Positions 1 through 64,000 of a stretch of 64,000 bases of DNA are shown here, in pieces. Origin of the DNA: Candidatus Kuenenia stuttgartensis (GTDB taxonomy: Bacteria > Planctomycetota > GCA-002687715 > CAIWVZ01); assembly GCA_945860915.1 (NCBI GenBank), contig CAMARR010000010.1, positions 1 to 64,000 on the forward strand, in the 5' to 3' direction. The notes beneath the pieces were generated by a model that saw only the letters and a list, made by a program, of their open reading frames with translations, was not told the DNA's origin and searched no databases. A program made the position numbers and the translations under genes. The stretch's first letter is position 1. Each line of letters begins with the position of its first letter.

Positions 1-63
1 TGGCGACTCCTGCGGCTTTCGGCGCGTGCCGAGAGTGTCGGTCGGGAGGCGAAGCGTGGCTGA
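1..63 (+). CDS. C-terminal tail of an upstream gene (partial)
   Basis: Frame 1 is open from the window edge to a TGA at 61-63 and encodes about 20 residues ending AKRG. It stops 15 bases before atpB, the spacing expected for a co-transcribed gene such as atpI or another small ATP synthase accessory protein. The tail is basic (R/K-rich), as in many cytoplasmic C-termini of AtpI-type membrane proteins, but it is too short to identify. It could also be a chance open stretch. Confidence 0.35.
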   Translation, partial: WRLLRLSARAESVGREAKRG

Positions 64-78
64 GCGAGAGTTCCTCCT

Positions 79-882
79 ATGCTGACGATGGACGCACCGT
101 TCCTGCTCTCCGGGGACATTAGCGATCCCCTCGAGTGGATCCGCCACCACGCCCTCGACAACATCGGTGAGCCGTTTTTCAAGCTCGGTCCGATCCCAAT
201 CACCAAATTCTCGGTTATGGCGGTGCTCTCCGGACTCGTCGTCTTCTGCGTAGCGGCTGTTGCTGGTCGTCGTAAGGCCGGCGTTTTGGTGCCGAGCGGC
301 GTCGTTCAGAATGCGGGTGAGTCGCTCGTCCTCTTCATTCGCGACGAATTCGTGCGTCCTGGGATGGGACACCACGGCGACAAGTTTCTCCCATTCTTCT
401 GCACGCTCTTCTCATTCATCTTTGTCACCAATCTTATGGGGATGATTCCGCTGCCCGTGATCGGCGGAACGGCGACATCCAATCTCGGCATGACCGGGAT
501 GCTCGCAACATCCGTTCTCTTGGTGTCGATCTTCGGCGGGATCAGTGAAAACGGGATCGGGGGCTTTCTCCGCTCGTTCATCCCGCCGGGACTTCCCGTT
601 TGGCTCGTCCCCGCACTGTTCGTCCTCGAACTCGGCGGGTTCTTCATCAAACATGCAGTGCTGGCGATTCGTCTTTTCGCCAACATGATCGCAGGCCACC
701 TCGTCGTCGGCGCGTTCCTCGGTCTCATCTTTGTGGTGAAGGCCTACTGGGTCGCGGTTCCATCCGTCGTCTTGGCGCTATTCGTGAACGCACTCGAACT
801 CCTGGTTTGCTTCCTGCAAGCCTACGTTTTTACCCTATTGGCGTCGCTCTTCGTGAGCGGCACCGTCCATCCGGAACACTGA
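79..882 (+). CDS. atpB: F0F1 ATP synthase subunit a
   Basis: Membrane subunit a (267 aa) forms the ion half-channels next to the c-ring and carries the essential stator arginine. Here that is Arg198 in AIRLFANMIAGH, followed by the usual amphipathic helices and a C-terminal helix ending in QAYVFTLL. About five to six membrane segments are visible from residue 43 on. The protein is near the usual length. The ATG at 79 has a modest purine stretch (GAGAG) upstream. It is first in the complete order atpB-E-F-H-A-G-D-C. Function is well established for the family. Confidence 0.97.
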   Translation: MLTMDAPFLLSGDISDPLEWIRHHALDNIGEPFFKLGPIPITKFSVMAVLSGLVVFCVAAVAGRRKAGVLVPSGVVQNAGESLVLFIRDEFVRPGMGHHGDKFLPFFCTLFSFIFVTNLMGMIPLPVIGGTATSNLGMTGMLATSVLLVSIFGGISENGIGGFLRSFIPPGLPVWLVPALFVLELGGFFIKHAVLAIRLFANMIAGHLVVGAFLGLIFVVKAYWVAVPSVVLALFVNALELLVCFLQAYVFTLLASLFVSGTVHPEH

Positions 883-888
883 CGAACC

Positions 889-907
889 GCGGGGCGTATG
901 TCCCCGC
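889..907 (+). promoter_or_regulatory. Intercistronic hairpin atpB-atpE
   Basis: GCGGGG (889-894) pairs with CCCCGC (902-907) around a 7-base loop, just upstream of the atpE Shine-Dalgarno AGGAG at 911-915. There is no T-tract, so it is not a terminator. With the hairpin at 1150-1173 it brackets atpE. A role in mRNA stability or in raising c-subunit translation is inferred, because c is needed in many copies per complex. Confidence 0.55.
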
Positions 908-924
908 CTTAGGAGCCCTCTCCC

Positions 925-1143
925 ATGTCCTTGATCCCCCTCGCAGCTATCGGTGCTGGTATCGTGACCCTCGGCGCAGCGTTCGGCATCGGACGCCTCG
1001 CGTCGTCCTCAGTTGAGTCGATTGCTCGTCAGCCTGAAAAGGCCGGCGACATCCGCACCACGATGATCATCGCGGCAGCGCTTATCGAAGGATTTACCTT
1101 CTTCGCGCTCGTTGTCTGCCAAGGCGCAGCGAGAAACGCGTGA
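925..1143 (+). CDS. atpE: F0F1 ATP synthase subunit c
   Basis: Subunit c (72 aa) is the hairpin proteolipid that forms the rotating ring. Helix 1 is glycine/alanine-rich, the polar loop is ARQPE (34-38), and helix 2 carries the ion-binding carboxylate Glu55 in ALIEGFTFF. The sodium-type pattern (a Gln in helix 1 and Glu followed by Ser/Thr) is not seen: the helix-1 site reads GIGR and Glu55 is followed by Gly. Proton coupling is therefore the likelier reading. A strong AGGAG sits upstream, and hairpins flank the gene on both sides. Confidence 0.96.
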   Translation: MSLIPLAAIGAGIVTLGAAFGIGRLASSSVESIARQPEKAGDIRTTMIIAAALIEGFTFFALVVCQGAARNA

Positions 1144-1149
1144 CCTCAA

Positions 1150-1173
1150 CGGTGCCCGTTCGTTCGGGCACCG
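1150..1173 (+). promoter_or_regulatory. Intercistronic hairpin atpE-atpF
   Basis: CGGTGCCCG (1150-1158) and CGGGCACCG (1165-1173) are perfect 9-base complements around a TTCGTT loop. The stem ends two bases before the atpF Shine-Dalgarno TAGGAG. No T-tract follows. It probably protects or separates the highly translated atpE segment; this role is inferred. Confidence 0.6.
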
Positions 1174-1189
1174 CTAGGAGACTGGAACC

Positions 1190-1816
1190 ATGACGTTCAC
1201 CGTACTGGGTGTGTCTTTTGCGGACATGCCTCGGATCGCGACGGCGATCCAAGAAGGTCACGCTGCGGCAGCTAACGACGCTGCGGCAGCCGGGGGCCAC
1301 GGCGGGTTTGACCCGCTCGCGGTAAGCCCGGGGCTTGCCTTCTGGAGCGGCGTGACGTTTCTGGCGCTGTTGTTCCTCCTCACGAAGTTCGCCTGGAAGC
1401 CCATCGTCGCAGCCGTCGAGGCTCGTGAAGGGAAGCTGAAGGGCGATCTTGACGCTGCCGACAAGGCTCGCGCTGAGGCAGAAGCCACTGCGAGGAAACT
1501 CACAGCGGAACTTGACTCCGCGGCGGTCAGGGCTCGTGAGACCGTCGAGCACGCCCGTGTCGCAGCGGAGCGCGTTGCCGCCGAGATTTCTGCACGTGCG
1601 AAGCTCGATGCTGAAGCCATTCGCGTTCGCGCGGAAGCCGACATTGAGGCAGCGCGTGACAAGGCTCTCGCCGACATCAAAGAGGTTGCAGTCGATCTCG
1701 CCATCGCGATTACGCGCGATGTCGTGAAGCGCAATGCAACGGACGATGATCATCGAAAGTCGGCCGAAGAGGTCGTCAAGTCGATGGCGTTGTTGAAGAA
1801 GAAGGGTGCCGCCTAA
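1190..1816 (+). CDS. atpF: F0F1 ATP synthase subunit b
   Basis: Peripheral stalk subunit b (208 aa). A single membrane helix lies at about residues 48-66 (LAFWSGVTFLALLFLL), followed by a long charged Ala/Glu/Arg/Lys-rich coiled coil to about residue 185, as expected for the dimeric stator. The ~45-residue region before the helix is longer than in E. coli b and rich in Ala/Gly/His; the first 12 residues are hydrophobic. The gene has a TAGGAG ribosome site and is 11 bases from atpH. Only one b-type gene is present (no b'). Confidence 0.94.
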   Translation: MTFTVLGVSFADMPRIATAIQEGHAAAANDAAAAGGHGGFDPLAVSPGLAFWSGVTFLALLFLLTKFAWKPIVAAVEAREGKLKGDLDAADKARAEAEATARKLTAELDSAAVRARETVEHARVAAERVAAEISARAKLDAEAIRVRAEADIEAARDKALADIKEVAVDLAIAITRDVVKRNATDDDHRKSAEEVVKSMALLKKKGAA

Positions 1817-1827
1817 AAAGGCTTGCG

Positions 1828-2370
1828 ATGGCTCAAAATTTGATGCCCATTGCCCGCAGCTATGCGGAGGCACTCTTCTCGCTCGCGCAAGACGAGCAGC
1901 AGATTGACCAGGTCGCAGCGGAGTTGGTGTCCGTTAGGGATGCCATCGCCGCCGATCAGGAATTTCGCAAGTTGCTTGCAGACGAGCTTGTTCGCCCACC
2001 CGCAAAGGCTGCGGCGATTGCGAAGAAGTTCCCCGCAAAGTCTCATGTCGCGAATACGCTGTGTCTCATGGCACTTCGTGGCCGATGCGCGGCATTCCCC
2101 GCGTTGTTTGAGGCTTTGGCGGAGGCTCTCGATCAGCACCATGGCCTTGTTCGTGTGTCGGTGGAATCCGCCACAGCGCTCAAGACCCACGATCTCGATG
2201 CCCTGTGTGATGGTCTGAAGGCCACTCTCGGCGGGCATGTGGTCCTCGATGCGTCGGTCGATCCGGCTCTACTCGGCGGACTGCGTCTCAAGTTTGGTTC
2301 AACGTTCGTGGATGGAAGTACGGCTTCCAAACTCGAACGGCTTAAGTCCTCGATCCTCGCGCGTGCCTGA
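1828..2370 (+). CDS. atpH: F0F1 ATP synthase subunit delta
   Basis: Delta (OSCP) subunit, 180 aa, linking the peripheral stalk to the top of F1. The N-terminus ARSYAEALFSLA is the family signature helix and the C-terminal part contains LLGGLRLKFGSTFVDGS, matching the conserved GG-hydrophobic-DGS signature. Length is typical. It lies between atpF and atpA in the classic order. Its stop codon is inside a 10-bp hairpin. Confidence 0.95.
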   Translation: MAQNLMPIARSYAEALFSLAQDEQQIDQVAAELVSVRDAIAADQEFRKLLADELVRPPAKAAAIAKKFPAKSHVANTLCLMALRGRCAAFPALFEALAEALDQHHGLVRVSVESATALKTHDLDALCDGLKATLGGHVVLDASVDPALLGGLRLKFGSTFVDGSTASKLERLKSSILARA

Positions 2371-2379
2371 CGCGCGAGG
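2355..2379 (+). promoter_or_regulatory. Hairpin over the atpH stop codon
   Basis: CCTCGCGCGT (2355-2364) and ACGCGCGAGG (2370-2379) are perfect 10-base complements with a 5-base loop GCCTG. The loop and 3' arm contain the atpH TGA. No T-run follows, so simple termination is unlikely. It could tune stability or coupling at the F0/F1 boundary of the operon. Confidence 0.55.
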
Positions 2380-2400
2380 TTGCAACGAAAGATTCCCACC

Positions 2401-3975
2401 ATGGGCATGACTCCATCGGAAATCACCTCCATCCTGAAGAAGCAAATCAAGGACTTCGACGGGAACATCGCTGTGAGCAGCTACGGCACCGTCCTGTCGG
2501 TCGGCGACGGCGTTGCCCGCGTTCACGGCTTGAGAGACTGCAAGGTCAGCGAACTCCTGCGTTTCCCCAACGGTGTGATGGGCATTGCGCTCAACCTCGA
2601 AGAGGAAGACGTCGGCGTCATCCTTCTTGGTGACGACACTAAGGTGAAGGAAGGCGACCGCGTCGAAGGAACCGGCGAGATCGTCTCGGTCCCCGTAGGC
2701 CCAGGAATTCTTGGCCGTGTCGTGGACGCACTCGGACGTCCGATTGACGGCAAGGGCCCCATCAAGAGCGAAGGCACGATGCCCATCGAGCGCAATTCGC
2801 CCTCGGTCGTCGAGCGCAAGGGGGTGCACGAGCCACTCCAGACCGGTATTAAGGCCATCGACGGCATGATTCCGGTCGGTCGTGGCCAGCGCGAGCTCAT
2901 CATCGGCGACCGCCAAACCGGTAAGACCGCAGTTTGCATCGACACGATCATCAATCAAAAAGGCAAAGGTGTGAAGTGCGTCTACGTCGCCATCGGACAA
3001 AAGATGTCGACGGTCAAGGGCGTGCAAGCGGTGCTCGAGAAGGCTGGCGCGATGGATTACACCATCATCGTGAACGCATCGGCGTCCGAGCAGGCCTCCA
3101 TGCAGTTCATGGCCCCATTCTCCGGCACGACCATGGGCGAGTACTTCCGCGATCGCGGCGAACACTGCCTTGTGGTCTATGACGATTTGTACAAGCACGC
3201 AACGGCATGGCGCCAAGTGTCGTTGCTTCTTCGCCGCCCGCCGGGCCGCGAAGCGTTCCCTGGTGACGTCTTCAATCTTCACAGCCGACTGCTCGAGCGT
3301 TCCGCGAAGCTTGCTGATGATGCCCACATCATCAACCCGTCCGAGTACAAGGCGGGCTCGGGTTCGCTCACCTCGTTGCCTATCGTCGAAATCCAACAGG
3401 GCGACGTGACCGCATACATCCCGACGAACGTCATCTCGATCACGGACGGCCAGATTTACCTCGAGACCGACCTCTTCAACTCGGGCATCCGTCCCGCGGT
3501 GAACGTTGGCCTCTCGGTGTCGCGCGTCGGTGGTGCCGCTCAGACGAAGGCGATGAAGAAGGTTGCGGGCAAGCTTCGACTCGAAATGGCGCAGTTCCGC
3601 GAACTCGCGGCCTTCGCCCAGTTCGGTTCGGATCTCGACAAGGCCACACTCGCGACTTTGCGTCGCGGCGAGCGTCTCGTCGAACTCTTGAAGCAACCGC
3701 AGTACCGACCAATGAACTTCGAAGAGCAAGTGATGGTTTTCTACGCCGGAACCAACCGATTCCTCGACGAAGTCGCCAAGGACCAGGTCGCCGCATGGCA
3801 AGAGCAATTCTTGTCGTACATGCGCGACGCACGCCCTGAAGTCGGCAACGAAATCCGCACCTCGACGAAACTTGAGGCGGACACCGAAGGCAAACTCAAG
3901 GACGCGATCGCGTCGTTCAACAAGACGTTCAATCCATCGGCTTCGTCCGGCGCTGCCGTGGCGGCCAAAGGCTGA
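2401..3975 (+). CDS. atpA: F0F1 ATP synthase subunit alpha
   Basis: Alpha subunit (524 aa from this start) of the F1 hexamer, binding non-catalytic nucleotides. The Walker A GDRQTGKT is at about 169-176, and the family region [13 protein letters not shown] and the C-terminal helical domain are intact. The track ORF begins at a TTG (2380), but [16 protein letters not shown] from the ATG at 2401 matches the usual N-terminus, so I use that. The ribosome site is weak (GAAAG). Length is normal. Confidence 0.97.
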
Positions 3976-3987
3976 TCGGGGGACACT

Positions 3988-4860
3988 GTGAAGGGTGTGC
4001 GCGAACTCAAGCGGCGTCTCAAAGGCGTCCAGAACATCCGCAAGATCACGAAGGCGATCGAGCTCGTGGCAAGCACGAAGCTTCGTCGTCTCCAAGAGCG
4101 TGCAGCGGCTACGCGTCCTTTCGCCAATCAGCTCGCAGCAATGATGAAGCGTGTGGCAGGCGGCGCCGATCCTTCGGCATCGCCGCTGCTCCGCGCCCAC
4201 GATTCGGTAACCATTGTCGCGATTCTCGTCGTTGCGGGCGATAAGGGCCTCTGCGGCTCCTACAACTCCAACGTATTCAGGACCGCAATTCCGGTTGTCC
4301 GTGCCCTGATTGCTGAAGGCAAGAAGCCGCATCTGTTCGTCATGGGACGCCGCGCTGCAACATACTTCGCGAAAGTGAAGGACGTTGAGGTCAGCTGGGT
4401 GTATCCCGACCCCGTCGAGAAGATTGACTTCGCGGCGGTAAAGCGGCTTGCCAGGGATTTCATGGATGGCTTCGTTGCGGGGCGCTTCCACGAAGTTCGA
4501 GTGGTTTACACCTCGCTCCGTACGGCAACGTCCTTCCGCCCGCTTTGCCAAGGTGTTCTTCCGGTTCCGAAGCCGGAAGCGAACTCCGAAGCTGCGGCGG
4601 ACTACATCCTCGAGCCGGAAGGCCAGGTCATTTTGGACCGCATCCTTCCGCGATTCGTAGAGATGCAACTTTTCGCGGCGATCTTGGAATCGCTCGCGGC
4701 TGAATTCGCATCGCGACGCATCGCGATGAAGAGTGCGACGGACAATGCAGGCGACATGATCAGCTCGCTGTCCAAAGAATACAACAAGGCTCGCCAATCG
4801 GGCATCACCGCCGAGCTCCTCGAGATCTCGGGCGGTGCCGAAGCGGTCCGTGGAACTTGA
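3988..4860 (+). CDS. atpG: F0F1 ATP synthase subunit gamma
   Basis: Gamma subunit (290 aa), the central rotor shaft. It has the N-terminal helix KRRLKGVQNIRKITKAIELVA and a C-terminal helix with ASRRIAMKSATDNAGDMI, both classic signatures. The start is a GTG 12 bases after atpA with GGGGGA upstream. Length is typical and no insertions are seen. Confidence 0.96.
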   Translation: MKGVRELKRRLKGVQNIRKITKAIELVASTKLRRLQERAAATRPFANQLAAMMKRVAGGADPSASPLLRAHDSVTIVAILVVAGDKGLCGSYNSNVFRTAIPVVRALIAEGKKPHLFVMGRRAATYFAKVKDVEVSWVYPDPVEKIDFAAVKRLARDFMDGFVAGRFHEVRVVYTSLRTATSFRPLCQGVLPVPKPEANSEAAADYILEPEGQVILDRILPRFVEMQLFAAILESLAAEFASRRIAMKSATDNAGDMISSLSKEYNKARQSGITAELLEISGGAEAVRGT

Positions 4861-4870
4861 TCGAAATTAA

Positions 4871-6289
<1,419 letters not shown>

Positions 6290-6299
6290 GGAATTCGAA

Positions 6300-6728
6300 A
6301 TGCCCCTCACTCTCAAGATCCTTACGCCAGAGAAGACTCTCTTCGAAGCCGCCGTCACCAGCGTGACGGCGCCGGCGACCAAGGGCTCGATGGGCATTTT
6401 GAACGGACACGCGCCGTTGGTCACGACTCTTGATCCCGGTGCCGTTGAGGCAACATTGCCGGATGGCAGCCAGGTTGCATTCTTGGTTACCGGCGGGTTT
6501 CTCGAGGTTTCCAGCAACGTGGTGACCGTGCTTGCGGACACGGGCGAGCCCGCAGATGCGCTCGACGAGAAGCGAGCACGCGAGGCCGAAACGCGAGCCC
6601 GAGAGCGACTTTATGCGATGCGTCGTGATTCGCAGTTCGACCTCGCACGTGCCGAGGCCGCGCTCGCTCGTGCAGCAGCGCGTCTCCGCCTTTCGGGACG
6701 CTGGAAGTCGCGCAATCCGCGCGTCTGA
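6300..6728 (+). CDS. atpC: F0F1 ATP synthase subunit epsilon
   Basis: Epsilon subunit (142 aa), rotor foot and regulatory brake. The N-terminal beta-sandwich reads LKILTPEKTLFEA ... MGILNGHAPLVT, followed by a C-terminal two-helix part rich in Arg/Ala/Glu. The track ORF starts at 6201 inside atpD; the ATG at 6300, with GAGGAATTC just upstream overlapping the atpD stop, is the correct start. It ends the ATP synthase genes, only 8 bases before aspS. Confidence 0.94.
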   Translation: MPLTLKILTPEKTLFEAAVTSVTAPATKGSMGILNGHAPLVTTLDPGAVEATLPDGSQVAFLVTGGFLEVSSNVVTVLADTGEPADALDEKRAREAETRARERLYAMRRDSQFDLARAEAALARAAARLRLSGRWKSRNPRV

Positions 6729-6736
6729 GGTTTCTC

Positions 6737-8524
6737 ATGAAGAAGCGCACGCATACGTGCGGCGGGCTCCGCGGAGCTGACGCCGGCCAGTCGGTCGTTC
6801 TGAATGGTTGGGTTGCATCGACCCGCGACCACGGCGGCGTGCTTTTCGTGGATCTCCGTGATCGCTTTGGGATCACTCAGGTCGTCATCGATGGAGCGGC
6901 CATTCCGGAAGCCCATACACTCCGCGCGGAGGACGTCGTCGGAATCGAAGGCGAGGTCAGGCTCCGCCCTGGCGAAGCAAAGAACGCCAACCGCGCGACC
7001 GGTGAGGTGGAAGTGGTCGCACGCGGGGTTGAGATTCTCAACCGTTCCAAGACCCCGCCGTTCGAGCTTGGCGACAAGATCTCCGTCCGCGAGGATCTTC
7101 GACTCGAGTACCGCTACCTGGATCTCCGCCGCAAGGTGCTTGCCGACAATATCGAATTCCGGCATCGCCTGTGCCATTCGGTGCGCAATTCGCTTTCGGG
7201 GCATGGATTCCTCGAGATCGAAACGCCGCTCTTGATCAAGACGACGCCCGAAGGTGCGCGCGACTTCATCGTCCCATCGCGCCTTCATCCCGGCGAAGTT
7301 TACGCATTGCCGCAGTCGCCGCAGCTCTTCAAACAAGTGCTAATGGTCAGCGGAATGGACCGCTACTTCCAGATCTGCAAGTGTCTGCGCGACGAGGACC
7401 TCCGCGCGGACCGGCAGCCCGAGTTTACTCAAATCGACTTGGAAATGTCATTCGTCGACCAGGAAGACGTATTCAAAGTCGTCGAAGACATGGTCTCGGT
7501 AATGTGGCGCGACCTCATGGGCGTGTCTCTTCCGACACCGTTCACCCGCATGCCCTATGACGAGTGCATGCGTCGGTTTGGCAACGACAAGCCGGACATT
7601 CGTTTCGGTCTTGAGTTGTTTGATCTTGCCGACATCGCGGCCGACTGCGGATTCAAAGTCTTCTCCGATGTGGCGAAGTCCAAGGGCGGCGCGGTCAAGG
7701 GGATTTGTGTCCCGGGCGGGGCGGCCATGTCCCGCAAGGAGATTGACGAGACCGAGGCTGTGGCCAAGACCCACGGGGCTCGCGGCCTCGCATGGATGAA
7801 GCTCACTCCTGAAGGACCTCAGGGGCCGGTGGCCAAGTTTCTAGCCCTCGGTGACGTTGCCAAAATCGCTGAGCGGTCCGACGCGAAAACAGGCGACCTT
7901 CTCGTGTTTGTCGCGGCTCCATTCGAAACGACCTGCGCTTCCCTCGCTCAGGTTCGACTCCACCTCGGTCGTACCCGTAACCTGGTCGATACCTCGCGGA
8001 CAGCATTCCTCTGGGTGGTGGATTTCCCGATGTTCGGTTGGAACGAAGAGGACAAGCGTTGGGAGGCGAAGCACCACATGTTCACCTCGACGCGAGGACC
8101 GATGCCGAACGTCGGCGACGACCTCACGGACGTGAAGGCGAACCTCTACGATCTAGTGCTCAACGGCAACGAAATGGCATCGGGCTCGATCCGTATCCAT
8201 CGCCCAGAAGACCAACAGAGGGTCTTTGACCTTGTCGGATTCTCCCGCGAGGAGGCCGAGGCCAAGTTCGGGTGGTTCCTTCGGGCCCTTGATTACGGGG
8301 CCCCACCACACGGAGGCATCGCCCTTGGGTTGGACCGTTTGGTCATGCTCATGCGGGGCACGGAGAGTCTCCGGGACGTGATCGCGTTCCCGAAAACCGC
8401 GTCGGGCACATGCCTCCTGACGCAGTCGCCGTCGCCAGCCGACGACCGCCAGTGGGCCGACCTTGGCCTGATGCTCCGTCCGAAGCCGACGTCCCAAGGC
8501 GTGCCCCCTCCTTCCCAAGCTTAG
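6737..8524 (+). CDS. aspS: Aspartyl-tRNA synthetase
   Basis: Class IIb synthetase (595 aa) charging tRNA-Asp. An N-terminal OB-fold anticodon domain (about 15-105) contains VLNGWVASTRDHGGVLFVDLRD. Motif 2 is seen in FQICKCLRDEDLRADRQPEFTQ, a bacterial-type GAD insert lies at about 290-415, and motif 3 is GGIALGLDRLVMLM near the C-terminus. Length is normal for the bacterial form. Whether it also charges tRNA-Asn cannot be judged here. It is 8 bases from atpC, so it probably shares the ATP synthase transcript. Confidence 0.95.
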   Translation: MKKRTHTCGGLRGADAGQSVVLNGWVASTRDHGGVLFVDLRDRFGITQVVIDGAAIPEAHTLRAEDVVGIEGEVRLRPGEAKNANRATGEVEVVARGVEILNRSKTPPFELGDKISVREDLRLEYRYLDLRRKVLADNIEFRHRLCHSVRNSLSGHGFLEIETPLLIKTTPEGARDFIVPSRLHPGEVYALPQSPQLFKQVLMVSGMDRYFQICKCLRDEDLRADRQPEFTQIDLEMSFVDQEDVFKVVEDMVSVMWRDLMGVSLPTPFTRMPYDECMRRFGNDKPDIRFGLELFDLADIAADCGFKVFSDVAKSKGGAVKGICVPGGAAMSRKEIDETEAVAKTHGARGLAWMKLTPEGPQGPVAKFLALGDVAKIAERSDAKTGDLLVFVAAPFETTCASLAQVRLHLGRTRNLVDTSRTAFLWVVDFPMFGWNEEDKRWEAKHHMFTSTRGPMPNVGDDLTDVKANLYDLVLNGNEMASGSIRIHRPEDQQRVFDLVGFSREEAEAKFGWFLRALDYGAPPHGGIALGLDRLVMLMRGTESLRDVIAFPKTASGTCLLTQSPSPADDRQWADLGLMLRPKPTSQGVPPPSQA

Positions 8525-8527
8525 GGG

Positions 8528-8557
8528 TTGATAGGGGGGCAGGGGTTTACGTACCCT
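8528..8557 (+). promoter_or_regulatory. Candidate thrS promoter
   Basis: TTGATA (8528-8533) and TACCCT (8552-8557) are spaced 18 bases, directly after the aspS stop. The -35 matches the sigma-70 consensus at five of six positions; the -10 only fits the GC-rich TANNNT form. It would give a leader of about 120 bases holding the hairpins at 8579-8641. The first base run (GGGG, GGGGGG, GGGG) is unusually G-rich. Confidence 0.35.
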
Positions 8558-8578
8558 GTTCGTCCAAAGGCTAGCCAA

Positions 8579-8641
8579 AGGGTGCGCTCTGCCCTCACGC
8601 TGCCGCAAGAAGCCTCGCGCTTCTTATGCTCTTCGGAGCAT
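8579..8641 (+). promoter_or_regulatory. Structured thrS leader, three tandem hairpins
   Basis: AGGG/CCCT (8579-8582/8592-8595) is a short first stem. AAGAAGC/GCTTCTT (8607-8613/8619-8625) is a perfect 7-bp stem with loop CTCGC. ATGCTC-TTCG-GAGCAT (8626-8641) is a perfect 6-bp stem closed by a UUCG tetraloop and stacks directly on the second. No T-tract follows, so translational control or stability rather than attenuation is likelier. E. coli thrS is autoregulated by tRNA-like leader hairpins; the loops here do not spell an obvious tRNA-Thr anticodon mimic. Confidence 0.5.
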
Positions 8642-8683
8642 CGGGTTCGGGGCCCTCGGGCTCCCACAAAAGGAACAAGAGCG

Positions 8684-10627
8684 ATGTCGGAAACCGCGTC
8701 TCAAAACACGGTCCGGGTAACACTACCGGACGGTCGTGTGTTGGAGACCCCCAAGGGGTCGTCCATCCGTGACGTGGCGTTCCGTATCGGGACTGGCCTC
8801 GGAAAGGCCTGCGTCGGCGGTCGCGTCAATGGCGCCCCTGAGATCCTCGACCTCCGTTTTGTAATCGATTCGGATTGCTCCCTGTCTATCGTGACAGCGG
8901 ACTCTAAGGACGGACTTGAAGTCATCCGTCACTCGGCATCGCACATTATGGCAGATGCCATCTGTCGGTTGTGGCCGGATGTCAAGCTCTCGATCGGTCC
9001 GTCGACCGACGACGGTTTCTACTACGACATCGATCTCGACGTGAAGTTGCAGCCGGGCGATCTCGAGCGCATCGAGAGCGAGATGACGAAAGTCATCGAC
9101 GCCGATTCAACGTTCGAACGATGCGAAACGCCCCGCGATGCTGCGCTTGAGCGATTTCGCGCCATCGGCGAAAAATACAAAGTAGAACTCATCGAGGGCT
9201 TTCCGGCAGGGGAGGCGATCAGTCTCTACCGGCACGGCGGCGGCTCGTTCGAAGATCTCTGCCGGGGTCCGCACGTTCCCTCGACGGGTTATGTCAAGGC
9301 ATTCAAACTCCTCTCGTTGGCCGGTGCCTATTGGCGCGGTGACGAGAAAAACAAGATGCTTCAGCGCGTCTACGGGACCGCATTCTCGTCGAAGAAGGAC
9401 CTCGAAGTTTGGTCCAAGCGCCAAGAAGAAGCCAAGGCCCGCGACCATCGCAAGTTAGGCAAAGAGCTCGGCATCTTCATGATGCATCCGATCTCGCCTG
9501 CTAGTCCGTTCTTCTTGCCGCGCGGCACGCTCATCTACAACCGCCTCGTGCAGCACATGCGCGAGCTTTATCGTAAGTACAACTACCAAGAGGTCATCAC
9601 GCCCCAGATCTTCGAGTCGGAGTTGTTCAAAACATCCGGCCACTGGGCCCATTATCTCGACGCCATGTATGTGACCGAAAAGGACGAGCGACAATTCGGC
9701 GTGAAGCCGATGAATTGCCCGAGCCACACCTACATCTATGCCAGCGAGAAGCGATCGTACCGCGAGCTCCCGTTGCGACTCGCCGACTTCGGTCGTCTCC
9801 ACCGCTACGAGCGTTCCGGAGTGACCGGTGGTTTGACTCGTGTCCGCACCTTCTGCCAGGACGATGCCCACCTTTTCGTTGCGCCGGACCAGATCAAAGG
9901 AGAGATCACCATCCTCCTGAAGATGATTACCGACATTTACGAACTCTTCGGATTCACGCCGCCTAGAGTTTTTCTGGCGACGCGCCCCGCAGATTCGCTA
10001 GGCACCGACGAGATGTGGAGCAAAGCCGAATCCGGCCTTGCCGACGCGCTCAAAGAGAACGGTGTCGCTTACACCATCAATCCAGGCGATGGTGCATTCT
10101 ACGGTCCGAAGATCGACTTCATCACCGAAGACGCGATTGGCCGGGAATGGCAATTGTCGACCATCCAACTCGACTTCAACTTGCCCGAACGATTCGATCT
10201 CAAGTACACCACGCGCGATGGAACTGAAGAACGCCCCGTGATGATTCACCGCGCGGTTCTCGGCTCGATCGAGCGCTTTATTGGTGTCCTAATCGAGCAG
10301 ACCTCGGGCAACTTCCCGTTCTGGCTCGCGCCGGAACAGGCCCGCGTGCTCCCGATCGCTGATGCCCACACGCCTTACGCGCGCGAATTCGTCGCATCGC
10401 TAGAAGCGTCAGGCCATCGCATCGGACTCGATGGCTCCAATCAAAAGGTGGGCGCGAAGATTCGCGATGCCCGCCTGATGCGAATTCCGTACTTGCTCGT
10501 TGTCGGCGACCGTGAGGTTGCCGAGGGCACTGTGTCGGTGCGCGAACGACCTGATAAAGATTTGGGCGCGATGCCCAAGGATCAGGTGCTCGCGTTGTTC
10601 AACGAACTTGAGAGGACTAAGAAGTGA
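8684..10627 (+). CDS. thrS: Threonyl-tRNA synthetase
   Basis: Class IIa synthetase (647 aa from this start) charging tRNA-Thr. It has an N-terminal TGS domain (VRVTLPDGRVLETPKGSS), the HSASHIMADA editing-domain motif, catalytic zinc ligands in MNCPSH and IHRAVLGS, and a C-terminal anticodon-binding domain. The track ORF starts at TTG 8528, adding 52 residues with no family resemblance; the ATG at 8684 with AAGGAACA upstream is preferred. The stop overlaps the next ATG (TGATG), starting the thrS-infC relay. Confidence 0.95.
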   Translation: MSETASQNTVRVTLPDGRVLETPKGSSIRDVAFRIGTGLGKACVGGRVNGAPEILDLRFVIDSDCSLSIVTADSKDGLEVIRHSASHIMADAICRLWPDVKLSIGPSTDDGFYYDIDLDVKLQPGDLERIESEMTKVIDADSTFERCETPRDAALERFRAIGEKYKVELIEGFPAGEAISLYRHGGGSFEDLCRGPHVPSTGYVKAFKLLSLAGAYWRGDEKNKMLQRVYGTAFSSKKDLEVWSKRQEEAKARDHRKLGKELGIFMMHPISPASPFFLPRGTLIYNRLVQHMRELYRKYNYQEVITPQIFESELFKTSGHWAHYLDAMYVTEKDERQFGVKPMNCPSHTYIYASEKRSYRELPLRLADFGRLHRYERSGVTGGLTRVRTFCQDDAHLFVAPDQIKGEITILLKMITDIYELFGFTPPRVFLATRPADSLGTDEMWSKAESGLADALKENGVAYTINPGDGAFYGPKIDFITEDAIGREWQLSTIQLDFNLPERFDLKYTTRDGTEERPVMIHRAVLGSIERFIGVLIEQTSGNFPFWLAPEQARVLPIADAHTPYAREFVASLEASGHRIGLDGSNQKVGAKIRDARLMRIPYLLVVGDREVAEGTVSVRERPDKDLGAMPKDQVLALFNELERTKK

Positions 10628-10662
10628 TGATGAACCTGCTCGTTGGGGGCTTCTCCCTGTGA
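10627..10662 (+). CDS. 11-codon minigene between thrS and infC
   Basis: ATGATGAAC begins at 10627, overlapping the thrS stop as TGATG, and reads MMNLLVGGFSL before a TGA at 10660-10662. That stop overlaps the GTG used for infC (GTGA, 10659-10662). The arrangement would let a ribosome terminate thrS, restart, translate 11 codons and restart again on infC. It is only a reading-frame observation; conservation is untested. It may simply be a spacer that happens to be open. Confidence 0.35.
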   Translation: MMNLLVGGFSL

Positions 10663-11198
10663 GGCCCTTTGATCGCGGCCCTGCCGCACCTCCCCGTCAC
10701 CGCGTCAATCTGCAGATCCGCGTTCCCGAGGTCCGTGTCCTCGGTCCGGAGAGCGAGCAGCTAGGCGTCATGACATCGGATGCCGCTCGTGCCTTGGCGC
10801 GCGAGAAAGGCTTCGATCTCGTGGAAATTTCGCCCACGGCGGTTCCGCCCGTTTGTCGCATCATGGACTTCGGGAAGTTTAAGTATGAGCAGAAGAAGCG
10901 CGAAGGGGAGTCGCGTAAGAAGCAGCACATCATCATCGTCAAGGAAGTTCGACTGCGTCCGCGCACTGACGTGCACGACCGCGAAGTCAAAATGAAAAAG
11001 GCCCGGGAGTTTCTGAACGATGGCGACAAGGTCGCCGTCACAGTGATTTTCCGCGGCCGCGAAATCGTTCACCCTGAGCTCGGCGACAAACTCCTGAAGG
11101 AGTTCGTCGTGGAACTTCAGGATGTAGGCAAGATTGAGCGCATGCCGAAACTCGACGGCAAGCGTATGACCATGGTGATCATGCCCTCAAAGAAGTGA
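10659..11198 (+). CDS. infC: Translation initiation factor IF-3
   Basis: IF-3 (179 aa) keeps the 30S subunit free and proofreads initiator tRNA and start codon. The N-domain begins HRVNLQIRVPEVRVLG; the linker FKYEQKKREGESRKKQ leads into the C-domain with KEVRLRPRTDVHD. The track ORF begins inside thrS at 10500; the in-frame GTG at 10659 gives the usual length and overlaps the minigene stop. GGGGG about 9 bases upstream can serve as ribosome site. E. coli infC uses AUU; here the start is GTG. Confidence 0.9.
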   Translation: MRPFDRGPAAPPRHRVNLQIRVPEVRVLGPESEQLGVMTSDAARALAREKGFDLVEISPTAVPPVCRIMDFGKFKYEQKKREGESRKKQHIIIVKEVRLRPRTDVHDREVKMKKAREFLNDGDKVAVTVIFRGREIVHPELGDKLLKEFVVELQDVGKIERMPKLDGKRMTMVIMPSKK

Positions 11199-11223
11199 GG
11201 CATCACCTTCACTGGAGTTAGTT

Positions 11224-11445
11224 ATGGCTCGCAAGAAGACAACACACTATAAGCTCAAGACCTCCAAATCCGCGAAGAAGCGGTTCAAGGTCACCAAGAA
11301 CGGCAAGATCCTTCGCACGATCGCCGGAAAATCTCACTTGATGGTGGGCACTTCCGGCGGAGTGGTGCGAAAGCTCCGCGGCCGAACTGTTATGCACAAG
11401 TCCAATGTCAAGGCAATGATGAAGTTGCTTCGACCAGGCCTCTGA
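11224..11445 (+). CDS. rpmI: 50S ribosomal protein L35
   Basis: L35 (73 aa), a very basic protein with the signature KTSKSAKKRFKVTKNGKI and a short hydrophobic/basic tail. It lies in the conserved infC-rpmI-rplT order. The ATG has GGAG upstream. Length is slightly above the common 64-66 residues because of the N-terminal ARKKTTHYK segment. Confidence 0.93.
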   Translation: MARKKTTHYKLKTSKSAKKRFKVTKNGKILRTIAGKSHLMVGTSGGVVRKLRGRTVMHKSNVKAMMKLLRPGL

Positions 11446-11462
11446 AATCAATTAACCCATGA

Positions 11463-11485
11463 CGCTTGGCGGAATGTGCCGAGCG
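11463..11485 (+). promoter_or_regulatory. Hairpin ahead of rplT
   Basis: CGCTTGGC (11463-11470) pairs with GCCGAGCG (11478-11485), 8 bp with one G-T pair, loop of 7. It lies just before the rplT ribosome site (GGAGAG). L20 represses its own operon by binding leader RNA in E. coli and B. subtilis, so this stem is a candidate site, but it has not been compared with the rRNA target. Confidence 0.4.
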
Positions 11486-11498
11486 CGGAGAGACTCCC

Positions 11499-11858
11499 AT
11501 GCGTGCGACCAACTCACCGGCGCGCAAGAAGCGCCACAATAAGGTTTTTAAGGCCGCGAAGGGCTATCGCGGAGGCCGCGGGCGGTTGTACCGCACGGCA
11601 AAGGAAGCGGTGCGCCGAGCAGGTGCGTACGCGTTCCGCGATCGTCGCGTCAAGAAGCGCGAGTACCGCTCGCTGTGGATCATCCGCATCAACGCGGCGT
11701 GCCGCGCAGCGGGTATTACCTATTCGAGGTTCATCAATGGTCTGAACAAGGCTGAGGTGACTCTCGACCGACGTCAGCTTTCCGAACTTGCGATCAACGA
11801 TCCGGCAGCCTTCGCTGCGTTGATCGACCTCGCGAAGTCGAAGGTTTTGACAGCCTGA
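11499..11858 (+). CDS. rplT: 50S ribosomal protein L20
   Basis: L20 (119 aa), an early-assembly 23S rRNA binder. Family features are the [20 protein letters not shown]-terminus, [21 protein letters not shown], and [11 protein letters not shown]. The track start (11466) adds 11 residues; the ATG at 11499 preceded by GGAGAG gives the normal protein. Neighbours are rpmI and pheS. Confidence 0.95.
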
Positions 11859-11874
11859 TCCTGTCGGGGGAGCG

Positions 11875-12870
11875 ATGAGCGGCGACGACCCACTGAATCG
11901 CGTTCGCGCCGCCCTTGCCGAGGGCGAGCGCGCCATTGCAGCTGCGGCCGATGCGTCGGCACTGGCGGTGGTGCGCTCGTCGCTTGTTGGAAAGACCGGC
12001 ACGGTGACTCTCTTGATGGATCACCTGCGAAGTCTCTCCAAGGAGGAGAAGCCTCGATTTGGCGCTGAAGTCAATCTGGTCAAGCGCCAGATTGAGTCGC
12101 TTCTGGCCGAACGCGAGGCATCCGTCGGAAAGGCGGCCCACGTTGGGCCGCGCGAAGATCTCACACTCCCGGGTATCCGGCCGGCTTCCGGTTCCCTGCA
12201 CCCCATTACCCGAACGATTCGGGAAGTTGTGCGCGTGTTCGGAACCCTCGGATTCGAGGAAACCGACGGCCCCGAGATCGAGGACGAGTTCCATAACTTC
12301 GTCGCTCTCAATATCCCTGAGCATCACCCTGCTCGCGATGAAGCGGACAACTTTTACGTAGACGCGCGCAAACTTCTTTTGCGTAGCCAGACTTCGACTA
12401 TCCAGATCCGAACGATGGAAACACGCCAACCACCCCTTCGGGTTGTTGCGACTGGGCGCGTTTATCGGCCTGACACGGTCGATGCCACCCATCACTACAT
12501 GTTCCATCAGATCGAAGGCCTCGCCCTCGATGAGGGCCTTTCAATGGCCGACCTCAAGACCACATTGTTGGCGTTCGTTCGCACCCTCTACGGCGAGGAC
12601 GTCAACGTGAGGCTTCGGCCCTCGTTCTTCCCGTTCACCGAACCATCTGCGGAAATCGACGTCGAGTTTCCAGGTCGCGGATTTGTCGAGATCGGGGGAT
12701 GCGGGATGGTTGATCCTGCGGTGCTTGCAGCTTGCGGCGTCGATGCGACCCGTTGGAGCGGGTTTGCGTTCGGTCTCGGTATCGAACGCCTAGCGATGCG
12801 ACGCTTTGCGATTCCCGACATCCGTCGACTGACGGAAAACGATGTCCGCTTTCTCAAGCAGGTGCATTGA
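11875..12870 (+). CDS. pheS: Phenylalanyl-tRNA synthetase alpha subunit
   Basis: Catalytic alpha chain (331 aa) of the heterotetrameric class II enzyme. An N-terminal coiled-coil arm (1-85) precedes the catalytic core: HPITRTIREVVRVFGTLGFEE, motif 2 VVATGRVYRPDTVDATHHYMFHQIEG, and motif 3 FGLGIERLAMRRF. GGGGGAG precedes the ATG. pheT follows 3 bases after the stop. Confidence 0.95.
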   Translation: MSGDDPLNRVRAALAEGERAIAAAADASALAVVRSSLVGKTGTVTLLMDHLRSLSKEEKPRFGAEVNLVKRQIESLLAEREASVGKAAHVGPREDLTLPGIRPASGSLHPITRTIREVVRVFGTLGFEETDGPEIEDEFHNFVALNIPEHHPARDEADNFYVDARKLLLRSQTSTIQIRTMETRQPPLRVVATGRVYRPDTVDATHHYMFHQIEGLALDEGLSMADLKTTLLAFVRTLYGEDVNVRLRPSFFPFTEPSAEIDVEFPGRGFVEIGGCGMVDPAVLAACGVDATRWSGFAFGLGIERLAMRRFAIPDIRRLTENDVRFLKQVH

Positions 12871-12873
12871 TCC

Positions 12874-14880
12874 ATGAAGGCCCCGGTTGACTGGATCCGT
12901 GAACTTGTTCCCGAACTTAAGTCGTCACCCAAGCGACTCTCGGATTTGCTGACTTTCTCCGGGACGGAGGTGGAGGCGATTACTAAGGACATTGTCGGGC
13001 CCGTCTTGACATGCGCAGTAACGTCCAACCGGCCGGATTGTCTTGGCGTGATGGGGCTCGCCCGCGACTTGGCGACCGTAGCTCGAAAGCCGTTTCTCGC
13101 GCCACCTTGCGACGTCGAGATGTCATCGCCGGATTCCGCATCGCGCGTTTCGATTGCGATTCACGACACGAATTTCTGCCCTCGTTATGTTGGCGTCGTG
13201 GTGGAAGGCATCCGGGTTGGCCCGTCGCCTGACTGGCTGCGGACGCGCGTTGAGGCCATGGGCGCGCGCTCTATCAACAACGTGGTCGATATCACGAATT
13301 ACATTCTGTTCGAGCGTTGTCAGCCGCTACATGCATTCGACCTCGACAAAGTTGTTGGGTCGTCCATCGTCGTGCGACGCGCGTCGAAGGGCGAGAAGAT
13401 ACTTGCATTGGATGGCCGCACGTACGCACTCGACCCGTCGATGGGTGTGATCGCGGACTCGGATGGTCCTGTCGCGATCGCGGGAGTTATGGGTGGAGAG
13501 CGCACTTCTGTTTCCGATCGCACCACACGTGTTTTGATCGAAAGTGCCTGTTTCGATGCACCTTCCGTCCGAAGGGCTTCGCGTGCGCTCGCATTGCGAT
13601 CGGACTCATCGTATCGATTTGAGCGAGGAGTTGACGCTGAGGGCGCCATGCTCGGCGCGCTTCGAGCCGCGCGTCTTCTGGTGGCGATTGCGGGCGGAAC
13701 GGTTCGTTCGTCTCCTCTCGACCTTCGAACGGCACCTCGATTGCTTCCGACACTTTCGTTGTCGCGCCAGCGAATCAAATCTGTGACGGGTACATCGATT
13801 ACGGCGTCACGTGTGAAGCAAGTGCTGTCCGACCTAGGTTGTGATGTCACTGTTTCGGCAGCTAGCGCATTCGCCGTTCGCCCGCCCTCCTGGCGTGCGG
13901 ATCTGACTCGGGAAATCGACCTCATCGAAGAGGTCATCCGTGTCGTCGGACTCGATAAGATCCCCGATGGGAATGGCCTCCGAGTCATACCGGTGAAGCT
14001 GCACCCAGAACGCATGTTGATCGATGGAGTGAAGACCCGACTAGCACTCCTCGGTTTGGATGAATGCGTCACTCCGACTTTCGTCCGCGAGGGTGCCGAC
14101 GCCGATGTGGCGTTCCTAGCTTCAGGCTCGGGGCTGAAGGTTCGCAATCCGGTTCGGCAGGGGGAGGGCGCCGTCCGCCGTAGCCTCTTGCCATCGCTGC
14201 TTGACGTGCGGTCTCACAATCAAGATCAAGGCAACAGTGACCTGCGGCTCTTCGAGGTCGCCAATCTCTCCTATGATCAGGGGGGTGCCGTACCCGAGCG
14301 CATTCCCGCGGTCGCCGCGTTGTTGGACGGCACCCTCCGTGCCGCGAAGGGGACGCTAGATGCCCTCGCCGATGGCCTCGGAGTAGTCATCACGTATGGG
14401 CCCTCGCTGGCTTCGGCACTCGACCCTTCCATGCGGCAGTCGGTGCTTCTTTCTGGGGTCCCGATCGGCGTGATCGGGCGAGTGGATCGCGAACTTGCCA
14501 TGGAACACAGGCTCGAGTTGGCGCCTTTGTTCTTCGAACTCGACCTGCGGGCGCTGGTGGGCGCTTGGCGTCCCGTCAAGACCTTCATGGGCTTACCGAA
14601 ATTCCCCGCGAGTGTCCGCGATCTGGCGTTTATCCTTCCCGAAGGGGTGCCTTATGCATCCCTCAACACGACATTGAAGGCCGCCGGAGGGGCTGATCTC
14701 GAATCCGTGTGTTTCTTTGATGAATTCCGTGGCCCTCAGATTGGCGTCGGAATGAAGAGTCTTGCTGTCTCGGTCATTTTCCGCTCGGCATCGGGCACGC
14801 TTGCAGGGCCTGCCGTGGACGCGGCGTGTGCCGCCATGGTCGGAGCCGTCGCTTCGGCACTCGGCGGCCGCCTTCGATGA
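12874..14880 (+). CDS. pheT: Phenylalanyl-tRNA synthetase beta subunit, short form without OB insert
   Basis: Beta chain (668 aa), about 120 residues shorter than the common bacterial protein. The N-terminus (KAPVDWIRELVPEL ... LTFSGTEVEAITKD, 1-42) runs directly into LTCAVTSNRPDCLGVMGLARD, normally found after residue ~150. The EMAP-II/tRNA-bind OB fold (B2 domain) between them is therefore missing. B3/B4 editing (ARSINNVVDITNYI, QPLHAFD), B5, core and C-terminal FDX-ACB (FPASVRDLAFILPEG) regions are present. I recall short beta chains in some planctomycetes, but could not check. Confidence 0.93.
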   Translation: MKAPVDWIRELVPELKSSPKRLSDLLTFSGTEVEAITKDIVGPVLTCAVTSNRPDCLGVMGLARDLATVARKPFLAPPCDVEMSSPDSASRVSIAIHDTNFCPRYVGVVVEGIRVGPSPDWLRTRVEAMGARSINNVVDITNYILFERCQPLHAFDLDKVVGSSIVVRRASKGEKILALDGRTYALDPSMGVIADSDGPVAIAGVMGGERTSVSDRTTRVLIESACFDAPSVRRASRALALRSDSSYRFERGVDAEGAMLGALRAARLLVAIAGGTVRSSPLDLRTAPRLLPTLSLSRQRIKSVTGTSITASRVKQVLSDLGCDVTVSAASAFAVRPPSWRADLTREIDLIEEVIRVVGLDKIPDGNGLRVIPVKLHPERMLIDGVKTRLALLGLDECVTPTFVREGADADVAFLASGSGLKVRNPVRQGEGAVRRSLLPSLLDVRSHNQDQGNSDLRLFEVANLSYDQGGAVPERIPAVAALLDGTLRAAKGTLDALADGLGVVITYGPSLASALDPSMRQSVLLSGVPIGVIGRVDRELAMEHRLELAPLFFELDLRALVGAWRPVKTFMGLPKFPASVRDLAFILPEGVPYASLNTTLKAAGGADLESVCFFDEFRGPQIGVGMKSLAVSVIFRSASGTLAGPAVDAACAAMVGAVASALGGRLR

Positions 14881-14904
14881 TCCCCGGCGCACCTTGAAAC
14901 GGCT

Positions 14905-14928
14905 TGCCACGCCGTCTCGGGCGTGGCA
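14905..14928 (+). terminator. Hairpin downstream of pheT
   Basis: TGCCACGCC (14905-14913) and GGCGTGGCA (14920-14928) are perfect 9-base complements with a 6-base loop, 24 bases after the pheT stop. The following bases are CCCTTCCTT, not a true T-run, so it is at best a weak intrinsic terminator or a 3'-end stabiliser. Confidence 0.45.
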
Positions 14929-15032
14929 CCCTTCCTTGGACTTCTGCTGTGCCCGCCTTTGGTCAGCTGCGCTCGTCCTAATGATCGTTTTTGTCGGGGA
15001 CAGACTCGACTGGTGGCGTCTCCGCGTTCTTC

Positions 15033-15073
15033 GGGACGCACGAGGCAAGGCCGGCCGGGCGTCCCCACTTTTT
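15033..15073 (+). terminator. Candidate intrinsic terminator with alternative upstream pairing
   Basis: GGGACGC (15033-15039) pairs with GCGTCCC (15059-15065) and the stem is followed after three bases by TTTTT (15069-15073). The same 5' arm can instead pair with GCGTCTC at 15016-15022 (one G-T pair). Mutually exclusive stems ahead of a T-tract are the layout of an attenuator, but the 19-base loop makes the terminator weaker than usual. Confidence 0.4.
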
Positions 15074-15126
15074 AGTGAGGGCCGAGCGCCCTCCGCCAGA
15101 CGGCACTTTGGTGGATGTTCACGCCC

Positions 15127-15152
15127 AGGCCGCCGACCAACGTCGGTGGCCT
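15127..15152 (+). promoter_or_regulatory. Strong 11-bp hairpin upstream of the HEAT gene
   Basis: AGGCCGCCGAC (15127-15137) and GTCGGTGGCCT (15142-15152) pair over 11 bp with one G-T pair and a CAAC loop. The bases after it are GCGGTCTTTC, with only a short T3. It is about 100 bases before the next start codon. It could be a second terminator or a leader element. Confidence 0.45.
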
Positions 15153-15249
15153 GCGGTCTTTCATGGATACGCTTCGCAATTCCGTTGCATATGAGGCGTG
15201 AGCCTGTCACGATGTAAGCCCCCTCCCGCCGAGTTGCGCCGGGAAAACC

Positions 15250-18200
15250 ATGAATAAAGTCACGTTCGTTGTCATGGCGGCCTTCGTTGGCTGCTTCACT
15301 GTTTCGTTGGTTGCACAAGATCGTCAGCCGAGGCCGCCGAGGCCGCGTGCACGGCCGCTCTTCAGTCCAACCGAGAACGACTCTTCACCGCAGGGCCCAC
15401 AGGCTCCGACCACCCGCGTTTCTCCGGACTCGCGATTGGCGGCGCCACCCGATGCACCCAAGGTAGAGCCGAGCGATCCGATTGACGCGCTCTTTTCACG
15501 GCTTGATCGGTTTCCGCAAAAGGCCGGCAAGGACGCCGCAGACGCACTTTCAGGGCTCGGCGCCAACGTTGCCGAGCGACTTGTCGCCGCACTCGGATCC
15601 AATGACTGGCGTGTTCAAGCGGGGTCGTCCCACGCACTTGCCGAGATGAAATGGACTTCCGCTGCGCCCGCACTCGTTAGGGCGATTCGCGAGCCAACGA
15701 ATCGTGCGGGTCTTCCGTGGCTCATGGACTCGTTGGTGCGTCTTGACCCCCTTATGGGTCCCGCTGAAGTGATGCCCTTCGTCACCTCGTCAGCGGGTGG
15801 AGTGCGCGAAGCGGCCATGAAGGCGATGCCAGCAGTCCTCGATGCGCGGTACGCCGACCAGGTCCGCGCCCTCTGTGAATCACAGAAGCCACAGATTCGG
15901 ACGACCGGGTTCATACTCCTCAGCCGAATTCCGGGAACAGCGGATCTTCCGATCTGGATCGACGCGTTCCTAGATCCTGAAGTCGCTGTCGCAGATACGT
16001 CATCGCGATATCTTGCGACCCACGCGACCAAAGATGGAATCACGAAGCTTGTCGCGCTCGCCAAAGACGGCGTGATGCGATCTTCCGCCTATTCGATGCT
16101 GACGCTCGCGGGTGTCGAGGAAACCGCAAGAGGCTGGGTGATTCCGGAAGACGATGCGGCCCTTCGTGAACGAGCCCTCAAATTCCTGCAGGGCGATGAT
16201 CCGTTCCACCGGGCGAGCGCCGCGGTGCTCCTTGCGAGCGTTGCCTTCCGTGCGCGCGATGCAGCGTTACGTGACATTGCAGATCGATATCTCGTGCCCA
16301 TTCTTCTCGACGCCGTCGCCGGTGGCACGTTCTTTAATGACTACGTTGCTGTAGAGGGTGCTGTATTTCGTCGACTTGAACTCTTGTCCGGTGAGTCGTT
16401 TGGGCCGAATGCCCCGAAATGGCGGTCGTGGTGGACTAGATCGCGAGACGCGTTTAAGGCGCGTCGGCGCATTGTCGCGATCTCGGCAAATGATCTTATC
16501 GCTGGATCCGTAATGGTTCGGGTGACGGATGACCTCGGTCGCACGCGCGCCGCGTTTCTGACCGGCGACCTTGCGGATTCGCAGCGAGTGCGCCCTGGAG
16601 CTCCGCTATGGCTCTCGAACGAGGCATGTGTGGATCTTGCCGCGGAATTCGCGACATCGAAGATCCTCGAGATGACTCCCGCGCGCGGTGATGCCCCAGG
16701 GGGCGATGGATGGGAAGTTATCGTCCGGCGTGGGGCAGACACGACGATTCGTCGCGGATTCGGGGCCCCTCAGGGGCATGTTCTCGCTCTTGTCGAGTAC
16801 ATACTGAAACTCCATCGCGACTTGGCATGGCAGCGATTCGCACCCGTCGAGCCGGCTGCGCGAAAGAAGTGGCTTGACGCCGAATCCACGGCGAGATCAG
16901 GTCTCGATTCGCTTGCACGTGAGCGACGCTTAGTTGACTCCGCATTGACGGGATTCGCCGAGCTTGGCCGCGAGGGCCGGATTGCAGCAGCCGAGGTCAT
17001 GGCTTCAGCGCCGGTGTCATGGCGCTTGGCCGAAGCGCCGCGCTTGGCGTCGTTGTTGCGCGCAGAAAAGGGAATGACCGACGAAGCGCGGCTCCTCGTT
17101 GAAGCTTTGACAGCATCCCATGATGTTCGTATCCGCGACGCAGTCCTCGATACACTTTCGAAGTACCCTGGCTTCCGCGCTGAGGAGTCTCTTCGCGCTT
17201 ACCTGCTAGCTGCGCCCACACCCGCGGCTGTCGCTGCTCTTCGTAGCCCCGCAGTCGGCCTCAGATCGGTGGCCGCCGAGGATCTCGGTCGTCGCGTCGG
17301 TGATCCGGCGTCCGCTGATGCCCTGATCGATGGCTTGCGTGATTTCGAGCCCCGCGTCCGAGAAGCATGTGTCCGCGCTCTCGCCAAGCTGGGCGATCCG
17401 AGGACTCCCGCGCTTCTCGAGACCGTGCTCGCATCAGGGGATCGTGGGCTTCGGGCACGCGCGATCGAAGCTCTTGGCGGAACGGGTGGTGATGCCGTCG
17501 TTCCGAGACTCATCGAAATTTTTCGTGACGGATCGGTTCCGGATCGATTCGCCGTGATGCGAGCGCTTCAGGCGTCCGGTGGACGTCGCGCGGCCATCGC
17601 CCTTGGAACTCTGGCGCGCGAGGTCATGGACACCGCACAGGCGGCCGAAGCTGTAACAACGCTCGGCCGTATGAGGACCCGAGCGGCAGCCGACGAGGTT
17701 GCGACGCTTTTCAAAAAGTCGAAGGATCGTGCTCTGAGACTCCAGGCAGCGATGACGCTTGGCGAGCTCTTAGGCGCAGAATCCGTCGAAACTTTGGCGC
17801 CGTCCCTCACGGGCGATGACAAAGACTTGGCCCGTGTAGTCGCGCTAACGCTTGGCCGCGCAGGAGCGAAAGAGGCACTGCCACATTTGCTTGAATTCAT
17901 GAGGAATCCCGCCGGGGATTCTCCGGCAGAGATTGCATTCCGACGCCTGACTTTTTTTGCATCGCAGGCGAAGTCGCCAGCGGTACGGTTCACAGATTGT
18001 GAACGGTGGGTCCTTGAACATGGCGACCGTGATCGGGCCGACTGGCTGCGATCGGCTCTACGGGCGGCCGACCTCGATCCGACGGCATGCGAGTCATACT
18101 TTGCTAAGAGCCGCCTTGATCGCCGCGCAGTGAGCGTCTTGATCAAAGCCATCGCCGCATCGAACCCAGGTTTGCGTGAGGGCGCAGATGCCATCTTGCG

Positions 18201-18387
18201 TCGCACGAGTGGTCTTAGCCTCGATGCCTTTGCACCCGATCCGTCATCGGAAGACATCGCGGCGCATCGCGATGCTTACGATCGGTGGGCGACGACACGC
18301 GCCGAACTTATTGGCGAAGGGCTCGTCGTTCCAGCGAATCAGATCATCGAGGAATCCCCGGAATCGCGCCCGGCTCGGAATCGCTAG
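15250..18387 (+). CDS. Large exported HEAT-repeat protein
   Basis: A 1045-aa protein with an N-terminal signal peptide (hydrophobic core VVMAAFVGCFTVSLVA, likely cleavage after AQ) and then a proline/arginine-rich stretch. Two solenoid regions carry PBS-lyase/HEAT-like repeats with the pattern D-x-R-A-A-x-L-G: about 70-380 and about 590-900 (for example VREACVRALAKLGDPRTPALLE). A middle region (about 385-560) is not obviously repetitive. Repeats of this type mediate protein contacts; no catalytic motif is seen. The stop TAG shares its CTAG with the coaE stop on the other strand. Exact function is unknown. Confidence 0.85.
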   Translation: MNKVTFVVMAAFVGCFTVSLVAQDRQPRPPRPRARPLFSPTENDSSPQGPQAPTTRVSPDSRLAAPPDAPKVEPSDPIDALFSRLDRFPQKAGKDAADALSGLGANVAERLVAALGSNDWRVQAGSSHALAEMKWTSAAPALVRAIREPTNRAGLPWLMDSLVRLDPLMGPAEVMPFVTSSAGGVREAAMKAMPAVLDARYADQVRALCESQKPQIRTTGFILLSRIPGTADLPIWIDAFLDPEVAVADTSSRYLATHATKDGITKLVALAKDGVMRSSAYSMLTLAGVEETARGWVIPEDDAALRERALKFLQGDDPFHRASAAVLLASVAFRARDAALRDIADRYLVPILLDAVAGGTFFNDYVAVEGAVFRRLELLSGESFGPNAPKWRSWWTRSRDAFKARRRIVAISANDLIAGSVMVRVTDDLGRTRAAFLTGDLADSQRVRPGAPLWLSNEACVDLAAEFATSKILEMTPARGDAPGGDGWEVIVRRGADTTIRRGFGAPQGHVLALVEYILKLHRDLAWQRFAPVEPAARKKWLDAESTARSGLDSLARERRLVDSALTGFAELGREGRIAAAEVMASAPVSWRLAEAPRLASLLRAEKGMTDEARLLVEALTASHDVRIRDAVLDTLSKYPGFRAEESLRAYLLAAPTPAAVAALRSPAVGLRSVAAEDLGRRVGDPASADALIDGLRDFEPRVREACVRALAKLGDPRTPALLETVLASGDRGLRARAIEALGGTGGDAVVPRLIEIFRDGSVPDRFAVMRALQASGGRRAAIALGTLAREVMDTAQAAEAVTTLGRMRTRAAADEVATLFKKSKDRALRLQAAMTLGELLGAESVETLAPSLTGDDKDLARVVALTLGRAGAKEALPHLLEFMRNPAGDSPAEIAFRRLTFFASQAKSPAVRFTDCERWVLEHGDRDRADWLRSALRAADLDPTACESYFAKSRLDRRAVSVLIKAIAASNPGLREGADAILRRTSGLSLDAFAPDPSSEDIAAHRDAYDRWATTRAELIGEGLVVPANQIIEESPESRPARNR

Positions 18388-19001
18388 GCCGACCAAGCCG
18401 CGAGCAAATGACGACACTGCGCGACGATACTCTCGTCGCCTTGCGCGTTTTCGATCACCACATCGCATTGTGATCTTTTGGCATCAAGAGGCATTTGCGC
18501 CGCCTCGCGACTCCGATGTTCCTCCGATGTCCACCCGCGACTGGCGGCCGTGCGCGCATGTCGCACAGGCTCCGGGGCGTCAACAAAAACGCGGTGCGTG
18601 CATGCGTCATTGAGCGGGCCTTCGAGCAGGAGCGGAACGTCGAGGACGATTGCCACGGGAGGCGGGGATTCTTCGAGCGCTGTTCGCAGGTCGGAACGGA
18701 TGAGGTCCGAAACAGCTGGATGCACGATTGCTTCGAGTTCATGGCGAGCCTTCGTTGCGGCCGGGAGAGGTCCGAAGACGAGCTGCCCGAGGCGGGCTCG
18801 GTCGACCGATTTGTCGTCGGCGAGGATTCCTGCCCCAAATTTTTTCTGGAGGGCCTCCCGGATCTCGGGCAGTCTGAGCACCGCGTGGGCGGTGCGGTCC
18901 GCGTCGATGACGCGTGCCCCGAGACTGGCAAAACTGCGAGTTACAGCCGATTTACCTGCACCGATACCCCCGCAGATCCCGATGATGGGCGTCGAAGCCA
19001 T
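18384..19001 (-). CDS. coaE: Dephospho-CoA kinase
   Basis: CoaE (205 aa) phosphorylates dephospho-CoA in the last step of CoA synthesis. The P-loop GGIGAGKS is at 10-17 and IDADRTAHAVL follows, with the lid region VPLLLEGPLNDACTHRVFVDAPE. Length is normal. It is convergent with the HEAT gene, overlapping by four bases. The leader just upstream of the ATG is extremely G-rich on this strand (G8-TA-GGG-T-G5), replacing a clear Shine-Dalgarno. Confidence 0.93.
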   Translation of the reverse strand: MASTPIIGICGGIGAGKSAVTRSFASLGARVIDADRTAHAVLRLPEIREALQKKFGAGILADDKSVDRARLGQLVFGPLPAATKARHELEAIVHPAVSDLIRSDLRTALEESPPPVAIVLDVPLLLEGPLNDACTHRVFVDAPEPVRHARTAASRGWTSEEHRSREAAQMPLDAKRSQCDVVIENAQGDESIVAQCRHLLAAWSA

Positions 19002-19054
19002 GCCCCCACCCTACCCCCCCCGTCGCCAGGAATCCACGATCCGAGCCCCTTGGC

Positions 19055-19084
19055 TTGACGGAAGTTCGGATGTGTCCGTAGAAT
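19055..19084 (+). promoter_or_regulatory. Sigma-70-type promoter of the coiled-coil gene
   Basis: TTGACG (19055-19060) and TAGAAT (19079-19084), each five of six to consensus, spaced 18 bases. The predicted start is near 19091, giving a leader of about 100 bases. This is the best promoter match in the window. It lies in the divergent gap with coaE. Confidence 0.65.
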
Positions 19085-19166
19085 CCGCCCCGCTTCGCTC
19101 GGATCTCTCCGTTGGAACCGGCCTGCCATGTTGCGAGCGACAACGGGGTAGGCCCTGTGAATGAAA

Positions 19167-19180
19167 CGCCCTTCGGGGCG
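19167..19180 (+). promoter_or_regulatory. UUCG hairpin abutting a ribosome site
   Basis: CGCCC-TTCG-GGGCG forms a 5-bp stem with a stable UUCG tetraloop, ending right before GAGGAATCGG and the ATG at 19191. Such a stem can keep the ribosome site single-stranded or fix mRNA processing. It also argues against the track start at 19161, which lies upstream of it. Confidence 0.45.
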
Positions 19181-19190
19181 GAGGAATCGG

Positions 19191-20459
19191 ATGTCTCATT
19201 CGGAACGCGGCGCGGTCCATATCGCGTGGCTCATCGCCGTCCTTTTGGTCGCATTGGGTGTTACTGCATTCGGTTGGAATGCAGCGGCCGAGCGCGACAA
19301 GAATGCAGCCGAGGCTAAGAAGGCCAAGGCCGATCACAAGCAGCTCCGCCTAGATGGCGAATGGAATGCAGCTTGCTTCGACAGGCTGTCGAAGATCGTC
19401 GGCGGTGGCATTCCGAACACGCCCCCGGCGCTCGACGTCGCTTCAGAGCCGTTGCCTGATGCCGCCGAGGAGAAGTACGTCGGTAAGTACATTGCACTCG
19501 CAAAGAACTCTCTCAAAGACGCTTACAAAGCTGTCGGCGATGAATCCGCGAGCACGATGACACTTGTCGAGGGCCTCCAGATCCTCGTCAACCGTTACAA
19601 GACCGCGACGGGCGAAGTCGCCGCATTGCAGACGCAAGTCAAGACTCTCGAAGCGGAAGTTGCGGGTAAGACCGCAGCCGTCGCCGAGGGCGATAAGCGC
19701 CGCGCGGCGGACCTCGATCAGCTCAAGCAAGAGACAGACAATTCGCAAGCGCGTCTCCAAGGCCAAATCGCACAGCTCACCCAAGAGCGTGACGATGCCC
19801 AGGCACAGAACCGCAAGCTCACCGACGAAACTGCGAAAACGAAGGACGACTCTAATAAGGAGGTCGTCGCTGCTCGAAACACAATGAAGTCGATGGACGC
19901 GCAGCTCGCAGCGATCAAGAACCAGGTTCAGGTCTCGAAGGAATCCGAGGCGCCAGACGGCAAGATTCTCGCCGTCAACCGTGCGATGAAGACCTGCTTC
20001 ATCAATCTTGGGTCCAAGGACAAGGTGTGGCGCGGTGCCGCCTTCCGCACGTACCAGATCCGCAAAGGCAACACGAAGGTCTTCACGGGTCGCCTCGTGG
20101 TGGTCTCGATCGGCGCTGAACGCGCTGAGTGCGTGATCGAATCCGAACAGTCCGGTGAGATGGTGGGAGAGGGCGACCTCATCCTGTCGCCCATCTTCGA
20201 CAAGTCGAAGACGCTTCACTTCGTGATCCTCGGTGAGCTCCCGGGCCGTTACAACCGCGAGATGGCCGCGAAGATTCTCGAGTCCCATGGCGCGAAGGTT
20301 GACACCAAGGTCACAGTCGAAACGGACTTCGTGATCGTCGGCATCAAGGACGGTGCAGATGGCGCTGAACCCGCCGAATCAGACGACTACAAGAAGGCCC
20401 AAGGCTGGTCAATCCCGGTCCTTCGCGCCCGCGATCTCGAGCCCTTCCTTCAGTTCTGA
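19191..20459 (+). CDS. Membrane-anchored coiled-coil protein with BRCT-like C-terminus
   Basis: A 422-aa protein. One membrane helix at about 10-29 (IAWLIAVLLVALGVTAFGW) is followed by a charged helical region, with a strong coiled coil at about 140-250. A beta-rich domain (about 257-338, KILAVNRAMKTCFINLGSKDKV...) resembles FlgT/KOW-like sequences with GD turns. The last ~80 residues (LHFVILGELPGRYNREMAAKI..., TDFVIVG, YKKAQGWSIPVLRARDL) follow the BRCT pattern of GxL-R-AxxIxxxGAKV...TDxxIVG...KAxxWxIPVL. GGAGGA six bases before ATG 19191 decides the start. Transcribed alone between a promoter and a terminator. Function unknown. Confidence 0.85.
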   Translation: MSHSERGAVHIAWLIAVLLVALGVTAFGWNAAAERDKNAAEAKKAKADHKQLRLDGEWNAACFDRLSKIVGGGIPNTPPALDVASEPLPDAAEEKYVGKYIALAKNSLKDAYKAVGDESASTMTLVEGLQILVNRYKTATGEVAALQTQVKTLEAEVAGKTAAVAEGDKRRAADLDQLKQETDNSQARLQGQIAQLTQERDDAQAQNRKLTDETAKTKDDSNKEVVAARNTMKSMDAQLAAIKNQVQVSKESEAPDGKILAVNRAMKTCFINLGSKDKVWRGAAFRTYQIRKGNTKVFTGRLVVVSIGAERAECVIESEQSGEMVGEGDLILSPIFDKSKTLHFVILGELPGRYNREMAAKILESHGAKVDTKVTVETDFVIVGIKDGADGAEPAESDDYKKAQGWSIPVLRARDLEPFLQF

Positions 20460-20474
20460 GGTAATGTGACACGC

Positions 20475-20514
20475 AGGGCCCTCGTACCGAACGGTGCGGG
20501 GGCCTTCTGCTTTT
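20475..20514 (+). terminator. Intrinsic terminator after the coiled-coil gene
   Basis: GGCCCTCGTACCG (20477-20489) and CGGTGCGGGGGCC (20492-20504) pair over 13 bp with two G-T pairs; flanking AG/TT can add two more. TTCTGCTTTT follows. A strong rho-independent terminator directly after the stop at 20459. Confidence 0.8.
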
Positions 20515-20534
20515 CGGTAGGCTAGCGTCGCCTG

Positions 20535-21935
20535 ATGACCGCCAAACCAGCCATGACATCGAACGGAGAACCCCAAGTCGAGTCAACGCGCATGAGCTTC
20601 TTCGATCACCTCGAAGAACTCCGCCGCCGGGTCTGGCGTTCTGCCATCGTCACAGGGGTCATCTTCGCCCTAGTTACGACCTACGGTGACGAATGTATGC
20701 GGCTGATCGTCGCGCCGTATCAGGATGCGATGCGTGACTTGGGGCTAGACCCGACACTTAAGTACGACTCTCCCACTCAACCCGTCGTGACCTGGTTTAA
20801 GGTCACCATGTTCGTGAGCTTGATCTTTGCCGCCCCGTATTGGGTGGCTCAGATTTGGGGCTTCATCTCAGCCGGGCTCTATGAAAAGGAGAAACGATGG
20901 GTCGGTCGCTTCGTGCCCTTCTCAGTCCTTCTCTTCTTTGGCGGTGTGGTCTTTGGATACACGCTCTTGTTGCCTATCGCGCTTCGATACATGGTCGGAT
21001 TCGCGCCCGCTGACATTGCACAGGGGTGGATTGGACTCGATCAGTACTTGAGTCTGTTCGCAGCGCTGACGTTGCTTCTTGGCGCCACGTTCCTAATGCC
21101 CTTGTTCATGGTTGGGCTAGCAAAAGTCGGCATTCTCGAGCCTGATACCTATAGAAGTTATCGACGCGTGACGATTCTCGTTATCTTCATCGTGTCCGGC
21201 ATCCTCACCCCGCCCGATCCGATCACACAGTCGCTAGTTGCCATTCCGCTGTGTTTCCTCTTTGAGTTCGGGATCATCTTGTCATCGCTGGCGACCGGGA
21301 AGGGACTTCCAAGCTTCAAACCGAAGGATCTCTATCGCAACCTGCGAATCCCGTTGGTCATCGTGGGGCTCTTGTTCGTTGTGCGTGAACCGCTGTTAAA
21401 GGCATGGAAACGGGTCGACGCGGACGGCAAAGTTGAGTCTGCCGCAACTGCCGTGGTCCCATGGCCAGAGGTCGGGGCGGCTGTGTTAGGTCTCGCGCCG
21501 ACTGCCGCACTGCGAATACAGGAGTCGCAGCTCGGGCGCGACTTCGTCGTCGTTGCCGAGGGGCGAATGGCCGTCCTGCGATTCACGTTGAGCAATGACG
21601 CACCGGTCATCGTGAATCCGCGACTAGGTGGCAATTCGTTTCGCGCGGTACGAGTTCAGTCGGGCGCCGTAGTTTGGAAGGCTGAGCCGTTGAGTGACTT
21701 GAATTATGGCGACGTGCTTCCGAAACTCCGGAATGCGGTCTTCGCCGGTTCTGCTGATTCGTTTAATACGGCGACCACGATTCTTGATCTCCTCGAATCA
21801 CCAAGACGCCCGGCGACTCGCCCAGTTATCGCCGAGATTACCGATGAACTGCGGTCTGAGTACAAGAAGAGGCTCGAGGCGATGATTGCGTCATCCAGCG
21901 ATCAGAAGCTCCCTTTGGTCCAATCACCCAAGTAA
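20535..21935 (+). CDS. tatC: Sec-independent translocase TatC with long C-terminal extension
   Basis: TatC is the signal-peptide receptor of the twin-arginine pathway. The core (about 20-265) has FFDHLEELRRRVWRS at the N-terminus, six membrane segments, and TPPDPITQSLVAIPLCFLFEFGI in the last pair. At 466 aa it is ~200 residues longer than usual: a seventh hydrophobic segment (IPLVIVGLLFVV, about 275-290) leads to a ~170-aa soluble tail without recognisable motif. If the extra segment crosses the membrane, the tail is periplasmic. Start 20535 has no ribosome site and lies near a TAGGCT box, so it may be leaderless; Met20 is an alternative. Confidence 0.9.
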   Translation: MTAKPAMTSNGEPQVESTRMSFFDHLEELRRRVWRSAIVTGVIFALVTTYGDECMRLIVAPYQDAMRDLGLDPTLKYDSPTQPVVTWFKVTMFVSLIFAAPYWVAQIWGFISAGLYEKEKRWVGRFVPFSVLLFFGGVVFGYTLLLPIALRYMVGFAPADIAQGWIGLDQYLSLFAALTLLLGATFLMPLFMVGLAKVGILEPDTYRSYRRVTILVIFIVSGILTPPDPITQSLVAIPLCFLFEFGIILSSLATGKGLPSFKPKDLYRNLRIPLVIVGLLFVVREPLLKAWKRVDADGKVESAATAVVPWPEVGAAVLGLAPTAALRIQESQLGRDFVVVAEGRMAVLRFTLSNDAPVIVNPRLGGNSFRAVRVQSGAVVWKAEPLSDLNYGDVLPKLRNAVFAGSADSFNTATTILDLLESPRRPATRPVIAEITDELRSEYKKRLEAMIASSSDQKLPLVQSPK

Positions 21936-23191
21936 TGCCGGGCGCCATCGTCATCTCCGTGGGCGACGAGTTGCTGGCGGGCCGCGTCGCAGACTCTAAT
22001 GCCCAATGGGCATCCGTTCTCTTGCGTCAGCACGGGTTTCCAGTTGTCCGACGGGTGACGGTCTCCGATCAGGAAGAGTCCATTGCGTCGGCGGTAACCG
22101 CTGCGTTCGAGTCCGCATCCGTTGTGGTCGTCGGTGGCGGACTGGGGCCCACTCTGGACGACATTACGCGTGACGGTTTGGCTCGTGCGTTCGGAGTCGC
22201 TCTGCGCCGTGACTCCACGATCGTCGACGAGCTCAGCGCCCGCTCGATGGCGCGTGGCCGTCCGATCACCGAATCGAACCTCCGACAAGCAGACGTTCCG
22301 GATGGATTCTCTGCCATGCCGAATTCGATTGGGACCGCTCCGGCGTTGCTCAAGTCGGATGGGAGTCGGATCCTCATTGCCGTTGCTGGCGTTCCCGCCG
22401 AGTTCCGGTCTCTGCTTGAAACCCACCTCGTCCCGCGGCTTGCGACGTTACCGGGGCGCAGCGGTGTTCCAGCGGTCGGGAGTGTGACGTTATGCAGCAT
22501 TCCTGAGTCAGAGATTGGCGAGAGACTCAAAGATCTGATGCGACGCGGTCGTGATCCGGAGATCGGTTCTTATCCGAGCTCCGGGCCTGTCACGCTCGTT
22601 GTCACTTCATGGAATCGAGATGATTCTGCCGCTAGACGTCTCGTTGATTCCGACATCGCCGAGATCAAACTCCGATTTCCGGCAGCGCATCTCTCCGATG
22701 CGTTTGCTTCTCCCGCGGCCGCCCTTGTCAGCGCTGCGCGAAGCAAGGGACTCAAGGTTGCGGTTGCTGAGTCATTAACGGGCGGACTCGTCACCTCGAT
22801 GATCGTCGATGTCCCACATGCGTCGGAGGTTCTCGTCGGAGGGATGACGACCTATGCGAATGCCTCAAAAGTCGCGTGTCTCGGGATTCCGGACGAGGTG
22901 ATTCGCCGACATGGGGTCGTTTCGAGAGAAGTTGCTCTGGCGATGGCCGAGGGCGTGCGTGCTTCTCTTGGAGCGGACCTCTCCGTCTCGACGACGGGTG
23001 TGGCCGGTCCCGATGCGTTCGACGACGTTCCGGTCGGAACGGTGTGGTTTGGACTTGCGTGGCGAGGCGGGGCGCACGCCATAGAGGTTCGACTGAGCGG
23101 TAGTCGTGCGCAGATTCGAACTCTTGCCGCGGCTCGTGCCGTCGATCTCATGCGGCGCTACGTGGCGGGCGTCGCGCTATCTGGGCCCTGA
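21935..23191 (+). CDS. cinA: CinA-like nicotinamide-nucleotide amidase / competence-damage protein
   Basis: A 418-aa two-domain protein. The N-terminal MoCF-type domain (about 1-170) has VGDELLAGRVADSNAQW and GGGLGPTLDDITRDGLA; this part in homologues is an ADP-ribose pyrophosphatase. The C-terminal PncC domain (about 260-415) has VAESLTGGLVTS with the catalytic serine and TTGVAGPDAFDDVPVGTVW, typical of NMN amidases in NAD recycling. It overlaps the tatC stop by one base and the next minus-strand gene by 34 bases at its 3' end. Confidence 0.9.
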   Translation: MPGAIVISVGDELLAGRVADSNAQWASVLLRQHGFPVVRRVTVSDQEESIASAVTAAFESASVVVVGGGLGPTLDDITRDGLARAFGVALRRDSTIVDELSARSMARGRPITESNLRQADVPDGFSAMPNSIGTAPALLKSDGSRILIAVAGVPAEFRSLLETHLVPRLATLPGRSGVPAVGSVTLCSIPESEIGERLKDLMRRGRDPEIGSYPSSGPVTLVVTSWNRDDSAARRLVDSDIAEIKLRFPAAHLSDAFASPAAALVSAARSKGLKVAVAESLTGGLVTSMIVDVPHASEVLVGGMTTYANASKVACLGIPDEVIRRHGVVSREVALAMAEGVRASLGADLSVSTTGVAGPDAFDDVPVGTVWFGLAWRGGAHAIEVRLSGSRAQIRTLAAARAVDLMRRYVAGVALSGP

Positions 23192-24504
23192 TTCGCTTTG
23201 GTTTGAAGGAACGAAGTCGCGGCGACGAGCGCCAAGGCCGGGAGCGCCTGCACCGCGAGGCGCTCCGCCGACGTCCAAACATGCCATTCAAGCGGGTCTG
23301 GTGTCACGATGTATGCCGCAGCGGATGCCACAAGCAATCCGAACGCAACCCTGCATTGAAACTTGCTACGTCCGACGATTGCCACAAGAAGACACCCGAA
23401 TGTCGTTGGCAGAACCCAGATCGAGCCAGCGACAAGGCCTGGGTAGGCTGCCGCTATATGGGGTGTGTGCGGCCCCATCGACATGGTGGCAAGATGGCCC
23501 ACGAGTTCTGGAATGCGCCTTAGGGCAAGTCCAGCGTTGTCGAGGAGGCCCGGCATGAGCAGCGTGGCCCTCGACCCGACCCCTGACCGAATCGCCAGCC
23601 ACGGCGCAAGGAAGGCCCACGGAAGGAATGCCAATGCAAGCGATTGGGCGTCGCGGCGCCTGACGGCACGCGTTGCGCAAATGAGCGTGACGATCGCCGC
23701 AACCACCAGACCCTCATCCTTAATTGCACCCGCTCCTGCTGCCGCAACGAGGGCCACCATCGGTGCACCGATCGCAGTACTCAGTCCAATAGTTGCTAAA
23801 AGAACACATGCCGCGAGCGGAAGATCCGCAAGTCCTGATGGTGCTGCGTTCGCCATTTCGGGGACGGCGCCGGTGAACGCGATCGCGACGATGCCTGCAA
23901 CCGGTGTGGCGTGAATCGAAGCGGCATCTAAGAGCGACACGAGAATTAGAATGAACACGAGCACACCGAGGATCGACGCGGCTCTCGGGTCGAGCCGGTG
24001 CGAGAACCCTCCCGCCGCCGCAATGAGACTAGGCCAACCCCGCGGGTACTCGGCGTGAGCATGTTCCGGCGAAGAGACAGGCGATGGTGGAGCCTCATCG
24101 AGAGCCCTAGCCGCTTTGGGTAGCCAGATGAACGTCGTGTCATGACGTACCGGGGATTGGCGCAAAGACTCGACGGCGGGGCTGAAACTTAAGAGGATGA
24201 TGAGGGTTGCTGCACCGGCTTGAATGGCGACGGGCGTTCGTGCGGGCGTCGTGCTGCGGGTGGGCGGACTGGACCTGATCCAGCCCAAGGTCCCGAGCAC
24301 GGCAATCACGACTAATCCCGCGCGACACGGGATTCCAAGCGCGAGGAGAGCGTGCGATCCGGCCGCCAATCCCATAAGCCCTGTGAGGACTTCAATCCCG
24401 ATGCGCGTCCAACGTTGTCGCGCCGGCGCCATGCCTAGAGTGGCCCATCGCCCAAGAGGCCAGGCAGCAATGGCGAGCATGAGCACGAAGTGGAGGGGAC
24501 TCAT
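23158..24504 (-). CDS. Polytopic membrane protein, GT-C-like
   Basis: A 448-aa protein with about ten hydrophobic segments. A loop with RHDTTFIWLPKAARALDE and, further on, HAEYPRGWPSLIAAAGG resembles the first extracytoplasmic loops of GT-C-type glycosyltransferases (acidic residue, WLPKA, then YP-WP). It overlaps the stop of the upstream minus-strand gene by ATGA, so the two are translationally coupled, and it overlaps cinA by 34 bases. Donor and acceptor are unknown. Confidence 0.7.
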   Translation of the reverse strand: MSPLHFVLMLAIAAWPLGRWATLGMAPARQRWTRIGIEVLTGLMGLAAGSHALLALGIPCRAGLVVIAVLGTLGWIRSSPPTRSTTPARTPVAIQAGAATLIILLSFSPAVESLRQSPVRHDTTFIWLPKAARALDEAPPSPVSSPEHAHAEYPRGWPSLIAAAGGFSHRLDPRAASILGVLVFILILVSLLDAASIHATPVAGIVAIAFTGAVPEMANAAPSGLADLPLAACVLLATIGLSTAIGAPMVALVAAAGAGAIKDEGLVVAAIVTLICATRAVRRRDAQSLALAFLPWAFLAPWLAIRSGVGSRATLLMPGLLDNAGLALRRIPELVGHLATMSMGPHTPHIAAAYPGLVAGSIWVLPTTFGCLLVAIVGRSKFQCRVAFGLLVASAAAYIVTPDPLEWHVWTSAERLAVQALPALALVAATSFLQTKANQGPDSATPAT

Positions 24505-25496
24505 CGAGGTAGCGTCTCAAGGACGAACGCCGATTGGGTGGAGCAAAGAAGCAGCATCCCCACCGGAAGTTCAGAGGGCGGAGGTCGGAATATAAGGCTG
24601 CATCCCGCTTCCGTGGTGATGTCGAGACTTTGAGAGTCACTAATCCAAACGATCTGACGCGGCCAGAGTCGCCATGCCGCTTCTGCGGCCAATCGGAAAG
24701 CGGGTCCGGAGGAACTACACGGCGCGATCCGGACGAAACCTGATCGTGGAACGTGTTGTGCAATAGTGTCGACAAGAGTCGAAACATCATTCTCGTTGGA
24801 TGTGGCGGAATCGTCTGGCTTAACTGGGATGATCGGGTGGATGTCTCCGCGACGCCCTCGCGCTTCGCCTGGATCGGCATGAAGCCGAGGCCATGCGCAG
24901 ATGGAAGCCAGCAATGCCGCAAGGATCGCCCGGGGGACGATGGGGATCGCGACCACCCAGTTGCGCCGTCGCACGATAAAGCACGCTGCGCAGAGCAAGA
25001 GGGCGATTCCAATCGCCGGGGCGGCAGCAAGTACCCCGAGCCACCCATCGCGAGTGACGCTAAGGTTGTCATCGACCCAGTTCACTGTGAAAGCGGGGGA
25101 GACCGATATTGCAGGCGCGTCCTCGTTCTCGCCCGCAAACACCACCGCCTGAATGGTGCGCGGCGACTGACGGTCCCGGGGCCATGGGATAGCCAGAGCG
25201 ACATCCCCGAGGGTTGTTGCCTTGGCCTTGGCCAGCACTTCCGTCTTTCCCGGCGCTGGAGGCCAACTCACGCTAAGGAAAGGGCGTCCGTTCGATCGGG
25301 GGTATCCCGGACCATCGGGGCTTCCCGCAAGGACCATGACGACGGAGGCTGGGGGAGCCTTGGACGTGAATAGGAGCGACTCTCCCGCAGGTTCTAGCTC
25401 CGGCTCGCCCTTGCAGCTGGCGAAGGCGGAGAGGATCAGAGCTGTGAGGATTTGGATTGATCTCCGGCCCCCCCCCTCCTGATCCCCGAATGCCAT
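24501..25496 (-). CDS. Putative lipoprotein with internal membrane segments, unknown function
   Basis: A 331-aa protein. The N-terminus has a hydrophobic stretch ending LSAFASC, a plausible though imperfect lipobox, followed by a ~140-aa extracytoplasmic domain of beta-sheet character. Hydrophobic segments at about 175-195 and 203-217 lead to a C-terminal soluble part. GGGAGAGG before the ATG supports this start. Codons 7-10 contain a run of nine G, so slippage there would shift the frame before the signal sequence. It is coupled (ATGA) to the GT-C-like gene. I do not recognise the family. Confidence 0.65.
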   Translation of the reverse strand: MAFGDQEGGGRRSIQILTALILSAFASCKGEPELEPAGESLLFTSKAPPASVVMVLAGSPDGPGYPRSNGRPFLSVSWPPAPGKTEVLAKAKATTLGDVALAIPWPRDRQSPRTIQAVVFAGENEDAPAISVSPAFTVNWVDDNLSVTRDGWLGVLAAAPAIGIALLLCAACFIVRRRNWVVAIPIVPRAILAALLASICAWPRLHADPGEARGRRGDIHPIIPVKPDDSATSNENDVSTLVDTIAQHVPRSGFVRIAPCSSSGPAFRLAAEAAWRLWPRQIVWISDSQSLDITTEAGCSLIFRPPPSELPVGMLLLCSTQSAFVLETLPR

Positions 25497-25521
25497 GCTA
25501 AAACCTCTCCCGGTTCATCAT

Positions 25522-25593
25522 TGCCCTGTGGTGTAATTGGTAACACATCAGTTTTTGGTACTGAGATTCTAGGTTCGAGTCCTGGCGGGGCAA
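25522..25593 (+). tRNA. tRNA-Gln (anticodon TTG)
   Basis: Complete cloverleaf of 72 bases. The acceptor stem TGCCCTG/CGGGGCA has a U1-A72 pair typical of tRNA-Gln; the anticodon stem TCAGT/ACTGA has loop TTTTGGT, so the anticodon is TTG; the T arm contains GGTTCGAGTCC. The CCA end is not encoded. It is in tandem with a CTG isoacceptor that differs mostly in the anticodon arm. Confidence 0.95.
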
Positions 25594-25612
25594 TCGGCTG
25601 GAGAGTAAGGGG

Positions 25613-25641
25613 TTGAACACGACCGGCGGTGCCGCTACCCT
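25613..25641 (+). promoter_or_regulatory. Candidate promoter for tRNA-Gln(CTG)-rplY
   Basis: TTGAAC (25613-25618) and TACCCT (25636-25641) are spaced 17 bases, about 45 bases before the second tRNA. The -10 is the same TACCCT hexamer proposed for thrS. A moderate match only. Confidence 0.3.
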
Positions 25642-25686
25642 TGGCGCCCATTTTCCGGGGATGCTGTGTATGCCCCGGATCACCAT

Positions 25687-25758
25687 TGCCCTGTGGTGTA
25701 ATCGGTAACACGGCAGGTTCTGGCCCTGCAATTCTAGGTTCGAGTCCTAGCGGGGCAA
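25687..25758 (+). tRNA. tRNA-Gln (anticodon CTG)
   Basis: A 72-base cloverleaf with the same acceptor stem and T loop as its neighbour. Anticodon stem GCAGG/CCTGC with loop TTCTGGC gives anticodon CTG, reading CAG. CCA is not encoded. The two genes cover both glutamine codons and probably arose by duplication. A 10-bp hairpin follows within ten bases. Confidence 0.95.
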
Positions 25759-25766
25759 TCAACAAC

Positions 25767-25791
25767 GACCCAAGTCACTCCGACTTGGGTC
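25767..25791 (+). promoter_or_regulatory. Hairpin between tRNA-Gln and rplY
   Basis: GACCCAAGTC (25767-25776) and GACTTGGGTC (25782-25791) form a perfect 10-bp stem with a 5-base loop. CAAGTGTC follows, not a T-run. It separates the tRNA 3' end from the rplY ribosome site (AAGAAGAG). It may mark a processing point or partial terminator. Confidence 0.5.
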
Positions 25792-25814
25792 CAAGTGTCA
25801 AGAAGAGACCTTCG

Positions 25815-26468
25815 ATGGAACTCGCGACCCTCAACACCGAGCCCCGTGCAATCCTCGGCAGTGCCGAATCCCGCCGCATCCGTCGGGGTGGACGCATTCC
25901 GACTGTTGTATACGGGCTCGAGAAGGCCCCCCACTCCTGCACCGTCGACGCTCGCGCGTTCGACGCGGAGTTTCACAGGGGCCTCCGTACCTACAATCTT
26001 GTCATCGCCGGAAAGCAGGAGGCAGCCCTCCTGAAGTCCATTCAGATGGACACATATGGCAAGGATGTCGTCCATTTGGATTTCCACCGTGTGGACCTGA
26101 CGGTCAAGGTACGGGTTGCGGTTCCGTTGTCGTTCATCGGCCACGCCGAGATCAACGCAGCGGGTATCGTCGACCACGTGGCTGAAGACATCCACGTCGA
26201 GTGTCTACCAACCGACATCCCGCCGTCCCTCGAGGTCTCGCTCGAAGGATTGCAGGTTGGCAAGCGCATCGAAGCCAAGGACGTCAAGCTCACAACGGGC
26301 CTGGTTCTTGCCGACGATCCGCACAAGGTCATCGTCAGCTACCACTGGCGTCACGCTGAAGTTGTCGCTCCGGTCGCAGAGGTGGCTCCGGCCGCCGATG
26401 CCGCAGCCAAGCCGGCGGATGGCGCCAAGCCAGCCGCACCTGCTGCGAAGTCCGACGCGAAGAAGTGA
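25815..26468 (+). CDS. rplY: 50S ribosomal protein L25 (CTC family)
   Basis: L25 of the long, CTC form (217 aa) binding 5S rRNA. The N-terminal L25 domain begins ELATLNTEPR with RIRRGGRIPTVVYG; the C-terminal beta domain has HVAEDIHVECLPTDIPPSLEVSLEGL. The tail is Ala/Lys/Pro-rich and low complexity. The track start (25629) runs through the tRNA, so the ATG at 25815 with AAGAGA upstream is used. It overlaps pth by GTGA. Confidence 0.93.
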   Translation: MELATLNTEPRAILGSAESRRIRRGGRIPTVVYGLEKAPHSCTVDARAFDAEFHRGLRTYNLVIAGKQEAALLKSIQMDTYGKDVVHLDFHRVDLTVKVRVAVPLSFIGHAEINAAGIVDHVAEDIHVECLPTDIPPSLEVSLEGLQVGKRIEAKDVKLTTGLVLADDPHKVIVSYHWRHAEVVAPVAEVAPAADAAAKPADGAKPAAPAAKSDAKK

Positions 26469-27172
26469 ACGACGCGCCCCGTGGCCAACCTGTCGGGCGC
26501 TTGGCGCTCGGCATCGGAAATCCCGGGGCTCGTTTTGTCGGTACGCGCCACAATGTGGGATTCGAGGTCTTGGACCTCGTCGCGGCCCGACAAGGTGCGA
26601 ACTGGGTGCCCAACGGTGAGGGCGACCTCGTGGCTCAGGGCCAAACGGCTTCGGGCGCGTGGTGGCTTGTCAAGCCGGGCACATTCGTCAATCGATCGGG
26701 AGAGGCGCTTCGACGCGTGCTCCCGCTTGTTGACGGTGACCCAGGAAGGGTGCTTGTCATCGCGGATGACATGGCGCTCGATCTGGGGACTCTGCGGCTT
26801 CGTGCCGCGGGCTCTCCAGGAGGACACAACGGGCTTCGCTCGGTTCTTGCCGAGCTTGGCACGCAGGCGGTGCCCCGCCTTCGGGTGGGCATCGGATCGG
26901 CTTCTGCCGGTGATTGGACAAGCCATGTGCTTGGCCAATTCACTGAATCTGAGGCCGAGTCCCAAACCCGGGCTTTCGCTCGGGCTGCAGATGGTGTTTG
27001 GGGTTTCCTGCAAGGGACCGACCTCCACGCGCTCGCTGCAGAATTGAATCGCTCCCTTCCCCGGGGACCGGCCTCGGGGACAGTTAAGTCCGATGTTCGC
27101 GACGCGAGTCGCACGGACCGGCTGCCCGAGGGGAGTGAGGAGACACCGACTCCACCGGAGGTACCACGGTGA
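26465..27172 (+). CDS. pth: Peptidyl-tRNA hydrolase
   Basis: Pth (235 aa) releases peptides from prematurely dropped peptidyl-tRNAs. Signatures are LGIGNPGARFVGTRHNVGFEV with the catalytic histidine, KPGTFVNRSGEA, ADDMALDLG and GSPGGHNGLRSV. The C-terminal ~45 residues after the core are a proline/acid-rich extension not needed for activity. GTG start overlaps rplY (GTGA), and its own stop overlaps rpsF the same way. Confidence 0.94.
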   Translation: MNDAPRGQPVGRLALGIGNPGARFVGTRHNVGFEVLDLVAARQGANWVPNGEGDLVAQGQTASGAWWLVKPGTFVNRSGEALRRVLPLVDGDPGRVLVIADDMALDLGTLRLRAAGSPGGHNGLRSVLAELGTQAVPRLRVGIGSASAGDWTSHVLGQFTESEAESQTRAFARAADGVWGFLQGTDLHALAAELNRSLPRGPASGTVKSDVRDASRTDRLPEGSEETPTPPEVPR

Positions 27173-27567
27173 ATAAGTACGAAGGCATGTTCTTGCTGGA
27201 CAACAGCAAGGTGAAACCCGACGCAGCCGAATGTGCGGCTGTTGTGTCGGACGCGATCAAGAAGCATGGTGGAAACGTCGTGCGTGCGGACCGATGGGAC
27301 GAGCGCAAGCTTGCCTACGAGATCCGCAAACAGAAGCGGGGCACATTCGTGCTCGCTCACTTCGAAGCTGAATCGGCGAATGTCGCCGCCATCCGCGACG
27401 ATGTCAATCTCAACGAGAACTTCCTCCGCATCATGATCATGCGTTGCGGCGACGAGTTCCCGACGTTCCTTACGGCGGTCGACTATGAGGCCATGCGCCC
27501 ACGTCGCGAAGAAGAGCCGATGATGGGCGATCCGGCGAAGGGTGATGTACTCGAGGAGGAGGTCTGA
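27169..27567 (+). CDS. rpsF: 30S ribosomal protein S6
   Basis: S6 (132 aa), partner of S18 on the 30S platform. YEGMFLLDNS at the N-terminus and WDERKLAYEIRKQKRGTFVLAHFEA are diagnostic. An acidic tail (PRREEEPMMGD...EEEV) is present, as often seen. GTG start overlaps the pth stop. No ssb gene sits between rpsF and rpsR, unlike in many bacteria. Confidence 0.94.
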   Translation: MNKYEGMFLLDNSKVKPDAAECAAVVSDAIKKHGGNVVRADRWDERKLAYEIRKQKRGTFVLAHFEAESANVAAIRDDVNLNENFLRIMIMRCGDEFPTFLTAVDYEAMRPRREEEPMMGDPAKGDVLEEEV

Positions 27568-27569
27568 TC

Positions 27570-27854
27570 ATGGCACCTAATGGACCAACTCGCCAAAAGG
27601 CGAAGGACAAGAAGAAGAGACTCAAGAAACTCACCGAAAAGGCTCAGTGCCGTTGGTGTAAGGGTCTCAAGACGTGCGAGGAGGGACTCGCGCGTATCGA
27701 CTGGAAGAATGTCGACCAACTCCAGCGATTTGTTACGCCTCAGGGCAAGCTCTTCTCGAGGAAGCGTTCGGGCAACTGCTCCCGTTCGCAGAGTCTCGTG
27801 AAGGCTGCGGTCAAGTACGCCCGGCAGATGTCGCTCATGCCCTACGTGGGCTGA
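27570..27854 (+). CDS. rpsR: 30S ribosomal protein S18 (zinc-type)
   Basis: S18 (94 aa). The core IDWKNVDQLQRFVTPQGKLFSRKRSG and the VKAARQMSLMPY-like end are typical. Cysteines in CRWCKGLKTC and in the GNCSRSQ segment give the four-cysteine, zinc-binding version of the protein. It starts 2 bases after rpsF with GAGGAGG upstream. Confidence 0.94.
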   Translation: MAPNGPTRQKAKDKKKRLKKLTEKAQCRWCKGLKTCEEGLARIDWKNVDQLQRFVTPQGKLFSRKRSGNCSRSQSLVKAAVKYARQMSLMPYVG

Positions 27855-27873
27855 GCTTCAGAAGGAATTCCCC

Positions 27874-28380
27874 ATGGATATCCTCCTCATCCAGGACGTC
27901 GACAAACTCGGCCGCCGCGGCGATCGAGTTCAGGTGAAGTCGGGCTACGCCCGTAATTACCTCCTCCCGTTTGGCTACGCCGTGCTCCCGACCGTCGCGA
28001 ATCTCGCGGCGACCGAGCGTTCACGAGCAAAGTGGCTTGCCGAAGAGACTCAAAAGGTCGAATCGGTTCGCGCATTTGCCGAACTTCTCAAACCCATTTC
28101 GCTCAACCTCATCGAGCGCGCGTCTGACGAAGGCCGCCTCTATGGTTCAGTGAACGACAAGGTCATCGCGGCGAAGCTTGCCGATCTCGGTTTCAAGGTG
28201 GACATGAAGGCGATTCGCCTCGATGCCCCCATCCGAGAGATTGGCAACTACGACGTTCGAGTTCATCTCCACGCTGAGGTTGAATTCATGATGCCCGTCC
28301 GCGTCCGAGCCGAAGGCTTCGAGACATGGGAACCTGGTCAGCCGAAGGTCCGCAAGGTAGCGGGACCGCTTTCTAACTGA
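27874..28380 (+). CDS. rplI: 50S ribosomal protein L9
   Basis: L9 (168 aa), two-domain 23S rRNA-binding protein. N-domain MDILLIQDVDKLGRRGDRVQVKSGYARNYLLPFGYA is diagnostic; a connecting helix leads to the C-domain with RLYGSVNDKVIAAKL. The ATG has GAAGGAA upstream. A GC-rich hairpin follows the stop. Confidence 0.95.
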   Translation: MDILLIQDVDKLGRRGDRVQVKSGYARNYLLPFGYAVLPTVANLAATERSRAKWLAEETQKVESVRAFAELLKPISLNLIERASDEGRLYGSVNDKVIAAKLADLGFKVDMKAIRLDAPIREIGNYDVRVHLHAEVEFMMPVRVRAEGFETWEPGQPKVRKVAGPLSN

Positions 28381-28392
28381 GCCAAACCATTG

Positions 28393-28416
28393 GCCGCCCC
28401 GGCTCTCCGGGGCGGC
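28393..28416 (+). terminator. Hairpin after rplI
   Basis: GCCGCCCCGG (28393-28402) and CCGGGGCGGC (28407-28416) are perfect 10-base complements with a CTCT loop. TGTGTCCCCC follows, so there is no T-tract; termination would be inefficient. It may set the 3' end of the ribosomal protein mRNA while allowing read-through to dnaB. Confidence 0.5.
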
Positions 28417-28472
28417 TGTGTCCCCCTAGCCTGGTACTCTCCCCGCGTCCTCCCGCTCCCCGAGCGCCCTAG

Positions 28473-29816
28473 ATGAGTCACGACGCGAATCTCCCAGAAA
28501 ACGCCGAGGCAGAACGCAGTGTCCTTCGGACCCTGCTTGTAAGTCCTGAGCGCTACGCGGATGTGCGTGAAATCGTTGCGCCGGAAGATTTCTACGTCCG
28601 AAGCCACCAACTGATTTTTGCCGCTCTCGGTGTGCTTGCGGATGACCCCCAGGGCGTGGACATCATCACCCTCGAAGAGACACTCCGAGCGAGCGGCGAT
28701 CTCGATGCAGCGGGCGGGCGACCCTATCTGGCGGAAATTGTATCGCAGTTCGTGACGGGCAATGTCGAATCGCACGCCGGGCTTGTCCGCGATTGCTCGC
28801 TCCGTCGAAAGCTCTTGCGTGCCGCCGACGAGATTCGTGTCAGCGCGATCGAAGGCCCGAAGCGCGCGGCAGAACTCGTCGATGAAGCGTCGGGAATCTT
28901 GTTTGACTTAGGTCTACAGGGCTCCAAGCGCGACACCGTTCGAGTTGGTGACGTCCTTATCGAGACATATCAGAAACTGATGTCGGACGAGGGGACGTCT
29001 GGAGGGTTGACGGGAGTTGACACCGGATATTATCGACTCAACGATATGCTCGGTGGTTTTCAGTCTGGAGATCTGGTCATCATTGCTGCTCGCCCTTCGA
29101 TGGGAAAGACGACGTTTGCTCTGAATTGCGCGCTGAATGCCTGCCTCGGTGCTGGCAAGCGCGTCTTGTTCTTCTCGATCGAAATGGCGGAGGAGCCAAT
29201 CCTCACCAACATGCTCTGCGCGACTGCGCGGGTCGATGCACAGCGGGTTCGGAAGCGGCAGATGACCCGAACCGAGCAAGACAAGATCTCGGAGGCTGCT
29301 GGCCGCCTGATGGAGGCACCGTTCCTCATTGATACGACGTCAGGGCTGACACCCATGGACGTCCGAGCCAAGGCGCGCCGAGCCCAACATCGACACGGCA
29401 AGATCGATCTCATCCTGATCGACTACCTGCAGATGATGCAGTCGCACGTTAAGGTGGAGACGCGCCAACTTGAGGTCGCGCACATTTCGCGATCTCTCAA
29501 AGAGCTAGCAAAGGAATTTGGCTGTCCCGTCATTGCCCTATCCCAGCTCAACCGTGCACTCGAGGGCCGCAAGGAGCACCGTCCGCAGCTTTCGGACCTT
29601 CGCGAATCGGGGGCTATCGAGCAAGATGCCGACGTCATTATGTTCCTCCACCGCGAGGACTACTACGGGGCGCCCGAGGCCGCTCCGCCTATCGAGTCCG
29701 GCCGTAAAACCGAGGTCATCATTGGCAAGCAGCGCAATGGCCCGACGGGAAAGGTCGACCTCCTCTTCTTCCCGAATCTCCTCCGTTTCGAGAACCTCGC
29801 CGAAGGGGTAGGGTGA
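28473..29816 (+). CDS. dnaB: Replicative DNA helicase DnaB
   Basis: DnaB (447 aa), hexameric 5'-3' helicase of the replication fork. The N-terminal primase-interacting domain has NLPENAEAERSVL; the RecA-like ATPase has Walker A ARPSMGKTT, Walker B LILIDYLQMM and ALSQLNRALEGRKEHRPQLSDLRESGAIEQDAD. No intein is present. Placement after rplI is common. A TACTCT box lies 32 bases before the ATG but without a clear -35. Confidence 0.96.
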   Translation: MSHDANLPENAEAERSVLRTLLVSPERYADVREIVAPEDFYVRSHQLIFAALGVLADDPQGVDIITLEETLRASGDLDAAGGRPYLAEIVSQFVTGNVESHAGLVRDCSLRRKLLRAADEIRVSAIEGPKRAAELVDEASGILFDLGLQGSKRDTVRVGDVLIETYQKLMSDEGTSGGLTGVDTGYYRLNDMLGGFQSGDLVIIAARPSMGKTTFALNCALNACLGAGKRVLFFSIEMAEEPILTNMLCATARVDAQRVRKRQMTRTEQDKISEAAGRLMEAPFLIDTTSGLTPMDVRAKARRAQHRHGKIDLILIDYLQMMQSHVKVETRQLEVAHISRSLKELAKEFGCPVIALSQLNRALEGRKEHRPQLSDLRESGAIEQDADVIMFLHREDYYGAPEAAPPIESGRKTEVIIGKQRNGPTGKVDLLFFPNLLRFENLAEGVG

Positions 29817-29863
29817 GGGCCGCCGGAGCTGGGGGAGGGAACCCCGTCTGGTCGGGACTCTGC

Positions 29864-32278
29864 ATGCCGATCCGAATCTTGTCTGTCATTCTGTTTGTCG
29901 CAGCATTCGTTGCCGCGCAGGACACACGCCCACAGGACGCGACCGAAGGTCGCTCCGTGACACGTATCGAACTTCCGTTCCTGAAGCGACTTACCCCTGA
30001 CGCCGTACGAGCGCGCATGGGGCTGAAAGTCGGACGCCCGTTCACCCGCGAGCTGTTCGCGAAGGACCTAAAGGCCCTCGTCGATTCGAAGATCTTCTTC
30101 AATATCTCAAAGGCTACGGCCGAGTTAGACGGCACGGGCGTCGTCCTCACCATCGTCGGTGAAGAAAACGTCCGCGTGCTTGAAGTTGCATTTTTCGGCC
30201 TCGTCGACGCCAGTCGCGACACGATCAGCCCCGTGGTCAAGACGACAGCCGGAGGCCTCGTCGATTCATTTTCACTCGATGTCGATAAGCAGTCGATTCT
30301 CCGATGGTATCGACAGCAGGGATTTCACTTTGCAGAGGTGAATATTCTTCAGACACCGGTCGAAGGCGGCGACGGTGTCGTGGTCGTGTTCCAGATCACA
30401 GAAGGCCCGAAGGTCAAAATCAAGGAAGTGAATTTCGACGGGAACGCGACGTTCTCGAAGGCCGATCTCCTCAAGGCCATGCCGAAGACTTCAGAGCCCG
30501 GCTTCCTCTCATCGACTGAGTTCGTTCTTGAAGAAATTCAACGCGACGTTGTGCAGTTGAATCGGTACTACCAAGGCAGAGGGTTTCTCGATGCTCGCTG
30601 TTCGCTCTTAGGCTACGAACCAACCCCTGACTATTCGAAAGTCACGATTCGCATTGCAGTTGACGAGGGGCGGCGCTACGTGGTCCGTTCGGTTGCGATC
30701 GAAGGCATGACTCTCTTCGATCCCACTCTGACGTTGTCTGAACTTAAAACGACTGTCGGATCGCCCTACGAACCTGGCATCGCGTTGGCTCAGGACCTTC
30801 GAGACATCACGACTCGCTACCAAGAGCGCGCGTACATCGAAGCCAACGTCCAAGATGCCTCGACGCTCGACGTAGATGGCAATGCTGTCGATGTCATCGT
30901 GCGGGTCGTCGAAGGCGAAATGACCTACACCGGTGAGGTCGTGATTCACGGCAACATTGAGACTCGCGACAATGTGATTCGGCGCGAGATCGACGTTTGG
31001 ACCGGCGAGCCGTTGAATCTGAAGAAGTTTGAGCGTGCTCGTAAACGTCTTTTCGCCCTGCAGTACTGGGAGGCATCGCGCGATGGCCTGTCCGCGGAAA
31101 CAACAGACATTCCCAACGCTGCCTTTGGGACCTACAGAGATGCCTACGTCACGCTGCGCGACACCAAGCGCGAGAACGTAAAGGACGTCATCATCAACGT
31201 AAAGGAGAAGGACTCAGGGTCTCTTCGATTTGCCGTCGGTGTTGGATCGAACAACGGGATCGTCGGCGATATCACATATCGTAAAGAGAACTTCGACCCC
31301 TTCGACTTGCCTGAAGGGTTCGGGGATATCCTTGATGCGTTCACCGGAGGCGGCGACACCCTCATTCTCTCGGTCCAGCCCGGAACGATCTACTCACGAT
31401 TCCAGACGACCTACATGAATCCCCGCCTTTGGGATTCAACGTACTCGTTCCGAGTCGACGCCTATAAGAGCTTCTTTCTACGCGAAGCGTGGTTGGAAGA
31501 TCGAATGGGTTTCCGAACGACCTTCGGGCACAGATTCGGTGATGACCTCACGGTGTTCGGAGGCTTCCGCAGCGAAGTTGTCAAAGCCACGGACGTCGAG
31601 ACCACCGCTCCGCAGATTGTGTTTGACTTTGAGGGCGAGCAGCTGATCGGATCGTTGTTCCTTGATGCCAAACTCAATCACACGGACGATCCGAGCGACC
31701 CGAGCGAGGGATATGCGCTCTCGTTGAACGGGGAGTTTGCTGGTCTTTGGGGTGACTTGGAATTCGCTCGTGTTCAGGCGGGTGGGGACGTTTACTTCCG
31801 ACTGTCGCAGGACTCCCAAGAACGTTGGCATATTCTCTCCCTGCGCGCTGAAGTCGGTTGGGAGTCTGAGTACGGCGATTCAAACGACATACCTGTCTAT
31901 GAGCGATTCTTCGTCGGCGGATCGGGCTCGCTTCGCGGGTTCCGGCATCGCGGCGTTGGTCCTCACGAGAACAGCGAGCCGATCGGTGGAAAGGCATTCT
32001 GGACAGCTTCGGCGGAGTATGGGTTCCCCCTCGTCGGGGTCCCTGCGCCGGGCGAGCCGAGCCTGCGCGGCGTAGCGTTCATCGATTCGGGTGCATTGGG
32101 CGCGGATTGGAGTTCGAACGGAATTTCGGACGTTCGCCTCTCGCTTGGGGCGGGTATCCGTATCGTGGTACCGTTCCTCGGCCCACGGCCCATCTCAATT
32201 GATTTCGGCATTCCGGTAATCAAACACGATGGCGATGAGCCTCGGGTGCTCACATTTAGTTTCGGTTCGAATTTCTGA
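29864..32278 (+). CDS. bamA: Outer membrane assembly factor BamA (Omp85)
   Basis: BamA (804 aa) inserts beta-barrel proteins into the outer membrane. A signal peptide (MPIRILSVILFVAAFVAAQ) precedes a series of POTRA domains (about 25-415, with GNATFSKADLLK and IHGNIETRDNVIRREID), then a C-terminal barrel with the loop-6 motif GSLRGFRHRG and a terminal phenylalanine (SFGSNF). The track start is a GTG at 29813 overlapping dnaB (GTGA), adding 17 residues before the signal peptide; the ATG at 29864 is preferred but both are possible. Confidence 0.93.
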   Translation: MPIRILSVILFVAAFVAAQDTRPQDATEGRSVTRIELPFLKRLTPDAVRARMGLKVGRPFTRELFAKDLKALVDSKIFFNISKATAELDGTGVVLTIVGEENVRVLEVAFFGLVDASRDTISPVVKTTAGGLVDSFSLDVDKQSILRWYRQQGFHFAEVNILQTPVEGGDGVVVVFQITEGPKVKIKEVNFDGNATFSKADLLKAMPKTSEPGFLSSTEFVLEEIQRDVVQLNRYYQGRGFLDARCSLLGYEPTPDYSKVTIRIAVDEGRRYVVRSVAIEGMTLFDPTLTLSELKTTVGSPYEPGIALAQDLRDITTRYQERAYIEANVQDASTLDVDGNAVDVIVRVVEGEMTYTGEVVIHGNIETRDNVIRREIDVWTGEPLNLKKFERARKRLFALQYWEASRDGLSAETTDIPNAAFGTYRDAYVTLRDTKRENVKDVIINVKEKDSGSLRFAVGVGSNNGIVGDITYRKENFDPFDLPEGFGDILDAFTGGGDTLILSVQPGTIYSRFQTTYMNPRLWDSTYSFRVDAYKSFFLREAWLEDRMGFRTTFGHRFGDDLTVFGGFRSEVVKATDVETTAPQIVFDFEGEQLIGSLFLDAKLNHTDDPSDPSEGYALSLNGEFAGLWGDLEFARVQAGGDVYFRLSQDSQERWHILSLRAEVGWESEYGDSNDIPVYERFFVGGSGSLRGFRHRGVGPHENSEPIGGKAFWTASAEYGFPLVGVPAPGEPSLRGVAFIDSGALGADWSSNGISDVRLSLGAGIRIVVPFLGPRPISIDFGIPVIKHDGDEPRVLTFSFGSNF

Positions 32279-32324
32279 GGGAAAGCCAATGCGCGGCCCA
32301 ATCCGGCTGCGCCGGAGAGAAACC

Positions 32325-32867
32325 ATGAACCGCATTGCAATCATCCTTCTAATGGCGATTGTGGCCATTCCAGTGTCCGCTCAAGTTCAGATCGGCTTCA
32401 TTGACTTCCAGAAGTGCTTTGAGGAATACAAGAAGGCTGATGCGCAGGTCAAGGAGCAGGAGAAACTGCTCGAAGCCGAACGCGGCAAGATCCGCATCGC
32501 AGAGCAGAAGATCATCGCCATGCGCGACAACCTTGACCTGCTTACTGACGGTTCGCCCGATCAGCTTGAACTGAAGAAGAAGATCGAGGTTGCAAAGGTC
32601 GATCTCAACATCGACAAGGAACTCATTGCGATGAACTACCAGCGGATGTTGGTGGAGCTTCTCAAGAAGGTCTACGAGGACATTCGTCGCGAAGTCAAGG
32701 CCGTCGCTCAGGAGAAGGGACTCAAGTTGGTACTCCTTCAGGCAAGCGGCGATATCACCGGCAAGACTCGTCAGGACGTTGTCAACAACATCTTGATCCG
32801 CCCCGTCTTCTACTTCGACGCCTCGCTCGACATCACCGCCGAGGTGGTAGCTCGCCTCAACAAGTGA
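32325..32867 (+). CDS. skp: Periplasmic chaperone Skp/OmpH
   Basis: A 180-aa exported chaperone that holds unfolded outer membrane proteins. Signal peptide NRIAIILLMAIVAIPVSAQ is followed by VQIGFIDFQKCFEEYKKADAQVKEQEK and long charged helices, as in OmpH family tentacles. GGAGAG seven bases before ATG 32325 decides the start, partly inside a small CCGGC/GCCGG hairpin (32303-32315). It sits between bamA and lpxD, the usual order. Confidence 0.9.
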   Translation: MNRIAIILLMAIVAIPVSAQVQIGFIDFQKCFEEYKKADAQVKEQEKLLEAERGKIRIAEQKIIAMRDNLDLLTDGSPDQLELKKKIEVAKVDLNIDKELIAMNYQRMLVELLKKVYEDIRREVKAVAQEKGLKLVLLQASGDITGKTRQDVVNNILIRPVFYFDASLDITAEVVARLNK

Positions 32868-32882
32868 GGCGTTGACTGAACG

Positions 32883-33953
32883 ATGAAGGTTCAACTCCGG
32901 ATAGCAGACATCCTCGCCTTGACCGGCGGGGAGTTAGTGGGCGATGACCAGGCGGTCGTCACGGGCCTCAACGGTGTTGATCTCGCACGTGCAGGTGACC
33001 TTACGTTTGTCGATTCAGACAAATACCTGCCCCTTTTGAAGTCAACTTTGGCGGCGGTAGTGTTGGTCAGGTCTGCCGTCTCAGATTGCCGCGCTACTCA
33101 GGTCGTGGTCGCCGAGCCAAACGTCGCGTTCAACCGTATTTTGGCGAAGGTTGTTGATGCGGCGGACCGAGATCGTCTGCGTGGCGATGGGGGCGTGCAT
33201 CCATCTGCGACGGTACATCCATCAGCCAAGGTCGATTCAACCGCGGCCATCGGCGCACAGGCCGTGATTTGTCCGGGCGCGAGCATTGGGCCTCGCAGTG
33301 TCGTCGGCCCCCTCACGTATGTGGGGCACGGTTCGACGCTCGGTGCGGATTGCATTCTGCATCCGGGCGCCGTCGTGATGCATGGCGTCACGCTAGGCGA
33401 TCGTGTCACTCTTCAGCCGAACTGCGTCGTCGGATCTGACGGATTCGGATATGCAAAGAACGACCGCGGTCATTACGAGAAGATCCCACAAGTCGGCGGA
33501 GTGCTGATTGGCGACGATGTCGAGATTGGGTCGTCAACCACGATCGATCGGGGCCGTTTTGCCCCCACGCGAATTGGTCGGGGCACGAAGATCGACAATC
33601 TTGTGCAGGTGGCGCACAACGTGATTCTTGGAGAGGACTGCATCTTGGTTGCTCATTGCGGTGTCGCAGGTTCCTCTGAACTTGGCGATCGTGTGACGAT
33701 CGGCGCCATGACTGGCGTGACGGGCCACATCAAGATCGGAAACGATGTCGGCGTTGCGGCGATGAGTGGTGTCTCGAAAGGACTCGACCCTGGCCAGAAT
33801 TACCTTGGCATCCCAGCCAAGCCGATCTTGGAAGGATCAAAGATTCGCCTTTCCGCTGAGAAACTCCCCGCACTCTTGGCAAAGGTCCGTGAGCTTGAAC
33901 AGAGACTTGCGAAGCTTGAGTCAGCCAGCAGTCAACCTGGGACATCACGGTGA
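32883..33953 (+). CDS. lpxD: UDP-3-O-acylglucosamine N-acyltransferase
   Basis: LpxD (356 aa) adds the N-linked acyl chain in lipid A synthesis. An N-terminal uridine-binding domain (1-100, ending [11 protein letters not shown]) precedes a left-handed beta-helix of hexapeptide repeats ([19 protein letters not shown]...). [22 protein letters not shown] and the catalytic histidine region [11 protein letters not shown] are present. The C-terminus is a helix/coiled coil. GTGA overlap with the next gene. Confidence 0.95.
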
Positions 33954-35251
33954 AGCCTCAACGCACTCTGCGCAATCCCGTCACATTGCGCGGCGTGGGT
34001 CTCCACACCGGCAAGGACGTCACGATGGTCCTCAAGCCGTCGGAACCTGATTCCGGAATCGTTTTCGTGCGAACGGATATTCCAGGAGCGCCTCGACTTC
34101 CGCTTCTGCAGCAGCATGCCGAGAAACGCGACCGTCAATCGGCAGTTCGCCTGGGCGATGCCGAGGTAGGCACTGTAGAGCATTTAGCCGCAGCACTCTA
34201 TGCCTGCGGAGTTCATAATGCAGTCATTGACATCGACGGTGCTGAAGTGCCAGCGATGGATGGTTCGGCGATCGCTTTTGTTGATGCGATTCGCGAGGCC
34301 GGACGCATTGACCAGAAGGCTGAACGGCGAGTGCTCAAGCTCGATCGCAATCTGGCCGTCGTTGAGGGAGATTCAACACTCAGTGCGTTCCCGGGCGATG
34401 GAAGCCTCAGACTTTCGTACACACTCGACTACTCTGCTGCGGCCCCATGGCTTCGGCCCCAACATGTAGCGATGGTGATCGATGAAGATCGGTTCGCTCG
34501 CGATGTTGCGCCGGCGCGGACGTTCTGCCTCGAGTCCGAAGCGACGAAATTGCGCGAAATGGGCTTTGGCAGGGGCGCCGACACTCGGAACACCTTGGTG
34601 CTTGGCAAGGATGGCGTTCAAGACAATTCGTTCCGACTCGAAGACGAACCGGCGCGCCACAAGATGCTTGACCTCATCGGCGACCTATCAATGCTGGGCG
34701 CCGATCTTGAAGCGAAGATTGTCGCGGTCAAGACCGGACATCGTGCGAATCTAGAACTTGTCACACAGCTCAAAGATCGAATGGCGGCGGCTGAGCTCGA
34801 GGGTACAGCCGAGGCCTCGACATCCATCGATATCAACGAGATCATGCGGATTCTCCCGCATCGATATCCATTTTTATTCCTCGATCGCGTTGTGTCGGTC
34901 GACGGTGCCAAGCGCGCCGTGGCCATCAAAAACATCTCGGTTAACGAGCCGATTTTTCAGGGGCACTGGCCCGAAGACCCGGTTTTCCCCGGCGTGCTGC
35001 AGGTCGAGGCGCTCGCCCAACTGGCGGGTGTCCTGTTGATGCGCAAACTCTCTCATACGGGTAAGCGAGCGATGATTGTGGCGATTGAACACGTCAAGTT
35101 TCGCCAAGTGGTTCGACCGGGAGACCAGCTCAGGCTTGAATGTGAGACTCTCGAAGACCGTGGCGGTTATGCGAAGGTCTACGGGAAAGCCATGGTCAAC
35201 AACAAAGTCGCGAGCGCTGCCACATTGAAGTTCCTTTTGGTGAAGGCATGA
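33950..35251 (+). CDS. lpxC/fabZ: LpxC-FabZ fusion (UDP-3-O-acyl-GlcNAc deacetylase / 3-hydroxyacyl-ACP dehydratase)
   Basis: A 433-aa bifunctional protein. Residues 1-280 are LpxC, the committed lipid A step: [23 protein letters not shown] carries a zinc-site histidine and [15 protein letters not shown] the others. Residues 290-433 are FabZ, a hot-dog dehydratase of fatty acid synthesis: [14 protein letters not shown] and [20 protein letters not shown] hold the catalytic His and Glu. Such fusions are known in Bacteroidetes and some other diderms. GTG start overlaps lpxD; ATGA overlap with lpxA. Confidence 0.95.
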
Positions 35252-36054
35252 CGATGACGTCGAATTCTATCCACCCCACGTCAGTCATCGACTCAACCGC
35301 TCGAATCGGCGAGGGCGTCACGATCGGTCCTTGCTCGGTCGTCGGCCCGAATTCCGTCGTCGGCGATGGAACGATCGTTGGTCCGAGTTGCATCATCGGA
35401 CCGAATACCCGCCTCGGGCGTCGCAACGTGTTGCACGGGCATTGCGCGATTGGGGGCGACCCACAGGACAAGTCCTACAAAGGCGAAGAGGTCTTTCTCG
35501 TCATTGGTGATGACAACCATATTCGCGAGTTCGTGACAATCAATCGTGGGACATCCAAAGGCGATGGTCAAACACGGGTGGGACACCGCAACTTGTTCAT
35601 GGCGTGTTCGCATGTCGCTCACGACTGCGTCGTCGGTGATGGCGTGATCCTTGCGAACAACGTTTTGCTTGCGGGCCACGTCCATGTCGAGGATGGCGCA
35701 ACGTTGAGTGGTGCGGTCGCCGTGCAGCAGTTCGTCACGATTGGCCGGATGGCCTATGTCGGCGGACACGCATCAGTGAAGAAGGACTTTCCACCTTTCA
35801 TGAAGGAAGATGACCCCTCGCAGCCCCGCGGAGTCATCAACTTTATTGGTCTTCAACGGGGCGGCTTCTCTGATGACCAGATCAAAGCCCTCGATGAAGC
35901 CTTTCGAACGGTCTACGTTCGTAGCGACACTCTCGCCGAGGGAATCGCCCGAGTTACGGCGTCTGCGCCGCTGAGTCCGGAAGTTGCGCTCTTCATCGGC
36001 TCGCTTCAGCGATCCCATGCGGCGCGTGATGGTCGAGCTCGGGAGCCGCGCTAG
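35248..36054 (+). CDS. lpxA: UDP-N-acetylglucosamine O-acyltransferase
   Basis: LpxA (268 aa) catalyses the first step of lipid A synthesis, moving a 3-hydroxyacyl chain from ACP to UDP-GlcNAc. Hexapeptide repeats begin IHPTSVIDSTARIGEGVTIG; HDCVVGDGVILANNVLLAGHVHVEDGATLSGAVAVQQFVTIG contains the active-site histidine region. The C-terminal helices are present. The stop TAG overlaps the next GTG by one base. Confidence 0.94.
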   Translation: MTMTSNSIHPTSVIDSTARIGEGVTIGPCSVVGPNSVVGDGTIVGPSCIIGPNTRLGRRNVLHGHCAIGGDPQDKSYKGEEVFLVIGDDNHIREFVTINRGTSKGDGQTRVGHRNLFMACSHVAHDCVVGDGVILANNVLLAGHVHVEDGATLSGAVAVQQFVTIGRMAYVGGHASVKKDFPPFMKEDDPSQPRGVINFIGLQRGGFSDDQIKALDEAFRTVYVRSDTLAEGIARVTASAPLSPEVALFIGSLQRSHAARDGRAREPR

Positions 36055-37073
36055 TGTCGCGCCTCGGCGTTGCGGTCGTCGGGGCAGGGCGACTCGGGAG
36101 CATCCATGCACGGATCCTCTCGCAGATGCCGTCAGTGAAGCTCGAAGCCATCGTCGATGCCAACCGTGAGCAGGCCACCAAGGTCGCGAATGAACGTGGC
36201 GTCACCGCGTTCACCGACTGGCGAGATCTGCCACCCTCAGTCAAGGCCGCGATTGTTGCCGTTCCGACGACGCATCATGCTGAGGTAGCGACCGGGCTCC
36301 TTGAACGTGGCATTGCATGCCTAGTCGAGAAGCCTCTCGCGTCGACTCCCGAAGAAGGTCGTCGCATCATCGCTGCGGCGCGAGCGGCACGTTTACCCCT
36401 CATGACCGGCCATGTCGAGCGATTCAACCCAGTCGTGACCGCTGTACGCCAAATGGGCCTTAAGCCTCGCTTTCTTGATGCCACCCGCGTCTCTCCGTTC
36501 CCGTTTCGTTCGATGGACGTGGGAGTTGTCCTTGACGTGATGATTCACGATCTCGATATCGTGTTGCATCTAGTCGGAAGCGAAGTTGTTTCCGTGGATG
36601 CCGTCGGAGTGAATATCACTGGTGATTACGAGGATCTGGCCTCGGCTCGTTTGGTGTTTGCCAACGGCGCCGTGGCCAATCTCACCGCTTCGCGGCTTGC
36701 ACTCAAGACCGAGCGCAAACTCAGATTGTTTGCTCCCGACTTCTACGCGAGCCTCGATTTGGCCGGGAAGAAGGGGCGCGTTGTTAGGCCGGCTTCGGAT
36801 ATCGTAGATCGGATCCGCGCATTTAAGCCCGTTGGCATCGACACAATCGACGCAATGCGCCTGTCAAAGGCGGTCAGCGAGGTCGATCTTGAGATACGCG
36901 ATCTCGAGCCGTTGCGCGCTGAGGACGACGAATTTGTTGCGTCTGTGGTCGAGGGCCGCGATCCTCTCGTTACTGGCGAGCATGGACTGGCGGCGATGGA
37001 AGTGGCATCGCGTATCGTTGCATCCATTCACGCGCGACTTGAATCATCTCGGACAGCGGAGTCATCCCTATGA
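36054..37073 (+). CDS. Gfo/Idh/MocA-family oxidoreductase in the lipid A operon
   Basis: A 339-aa NAD(P)-dependent oxidoreductase. Rossmann motif GAGRLGSIH at 10-18, the EKP motif in CLVEKPLAST, then the substrate domain with GHVERFNPVV and MIHDLDIVLHLVG. In Acidithiobacillus and Leptospira a member of this family (GnnA) next to lpxA oxidises UDP-GlcNAc for 3-amino lipid A, together with aminotransferase GnnB. No aminotransferase is seen here. GTG start overlaps lpxA, so co-expression is near certain; substrate is unknown. Confidence 0.85.
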   Translation: MSRLGVAVVGAGRLGSIHARILSQMPSVKLEAIVDANREQATKVANERGVTAFTDWRDLPPSVKAAIVAVPTTHHAEVATGLLERGIACLVEKPLASTPEEGRRIIAAARAARLPLMTGHVERFNPVVTAVRQMGLKPRFLDATRVSPFPFRSMDVGVVLDVMIHDLDIVLHLVGSEVVSVDAVGVNITGDYEDLASARLVFANGAVANLTASRLALKTERKLRLFAPDFYASLDLAGKKGRVVRPASDIVDRIRAFKPVGIDTIDAMRLSKAVSEVDLEIRDLEPLRAEDDEFVASVVEGRDPLVTGEHGLAAMEVASRIVASIHARLESSRTAESSL

Positions 37074-37492
37074 GTCGAACTAGCATTCTTGCATTGGGAC
37101 TGCTCTTGGCGGTCGCCTGCTCCTCACCGGACGAGAATTCGGCGATCGTGGCTATCCGAGGTGCCGTAAGTGGTCCTAGTTTCTTCTTGGACCAACAGGG
37201 AGCCGTGGCACGCATCGCCTTAGTCCCCGACCTTCACGGCAGTCTTCTGACCAGCGTGAGCGTATCCGTCGCCGATGTTGAGGGACGAATTACTTCTTCT
37301 GCACCCACCGTTGTGTCTGATGGTCGCCTGGGCGATGTCACGACGACGCGTGGCTCTGAGACCATCGTTACGTTCACTCCGCCCGTTTCGGACGGTACTG
37401 TTGTCACGCTTGTTGTCACGGCTCCGGACAGGGCGCCGGCACCGTGGCGCTGCTTGATCGTCCCGAGCGTCAAGTCACCGAACGCGCCTTGA
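37070..37492 (+). CDS. Small lipoprotein at the end of the lipid A operon
   Basis: A 140-aa protein with a type II signal peptide (LALGLLLAVAC, cysteine at 17) and a beta-rich mature part with many Val/Thr/Ser. It overlaps the oxidoreductase by ATGA. Its stop TGA abuts the opposite-strand stop, forming TGATCA. I do not recognise the family; an outer-membrane or periplasmic accessory role is inferred from position. Confidence 0.75.
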   Translation: MSRTSILALGLLLAVACSSPDENSAIVAIRGAVSGPSFFLDQQGAVARIALVPDLHGSLLTSVSVSVADVEGRITSSAPTVVSDGRLGDVTTTRGSETIVTFTPPVSDGTVVTLVVTAPDRAPAPWRCLIVPSVKSPNAP

Positions 37493-39034
37493 TCAGCGAG
37501 GCGGGATCAGAACGAACACGCTAATGGCGTCGTCGATCTTGATCTGACGCTCCACGACGCGGCCGTCGTGGAGGCGACGAACCGCCTCTTGGCGTTCTGT
37601 GGTCGCATTCATGAAATCGTCCCACCTGCGCACCAACAGAATGACAGGGCGTTCGAATCCGGGATCTCCACGAACAGGAAGCTCGCGAGGCTCGACGGCG
37701 TTCAAGTCTGCGCCATAGGCCGAGTACGCGAGTCGGTGTTCGAAGATGTTGGGTTGACGCATCACAGCCGAGATCCAAGGTTCGCCGATGCCAAGCGTCC
37801 TGACTCGCGCAATCTCCTGACGAACGACGTCCACACCGCGCTCCATATCCTCTCGTGGCACTGCGAATGCCTGTGCGACTCCGCCGGCAAGAGAGCACAG
37901 CAGGAGGAAGCCTGCGAGCGTGTTGCGCAACTTGGTGTTTGAAATGGAGGCGAGTACCTCGGCCGCAACGAGAGGGAACGCGAAGGCTGCAATCGAGTAA
38001 TACTGGAGTCCGACCCGCCCCCAAGATCGAATCGAAAGGAAGCCGGTGAGCGGAACGAGAATCACCAAAAGCACGAACGCCTGCGCCGCGACGCGGCTTG
38101 TGAATGGACGTTCACTCGAAGTGGACCGCGCGCGCAACCACAGAATGGACCCGAAAGCCACGGCCCCCAGAGTCCCCGCCATCGCGCCGATTGCAAGTGG
38201 AACCCGCCACGAGCCTAGCGTGTTGATGCGGGGGGCGAACATCCGCAGCGGAGCCTCAAGAAACTCCCTCCATGCGAGGCCCGATGTTTGGACGTCGGTC
38301 GGCACAAGGTCATTCGGGTTCTCAATCGCCCACGACATGTAGCCTAGGATCCATGGCACGATGAGAAGCGCGCCAAGCGCGCCGGTTCCGATAAGCGCTC
38401 TCATCGAAAGCGGGGGGTTATCTCTGACGTGCCGCCATGGCCACGCTGTGAAGATTCGTGATGCGCCAATTCCGAGGACGGCGATCGTCATGAGGTATTG
38501 CGAATTCAGTCCAACGCCCACTGCGATTCCGAAAATCGTCCCACGGAGCCACGGAGGTCCATCGTCGCACCAAGCAGCCCACGTCGCGGTGACGGTCGCG
38601 AGCATGAGAAATGCATAGGGCCGCAGTTCCTGACCATAGTAGGTGAAGTAGGGCATCGTCGAGAAAAGACCGCACGCGACGACCACGCAGAAGCGTCCTC
38701 CATTGAGACGGCGGGCAATTGCGGCGAGCGGAATCAGCGTGAGTCCCGACACGAGGATCGTCAGGATCTTCGAGAAATGTGGGTGTTGCCAAGAACCGAC
38801 AACATGAATCGCGGTAAAGAAGAGCGGAGCATGAAAATCAAAATGTGTGTGCTCGAAAACGCCCGCGAGGTCTGGTTGGAGTCCGTGGCCGAGCGAGTGC
38901 AGTTCGTCTAACCACAAGCTCGACGTTGCGGCCACGACCTTGAGGAGCGTTCCGACTCCCAATGCCACGGCGAGAAACGTCCAGGGCAGCGGATTCGACG
39001 TCGATGCGGGGAGTTTTTCACGCGGCACCGTCAT
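37493..39034 (-). CDS. GT-C-type membrane glycosyltransferase (PMT/ArnT-like)
   Basis: A 513-aa polytopic protein with about eleven to twelve membrane segments. The first loop has SLWLDELHSLGHG, with the Asp-Glu typical of lipid-phosphate-sugar-using GT-C enzymes, and YYGQELRPYAFLMLA is the usual second signature. A soluble C-terminal domain of ~100 residues follows. The enzyme would transfer a sugar from a polyprenyl carrier on the outer face of the inner membrane. AGGGA precedes the ATG. Confidence 0.85.
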   Translation of the reverse strand: MTVPREKLPASTSNPLPWTFLAVALGVGTLLKVVAATSSLWLDELHSLGHGLQPDLAGVFEHTHFDFHAPLFFTAIHVVGSWQHPHFSKILTILVSGLTLIPLAAIARRLNGGRFCVVVACGLFSTMPYFTYYGQELRPYAFLMLATVTATWAAWCDDGPPWLRGTIFGIAVGVGLNSQYLMTIAVLGIGASRIFTAWPWRHVRDNPPLSMRALIGTGALGALLIVPWILGYMSWAIENPNDLVPTDVQTSGLAWREFLEAPLRMFAPRINTLGSWRVPLAIGAMAGTLGAVAFGSILWLRARSTSSERPFTSRVAAQAFVLLVILVPLTGFLSIRSWGRVGLQYYSIAAFAFPLVAAEVLASISNTKLRNTLAGFLLLCSLAGGVAQAFAVPREDMERGVDVVRQEIARVRTLGIGEPWISAVMRQPNIFEHRLAYSAYGADLNAVEPRELPVRGDPGFERPVILLVRRWDDFMNATTERQEAVRRLHDGRVVERQIKIDDAISVFVLIPPR

Positions 39035-39105
39035 GCGACTGTCCCTAAGTCCTTGATGGGTATCGTTTTAAAAAAATCGCTTAAATTGATCATGCGGGCT
39101 TGAGT

Positions 39106-39127
39106 TGTTCAACTATTTAGTTGAACA
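39106..39127. promoter_or_regulatory. 22-bp perfect palindrome, operator or hairpin
   Basis: TGTTCAACTA and TAGTTGAACA are exact inverted repeats separated by TT, in an AT-rich patch 72-93 bases upstream of the minus-strand GT-C start at 39034. On the minus strand a TTGAAC inside it could be a -35 element, with TCAATT 17 bases on. As DNA it looks like a repressor dimer site; as plus-strand RNA it is a 9-bp hairpin at the 5' side of the candidate small RNA. Confidence 0.5.
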
Positions 39128-39240
39128 TACTCCCGTTGGCAGTTCCAGCTGGGTGACCGGCGCGGTGCAGCTAACGACAAAACAAGATGCCCGAGAGGGT
39201 GCCAGGTGGTTTGCGCCAACTGCCTGATAATCGCTCGGCC

Positions 39241-39274
39241 GAGGCCCGGAAGTGTTCCGGGTCTCGTTTTTTTT
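39241..39274 (+). terminator. Strong intrinsic terminator on the plus strand
   Basis: GAGGCCCGGAA (39241-39251) and TTCCGGGTCTC (39255-39265) pair over 11 bp with one G-T pair and a GTG loop, followed by G and eight T (39267-39274). On the minus strand the hairpin is not followed by T, so it is not the terminator of the adjacent minus-strand gene ending at 39284. Confidence 0.85.
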
Positions 39275-39283
39275 ACATCCGTT

Positions 39284-40711
39284 TCACTCTCGTTCACGGT
39301 AGACCTCGACGTCGCCGAGCGCAGACGGGTACACGGCGACTCGGTCACAGCGATTTTCGAGGGCACGGTGAATCGCAGGTCTGTAGGCCGAAACGAAGAT
39401 GGGTGATGCAGACATGACCCATGAACGGCCGGGGCGATCCAACGTGGCGGCAAGTGCATCGATGTCATTCGCACCGCGATACTCGGGTGCGTAGAGATAA
39501 CCGCAGGCCCAGTAAGCAGTGCCGACGGCAGAAACATCCTCCGTGGCTGCACGGCGCTGTTCGATGAAGGCCTTTGCCGCGGGAAAATCTTGCTTTGTCG
39601 CATAGACCCCTGGAATCAGCGGAGTGAGCGCAAATAGGCTAGCCATCGCGAGGCGTCCAGTTATGTGTGCGGGTAGCCAACGAGCGGCGGCCGATGCCAA
39701 GCCGCTCGTTGCGAGGAGAGCGAGTGGAATCGCTTGGGCAAAGAAGAACCTGGGCCAGAGGTGTCTCCCGAGCGCAAATGTCACGATTGGGGCGAGGAGT
39801 ACTGGCGAAAGCGCGGCGACAGTGAATCCGCTGACACGCTTGCGGATTTGTATGGCCCCGGCGACGACCGAAGCACCGCCTAACGCCGCAATGATCCCGC
39901 CCAAAATCGCGGATCCTGATCCGATCCCTCGCAAGAGTTCTTCGACCGTCCACCAGGGGCTGCGCCAGGCGCTCACGGGGCGTGGAGCCTTCGGGCCGGT
40001 AAAGAACACCACCATGTCGCCAATCATGGGTGCGTGCAGCAGAATCGCTCCCACGGCGCCGAGGGCTAGGGCGGTGACGCACGCCCCGTTTCTGCCTGAG
40101 GGGGATGGGGGGGCGCCAGCGCGCATCGACATCAGGGCAACGCACCACGAGAGTCCGAGGCCGGCCGCGACAAAGACCCCAGTTAGGTGGGTCCAAACAG
40201 CGAGCGCGAGGGCTAGGCCACAGACCACGGCCGCGCGACGTGATCCTTGAAGCGCGTCAATCCATGAATCAAGCGCCACGGCCGCGAACAACGCAAGTGC
40301 CGTGTATCCCCGAGCATTCTGAGAGAACCAGATGTGATGGGGTGACAGGGCGAGGAGCGCGGTTGCCCAAAGCGCGCCGCCGCGGCTAAGGAATCTACGC
40401 CCCAACGTGTACGCGACGGCGATTCCGATGAGACCGAAGATGACTGCCGGCAGCCGAATTGCCCATGCGGATTGGCCAAGCACCAAGGCCGCGAGGCTAG
40501 CCGAGAATGAGTACAGCGGGTGTTGGTTATCGGTCGGATACGTGGTGATGGTCTTCACCAACGGCCCCTCGACGAAGTCGTGCAACATCAGAACTTCGTC
40601 AAGCCAAAGCGGTGCGTCGAGTCGCCAAACACGCAGAGCGGTCGCGATCGCGAGGATGACGAGCAACACCGCGCCTCCCTCGCGCATTCGCGATCCGAAC
40701 GTGGTGTTCAC
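39284..40711 (-). CDS. GT-C-type membrane glycosyltransferase
   Basis: A 475-aa polytopic protein. LDAPLWLDEVLMLHDFVEG near the N-terminus and WFSQNARGYTALALFAA further on are the two loop signatures shared with ArnT/PMT-type enzymes; a NQHPLYSFSA stretch follows the first. About ten membrane segments and a C-terminal soluble part are present. GTG start overlaps the epimerase stop (GTGA), making a translationally coupled pair. Donor sugar unknown. Confidence 0.85.
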   Translation of the reverse strand: MNTTFGSRMREGGAVLLVILAIATALRVWRLDAPLWLDEVLMLHDFVEGPLVKTITTYPTDNQHPLYSFSASLAALVLGQSAWAIRLPAVIFGLIGIAVAYTLGRRFLSRGGALWATALLALSPHHIWFSQNARGYTALALFAAVALDSWIDALQGSRRAAVVCGLALALAVWTHLTGVFVAAGLGLSWCVALMSMRAGAPPSPSGRNGACVTALALGAVGAILLHAPMIGDMVVFFTGPKAPRPVSAWRSPWWTVEELLRGIGSGSAILGGIIAALGGASVVAGAIQIRKRVSGFTVAALSPVLLAPIVTFALGRHLWPRFFFAQAIPLALLATSGLASAAARWLPAHITGRLAMASLFALTPLIPGVYATKQDFPAAKAFIEQRRAATEDVSAVGTAYWACGYLYAPEYRGANDIDALAATLDRPGRSWVMSASPIFVSAYRPAIHRALENRCDRVAVYPSALGDVEVYRERE

Positions 40712-41679
40712 GTGTTCGTCCTAGAACGAACATCCGTGATGACGTCCTTTAGGATTGCAGCTAGGTCGTGTTTTGGTGCGAACCCAATAAGCCGTCGAGC
40801 CTTGCTGATATCGGGCACGCGGCGTCGCATGTCCTCGAATCCTTCGCGGAAGGCCTCGTCATATGGCACGTGAACGATCGTCGAAGCACTGCCCGTCGTC
40901 GTAATGATCCTGCGTGCAAGGTCGAGAATCGTGATCTCTTCCGGATTGCCAAGATTCACCACTTCGCCAGTTGCCGCAGGAGTTGCCATCAGTGTGATCA
41001 GCGCACCCACGACATCATGGACGGATCCAAAACACCTTGATTGAAGGCCATCTCCGAACACGGTGAGCGGCTCGGATCGCAGAGCCTGCCCAACGAGTCG
41101 CGGGAGCACCATCCCGTAGCGTCCGGTTTGGCGCGCGCCGACGGTGTTGAATAGCCGGGCGATCACGACCGGAACCCCACGCTCCGCATGGGACGCCAGC
41201 GCAAGGAACTCATCCAGCATCTTCGACGCCGCGTAAGACCATCTCGAGCGTGTGACCGGGCCGAGCGTCACATCATCATCTTCCTTGAATGGGACGCGTT
41301 CGCTTTTTCCATAGACCTCGGAAGTTGACGTGATCAGTGTGCGCGTCTTGTTCAACGCAGCGAGTCGAAGGAGCAAAGCGGTCCCTTCGACATTAGTTTC
41401 AATCGTGCGCGCAGGACTCTCGAGAATCAGCCGCACACCAACTGCCGCAGCCAGATGCCAAACTGCGTCGGCTGCTCGCACAGTGCGACCGAGCGCCGCC
41501 TCATCGCGCAGATCGGCCTCGACGAAAGTGAACCGAGAGTTCTGACTACAGGCTTGCAGATTCGCCAATGACCCCGTGGAGAGGTCGTCAAGTGCAGTGA
41601 CATCATGGCCACCAGCCAAAAGCCTCTCGCACAGATGGGAACCAATAAAACCGGCGCCGCCGGTGACTAGGCACTTCAT
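40708..41679 (-). CDS. NAD-dependent nucleotide-sugar epimerase/dehydratase
   Basis: Extended SDR (323 aa from this start). The Rossmann motif [14 protein letters not shown] is at about 6-19, with S-T-S-E-V-Y-G and the catalytic Tyr-x3-Lys in [36 protein letters not shown] is close to UDP-glucuronate decarboxylase/UDP-glucose epimerase subgroups. The track start (41724) is replaced by ATG 41679, which has GGAG eight bases upstream. It probably supplies a UDP-sugar to the surrounding transferases; exact reaction not decided. Confidence 0.88.
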
Positions 41680-41720
41680 GAAGGGAACTCCGCCGTGGAT
41701 CTTACGTGTGTCGTCAAGTC

Positions 41721-43118
41721 TCAATCCTCGACAACATGGTGTTTGAATGCTTCACGGCACCGTTTCCACGCCTCGTGGTCAAACGTGCCGTTGGGGCGCA
41801 GGCACATCGCGATGTCCGAGCCCATCCGAAGCGCATGATGCGTGTTGTCATGTGCCATCAGCCCCAGTCGGCCGACGGTCGTGACTCGAGGTACTTGGCC
41901 GACCCACGCGTCAAGGCCACGGAATGCCTCTTCCGTTGCTTGCGTATAGATCGGATATGCGTGTCGCACGCGAACCGCATGGACTTCCTCGATCTCCGGC
42001 AAGGACGGTAGTCCCGCGCTGGCTAACGAATCTCGCACAAGCTTGGCGAGGTCCGCATCGGATGCCGTGAAGGTGGAGTCGTTGAAATCGCAGGGGATCT
42101 CGGCACAAAGGACCGTCTTGCTCGTCGGCGTCACGGCATCGGAGTAGTTCTTCGGTTCCGACAGGCGGGCGACACGAATCGCCTCTTCTGGGAAATAGTG
42201 CGCATCGAATTCAGTGTATTGACTGATCGGTAGCACGACATAGACCAAAACAAGCGATCTCCAATTGAGTTTGGACGTCAACTCAAGTGCAGAGCTAGGT
42301 GCGCGCGGCGTAACTAAGGAAGCCAACAGTCCAATCGGAATCGTGGAAATGACCCAATCAGCTTCGCAGGATCCCGAAGGGGTTCGGACCGACACTCGGT
42401 CATCGGCGAGGTCAATCCCTTGGACCGGGCTCGACAGACTGAATTTCGCGCCCTGATTGGTCGCCTGCGCAGCTAGACCGTCGACAATGCGTCCGAATCC
42501 TCCGCGCGGGTAGAAGAACTTGCCGGCGTACGGCGTGCGAAGCCCCGGCAGTTTTCCGAATACCTTTCGCAGGAGCTTCGTCGGCGATCCCGCTGAGACT
42601 CGGCGTCGCGCCTGTGTTGCTGACAATTGAGAAGGGTCAAGTCCCCACATCTTGCGAGCGTAGGGGAAGTAGAAGCGCGAACAGATCTCCGGTCCGAGCC
42701 CCTTTTCAAGCACACCTGCAAAAGTCTCGGCCTTCACTGAGCGAAATGGCGAACAAATCGCATCTCGAAGTGCACCGGCAAGGAACCGCGGAGGTGCGTG
42801 GGCAATCATGTCGAGAGGGCGGAGTGGGAAGTGAATCCAGCGACCCAGGAGTCGAATGCGTCCATGGCGTGGCCTCACCAGCAGGTCATCGCCAAGCGCG
42901 TTCCTGATGGCCGCGAGAAGATCGGGTTCCGTTGACGGGTGGAGGCGATGACTGCCAAGGTCGCAATGAACGCCCGCGATGGTCACACTCTTAGCGGTGC
43001 CCCCGATTTCGGGAGCGGCCTCGAATACTCGGACGTTGAAGCCGCCTCTTGCGGCTAGGCGCCATGCGGCACCCACCCCCGTTGGGCCAGCGCCAAGGAT
43101 CGCGATCGTGGGCGTCAT
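41721..43118 (-). CDS. FAD-dependent amine-oxidase-fold enzyme (UGM/protoporphyrinogen-oxidase-like)
   Basis: A 465-aa flavoprotein. The dinucleotide motif [16 protein letters not shown] is followed by the FAD signature GGTAKSV and [22 protein letters not shown] and [16 protein letters not shown] resemble relatives of UDP-galactopyranose mutase in glycan clusters. The track ORF starts 139 codons earlier in the next gene; ATG 43118, overlapping that stop (ATGA), gives a normal N-terminus. Between an epimerase and a flippase-like gene it is likely to act on a sugar or polyprenyl intermediate. Confidence 0.85.
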
Positions 43119-44062
43119 GCGGGCTTGCCCTTTTGAGTTTGAGGCGTGAATCCGCAGACGGCTCCGGCAATGAGGCCCCCGGTCATCAGGATGGCTTGCC
43201 AGAGGAGGGATTGCGACACCGCGAGGTCGCGGGGGAAGCCTAGTGGGGTCGCGATAGAGGCGAATGCCGCTTCGCGGATGCCGAGGCCTCCCAGTCCAAG
43301 CGGGAGCATTGCGCATGCCTTGGCTAGAGGCCATGCGACCAACCACGCGGAAAGATCTGCGGGTGTGCCCATCTGAATGGCAAGACTTCGGTTCATAAGC
43401 AAGAGTGAAAGCTGCAAGCCGCACGAGATCACCAAGGCTGCGACGAGTCGCCAGATCGCGACGCGACGAAGGGCGACTCGAAGTCTGAGTCCCGGGCGCT
43501 GCATTCGCTTTGGCAAAAGAGACGTCCAACGCCAACGAACTGCGCCCCAGAATCCGATAACGAGGCTCGCAACGACCGACCCTCCCAGAATCATGACCGA
43601 CGATGTTGTGGCCGAGCCCGAGCCGACGTGAGATTCGCCACGCATCAGGAGCCCTATGACTCCTAGTGTCAACAGTGCAACGAGGTCGGCTACGCGGTCA
43701 ATCAAGCTGCCGAGGATCAAGGCTTCGGATCGACTCCCGTCGCGAAGCGCCATGGCGGTGCGCACGAGGTCACCGCCCACCACGGACGGAAGCCAGAGAT
43801 TTGCTGCAAGACCTGCGCCATGGGCTCGAATTGCTGATCGGCGGTTCAACGTCGCGCCGAAACCCTGCAACGTCATCCGCCACTTGAGCGCACATCCGAC
43901 GTGGACGACAAGGAAACCGAGGAGTACGAAGACGAGCGAGTCAAGCGGAACTCTCGACATGGCGTCGAGTGCCTGGCGCGCTCCAACCCATGTCAAGATG
44001 GCGCCGGCGAGGAGGACGGGAAGGATGAGCCGCCAAATCCAACGGCTTCGAAGGAAGTTCAC
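43115..44062 (-). CDS. Flippase-like integral membrane protein (LPG-synthase TM family)
   Basis: A 315-aa protein with about eight membrane segments, of the lysylphosphatidylglycerol-synthase transmembrane (YbhN-like) family. Conserved parts are ALKWRMTLQGFG, LWLPSVVGGDLVRTAMA and SLIDRVADLVALL, and a C-terminal GLGGLGIREAAF. The family often accompanies GT2 genes and is thought to flip or handle glycolipids. GTG start overlaps the GT2 upstream, and ATGA overlap links it to the flavoprotein. Confidence 0.85.
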   Translation of the reverse strand: MNFLRSRWIWRLILPVLLAGAILTWVGARQALDAMSRVPLDSLVFVLLGFLVVHVGCALKWRMTLQGFGATLNRRSAIRAHGAGLAANLWLPSVVGGDLVRTAMALRDGSRSEALILGSLIDRVADLVALLTLGVIGLLMRGESHVGSGSATTSSVMILGGSVVASLVIGFWGAVRWRWTSLLPKRMQRPGLRLRVALRRVAIWRLVAALVISCGLQLSLLLMNRSLAIQMGTPADLSAWLVAWPLAKACAMLPLGLGGLGIREAAFASIATPLGFPRDLAVSQSLLWQAILMTGGLIAGAVCGFTPQTQKGKPA

Positions 44063-44970
44063 GTCGAATCTCGCCGCGCGCGCGCGGCAATGTTGCTCAT
44101 GCCGAGGCGGGAATTTTGATCCGCCAGCAACCCCACACAGAAAATGATGACGCCTGCGAGGATGGCCATCACGGCGGATTCTGACAGATTTCCGATCACA
44201 ATGTCGTACGCAGTTTTTGCGGAACCTGCGAGAAACAAAAGAAACGCGATCGGTCCAAACACTTTGAGCGGATTGAAAAGAACAATCAAACGAACGATCA
44301 GCAGCATGAACTGCGTGAAGTGCTTTGCTCGAATTTTAGATACGCCCTTGCGCTTTCGGTAGTCGATCGGGACATAGCGGATTTCCATGTCTCGACATGC
44401 GAATGACAATGTGATGGTCGTCGTGAATGAGAACCCGGATGGGAGAATGGTTTCTAGAGCAAGCGCATCACGACGGCGAAACAGCCTTAGTCCCGAATTG
44501 AGATCTGGGATTTTGATCCCCGAGAGATACTCGGCGAGCAAGTTCAGCACACGTTTGGCCGGCTTGCGCTCCCATGGGATGTTGACGTCTGCGCCGATGC
44601 GTGCACCGACCACCATTTCAGCGCCTAAGCGACCTTCGATCATTAAGGGAATCGCACTGCCCGGGTATGTCCCGTCCGCGTCGATGATGACGATCCACTC
44701 TGTTCGTGCGGCAGCGATTCCCCGCTTCAGCGAAGCCCCGTAGCCCTTGTTGCGCTCTGATCGAATGACCTCTACCCCGACGCTTCGCGCGCGTTCGCTT
44801 GTGCCGTCAGTCGAACCGTCGTCCACAACGATGATGACGTGGGGGATCGACGCTCCTTCTAAAGCGGTTCGTACCTCTGCGATCGTGCCGATGATGCCTT
44901 CCGACTCGTTCATCGCGGGGATGACGACGGTGATGGCAGCGGACGATGGCTCTAGATTCGGTTGCGACAT
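44059..44970 (-). CDS. GT2 polyprenyl-phosphate glycosyltransferase (DPM1-like)
   Basis: A 303-aa enzyme with a GT-A fold: VVIPAMNESEGI, VDDGSTDGT, NKGYGASLKRGI and metal-binding DADGTYP. Two C-terminal membrane helices (LIVRLIVLFNPLKVFGPIAFLLFLAG and AVMAILAGVIIFCVGLL) anchor it. Such enzymes load a sugar from an NDP-sugar onto a polyprenyl phosphate, producing the donor for GT-C enzymes such as those nearby. Confidence 0.9.
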   Translation of the reverse strand: MSQPNLEPSSAAITVVIPAMNESEGIIGTIAEVRTALEGASIPHVIIVVDDGSTDGTSERARSVGVEVIRSERNKGYGASLKRGIAAARTEWIVIIDADGTYPGSAIPLMIEGRLGAEMVVGARIGADVNIPWERKPAKRVLNLLAEYLSGIKIPDLNSGLRLFRRRDALALETILPSGFSFTTTITLSFACRDMEIRYVPIDYRKRKGVSKIRAKHFTQFMLLIVRLIVLFNPLKVFGPIAFLLFLAGSAKTAYDIVIGNLSESAVMAILAGVIIFCVGLLADQNSRLGMSNIAARARRDST

Positions 44971-44976
44971 GGAGGC

Positions 44977-45005
44977 GGTTCGGATGATAACCCTTCGACC
45001 GAACC
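44977..45005. promoter_or_regulatory. Inverted repeat before the GT2 gene
   Basis: GGTTCGG (44977-44983) and CCGAACC (44999-45005) are perfect 7-base repeats with a 15-base spacer, starting seven bases upstream of the GT2 start on the minus strand. The spacer contains TATCAT on the minus strand, a possible -10 box. It may be an operator or a leader hairpin; weak support. Confidence 0.3.
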
Positions 45006-45068
45006 TATGGCAGCACCTTGAGTTGGGACGGCATGATCAGGTGAGAATGTCGCTTCCGAGGCAACAAA

Positions 45069-45995
45069 TCACGAAAGGCGGCGCTCGATCACCCCGCGTC
45101 CTTCGCCGACGGCCCAGAAGAATGTGAATACGAAGACTAGGGGTGCGCAAGCCAAGAGGCGCAGTGGCGGTAGGTGACTACGAGCCCGAAGCAGCGTGCG
45201 AACTGCGAACCATGGCGACGCCAACAGCACGGCCGGTAGATAGAACAAAGTGATCCATCGCGACGGCACGAGCAGTCGGCCACGACCGAAGTGACGTCCC
45301 CACATCATCCGTTCCGCGAACAGTGAACGCAGACTAGCCATGGGGCGTTCTTGTTCAACTTGAAGCGTTGCATCGCGAGAAAGGCCTCCGATGGCGAGCA
45401 ACGCACCATGGACATCCGGTTCGTGGAATCCAGCTCGCCACGTGGGTGAGATATCAAGGATTGCGGTTCGCTTGTAAGAGACATTCACGTCGGAAAGCGA
45501 CTTGGTTGCTCCGCTTCTCACCGGCGCAAGGTGCCGCGAGAAATCGCACATCCAAAGGGCGTAATGACGCAAGTGGGAGGAACGGCAGCCTACGCCCCCT
45601 CCGATCGCAGCGCTTGGATTGTCACGGTGAGCGTCGACGACGAGCCGCACGAATCCCTCGCATGGGGTGCCGTGGTCCTCAAGCATGGCGACGATGGCGC
45701 CTGACGCAGCGCGAAGCCCACCGGCTCGTCGCAAATCGAATCGTCGGTGCTCCGCGCAGGGATCATGGGGATCGACTTCCGAGTCCATTGGTCCGAGATC
45801 AACGAACCGCACGGCATCGAATTCGGCGCTCAACACGGCGACATCGGCGCGTTCACGCTCAACGGGGACGAGGACCTCGAGCCATGCCGGGTGCCCGTCC
45901 GAAAGCAACGAACGGAGGCAGCGGCGTACGCTTTCGGCGCCACTCACAATCGTCACGATGACCGTGACCTCGATACCCCGAAGAGTCGGTTCCAC
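45069..45995 (-). CDS. Glycosyltransferase, GT2-like, membrane-associated
   Basis: A 308-aa protein. The N-terminal half has a GT-A-like core: VIVTIVSGAESVRRCLRSLL, and MLEDHGTPCEGF in the place of the DxD metal site; VNVSYKRTAIL and WRAGFHEPDVHGALLA follow. Two hydrophobic segments lie near the C-terminus (LFYLPAVLLASPWFAVRTLL, LACAPLVFVFTFFWAVG). GTG start; divergent from the flippase gene. Substrates unknown. Confidence 0.78.
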   Translation of the reverse strand: MEPTLRGIEVTVIVTIVSGAESVRRCLRSLLSDGHPAWLEVLVPVERERADVAVLSAEFDAVRFVDLGPMDSEVDPHDPCAEHRRFDLRRAGGLRAASGAIVAMLEDHGTPCEGFVRLVVDAHRDNPSAAIGGGVGCRSSHLRHYALWMCDFSRHLAPVRSGATKSLSDVNVSYKRTAILDISPTWRAGFHEPDVHGALLAIGGLSRDATLQVEQERPMASLRSLFAERMMWGRHFGRGRLLVPSRWITLFYLPAVLLASPWFAVRTLLRARSHLPPLRLLACAPLVFVFTFFWAVGEGRGVIERRLS

Positions 45996-46094
45996 ATGTG
46001 GATCCTATCGCTCCCCGCATGGAGTGAGTGGTAGAGTCTCGGTGTCTTGGCGGTGCTTAAGCTGCATTTCTCAACGCCAATTCGCCCGTCGACC

Positions 46095-47387
46095 ATGCAG
46101 GACGCTCCCATCAAGCCATTGGACCCCACTGCGCCCGCAGCAAACGCCTCAAATCTAACCCGGAATTTCGGGATTCTTCTGGTTGGCGAGGTGGTTTCGA
46201 AGGTCATCGGGTTCTTCGTCTTCGGCCGCCTCGGCCGAGTCCTCGGCGATTCTTGCTACGGAGAACTCGAATTTGCGTTCGCGACCACCACCATCGCGGC
46301 CTTGCTTGCTGACGCCGGGCTTGTGGTCTTTGGGGCTAGGGCCGTTGCGAGAGATCCATCGACCGCTCGGTCTCTGATGCCGTCGTTCTTTGTGCTGCGT
46401 GGGGCGCTCGTTGTCTTGTCACTGATTGCGATTGGGCTAATTGCTGCCTCAGGTCGCGGTGCGTCGCCCGCAATTCTCCTTGCCTGTGGACTGGTTCTCT
46501 TGCCCGTTCCTTTTGTGTGCGACTGGTTCTTTCAAGGACGCGACGAGATGGTTGTCGTCACGATATCCAATGTCGTCCGTCAATCGTGTCTCCTCGTTGG
46601 CGTCCTACTGTTCGTCGATGCTCCTTCTCACGCGTGGCGGGTGCCGATAGCAGACGCCGTTGGACTTGCAGTGGTGGCAGGACTCCATCAGGTTTTGCTC
46701 GGGCGCCGGTGTGGGCGTTGGGCTTGGAAAGGCGCGCTCAACCGGGCTCAAGCGGTGGTCCGTGAGGCGGCGCCACTAGGTCTCAGCACAGTGGCATGGG
46801 CTGTGCGCTTCTGGGCCCCAATGGTCTTTGTTGGCATGACGACCACTGGTGGTTTTAAGGGACAGTATGGCGCCGCGCATCGTCTGGCCGTGGCAATGCA
46901 TCAGGTCGTATTCCTCTACTTCTACAACTTGCTTCCTACGTGGAGTCGACTCGCTACGACGGGAGATTCACGCATCCCGGACGCACTTCGAAGTGCCGTG
47001 CGCCGTTCCACGTGGATCAGCCTCGCGGGCGCCATTCTCATGATCACGACGACTTGGCTGCTCGCGCCTGACGTAATCCGACTCCTCGGGTACGGCGCGG
47101 AGTTCGAAAAATCAGCGGACATTCTTCGGTGGCTGTGTGTCGTTCCGGCCGTTGCATGGATTTCAGGCAACGCGCGATTCGGTCTCATCGCAGCAGGGAA
47201 CTCACGGGGAGACATGTGGGCGAATGCGGCGGGCGCAGCGTGCGTCGTAGGCGCCTATTTTGCGTGGATCCACTCAGCTGAAACTGTGGTTGTCCCGGCG
47301 TTCATCGCAGCCGAAGTGGTAACCGGTCTGGTCGCACTAGGACTTTGGTCTATGAGGTCGAATTCGAAACTCGCGATACGGGTCTGA
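46095..47387 (+). CDS. Wzx-type polysaccharide flippase
   Basis: A 430-aa MOP-superfamily transporter with about twelve membrane segments. The N-terminus NFGILLVGEVVSKVIGFFVFGRLGRVLG and later CDWFFQGRDEMVVVTISNVVRQ are typical of RfbX/Wzx proteins that move lipid-linked repeat units across the inner membrane. The track start is a TTG at 46047; ATG 46095 is preferred. It is the main plus-strand gene among minus-strand transferases and its 3' end overlaps the next gene by 38 bases. Confidence 0.87.
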   Translation: MQDAPIKPLDPTAPAANASNLTRNFGILLVGEVVSKVIGFFVFGRLGRVLGDSCYGELEFAFATTTIAALLADAGLVVFGARAVARDPSTARSLMPSFFVLRGALVVLSLIAIGLIAASGRGASPAILLACGLVLLPVPFVCDWFFQGRDEMVVVTISNVVRQSCLLVGVLLFVDAPSHAWRVPIADAVGLAVVAGLHQVLLGRRCGRWAWKGALNRAQAVVREAAPLGLSTVAWAVRFWAPMVFVGMTTTGGFKGQYGAAHRLAVAMHQVVFLYFYNLLPTWSRLATTGDSRIPDALRSAVRRSTWISLAGAILMITTTWLLAPDVIRLLGYGAEFEKSADILRWLCVVPAVAWISGNARFGLIAAGNSRGDMWANAAGAACVVGAYFAWIHSAETVVVPAFIAAEVVTGLVALGLWSMRSNSKLAIRV

Positions 47388-48885
47388 GCAGGAAGTAGAT
47401 CGCAACGATCGCAATCAGGACGGCAGTTACGGATGGGATGGGACCTTCCATAAACTGTCTCACGGCATCTTTGGATGGTGAACCCGGCAGATGTGACGAG
47501 ACGGCGTTGGCGAGTTCGCGTCCCGACGCAGTTCTTGCGAGGGTGTCGAAAATAGGAAGCTTAAAATCTCCAGAGAGAAGACGCTCCCAGTCATCAGCGA
47601 CGTTGAATAGTCGGGATGTCGTCAGTACCAGAGTGTGAGTGATCGCAATCGCGAGAACCGTGTGAATCAAACGCCGCGGGAGAGTCGCGAGCATTGCGCA
47701 GGTAGCCATCCACAGTGGAATGATCACCGGAGTGAGGTAGCGAAATCCCGTGTTCCACTGCATGCGCGCGTATTGATTCGAGGAGGCGAAAAGAAGGTAG
47801 AGCGCGACCATGAGGCAGCCGCGCCGCCATGTCGAGGTGGAAATCAGCGAGCCTTTGCGGGGTGGGAAGAAGCCGAGCAGCAGAAGGGGCGCGAATGGGA
47901 TTAGTCCAAACCGAGGGTCAATCAGATTCGCAACAAGAAGGTCAGGCGAAGGAAGGTCAAATCCACGCCACCCGAGGTTTGTGAAGTTGGCGTCGGTCAT
48001 CCAACGCGCGGGCGGAAGCCACGGGTTGCCGAAACAGAGCCATTGGGCGTGAAACTGAACGGCAAGGCCCGGCAATGAAGCAGCCACGAGAATCGACGCG
48101 AAACGGAGCCGATCCTTCCAACGGGTCTCAGATGCAGTGAGGATCAGCAGTCCGGCCCACAACGCAGTCATCGCGCCACTGTAGTCACACATCATTGCGA
48201 CGCCCGAGAACAACCCCGCAGTAATGACCCGGCGAGAAGTGAAGGCGATTCGGCCACTAGAAGACTCGAGTGCAATCCAAACCCCGAGGGTCGCATAGGC
48301 GACGAAGAGATTGTGATTGAGAGTCGCTCCGCGGAAAAGCAAGGGAGTAGCGACAATACCGGCGAATCCGAGCCAGGTAGCCAGCGAAGGGGAAAGACCC
48401 CTATCCCGTAGATGCGTCGCCATCGCAATAGACGCCAAGGCGGCGAGTGGTCCGAGCAATAGGGCAGCAATTACGAGAGTCGAGACCCCGAAACGAAGGT
48501 CAAGGCCCCTTTCTCTCGCTAGTCGGTACATCCTCTCGCGGTTTGGGAAGGGCGTTGAGTAACTCGCGTCAATCGACCCACTGTTCGAATTCAACTTGGA
48601 TTTGGAGATCGCCTCCACGCGATCGAGGAGGGGAGACGCGATCCAAAGTGGGATCGCTGCGATTGCGGAGCTGCCGATGTTGTTGTTGATGTACCAGTGG
48701 CCATCGGTATGCAAGAAGATGTCGCTATGGAAGCCCGCGTAGCGGTCGCACTGCCACGCGGTGCCATCGACAACGGCGAATGCAGGGTAGTGCTCTCTCG
48801 TGATGTTAGTCGCCATCACAAGGACAGTGGCGATCCAGACCGCGATGGCGAGTCGCCAACGTCGAATATCAGGCGCCTCGCTCAC
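47350..48885 (-). CDS. Polytopic membrane protein, GT-C-like
   Basis: A 511-aa protein with about eleven hydrophobic segments. The first extracytoplasmic loop contains SDIFLHTDGHWYINNNIGSS followed by PLWIASPLL, similar to the DG-x-YY loop of predicted GT-C transferases. GTG start overlaps the GT4 stop (GTGA). Convergent overlap of 38 bases with the flippase. Assigned to glycan assembly by context. Confidence 0.72.
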   Translation of the reverse strand: MSEAPDIRRWRLAIAVWIATVLVMATNITREHYPAFAVVDGTAWQCDRYAGFHSDIFLHTDGHWYINNNIGSSAIAAIPLWIASPLLDRVEAISKSKLNSNSGSIDASYSTPFPNRERMYRLARERGLDLRFGVSTLVIAALLLGPLAALASIAMATHLRDRGLSPSLATWLGFAGIVATPLLFRGATLNHNLFVAYATLGVWIALESSSGRIAFTSRRVITAGLFSGVAMMCDYSGAMTALWAGLLILTASETRWKDRLRFASILVAASLPGLAVQFHAQWLCFGNPWLPPARWMTDANFTNLGWRGFDLPSPDLLVANLIDPRFGLIPFAPLLLLGFFPPRKGSLISTSTWRRGCLMVALYLLFASSNQYARMQWNTGFRYLTPVIIPLWMATCAMLATLPRRLIHTVLAIAITHTLVLTTSRLFNVADDWERLLSGDFKLPIFDTLARTASGRELANAVSSHLPGSPSKDAVRQFMEGPIPSVTAVLIAIVAIYFLLRPVSRVSNSTS

Positions 48886-50120
48886 AGTGAGATGCCCTTG
48901 GCCGATGCAATCCCACGAATCATCGCGAAGTAGTCGCGGAAGTGGGCTTCCTTCGTGAATCGCTCCAAATAGTGGGCAAAGCCGGACTCTCCCATTTTCT
49001 TGCGGAGTTCCGGGTTTCGCGTCAATTGGTCCATCGCCGCCTCAAGTTCCGCATCCGTGTCGTATGCCAAGCCGCCCGCGGCATCGGCCACGATGTCGGG
49101 AGGCGCACCGAGATTCCTGACGATGGAAGGAGTCTTTGCAGCAAACCCCTCAATGATGATCTGTCCAAGGACTTCGTAGCAAATTGATGGCACAACAACG
49201 GCGGTCGCACGCTCATAAAGGCGATGTAGGACATGCCTCGGTTGATTTCCGAGGAAACGGACGTTCGGAAGGGCTGCGAATTGCCGTCTGAGTTCCGTGC
49301 CATGGAGCCCTTCACCAGCTATCAAGAGCCGAAAATCTGGGCGACGCGCCATCACGGGAAGAAGCGTATGGACGCCCTTCAAGATCTCTAGGCGTCCGAC
49401 GTAAAGGAAATATGGCCCCGACTCTGTCGCGAGAATGGACTCAGCCGCTTGCCGTTGTTCCAGCGGCTCTTCCGGGAGTTCCGGTAGGAAGTAGGGGATG
49501 ACTTTCATCGACACGGGAAGCTCGGCTTCATGACGTCGTCGAGTGAATGCTGATGGAGAAATCATGCCATCTACATTCTTGAGCTCGCGTTCGATCATTC
49601 CGGTTATGCGCCATGCTTGTGGCGGGCGCTTGTGCGCAAGAACACATCGCAGACAGTCCTTCGTGACGCACGGCTCTTTGTTGTACTTAAGGAGCACATG
49701 TGTCGGACACACGAGCCAGTGTTCGTGGGTTGTGTAAAGGCGGATGCCGCGACCCATTCGTAAAACGCGCGGACCACCCACGAGTGAGATGTTGTGCCAG
49801 TGCACCACGTCGTGTCCGCGATCGAGGATTTTCTTGAGCGCTCGCGATTTGAGCCACGGCGCACCCGTGGCCTGAGTCAGAATCGGAGACAGTGCACCAA
49901 ACGGACTCTTGAGCGGGAATGTCGTGACGTTCGGGTGATTAACCACGGGGGGCATCGGTTTGCCGCCGAGTAGGCGATACGAATCCGTGCAATGAACGAC
50001 GTCCACGCGGTGCCCATCCTCGGCCAATGCGTTGGCGAGTCGGTAGATGAAAATCCCGTCCCCGCCGAAGTTCTCAGGCGGGAAAAAGGTCGTCACCATG
50101 CAAAATGACAAAGGGCGCAT
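48882..50120 (-). CDS. GT4-family glycosyltransferase
   Basis: A 412-aa GT-B enzyme. N-domain MVTTFFPPENFGGDGIFIYRLANALAEDGHRVDVVH; C-domain YFLYVGRLEILKGVHTLLPVM, GNQPRHVLHRLYERATAVVVPSICYEVLGQIIIEGFAAKTP, with the usual E-x7-E. A cysteine-rich patch (CPTHVLLKYNKEPCVTKDCLRCVLAHK) is as found in several capsule/LPS transferases of this family. ATG 50120 is chosen over the track start 50198 because the fold begins there; the ribosome site is weak. Confidence 0.87.
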   Translation of the reverse strand: MRPLSFCMVTTFFPPENFGGDGIFIYRLANALAEDGHRVDVVHCTDSYRLLGGKPMPPVVNHPNVTTFPLKSPFGALSPILTQATGAPWLKSRALKKILDRGHDVVHWHNISLVGGPRVLRMGRGIRLYTTHEHWLVCPTHVLLKYNKEPCVTKDCLRCVLAHKRPPQAWRITGMIERELKNVDGMISPSAFTRRRHEAELPVSMKVIPYFLPELPEEPLEQRQAAESILATESGPYFLYVGRLEILKGVHTLLPVMARRPDFRLLIAGEGLHGTELRRQFAALPNVRFLGNQPRHVLHRLYERATAVVVPSICYEVLGQIIIEGFAAKTPSIVRNLGAPPDIVADAAGGLAYDTDAELEAAMDQLTRNPELRKKMGESGFAHYLERFTKEAHFRDYFAMIRGIASAKGISL

Positions 50121-50203
50121 GAGAATTGGGGGCTCGTTGACGATCAGGGAATGATACCTCCGCGTTCTCAGACTAGACTTGGGGCACACCGACTTCACCG
50201 TTC

Positions 50204-50947
50204 ATGTTCAGTCTTCCCGTACTCACATTCCATGCGCTCGCAGCGACGTCGCACGTCGTCGCGTGGCCAGAGGCTGCTTTTGATGCCATGGTTTTGAGGC
50301 TGGCCCGCCGCGGCAGAACACCGCAGGGACTCGACGCGATAGAGGCCTGCCAAGCTGGGAGATCGGTCGCCAAAGGCGGGTATTTGGTCACCTTTGACGA
50401 TGGTTACGAGTCGGTGGTCGCGGCACATGCGTCGTGTCGTCGGGTCGGGGGGCGAATTGTGCTCTTCCTCGCGACGTCCCTCCCGGAGTCGAACCCCATA
50501 TTTCCTGGCGAAACTGAGTGCCCGGTACAGGCTGCAGTCACCTGGAGCGAGCTTCGCGAATTGGTGAAGGACGGTGCCGAGGTGGCATCTCATGGGCACC
50601 GCCACGTTGACCTGCGAAAGCTCTCGGATTTTGAAATCGAACATGAACTGATAAATGCAAAGGCGGCGCTCCGCGACTATCTTGGGGTAGCGCCTCGGGC
50701 CTTCGCCTATCCGTTCGGGGCGGTGAACGCACGAGTTCGAGGCATCGTCGGCGCGCACCACGCGTTGGCCTTCGGAACACGACTCGGTGCGGTGACTGCC
50801 GAATCCGACGCGCTGGACATGCCGAGGCTCGAAGCGCACTATTTTCGGCACCTTTCGACTCGCGGCGATCTTGATGGAATTGCTGTGCAGGCATACATCG
50901 GGGTCCGGCGAGTATTGCGGGCCGTGCGCGGGAGTTTTCACGGGTGA
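50204..50947 (+). CDS. Polysaccharide deacetylase (NodB-like, CE4)
   Basis: A 247-aa protein with CE4 motifs in order: LVTFDDGYES (motif 1 Asp-Asp), ASHGHRHVDL (motif 2, metal His-x3-His) and AFAYPFGAVN (motif 3). No signal peptide is obvious, so it may act in the cytoplasm on a lipid-linked or nucleotide intermediate, or need another route. It overlaps the next GT2 by GTGA, suggesting both modify the same glycan. Confidence 0.88.
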   Translation: MFSLPVLTFHALAATSHVVAWPEAAFDAMVLRLARRGRTPQGLDAIEACQAGRSVAKGGYLVTFDDGYESVVAAHASCRRVGGRIVLFLATSLPESNPIFPGETECPVQAAVTWSELRELVKDGAEVASHGHRHVDLRKLSDFEIEHELINAKAALRDYLGVAPRAFAYPFGAVNARVRGIVGAHHALAFGTRLGAVTAESDALDMPRLEAHYFRHLSTRGDLDGIAVQAYIGVRRVLRAVRGSFHG

Positions 50948-51969
50948 CTCAACGCGCATCCATCATCATGCCTGCTTATGGCGGAGGCCCTGCCTTTGCG
51001 CGGGCGCTAGCTGCGATTGCGCCCGCGATCGACTCCGGACACGAGATCATCATTGTGGACGATGCCACGCCCGGCGGCCTGCGTAACGCCTTGCCTCCTG
51101 GGGCTCGGCTAATTGTCCGCGAGCGCAACGGTGGCCCCGGCGCAGCACGGAATGATGGGGTCGCTGCTGCGACTCATCCGACCGTCATCTTTATCGATGC
51201 TGATGTTGAGGTTCGGCCGGACACGATCGAGCGAATCGCAGAGAAGATGGCCGGGCCAAGTGCGCCTGCGGCCCTATTCGGATCATACGACGATGATCCA
51301 TCGGAGCGCACCCTCGTCTCAAGATTCAGGAATCTTCTGCATCACTGGGTGCATCAACATGGCAACCACGAGGCGTCGACATTCTGGGCGGGATGTGGCG
51401 CAATCAAGACCGATGTGTTTCGGCAAGTGAATGGCTTCGACATCGAGACCTTCAAGCAGCCGAGCGTTGAGGACATCGATTTAGGGTATCGATTGCGCGA
51501 ACTCGGTTTGAGAATCGAACTTGATCCCACAATTCTTGTCAAACATCTTAAGAAGTGGACGTTGATCGAAACGATCCGAGTTGATGTCTTTCGCCGCGCG
51601 ATTCCCTGGACAAGGCTGATGGCGGCACAGCCGGCGATGACCTCAGATCTCAATGTCAGAGGATCGCAACGCATCTCAGGAGGACTCGCGTCGCTGGCGC
51701 TTGCTTTCGCTTTGGCGCTACCGTGGTCCATCGCGCTGGGGGTGTCATATTCGGTCGTCGCCATAGCCGCTGGTTTGGCGCTTGTCGGAGTAGCTCTGTG
51801 CAATTTGGGGTTTCTTGGTTTTTTGGCTTCACGCGGAGGAGCCCCGCTTCTGACCGTCGGCTTCCTACTTTACGTACTGTATTTTGTCTACAGCACGATC
51901 GCATTCGTTGTTGCTAAGATCGGGCTTGCCACGGGAGTCCTGAGCCCTATCGGGAGCACGCGCACATAG
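50944..51969 (+). CDS. GT2 glycosyltransferase with C-terminal membrane helices
   Basis: A 341-aa protein. GT-A core: IIMPAYGGGPAFARAL, IIIVDDATPGG, NGGPGAARNDGVAAA, metal site FIDADVEVRPD, and acceptor motif VEDIDLGYRLREL. From about 240 on three hydrophobic segments follow (SLALAFALALPWSIALGVSYSVV, GLALVGVALCNLGFLGFLA, LTVGFLLYVLYFVYSTIAFVV). GTG start overlaps the deacetylase. Confidence 0.88.
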   Translation: MTQRASIIMPAYGGGPAFARALAAIAPAIDSGHEIIIVDDATPGGLRNALPPGARLIVRERNGGPGAARNDGVAAATHPTVIFIDADVEVRPDTIERIAEKMAGPSAPAALFGSYDDDPSERTLVSRFRNLLHHWVHQHGNHEASTFWAGCGAIKTDVFRQVNGFDIETFKQPSVEDIDLGYRLRELGLRIELDPTILVKHLKKWTLIETIRVDVFRRAIPWTRLMAAQPAMTSDLNVRGSQRISGGLASLALAFALALPWSIALGVSYSVVAIAAGLALVGVALCNLGFLGFLASRGGAPLLTVGFLLYVLYFVYSTIAFVVAKIGLATGVLSPIGSTRT

Positions 51970-51976
51970 ACGCGGC

Positions 51977-52450
51977 CTAGCGGCTCCGCGCCAGAGACTT
52001 CGCAAGGAGAAATAGCGCGAGTCCGATCGCGGCGCCTGTCAGCGCGTCGGTGCTTCGCTCATCTAAATACACCTTCGTGAGATATGAGAACGGAATCATG
52101 GCAGCCGACATCCATCGATAGCTCCTCGGCATGGGGGCGAACGCCCAAAATGCGCCAAGCAGCGCGTGACCAGAAAATGGCCAATCCGAAAAGTAGCGAC
52201 CGGCGGTAAGGGTCAATGCGAGCGCGTTGATTAGGAGCCAGATTCGGCCTTCGTCGGTCTTCCTTCTCCACCAAATCTCAAGGGAAACAGGACAGGAAAG
52301 CACGATGATGGGCCAGTGGTAGACCATAGCTCGCAACGGATAGGTAAAGCTCACGACGATCCAGACGGCTGACGCAATCGCGACAGTTAAAGTCAACGCA
52401 GTGACGACTCGTATTGGTGGCGAGGGTGGACTGTCGGTCAACGTGCTCAT
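51977..52450 (-). CDS. Small membrane protein, PAP2-like with altered catalytic residues
   Basis: A 157-aa protein with about five hydrophobic segments. DWPFSGHALLGAFWAF matches the PSGH-type motif 2 of PAP2 phosphatases, and LTKVYLDERSTDALTGAAIG lies where SR-x5-H-x3-D-x2-AG is expected. The SR and His positions appear replaced (TK, R/S), so activity is doubtful. Start ATG 52450 overlaps the upstream stop (ATGA); the track start 52471 is rejected. A related role in polyprenyl-phosphate handling is inferred. Confidence 0.6.
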   Translation of the reverse strand: MSTLTDSPPSPPIRVVTALTLTVAIASAVWIVVSFTYPLRAMVYHWPIIVLSCPVSLEIWWRRKTDEGRIWLLINALALTLTAGRYFSDWPFSGHALLGAFWAFAPMPRSYRWMSAAMIPFSYLTKVYLDERSTDALTGAAIGLALFLLAKSLARSR

Positions 52451-54438
52451 CTCCCTGTGAGTCGTTGCCACCAGATTTTTAGGTCAACGTCGCAATCGAC
52501 TCCAACCTTTGGCTCGGAAAGCGGGAAAAGGCGATTCTGGGGGACTCGAAGCGATCGCGCGACCGGAGTCACAGGGTACGGGATCGAGCGACGATCCTTC
52601 ATAGCTTCAGAATCAAAGTGGGCGCCTGTCGCGTCAAGACGGACTAAATCGCCGGTGCCTGGATCCGTGGCGTGTGCATAGATCGCGGGAAGAATCGGCA
52701 CCATCGTGACGATGCCAGAATCCGAGGATTCTGTGGGACTGAACGGGCTCCTGACGACTGCGGCAGCGTGATTAGCTGCCAAAAGCCATGCGCGGTGCGA
52801 CTCCGTCGATAGAAGAGTTCCTCGTCCCGAGGAAAACGCTGACCAACCGAGACGCGGTGGGAACGGGCTTCGAAGGTACGACGGAAGAGCGTCGTCGGGT
52901 GTTATGGACGCGCGGTCGACCGAGATCGCTGCGCCAAGGTCACGCGCCTTCGATGGCGCTTGTCGGTACGTTTGAGCACCAAGGAAGACGGCAATGAGCA
53001 GACCGAGCAGCAGGAAGAAGCGGTCGAGGAGCCGTGCATCGGCCAACAACGCGGCAGTGGCGAGCCAAACAAGCGAAACCGCAGGCATCATGTGATGGGG
53101 CGCGAATCCTCGCGTAATTGTAAACAGACCAGCACATGCGGCCGCGGCGATGCCAACAGACTTGATTGTCTTTGGTACCGAACTTCTCATGCAGCGTGCA
53201 GCAACGAGGATCGCTCCTCCTCCCGAGGCGGCAATGACCCAAAACCAGCGGCCTTGATCTTGGAATGTCAGCGCACGAAGGCGAGTCTTAAGCCCGCCAG
53301 AGGCCAAAAATTCATCTGATCCAGGGCGGATGGCGGTGACAAGGTAATTCTCAATCAGCATGACCACGATCACACTTGCGAGGAGTGCGACTAGAAGGCG
53401 AAGCAACTTGTACCGAACGTCGATGGGACGCATGGCGACAAGGGCAAAACCGACAGCAGCAGCGACCAGCGGACCTGATGGGCGAGCTAGCGCGCAAAGT
53501 GTTGCGATCGCGACGACCTCCAACATGCTCCCGCTAAAGCACGCCCCGACAAGAGCGATCAGCAGGGCTGCGCCGACTGCATCCCAAGCAGCGGGAGACG
53601 ACGGGTCTGTGATATGCAGGTCGAAGGAAGCGTGAAGTGCGAGCAGCAGCAACCCGATGGTCACAACAGCAGGCAAACCTAGCCCCATTGAGAACGAGCG
53701 GCCGAGGATCCTCTCCGCGGAGCGATGCGCAACGGCAGTGACGACTGGCGCGGCCACGATCAGAAGAAAACGCGGAGTGGACTCCGCGTCGCCGACGAGC
53801 GGAAACAACGCATGGATCAGGTAGGCTTGAAGCCATCCACCAGAACCTAGGCCCGCCCCGCCGGTTGGCGTCAGGAAAAGAGGGAACGGGTTTAAGTCAA
53901 GACCTCGACCTAGCACATAGGACTCGAGTCCATCCGAAGAGAACTCTCGACTCCAAAGCGCTGGGCCAAGGCCACAGGCCAACATCCCTGCGACGCCAAG
54001 GAGCGCGGCTAATTCGCTTCTCGCGGACAGAATCGCCCCGGGCTTCCGCATTCGAAAAGCCCACGCAATTGCGGGGAGCGCCAAGGTCCATCCAGCCTCA
54101 ATCGCCGAGCGACTCTCCGCAGAGACTCCGGTCATCATCGCACCGCTGGCGAGTCCGGTTCCGACATGCCAAATCGCGGACCAGAAGCCTGCTCCCACGA
54201 CCCAATCGACCAAAGTCATCGAGTCTTTTCGCAACGCCGAGATGGCCAATCCTGGCGCAAGAAATGCCACCGTCACGAAGCACGCAATAGCCGGCCCCGC
54301 GAGTGTATGCGCTGCCCAGGGAGGGAAGTGTGATGACGGACATGGCCATAGCCAGCTGGCGCTCGGGAGCGACAGCGCGAAGGCCGTCGCCGCAGTCACA
54401 ATGGCGAGACAACGCGATTGATCGAGGGTCTTCGTCAT
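52447..54438 (-). CDS. Large polytopic membrane protein, probable GT-C
   Basis: A 663-aa protein with about thirteen hydrophobic segments in the first ~480 residues and a soluble C-terminal part of ~170 residues. The second loop (SREFSSDGLESYVLGRGLDLNPFPLFLTP) has acidic residues like those in GT-C enzymes. Coupled by ATGA overlaps to the genes on both sides. No strong family signature; assignment rests on topology and context. Confidence 0.65.
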   Translation of the reverse strand: MTKTLDQSRCLAIVTAATAFALSLPSASWLWPCPSSHFPPWAAHTLAGPAIACFVTVAFLAPGLAISALRKDSMTLVDWVVGAGFWSAIWHVGTGLASGAMMTGVSAESRSAIEAGWTLALPAIAWAFRMRKPGAILSARSELAALLGVAGMLACGLGPALWSREFSSDGLESYVLGRGLDLNPFPLFLTPTGGAGLGSGGWLQAYLIHALFPLVGDAESTPRFLLIVAAPVVTAVAHRSAERILGRSFSMGLGLPAVVTIGLLLLALHASFDLHITDPSSPAAWDAVGAALLIALVGACFSGSMLEVVAIATLCALARPSGPLVAAAVGFALVAMRPIDVRYKLLRLLVALLASVIVVMLIENYLVTAIRPGSDEFLASGGLKTRLRALTFQDQGRWFWVIAASGGGAILVAARCMRSSVPKTIKSVGIAAAACAGLFTITRGFAPHHMMPAVSLVWLATAALLADARLLDRFFLLLGLLIAVFLGAQTYRQAPSKARDLGAAISVDRASITPDDALPSYLRSPFPPRLGWSAFSSGRGTLLSTESHRAWLLAANHAAAVVRSPFSPTESSDSGIVTMVPILPAIYAHATDPGTGDLVRLDATGAHFDSEAMKDRRSIPYPVTPVARSLRVPQNRLFPLSEPKVGVDCDVDLKIWWQRLTGR

Positions 54439-56030
54439 GGGCTCGTTATCGCGTCGGGCCTAGTATCGCCACGATCGGCGAGGAGTGCGAGAAGCAGCAT
54501 AGGAAGAGCCCATTCAACGTACGATCCGCCCGCGTGGGTCTTCCAAAGCTGAACCACACAGGGCATGGCTGCCGAGAGGGCTGCCAAGCGCCCATCTCGT
54601 GATCGATATCCAGCCCAAAGCCCAAGCACCGATGTGATCACGACGAGAAGGAAGGTCGGCTTTGTCAGCGAGCCTCCAAATGAGAACAGCGGGTGGTGCC
54701 ACGAAGATGCGAGGTCGGGATGGACTCCCCAGAAAGAGAATGGACTGGATCCGTACTGATCCATCCCTTCTTGGTGTTCAAGCGTTGATCGGAAGAAGAG
54801 ACCAACGGCGCTTTCACCTGGAGCAGTTTTTGTTGACAAGATGACCCACGCAGCAAGGACGAGGCCTGTCGCGGCGAATCCGGCGACGTATGAAAGTGCG
54901 GCGCGCCGGTTTCTACCGAAGTAGTGACCAATCCAAAGCGGTACAAGGAAGGCGGGCCAGTAGACTGTGCCCGCGCCCAGTGCCATCAGCATGCCGGCAA
55001 GCCAAGGACGATTCAGCGAGGCCATTGCGAGCGCAACGAAGGCGGCGGGTGTCAAATGCGACACATATCCGACGCCACAAATCGCAGCATCGCGACCGCC
55101 GAGACCAAGCACGTACGCGCTTGAGGCGAAGAGTGTAACCATCAACCAAGCGGTGGCAGTGTCCGCCATACGACGGGCCGCGATGAACAATCCGACGCAA
55201 ACGCCAATGAGTGAGAGGGCGGCGACCCACTTGGTCGCACCCATGTCTGGCCGAACATATCTGGACGTGTCCATCGGTCGTGCGTCGGCGGCGTTCGGGA
55301 ATGTAGCGCCGCCGGAGACCGCCAGCTGGGCTAGAGCATGAAGTCCATAAAGAACAGGCCCATACGTTGCAGCAGCGCCACCACGAAGCGCCGAATCGCC
55401 GTACGGAAGTGTGCCCGTCTCGATCCAGCGTTGGGCGCCCAAGTTCGAGTAGACGCCGCAATCGTCTGGAGTCCGAACAGCCGTCGCGGTGAGGGCACAT
55501 GCGACTGCCACACCTGCCGCCATTTTTGCCCAGGATTCTGGAATGGGTGGCCGCCAAGGGGTGCCCTCGGGGCGACGGGCACCGAGCCAACCCACGATCG
55601 CCCAGATTGCCGTCGCCACATACAGAGAGGTGAACGCCAGGGTGAATGCGGCTCGTCGATTAAGGTCGTTCCCGAAGAACTGCATCGGGACGAGTCCGGT
55701 CAGCGGAATCGCCGGCCCGACTAGCAGCGCGGCGAGGAGAACACCCTTCATTCGATTGCGGCAGCCTGCGATCACCAGGCAGGACGTAGTCAAGAGTCCA
55801 ATCGCTAGGGAAAGACCGTCGCCTGGAAGACCCTTCCGGACAAAATGACCACCCCAGTTCTTGAGTGCAGACCACGAAGCCCAAGCCGACGGAGGAAGGG
55901 CAGACTTCGCTGGAATTGCTTCGTGGTAAATGCCCCCCGGAACGTTCGACTGGTGACGCGACGTTGGCTCTTGGGCGAACGTCGTTACCGCGAGCAGGCA
56001 CATGGCAAGTGCGATTCCAATACGAGCCAT
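54435..56030 (-). CDS. Polytopic membrane protein, GT-C-like, with signal-like N-terminus
   Basis: A 531-aa protein. It starts with MARIGIALAMCLLAVTTFAQEP, a signal-peptide-like segment, then a short extracytoplasmic loop and about twelve membrane segments. DCGVYSNLGAQRWIETGTLPYGDSALRGGAAATYGPVLYGLHALAQL is a GT-C-like first loop with a YGP motif. The track start (56096) overlaps the radical SAM gene; ATG 56030 leaves a 23-base gap. Overlaps the next gene by ATGA. Confidence 0.7.
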   Translation of the reverse strand: MARIGIALAMCLLAVTTFAQEPTSRHQSNVPGGIYHEAIPAKSALPPSAWASWSALKNWGGHFVRKGLPGDGLSLAIGLLTTSCLVIAGCRNRMKGVLLAALLVGPAIPLTGLVPMQFFGNDLNRRAAFTLAFTSLYVATAIWAIVGWLGARRPEGTPWRPPIPESWAKMAAGVAVACALTATAVRTPDDCGVYSNLGAQRWIETGTLPYGDSALRGGAAATYGPVLYGLHALAQLAVSGGATFPNAADARPMDTSRYVRPDMGATKWVAALSLIGVCVGLFIAARRMADTATAWLMVTLFASSAYVLGLGGRDAAICGVGYVSHLTPAAFVALAMASLNRPWLAGMLMALGAGTVYWPAFLVPLWIGHYFGRNRRAALSYVAGFAATGLVLAAWVILSTKTAPGESAVGLFFRSTLEHQEGMDQYGSSPFSFWGVHPDLASSWHHPLFSFGGSLTKPTFLLVVITSVLGLWAGYRSRDGRLAALSAAMPCVVQLWKTHAGGSYVEWALPMLLLALLADRGDTRPDAITSP

Positions 56031-56053
56031 GACGCGATGGTATCCGACTATGC

Positions 56054-57418
56054 TCAGGCTGTGACTAGGTTGTAGAACAGTTTCGCCTGCCTCCAAAGAC
56101 TACGGAAGTCGCCTTTGATGAGACGGCCCGCGACGTAAGAGGGGCGTGCGTAGTAGTGAATATAGGCTCGTCGTGTCATCCGCTTCCAGTCGGCGAGTGA
56201 GAATCGACCTTCGACGGCCTCCGGGAAGAGCGAGTCGTCAGAGAATCTGAGCGATGGGTCCTTCTTTACTTGTTCGTGAAGCTCAGTCCCCGGGTAAGGG
56301 GCTGCGATGTGGAACAACGGGTAATCAGGCGCCAATTCCTTGGCAAATTCCTCGATGTCAACCATGTCCTCCTGAGTGGATTCTGGGAATCCGATCATGA
56401 AGAAACACGCGGACCGGATCCCGGACTCCTTGGTCAGGGCCATGCCTCGGCGAATGGCATCCATGGTGATGCCCTTGTTGACTTTCGAGAGCATTCTGTC
56501 GCTTCCGGCTTCAACACCAAAGTGAATGAGAGTGCAGCCCGCCCGTTTCATCTTCTCAAGGACTTCGGCATCAACCAGATCGAAACGCGTTTGACAGCAC
56601 CAAGTGAGTGGAAGTTTACGCTCAATGAGCCAGTCGCAGAGCTCCATGACCTGCTTCCGAAGCACAGTGAATTCCAAATCAATGAAGTACGCCGTACGTA
56701 CTCCAAATTGGGTCACCGCTACTTCAATTTCGCGGGTGAGCCGATCCACGCTTTGCTTGCGAACTCCATTGCCATAGGTATCTAGCAGGCAGAAGGTGCA
56801 TTCTGACGCGCAGCCACGCGACATCTCAAAAAGAGTGAAGGCGTTGCCCATGACCTCGTACTCGTACAAGTGCATCGGCAAAAGATCGAGGGCGGGAAGT
56901 GGAAGTTCGTCCATGCGGACTCCCTTGCCCGGGGGGTTGGAGACCGGCCCGTCGGGACCATTCCATGTGACGCCGGCAACTGCCGAGAGTAGCGCGCCCT
57001 TTGCGATCTCTTGGATCGCACCCTCGGGCTCTCCCTGAACGACCGCCTCCGCTTGAGTCTGCTTGAGGATCTCAACAGGAAGCACTGTCCCGTGACTCCC
57101 CATGACCACCAAACGCGAGACCTTGCGCCGGATGGCCTCGGTGGTTTCAAGGAATGGGACGAGATCGAGGTGGGGGCACTGCCATCGATCAAGACTTGTC
57201 GACGTGATGAAGACGATGTCGGCGCCTGCGCATCGATCTGCAGTGGCCTCGCTCGTCAACTGCTCCGCGTTTGCGTCGACAATGGATACATCGTGACCTT
57301 CTGCCCGGAGAATTGAGGCCGATGTGGCGAGGTCCAAGGGGGTCCACGTGCGGTTATAGATGCGTCCCTTCTTTCCGACGAGTCGGATCTGGAACGGATT
57401 GACCAACACGGCTTTCAT
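56054..57418 (-). CDS. B12-binding radical SAM protein
   Basis: A 454-aa enzyme. The N-terminal ~150 residues resemble a cobalamin-binding Rossmann domain (LDLATSASILRAEGHDVSIVDANAEQL ... VVMGSHGTVLP). The radical SAM core holds the 4Fe-4S motif CASECTFC at about 207 and HFGVEAGSDRMLSKVNKGIT. The C-terminal helical part is typical of BchE-like/P-methylase-like proteins. ATGA overlap with the GT2 upstream links it to a lipid-linked sugar. Reaction unknown: methylation or another C-H modification of a glycan or lipid is plausible. Confidence 0.88.
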   Translation of the reverse strand: MKAVLVNPFQIRLVGKKGRIYNRTWTPLDLATSASILRAEGHDVSIVDANAEQLTSEATADRCAGADIVFITSTSLDRWQCPHLDLVPFLETTEAIRRKVSRLVVMGSHGTVLPVEILKQTQAEAVVQGEPEGAIQEIAKGALLSAVAGVTWNGPDGPVSNPPGKGVRMDELPLPALDLLPMHLYEYEVMGNAFTLFEMSRGCASECTFCLLDTYGNGVRKQSVDRLTREIEVAVTQFGVRTAYFIDLEFTVLRKQVMELCDWLIERKLPLTWCCQTRFDLVDAEVLEKMKRAGCTLIHFGVEAGSDRMLSKVNKGITMDAIRRGMALTKESGIRSACFFMIGFPESTQEDMVDIEEFAKELAPDYPLFHIAAPYPGTELHEQVKKDPSLRFSDDSLFPEAVEGRFSLADWKRMTRRAYIHYYARPSYVAGRLIKGDFRSLWRQAKLFYNLVTA

Positions 57419-58263
57419 TGCGTTGTCCGATCTCCAATCGGCTTCGTGGCCGCAAGTTGCCGACGAACTCTGAGCACGCCTCGTATGTCGTCGATTGCGG
57501 TTTTCACGATCTTGACACGACTATCGTCATCATCGATCCACTTTACGGGAACATCTTTGATTCGGAATCCCTGTTTTTCCGCCAGCGTCAGCAATTCCGT
57601 ATCAAAGAACCATGATTCGTCCTGAATCTGAGGAACGACAACGTCAATCACCCTTCGACTCACGGCCTTGAAGCCGCACTGGGCGTCACTAAAGCTGGTC
57701 TTAAGCGCCACTTTCACGAAGAGGTTGTACGCCCGCGAGATAAATTCTCGCTTGATGCCCCGGCGAGTCTCTGAGTCCTTCATCAGTCGCGATCCTATCG
57801 AAATGTCGTAGCCGGCGATGGCAATCGCATCGGTGATTTCCCGAAGGTGCTTAAGGTCGGTCGAAAGGTCTACGTCGGTGTAGGCGCAGATGTCGGCGTT
57901 GCTTTCCGTCCAAGCCTTGCGGAGTGCGCGGCCACGACCGCGAACCGTGAGGTGGGAAACCCGGACTTCCCCGTAGGCCTGCTCAAGTCGGCGAGCGACT
58001 TCGAGTGTTCCGTCGGTTGATCCGTTGTCCGCGATGATGATGTTGCATGGATAGGGGAAATCCGTCGCCAAGTAGGTGCGGACTGCTTCCACGCTGCGCT
58101 CGAGTACATGCGCTTCGTTCAACACCGGGATCACAAGATCGACGGTCGGACGATGGATGCGGTGGGTCAACGGACAGGCTCGACCAAGGATAACCCGATG
58201 GGGCCATCGCGAACGGGCGCGACAATGGAATTCGTTAAGAAAACCCACCTCAACCCCAATCAA
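57415..58263 (-). CDS. GT2 glycosyltransferase, dolichyl-phosphate-glucose-synthase-like (ALG5 type)
   Basis: GT-A enzyme: VDLVIPVLNEAHVLERSVEAV, IIADNGSTDGTLEVA, RGRGRALRKAW, metal site YTDVDLSTDL, then SRLMKDSETRRGIKREFISRAYN and FSDAQCGFKA, which is characteristic of the ALG5 subgroup. No membrane helices. The track start is a TTG (58263); homologues begin near VDLVIPV, so TTG 58170 is possible and the exact start is uncertain. It would make a polyprenyl-phosphate-sugar donor. Confidence 0.85.
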   Translation of the reverse strand: MIGVEVGFLNEFHCRARSRWPHRVILGRACPLTHRIHRPTVDLVIPVLNEAHVLERSVEAVRTYLATDFPYPCNIIIADNGSTDGTLEVARRLEQAYGEVRVSHLTVRGRGRALRKAWTESNADICAYTDVDLSTDLKHLREITDAIAIAGYDISIGSRLMKDSETRRGIKREFISRAYNLFVKVALKTSFSDAQCGFKAVSRRVIDVVVPQIQDESWFFDTELLTLAEKQGFRIKDVPVKWIDDDDSRVKIVKTAIDDIRGVLRVRRQLAATKPIGDRTTQ

Positions 58264-58332
58264 ATCTTACCCAAGGACGCCAGTAGTCCTTAATGCGCGC
58301 GGGAGATCATAGAGCGCACCCGGATTCTCTTG

Positions 58333-59403
58333 ATGGTCTCCTTCACTTCAAAAAAACGAACGCTGTGCGTTATGGTCGCTTTGGCCATTTTGGCGATTTC
58401 TTTGGGAAGTTCTTGGCGCACTGAACAGCCAGCGCATGTTGAACCCGACGCAGAGGAGGCTCTGGCGTTGTCGGATGACGTGCATGCGGAGGAAAGCGAC
58501 TTTCCGAATGCCCTTTCAGAGCTCGGGGTGTTCTCGAATCTACCCACGCTTTCACCCGCCGGAGGGGTGGTGGCATTTGATGTCAATTTCCCGCTGTTCA
58601 GTGATCAAACAGCGAAGCATCGTCACTTACGTGTCCCGCGTGGAGCCGGTGTCGTGCGCTCGGAGCAGGGAGAGCCAGTGTTCCCAACGGGTACGCTGCT
58701 ACTCAAGACCTTCTCGTATCCCGACGGGATTGGCCGGATCGAGACTCGGGTCTCACGTCGCACGAAAACAAAGTGGATCTACGCGACCTACATGTGGCGG
58801 CCCGATCAGACCGACGCAGACCTCGTCCGGGCCATGGGATTGGACACGTTGATTCCGATTCCGGAGTCCAACCTCACGTACGCGATTCCATCTCGGACGT
58901 CCTGTATTCAGTGCCATGGAGTCGGTGGCGCGCCCCTCGGTTTTTCACGTTGGCAATTGACGGATGCCACCGCAAAGAAGCTCGAAACTCTGATGACGGG
59001 CGACCAATTGCCGCTTGCTCGTGAGTCCATTCAAGGTCGAACGGCGGCCGAATCCCATGCGCTTGAGCACTTCATTGCGAACTGCGTCTTCTGCCATCAG
59101 CCCGGAACGACGGCGAGCGCGGGGAACGACCTCGACCTCCGACCTCGCCATGCGGTCGAGTCTCTAGTGAACGTCCGAAGTCGCAGACTATCTCTACCCG
59201 ACGCATCGATGCGCGTCGCTCCAAAAGACCCAGACGCAAGTCTAATCTATCGACTTACAGCGCGAACGTATTCGTCAGGCAACGATCGACAGGTCGCAAT
59301 GCCTCCGATTGGAAGTCGTCTTGTCGACGATGAAGGTGTGAGAGTTATTCGCGACTGGATCTTGGAGCTCTCGACCGACGAACGCGGCTTGATCTCGAGA
59401 TGA
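58333..59403 (+). CDS. Exported diheme c-type cytochrome (HNE_0200/SO_2930-like)
   Basis: A 356-aa exported protein. A basic N-terminus and hydrophobic helix (LCVMVALAILAISLGSS) form a signal peptide or anchor. LSELGVFSNLPTLSPAGGVVAFDVNFPLFSD, HLRVPRG and FPTGTLLLKTFSYP match the family annotated as HNE_0200/SO_2930 diheme cytochromes. The two haem motifs are CIQCH and CVFCH. It is followed 30 bases on by a PQQ-type dehydrogenase gene, its likely electron donor. Confidence 0.88.
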   Translation: MVSFTSKKRTLCVMVALAILAISLGSSWRTEQPAHVEPDAEEALALSDDVHAEESDFPNALSELGVFSNLPTLSPAGGVVAFDVNFPLFSDQTAKHRHLRVPRGAGVVRSEQGEPVFPTGTLLLKTFSYPDGIGRIETRVSRRTKTKWIYATYMWRPDQTDADLVRAMGLDTLIPIPESNLTYAIPSRTSCIQCHGVGGAPLGFSRWQLTDATAKKLETLMTGDQLPLARESIQGRTAAESHALEHFIANCVFCHQPGTTASAGNDLDLRPRHAVESLVNVRSRRLSLPDASMRVAPKDPDASLIYRLTARTYSSGNDRQVAMPPIGSRLVDDEGVRVIRDWILELSTDERGLISR

Positions 59404-59433
59404 GTTTGTGGTTCGCAACTTGGAGCAGTGTTT

Positions 59434-60804
59434 ATGAGACCAACAATTCGATACGTACTCGGATTCCTCGCGGTAGCACTCTGTGTCGCGTGTGGAGAGA
59501 AGGGTGTCGCTAATCCAGCTCCGAACGGGCCGGATCAAGCACTCAATCCGAATACGGCGGGCGAAGCTCCCGCGCCGCCGATTCAGAAGGCTCCTCGAAA
59601 GGTCCCACGCGGGAAAGCCACAGGCGTCGAATTCGAAAACGTCTTAGTAGGCGGTGGCAAAAAGCCCAAACCCCTTCCTCCCGTGCCTTGCGCTCTGCAG
59701 TCGATGCCGAACAATCAGGGATTCTATGTGCTAGGGCGGGACGGCGATCTTTGGAGATACAGCACGCCACTCGAATCACTCCCATTCCGCGAAAAGCGGA
59801 ACGACCCCGGTGCTGAAACCCATGATGGTGTGATCGTGAAAGCGCGGATTGAGGGGTCGTTTGCCTACGGTGACATGGGCACCATTGGGATGACACTCGA
59901 TCCCGGGTTTCATTCGAATCGGTACTTCTACGTTTGGTATTGCGATGCAAAGGGGAAGGCTGGCGACAATCTGTTGCTCGATCGATTCACAGACGGAACG
60001 ACTGCGAAGGAGATTGAGGCGAGCCGAACGAATATCATCACGATCAGTAGAAGTGATCCTCCTAAGCCATTCCACATGGGCGCCGTGTTGACATGGCTCA
60101 CTGACAACTCACTTGTCATCTTCACAGGCGACGCGGAGCAACCCGAATTAGCGCAAGACAAGAAAGACCTGAATGGGAAGGTGCTGCGGATCGTTCCACT
60201 CGCGGGCGGGGGGTACGCAGTTCCGAAGGACAATCCTCACGTAGGCGATACCGCTTGGGCTCCTGAAATCATCGCCTCTGGACTTCGCGCACCCTTCCGA
60301 GGCGCAACTTCGGTCGACCGGAAGTACGTTTGGTTTGGAGACGTCGGCGCGGACCACGAGGAGATCAATGTGTGGAAGGTCGGAGCGACGGCGAATTTCG
60401 GGTGGGGCCTTACTGCGGTTAGCGACGGATTCCTTAAGAAGGACGGGGTGACGGACCCTCAAGTTGTTTGGACGCCTTCGGAGGATTACTCGAGTGAAGA
60501 TCCCGCATACACCGGGGAGACACGCCTATCTGCTGCGGTCGGTGTGATATACGATCGTCGAGCGCCCGATCGATACCAAGGACTTTTGTCGAACAAGGTT
60601 GTTTTCTTCGATATCATGCGTGGTTGGGTCCGATGTGGTCCTATCCTTAGAGGTGATTCGATGGCCGACCACGCTCACATCGGTCACCGGGTGTTCATTG
60701 CAGATATGCTCGTTGGATCCGATGGTTACATCTACGGCCTCAGTTGGGGGCGTCCAGAAGCGCTCTTTCGGATGCGCATCAAGGGAGAACTCGATCCGGA
60801 ATAG
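59434..60804 (+). CDS. PQQ-dependent sugar dehydrogenase-like lipoprotein
   Basis: A 456-aa protein with a lipobox (LAVALCVAC, cysteine at about 20), a proline-rich linker and a six-bladed glucose/sorbosone-dehydrogenase-like propeller. Family parts are MTLDPGFHSNRYFYVWYC, FHMGAVLTWLTDNSLVIFTGDAEQPELAQDKKDLNGKVLRI, GLRAPFRGA and FGDVGADHEEINVW. It would oxidise a sugar or alcohol in the periplasm, passing electrons to the adjacent cytochrome. ATG 59434 with GGAG eight bases upstream is preferred over GTG 59428. Substrate unknown. Confidence 0.85.
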   Translation: MRPTIRYVLGFLAVALCVACGEKGVANPAPNGPDQALNPNTAGEAPAPPIQKAPRKVPRGKATGVEFENVLVGGGKKPKPLPPVPCALQSMPNNQGFYVLGRDGDLWRYSTPLESLPFREKRNDPGAETHDGVIVKARIEGSFAYGDMGTIGMTLDPGFHSNRYFYVWYCDAKGKAGDNLLLDRFTDGTTAKEIEASRTNIITISRSDPPKPFHMGAVLTWLTDNSLVIFTGDAEQPELAQDKKDLNGKVLRIVPLAGGGYAVPKDNPHVGDTAWAPEIIASGLRAPFRGATSVDRKYVWFGDVGADHEEINVWKVGATANFGWGLTAVSDGFLKKDGVTDPQVVWTPSEDYSSEDPAYTGETRLSAAVGVIYDRRAPDRYQGLLSNKVVFFDIMRGWVRCGPILRGDSMADHAHIGHRVFIADMLVGSDGYIYGLSWGRPEALFRMRIKGELDPE

Positions 60805-60847
60805 ACTCTGCCAGACCTCGACCTAGCAGGTGAGCTACGAGTTTGAA

Positions 60848-61930
60848 TTACACCGACCACGCGCGAGACGAAAGCAAGGTCGAAACAAGATGGCGCGGCG
60901 AAAAAGTGAAGCTAGGCCATAGGAACACTTCGTTCGTGCACCAGCATTCTTTTCGGGCGATCGATTGTCGCAGCGCCTCGGCCTTTGGCCCATCCCATAC
61001 CCCACGGAACCCACCGCCTGTGCGAATGTTGCCTACTGGCGCCAAGGTCTCGCAGAGTCCGATGTCTCCGTTGGCGTGTATGACTCCGGTCATGCGACCC
61101 GCGGAACACGGAATGACTTGTCGCTTTTCGTCAAGCGTGCGCAGTTTTGCGTGATGAAGCATCGGATCAACGATGCCGCCAAAACGACCCTTCTCGCGCG
61201 GCGCCCACCGCATGCGTAGGTGTCGCCAGACGGTGTCGTAAGCCTCACGCGCCGGTCCCGTGAGTGATTGATTTAGCCTGTCTCCACGCAGGATCGCCAG
61301 ATTGTGATGCTCCATGCTGGGGCATCGCTCGTAAAGGTGATCGGTGAGTTCCTGGACCTGACCAACGTTCTCATGGGTAACGGTGGTAATCGCATGGATA
61401 CGCAATCGAGGATCGCGCCGCGCCACTTCTGCAAGAGCGTCATGGGTCTTCATGGCGCGGTCAAAGGATCCCTGTAGCCCACGGAACTTGTCGTGGTACT
61501 CGGGCAATCCGTCCAACGAGAGTTCAGCTACGAAGTGATCAACGGAGGGTTCCTCGAGCACCTTTGAAATTTGCGCAACTGTCTTGTCGGTGAACCAGCC
61601 GTTAGTCGGGACGTAGATGTTCTTGGCGTGGTTGCGCGTTATGAAGAGGCGCACGATTTCTGCGAAGTCTGGGCGTAGGAATGGCTCGCCACCCGACAGA
61701 TTGAGGTTCTCGACTTTTCCGAGTTCTTTTGTCAGACTATCGAACTCGGCAAAGGTGAGATCGTCACGTTTGTTGAGATTGCTCCAGTAGAAGCAGTGCT
61801 CGCACGTCATGTTGCAAATGGAGTTGATGAACACAATCAGAAATGGTGGAGTCGTCCCCGCAGGCGACGACGAAGCGCGGCGCGTGAGTTTCACGTGACG
61901 TGCGATGCGCGATGGAATTGACGGTGCCAT
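60848..61930 (-). CDS. Radical SAM protein with SPASM-like C-terminus
   Basis: A 360-aa enzyme. The 4Fe-4S motif is CNMTCEHC (about 39-46), with LNLSGGEPFLRPDFAEI and AELSLDGLPEYHDKFRG. The C-terminal part has cysteines in VIPCSAGRMTGVIHANGDIGLCETLAPVGNIRTG and ECWCTNE, a SPASM-like auxiliary cluster. Related proteins modify peptides or sugars. It is convergent with the dehydrogenase and 47 bases downstream of a GT4. No precursor peptide gene is obvious. Confidence 0.85.
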   Translation of the reverse strand: MAPSIPSRIARHVKLTRRASSSPAGTTPPFLIVFINSICNMTCEHCFYWSNLNKRDDLTFAEFDSLTKELGKVENLNLSGGEPFLRPDFAEIVRLFITRNHAKNIYVPTNGWFTDKTVAQISKVLEEPSVDHFVAELSLDGLPEYHDKFRGLQGSFDRAMKTHDALAEVARRDPRLRIHAITTVTHENVGQVQELTDHLYERCPSMEHHNLAILRGDRLNQSLTGPAREAYDTVWRHLRMRWAPREKGRFGGIVDPMLHHAKLRTLDEKRQVIPCSAGRMTGVIHANGDIGLCETLAPVGNIRTGGGFRGVWDGPKAEALRQSIARKECWCTNEVFLWPSFTFSPRHLVSTLLSSRAWSV

Positions 61931-61937
61931 GAAGTTT

Positions 61938-61952
61938 CTAAGGTTACCTTAG
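61938..61952. promoter_or_regulatory. 15-bp palindrome before the radical SAM gene
   Basis: CTAAGGT-T-ACCTTAG is a perfect inverted repeat ending eight bases upstream of the radical SAM start on the minus strand, overlapping the place of the ribosome site. It could be an operator or a small hairpin controlling translation. Short, so chance is possible. Confidence 0.3.
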
Positions 61953-61977
61953 GTGCGACGTGTCGGTTGAATGATCC

Positions 61978-63159
61978 TCAGGATGTCTGATTGAGAGGAT
62001 CGAACTTCTCGAGCACGGGCAGGAGTCTTTTGGCTGATTCTTCCCAAGTAAACAACGCAGCGCGCTTCGGACCCTCACGTTTCAGTAATTCGGCGTTCTC
62101 GGGTGTCGTGGCGCGAATGAAGGCGCTCGCTAGCGCACTAGGGTCGTTGGGATCCGCCTCAACGCCGAGGTTTCCTGTGACTTCCGGCAGTGCACCTCGT
62201 CCCGATGTCACGACTGGCGTCCCACACGCAAGGGCCTCAAGGGCGGGTAGTCCAAAACCTTCCAGCAAAGATGGGAACAGGAGCGCATCTGCGGCTCGAA
62301 CGAGGTCTCCAAGGTCCAAATCTGAGATATGACCTAAGAAGCGAACGGAATCGACGATGCCGAGGGAACTTACCAACGCGCGAAGGTCCTCCGCCTCCGA
62401 ATGGAATACGTCTCCCGCTCCTCCGCCGGCGAGGGCTAGCACCACTTTGATCCCTGACTTCCTAAGTAATGCACAAGCGTGGATTGCGGCTTTCAGGTTC
62501 TTGTGAGGGCTTAACCCCCCCACGGTAATGGCAAGCCTTCCATCCGGCGGTACGCCGAGTTGCGTCCGGACTCGGCGACTCGTGATTTCGTCGCGATTGG
62601 AGTGGAAGGTGTCCCGATCGAATCCTTCTGTAAGCACCGTGATTGAATCGGGGTTCAATTTCCAACGCTCGATCATCGAGCTTCGGGCCGACTCAGATAC
62701 GGTTGCGAGCGACGCTGAGCACGCAAGGGCCGCCCGAACCTTCAGATTCCATAGGAACTTGCCGGTCTTAGTGGGAAATACGAGCGAGGGAAGGGACTCT
62801 GCAATGGTGTCGTGCACAATGGTCACGGTCGGCAGGCCGGTGGGGAACCACGAGTAAACGGTTGGAACAAGGATGGCGTCCGCACGAGACTGACGTGCTG
62901 CCGCGCGGAACAAGAGCATATCCCTAACCGAACGGCGTCCTTCTGCAGACGCCGCATGCCCCGGCCGAACTGACACTTTCACGATCCTAGGCTCGAGACC
63001 ATCGGGGAGGGGCATTTCGCGCTCTTCGCCGGGTGCCAAGAGAATGGCCCATCGGTGCCGATTCCCCGCACGAACGAGCGCACTTACGAGCCCCCTCGTG
63101 AAGCGTCCGTATCCTCGGACGTTATTCCACGTCGCTCCATCGATAAGAAAGGTGGCCAT
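61978..63159 (-). CDS. GT4-family glycosyltransferase (mannosyltransferase-like)
   Basis: A 393-aa GT-B enzyme. N-domain FLIDGATWNNVRGYGRFTRGLVSALV; VHDTIAESLPSLVFP and ATVSESARSSMIERW; C-domain VGGLSPHKNLKAAIHACALL, VRFLGHISDLDLGDLVRAADALLFPSLLEGFGLPALEALACGTPVV with the E-x7-E motif. These match the WbpY/WbaZ-like GT4 group. ATG 63159; divergent from the small membrane gene. Confidence 0.9.
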   Translation of the reverse strand: MATFLIDGATWNNVRGYGRFTRGLVSALVRAGNRHRWAILLAPGEEREMPLPDGLEPRIVKVSVRPGHAASAEGRRSVRDMLLFRAAARQSRADAILVPTVYSWFPTGLPTVTIVHDTIAESLPSLVFPTKTGKFLWNLKVRAALACSASLATVSESARSSMIERWKLNPDSITVLTEGFDRDTFHSNRDEITSRRVRTQLGVPPDGRLAITVGGLSPHKNLKAAIHACALLRKSGIKVVLALAGGGAGDVFHSEAEDLRALVSSLGIVDSVRFLGHISDLDLGDLVRAADALLFPSLLEGFGLPALEALACGTPVVTSGRGALPEVTGNLGVEADPNDPSALASAFIRATTPENAELLKREGPKRAALFTWEESAKRLLPVLEKFDPLNQTS

Positions 63160-63219
63160 CCGGGAATAGGTCTACCACAACAGGGGCGGTTGCGGTGTAC
63201 CATCTCCTCGCACCCCCCC

Positions 63220-63627
63220 ATGAGCGCAATACACGCAGTCACACATAGTTTGGTTGTCGGCACCATCGGTGCAGGCGTTTGGGTTGCGACTGGATTGATC
63301 TCAAGCGACTCGCGGCCAGAAGGCGTCTACGTGTACCTGAATGGCGCGCTTCCAGTCCTACTTGCGGTCTCAGCGTGGGCCGGGTGGCGTGACGCTAGGC
63401 GCCCGTGGCGTTGGGGGGTGTCCGTCATGTGCCCGATTCCATTTATTCACTGGATTGGGTCGATGGGGCCTATAGCCCCTAAGATTTTTACCACCGGCCA
63501 TGGCGGATATCCGGGCGACCTCGTGTCGTTCACCCTATTCACCATCGCCTGTGTGATCGCGTCATCCGCGGGAGCTTGGCTTCGGACAACATCGCCGACG
63601 CCTGAAGGAGTTGAACGTTGTGGCTGA
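63220..63627 (+). CDS. Small integral membrane protein, unknown
   Basis: A 135-aa protein with four hydrophobic segments (LVVGTIGAGVWVATGL, GALPVLLAVSAWAGW, GVSVMCPIPFIHWIGSMG, LVSFTLFTIACVIASSAGAWL). The track start (63055) lies in the divergent GT4 gene; ATG 63220 is preferred although a C7 run, not a ribosome site, precedes it. It overlaps the next gene by eight bases. No family recognised. Confidence 0.65.
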   Translation: MSAIHAVTHSLVVGTIGAGVWVATGLISSDSRPEGVYVYLNGALPVLLAVSAWAGWRDARRPWRWGVSVMCPIPFIHWIGSMGPIAPKIFTTGHGGYPGDLVSFTLFTIACVIASSAGAWLRTTSPTPEGVERCG

Positions 63628-64000
63628 TCCGGGAATTGTCCTGAAGGAACTCGAAGATCGTCGACGCGAGGCGATCCGCCGATCATTTACGCGGCTTGAT
63701 CCCGTCGGGGTCGGCGCAGCAACGGGAATTGTTGCTTCTGGTGTGATGTTTGTTGTTTGCGCTCGTCTTTGGTTCGGAAATCCAAACCCTAAACTCTCCG
63801 AGACCATTGGGGCGATGAGTCATTACCTTTTCGGATTCGACGAAGGCGTGATCGGGATATTGACCGGGGTGCTCGAAGTCGGCCTCATCGGCGCCATCGC
63901 TGGTTGGGTCGTGGCTACCGTGAGGAACGGCGCTCTGCGCGTCGTGCTCTGGAAGTCATTCCGAGATCGAGATTCCTTCTTTAGACGACACGCACTGGAT
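63620..64000 (+). CDS. Membrane protein, 3' end beyond window (partial)
   Basis: A frame open from GTG 63620 to the window edge (127 codons), missing from the track because no stop is reached. AAGGAG lies nine bases upstream. A charged N-terminus (DPGIVLKELEDRRREAIRRSF) precedes hydrophobic segments VGVGAATGIVASGVMFVVCARLWF and IGILTGVLEVGLIGAIAGWVVATV. Overlap with the previous gene suggests an operon. Function unknown. Confidence 0.6.
   Translation, partial: MADPGIVLKELEDRRREAIRRSFTRLDPVGVGAATGIVASGVMFVVCARLWFGNPNPKLSETIGAMSHYLFGFDEGVIGILTGVLEVGLIGAIAGWVVATVRNGALRVVLWKSFRDRDSFFRRHALD

Follow-up and report, generated by a model that had tools for sequence, protein, structure and literature searches.

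As listed in Table 1, the locus lies in the spacer between two genes for GT-C-like glycosyltransferases, GT-C1 and GT-C2, within the 64,000-nucleotide stretch of DNA that was analysed here and is referred to as the window. Both genes belong to the minus strand, as stated in the original prediction, and the plus-facing hairpin with a T8 tail that it described is present as well, with a perfect stem of 12 rather than 11 bp. This intrinsic terminator (P4), whose U-tract exists on the plus strand only, was the strongest terminator-like site on either strand when the whole 64-kb window was scanned for a stem followed by a T-tract. The ranking was judged from the listed stems and tails and is a judgement, since two rival sites have longer but mismatched stems or a poorer T-rich tail. 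The predicted absence of a nearby plus-strand gene was borne out: the only plus-strand genes upstream are those of the lpx operon, which ends 1.78 kb short of the terminator, where its last stop codon directly adjoins that of the convergent gene GT-C1 (37492/37493). The gene for a 140-amino-acid lipoprotein-like protein that closes this operon, its stop abutting that of GT-C1, gave no Pfam match, and a 136-amino-acid equivalent is found at the same place in congener G002.

Table 1. Features of the locus and their coordinates in the window.
Feature	Position	Strand	Description
lpx operon	33950-37492	+	lpxC-fabZ fusion, lpxA-like acyltransferase, GFO/IDH oxidoreductase, 140-aa lipoprotein-like protein
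LpxC fusion gene	33950-35251	+	LpxC fused to FabA/FabZ-like domain; lpxA-like gene next
Lipoprotein-like gene	37070-37492	+	Last gene of lpx operon
GT-C1	37493-39034	-	GT-C-like (PMT_2) membrane glycosyltransferase; transcribed divergently from the RNA
Spacer between GT-C1 and GT-C2	39035-39283		249 bp; both flanking genes on minus strand
AT-rich upstream block, TTTAARAAAATCGCTWAAA...	39066-39105	+	71-76% identical to congeners, versus 34-39% in adjacent 39034-39065
Proposed small RNA	39106-39274	+	169 nt counted from P1; ~145 nt should the 5' dyad belong to the promoter
P1, 5' hairpin or dyad	39106-39127	+	TGTTCA-N10-TGAACA, 9 bp
P2, capped hairpin	39134-39176	+	Capped by CUGG-GNRA-CCGG; 49% identity to relatives, same hairpin
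P3, long hairpin	39191-39238	+	Loop TGCGCC; invariant tip; two compensatory pairs in lower stem
P4, intrinsic terminator	39240-39274	+	Perfect 12-bp stem 39240-39266, 3-nt loop, T8 at 39267-39274
GT-C2	39284-40711	-	GT-C-like glycosyltransferase (PMT_2), last gene in a tightly packed row of glycan genes on the minus strand

The segment upstream of and including the terminator is predicted to be highly structured, with a folding energy of -75.4 kcal/mol (z = -4.86), and none of 200 shuffled sequences folded as well. Comparison with the congeners provided two distinct versions of the sequence, and in both the minimum-energy fold consists of four hairpins in a row (P1-P4), in which the terminator forms and no competing antiterminator was seen. 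The anticipated 5' hairpin is thus part of this fold, whereas the middle of the proposed architecture was incorrect. It had been suggested that a closing stem, GGCAGTT/AACTGCC, encloses two hairpins, one of them with a GAGA loop (CCCGAGAGGG), but the closing stem has a pairing probability of 0, forcing it costs 9.5 kcal/mol, and the relatives lack its 5' arm, while P3 takes the place of the GAGA hairpin in the optimal folds of both versions. P1 may be either a stabilising 5' hairpin, which is favoured by the conservation described below, or a dyad that overlaps the promoter, in which case the RNA would be shortened accordingly. As an operator of a wider regulon the dyad can be dismissed, because TGTTCA-N8-12-TGAACA occurred in G000 at this locus only, and at one or two unrelated sites in the congeners.

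The sample for comparison comprised three genomes, that of the window and those of congeners G001 and G002, all apparently uncultured and metagenome-assembled. Among 40 relatives, full-length matches were found in these two congeners only, as one copy each and at the same place, and the order lpx operon, GT-C1, RNA, GT-C2 is retained in G002. Between G001 and G002 a block of 161 bp is identical, running from TGTTCA at the first base of P1 to the T-run of the terminator, and it matches the proposed RNA end to end. The flanking genes of the two congeners are 80.0% and 83.5% identical, with 52% and 66% identity at four-fold degenerate sites, and the longest identical run in their coding sequences is 35 nt. 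Recombination might in principle have contributed to such identity, but diverged bases directly outside both ends of the block argue for selection. The window is more distant: its RNA is 73% identical to that of the congeners, versus 55% for the genes, and the flanking proteins share 48-50% identity with those of G002. Identity to G002 is uneven across the gap, with 34% beside the start of GT-C1, 76% in the AT-rich upstream block, 79% in P1, 49% in P2, 71% in P3, 92% in P4 and 40% after the T-run, indicating that the edges of conservation are sharp and coincide with the proposed RNA. P2 shows an uneven tempo, being much changed between the window and the congeners and unchanged between the congeners themselves, and the window RNA differs from the congener versions by two indels, one of 2 and the other of 6 bases.

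The differences that did accumulate preserve the fold. In P3, both partners of two lower-stem pairs have been replaced (A-U to G-C, and G-U to C-G) and one partner of a third, with a few one-sided changes over the fold as a whole, and P2 has been rebuilt from largely different sequence with its hairpin and GNRA cap retained (GUGA in the window, GAAA in the relatives). Compensatory changes among relatives, proposed earlier as a check on the RNA, were therefore found, yet this covariation is thin, since the three genomes effectively contain two distinct RNA sequences. For the same reason a shuffle control on the number of pairs (45 of 500 as good) carries little weight. Sliding the pairing partner by one column reduced pairing from 98% to less than 50%. 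When alignment columns were shuffled, the plus strand showed an alignment energy z-score of -7.85 and a structure conservation index of 0.70, compared with 0.44 on average after shuffling (0 of 300), versus z = -5.4 for the minus strand (11 of 300), and with the terminator removed the values were -4.96 on the plus versus -3.55 on the minus strand. The fold contains seven G-U pairs in the window and five in G002, which would be A-C mismatches on the opposite strand and thus place the RNA on the plus strand. Scores with a covariance model built from the three sequences were 163-198 bits on the plus strand and 13-27 bits, for partial matches, on the minus strand.

A covariance search of the relatives, also suggested by the original prediction, recovered full homologues with the same fold in both congeners and none further out. 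No other member was found among 12 further genomes of the order or class, nor, using stricter filters in a search of 392 genomes of the phylum, in the 389 others. Neither the model nor a terminator scan detected the RNA next to homologous GT-C genes from other genera (L034-L047), and the P3 motif was absent from the viral contigs searched. Hits in a single genus indicate that the family is either confined to this genus, within the reach of the data, or too fast-evolving to be recognisable at greater distance. Short DNA matches in G039 and on contigs L005 and L006 lie inside or beside protein genes and were discarded as chance, as were the matches to GGTTTGCGCCAAC in G004, G007 and G010, which lack the P3 flanks.

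We compared the RNA with known systems. Neither this region of the window nor its homologue in G002 reached the gathering threshold of any Rfam 15 family, the best chance matches scoring 14-19 bits. A coding gene was rejected, since in the congeners the only ATG frame runs into a stop codon after three codons (ATG CCC GGG TAG) and the versions differ by the 2- and 6-base indels. Riboswitches and terminator leaders likewise place an intrinsic terminator behind a structured RNA, but in the proposed RNA no competing antiterminator was seen, and it lacks a co-oriented gene downstream. The latter is absent in all three genomes, where minus-strand GT-C2 ends just past the terminator, so that a riboswitch or attenuator leader was rejected and the earlier description of a riboswitch-like shape without a following plus-strand gene holds. 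What was found is a conserved structured spacer with an intrinsic terminator and no conserved open reading frame, the combination expected of an intergenic trans-acting small RNA. It resembles the small RNAs predicted in an orphan-terminator screen of Sinorhizobium meliloti (PMC2573895), which likewise combine a terminator without a co-oriented gene, a conserved spacer and a typical small RNA length. Unlike those RNAs it is from a planctomycete without detectable Hfq, has no demonstrated sequence relation to them and is a prediction from sequence. Hfq (PF17209) was not detected in any of the three genomes, which are 87-93% complete and in which the positive controls were found, and this argues against a usual Hfq-dependent small RNA.

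The orphan terminator had originally been taken as the mark of a new small RNA, and the identical 161-bp block, the conserved fold and the compensatory changes support this well, the misdrawn middle part notwithstanding. We consider it probable that 39106-39274 encodes a free-standing, independently transcribed, Hfq-independent and genus-restricted structured non-coding RNA of ~145-170 nt that acts in trans. The RNA would be transcribed from its own promoter in 39066-39131, probably the conserved block just upstream, and would be ended by its own terminator. No match to the sigma-70 consensus was found upstream of the RNA, and inspection of 39066-39131 by eye gave several weak promoter candidates, none of them convincing; the AT-rich block nevertheless probably contains the promoter or promoters for the RNA, the divergent minus-strand gene, or both. 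A trans-acting RNA is the likeliest reading, and such an RNA would most likely work without Hfq, with the exposed invariant tip of P3 (GGUUUGCGCCAAC) and the GNRA-capped P2 as putative contact sites for a target RNA or protein; alternatively, a protein might read the P2/P3 fold. The RNA was previously unlisted and is a good candidate for a new small RNA family. More tentatively, it may represent a lineage-restricted structured RNA family of Planctomycetota that is constrained about as strongly as 6S RNA, Hfq-free, and possibly protein-binding or of a housekeeping type rather than an ordinary base-pairing small RNA.

The genus retains AT-rich sequence (TTTAARAAAATCGCTWAAAWTG) at 39034-39105, in the interval that separates the RNA from divergent GT-C1. 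Read on the minus strand, this sequence looks like a weak GT-C1 promoter (TGAKCA-16-TAAAMY).

The main rival to a free-standing RNA is that P4 forms the distant 3' end of the lpx operon, so that ~1.78 kb of read-through would be antisense to all of GT-C1, in an excludon-like arrangement, and the structured segment would be a 3' untranslated region, processed or not. The convergence of the operon on GT-C1 suits this scenario, and from the sequence a 3'-UTR origin can be entertained, because no other strong terminator lies between the operon and P4 and the gene order is conserved in G002. However, the identical block begins sharply at the 5' hairpin and does not run through the antisense region, a separate upstream block is conserved in the manner of a promoter, and a mere terminator would not need P2 and P3; we consider this origin unlikely. 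A second possibility is that the RNA acts in cis, as an antisense transcript of the GT-C2/GT-C1 spacer; if both genes are co-transcribed on the minus strand, it would tune GT-C1 expression through perfect pairing. The RNA indeed lies exactly opposite this spacer, behind the closely packed row of glycan genes, but perfect pairing requires neither a conserved fold, nor compensatory pairs, nor letter-for-letter identity, and GT-C1 may be driven from a promoter of its own within 39040-39105, making such a role improbable. The related suggestion of an RNA antisense to the glycan genes by read-through is unsupported, since the terminator stops 9-10 bases short of the stop codon of GT-C2. The functional RNA might also be the minus strand, on which GT-C1 lies downstream, and serve that gene as a leader or intercistronic riboswitch. 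The minus strand does fold, as any inverted repeats do, but the loss of the G-U pairs, the low and partial covariance scores and a U-tract that serves the plus strand only make this very improbable. Finally, a spacer that folds by chance and carries a stray terminator, conceivable in that fold statistics from a single genome can mislead in GC-rich DNA, is the least credible explanation and is refuted by 161 identical base pairs between genes that are ~80% identical, and by the conserved boundaries, unless the two metagenome-assembled genomes share the block through an artefact.

Very few small RNAs have been catalogued in Planctomycetota, and a review lists 8 annotated small RNA families for the whole Planctomycetes-Verrucomicrobia-Chlamydiae group, compared to 345 for Proteobacteria (PMC9029176). 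A sharply bounded candidate RNA gene that is conserved letter for letter, in a lineage without detectable Hfq, would offer a good entry to Hfq-independent RNA regulation, and the locus suggests that real genes can be spotted in raw sequence through an orphan terminator.

With 6S RNA (RF00013) the proposed RNA shares a similar length and a similar conservation within the genus. Identity with 6S RNA was rejected, because the fold is four hairpins in a row and not a long closed rod with a central bubble, and because RF00013 matches the window only at 14938-15121. This plus-strand match, which follows immediately after a gene identified by eye as pheT-like, is a divergent 6S RNA candidate in its own right: it is full length, scores 34.5 bits versus the Rfam cut-off of 46.4 (E ~2e-5) and folds to a long rod of -80.5 kcal/mol. 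The candidate is 78-79% identical between the window and both congeners, which as aligned show no difference from each other.
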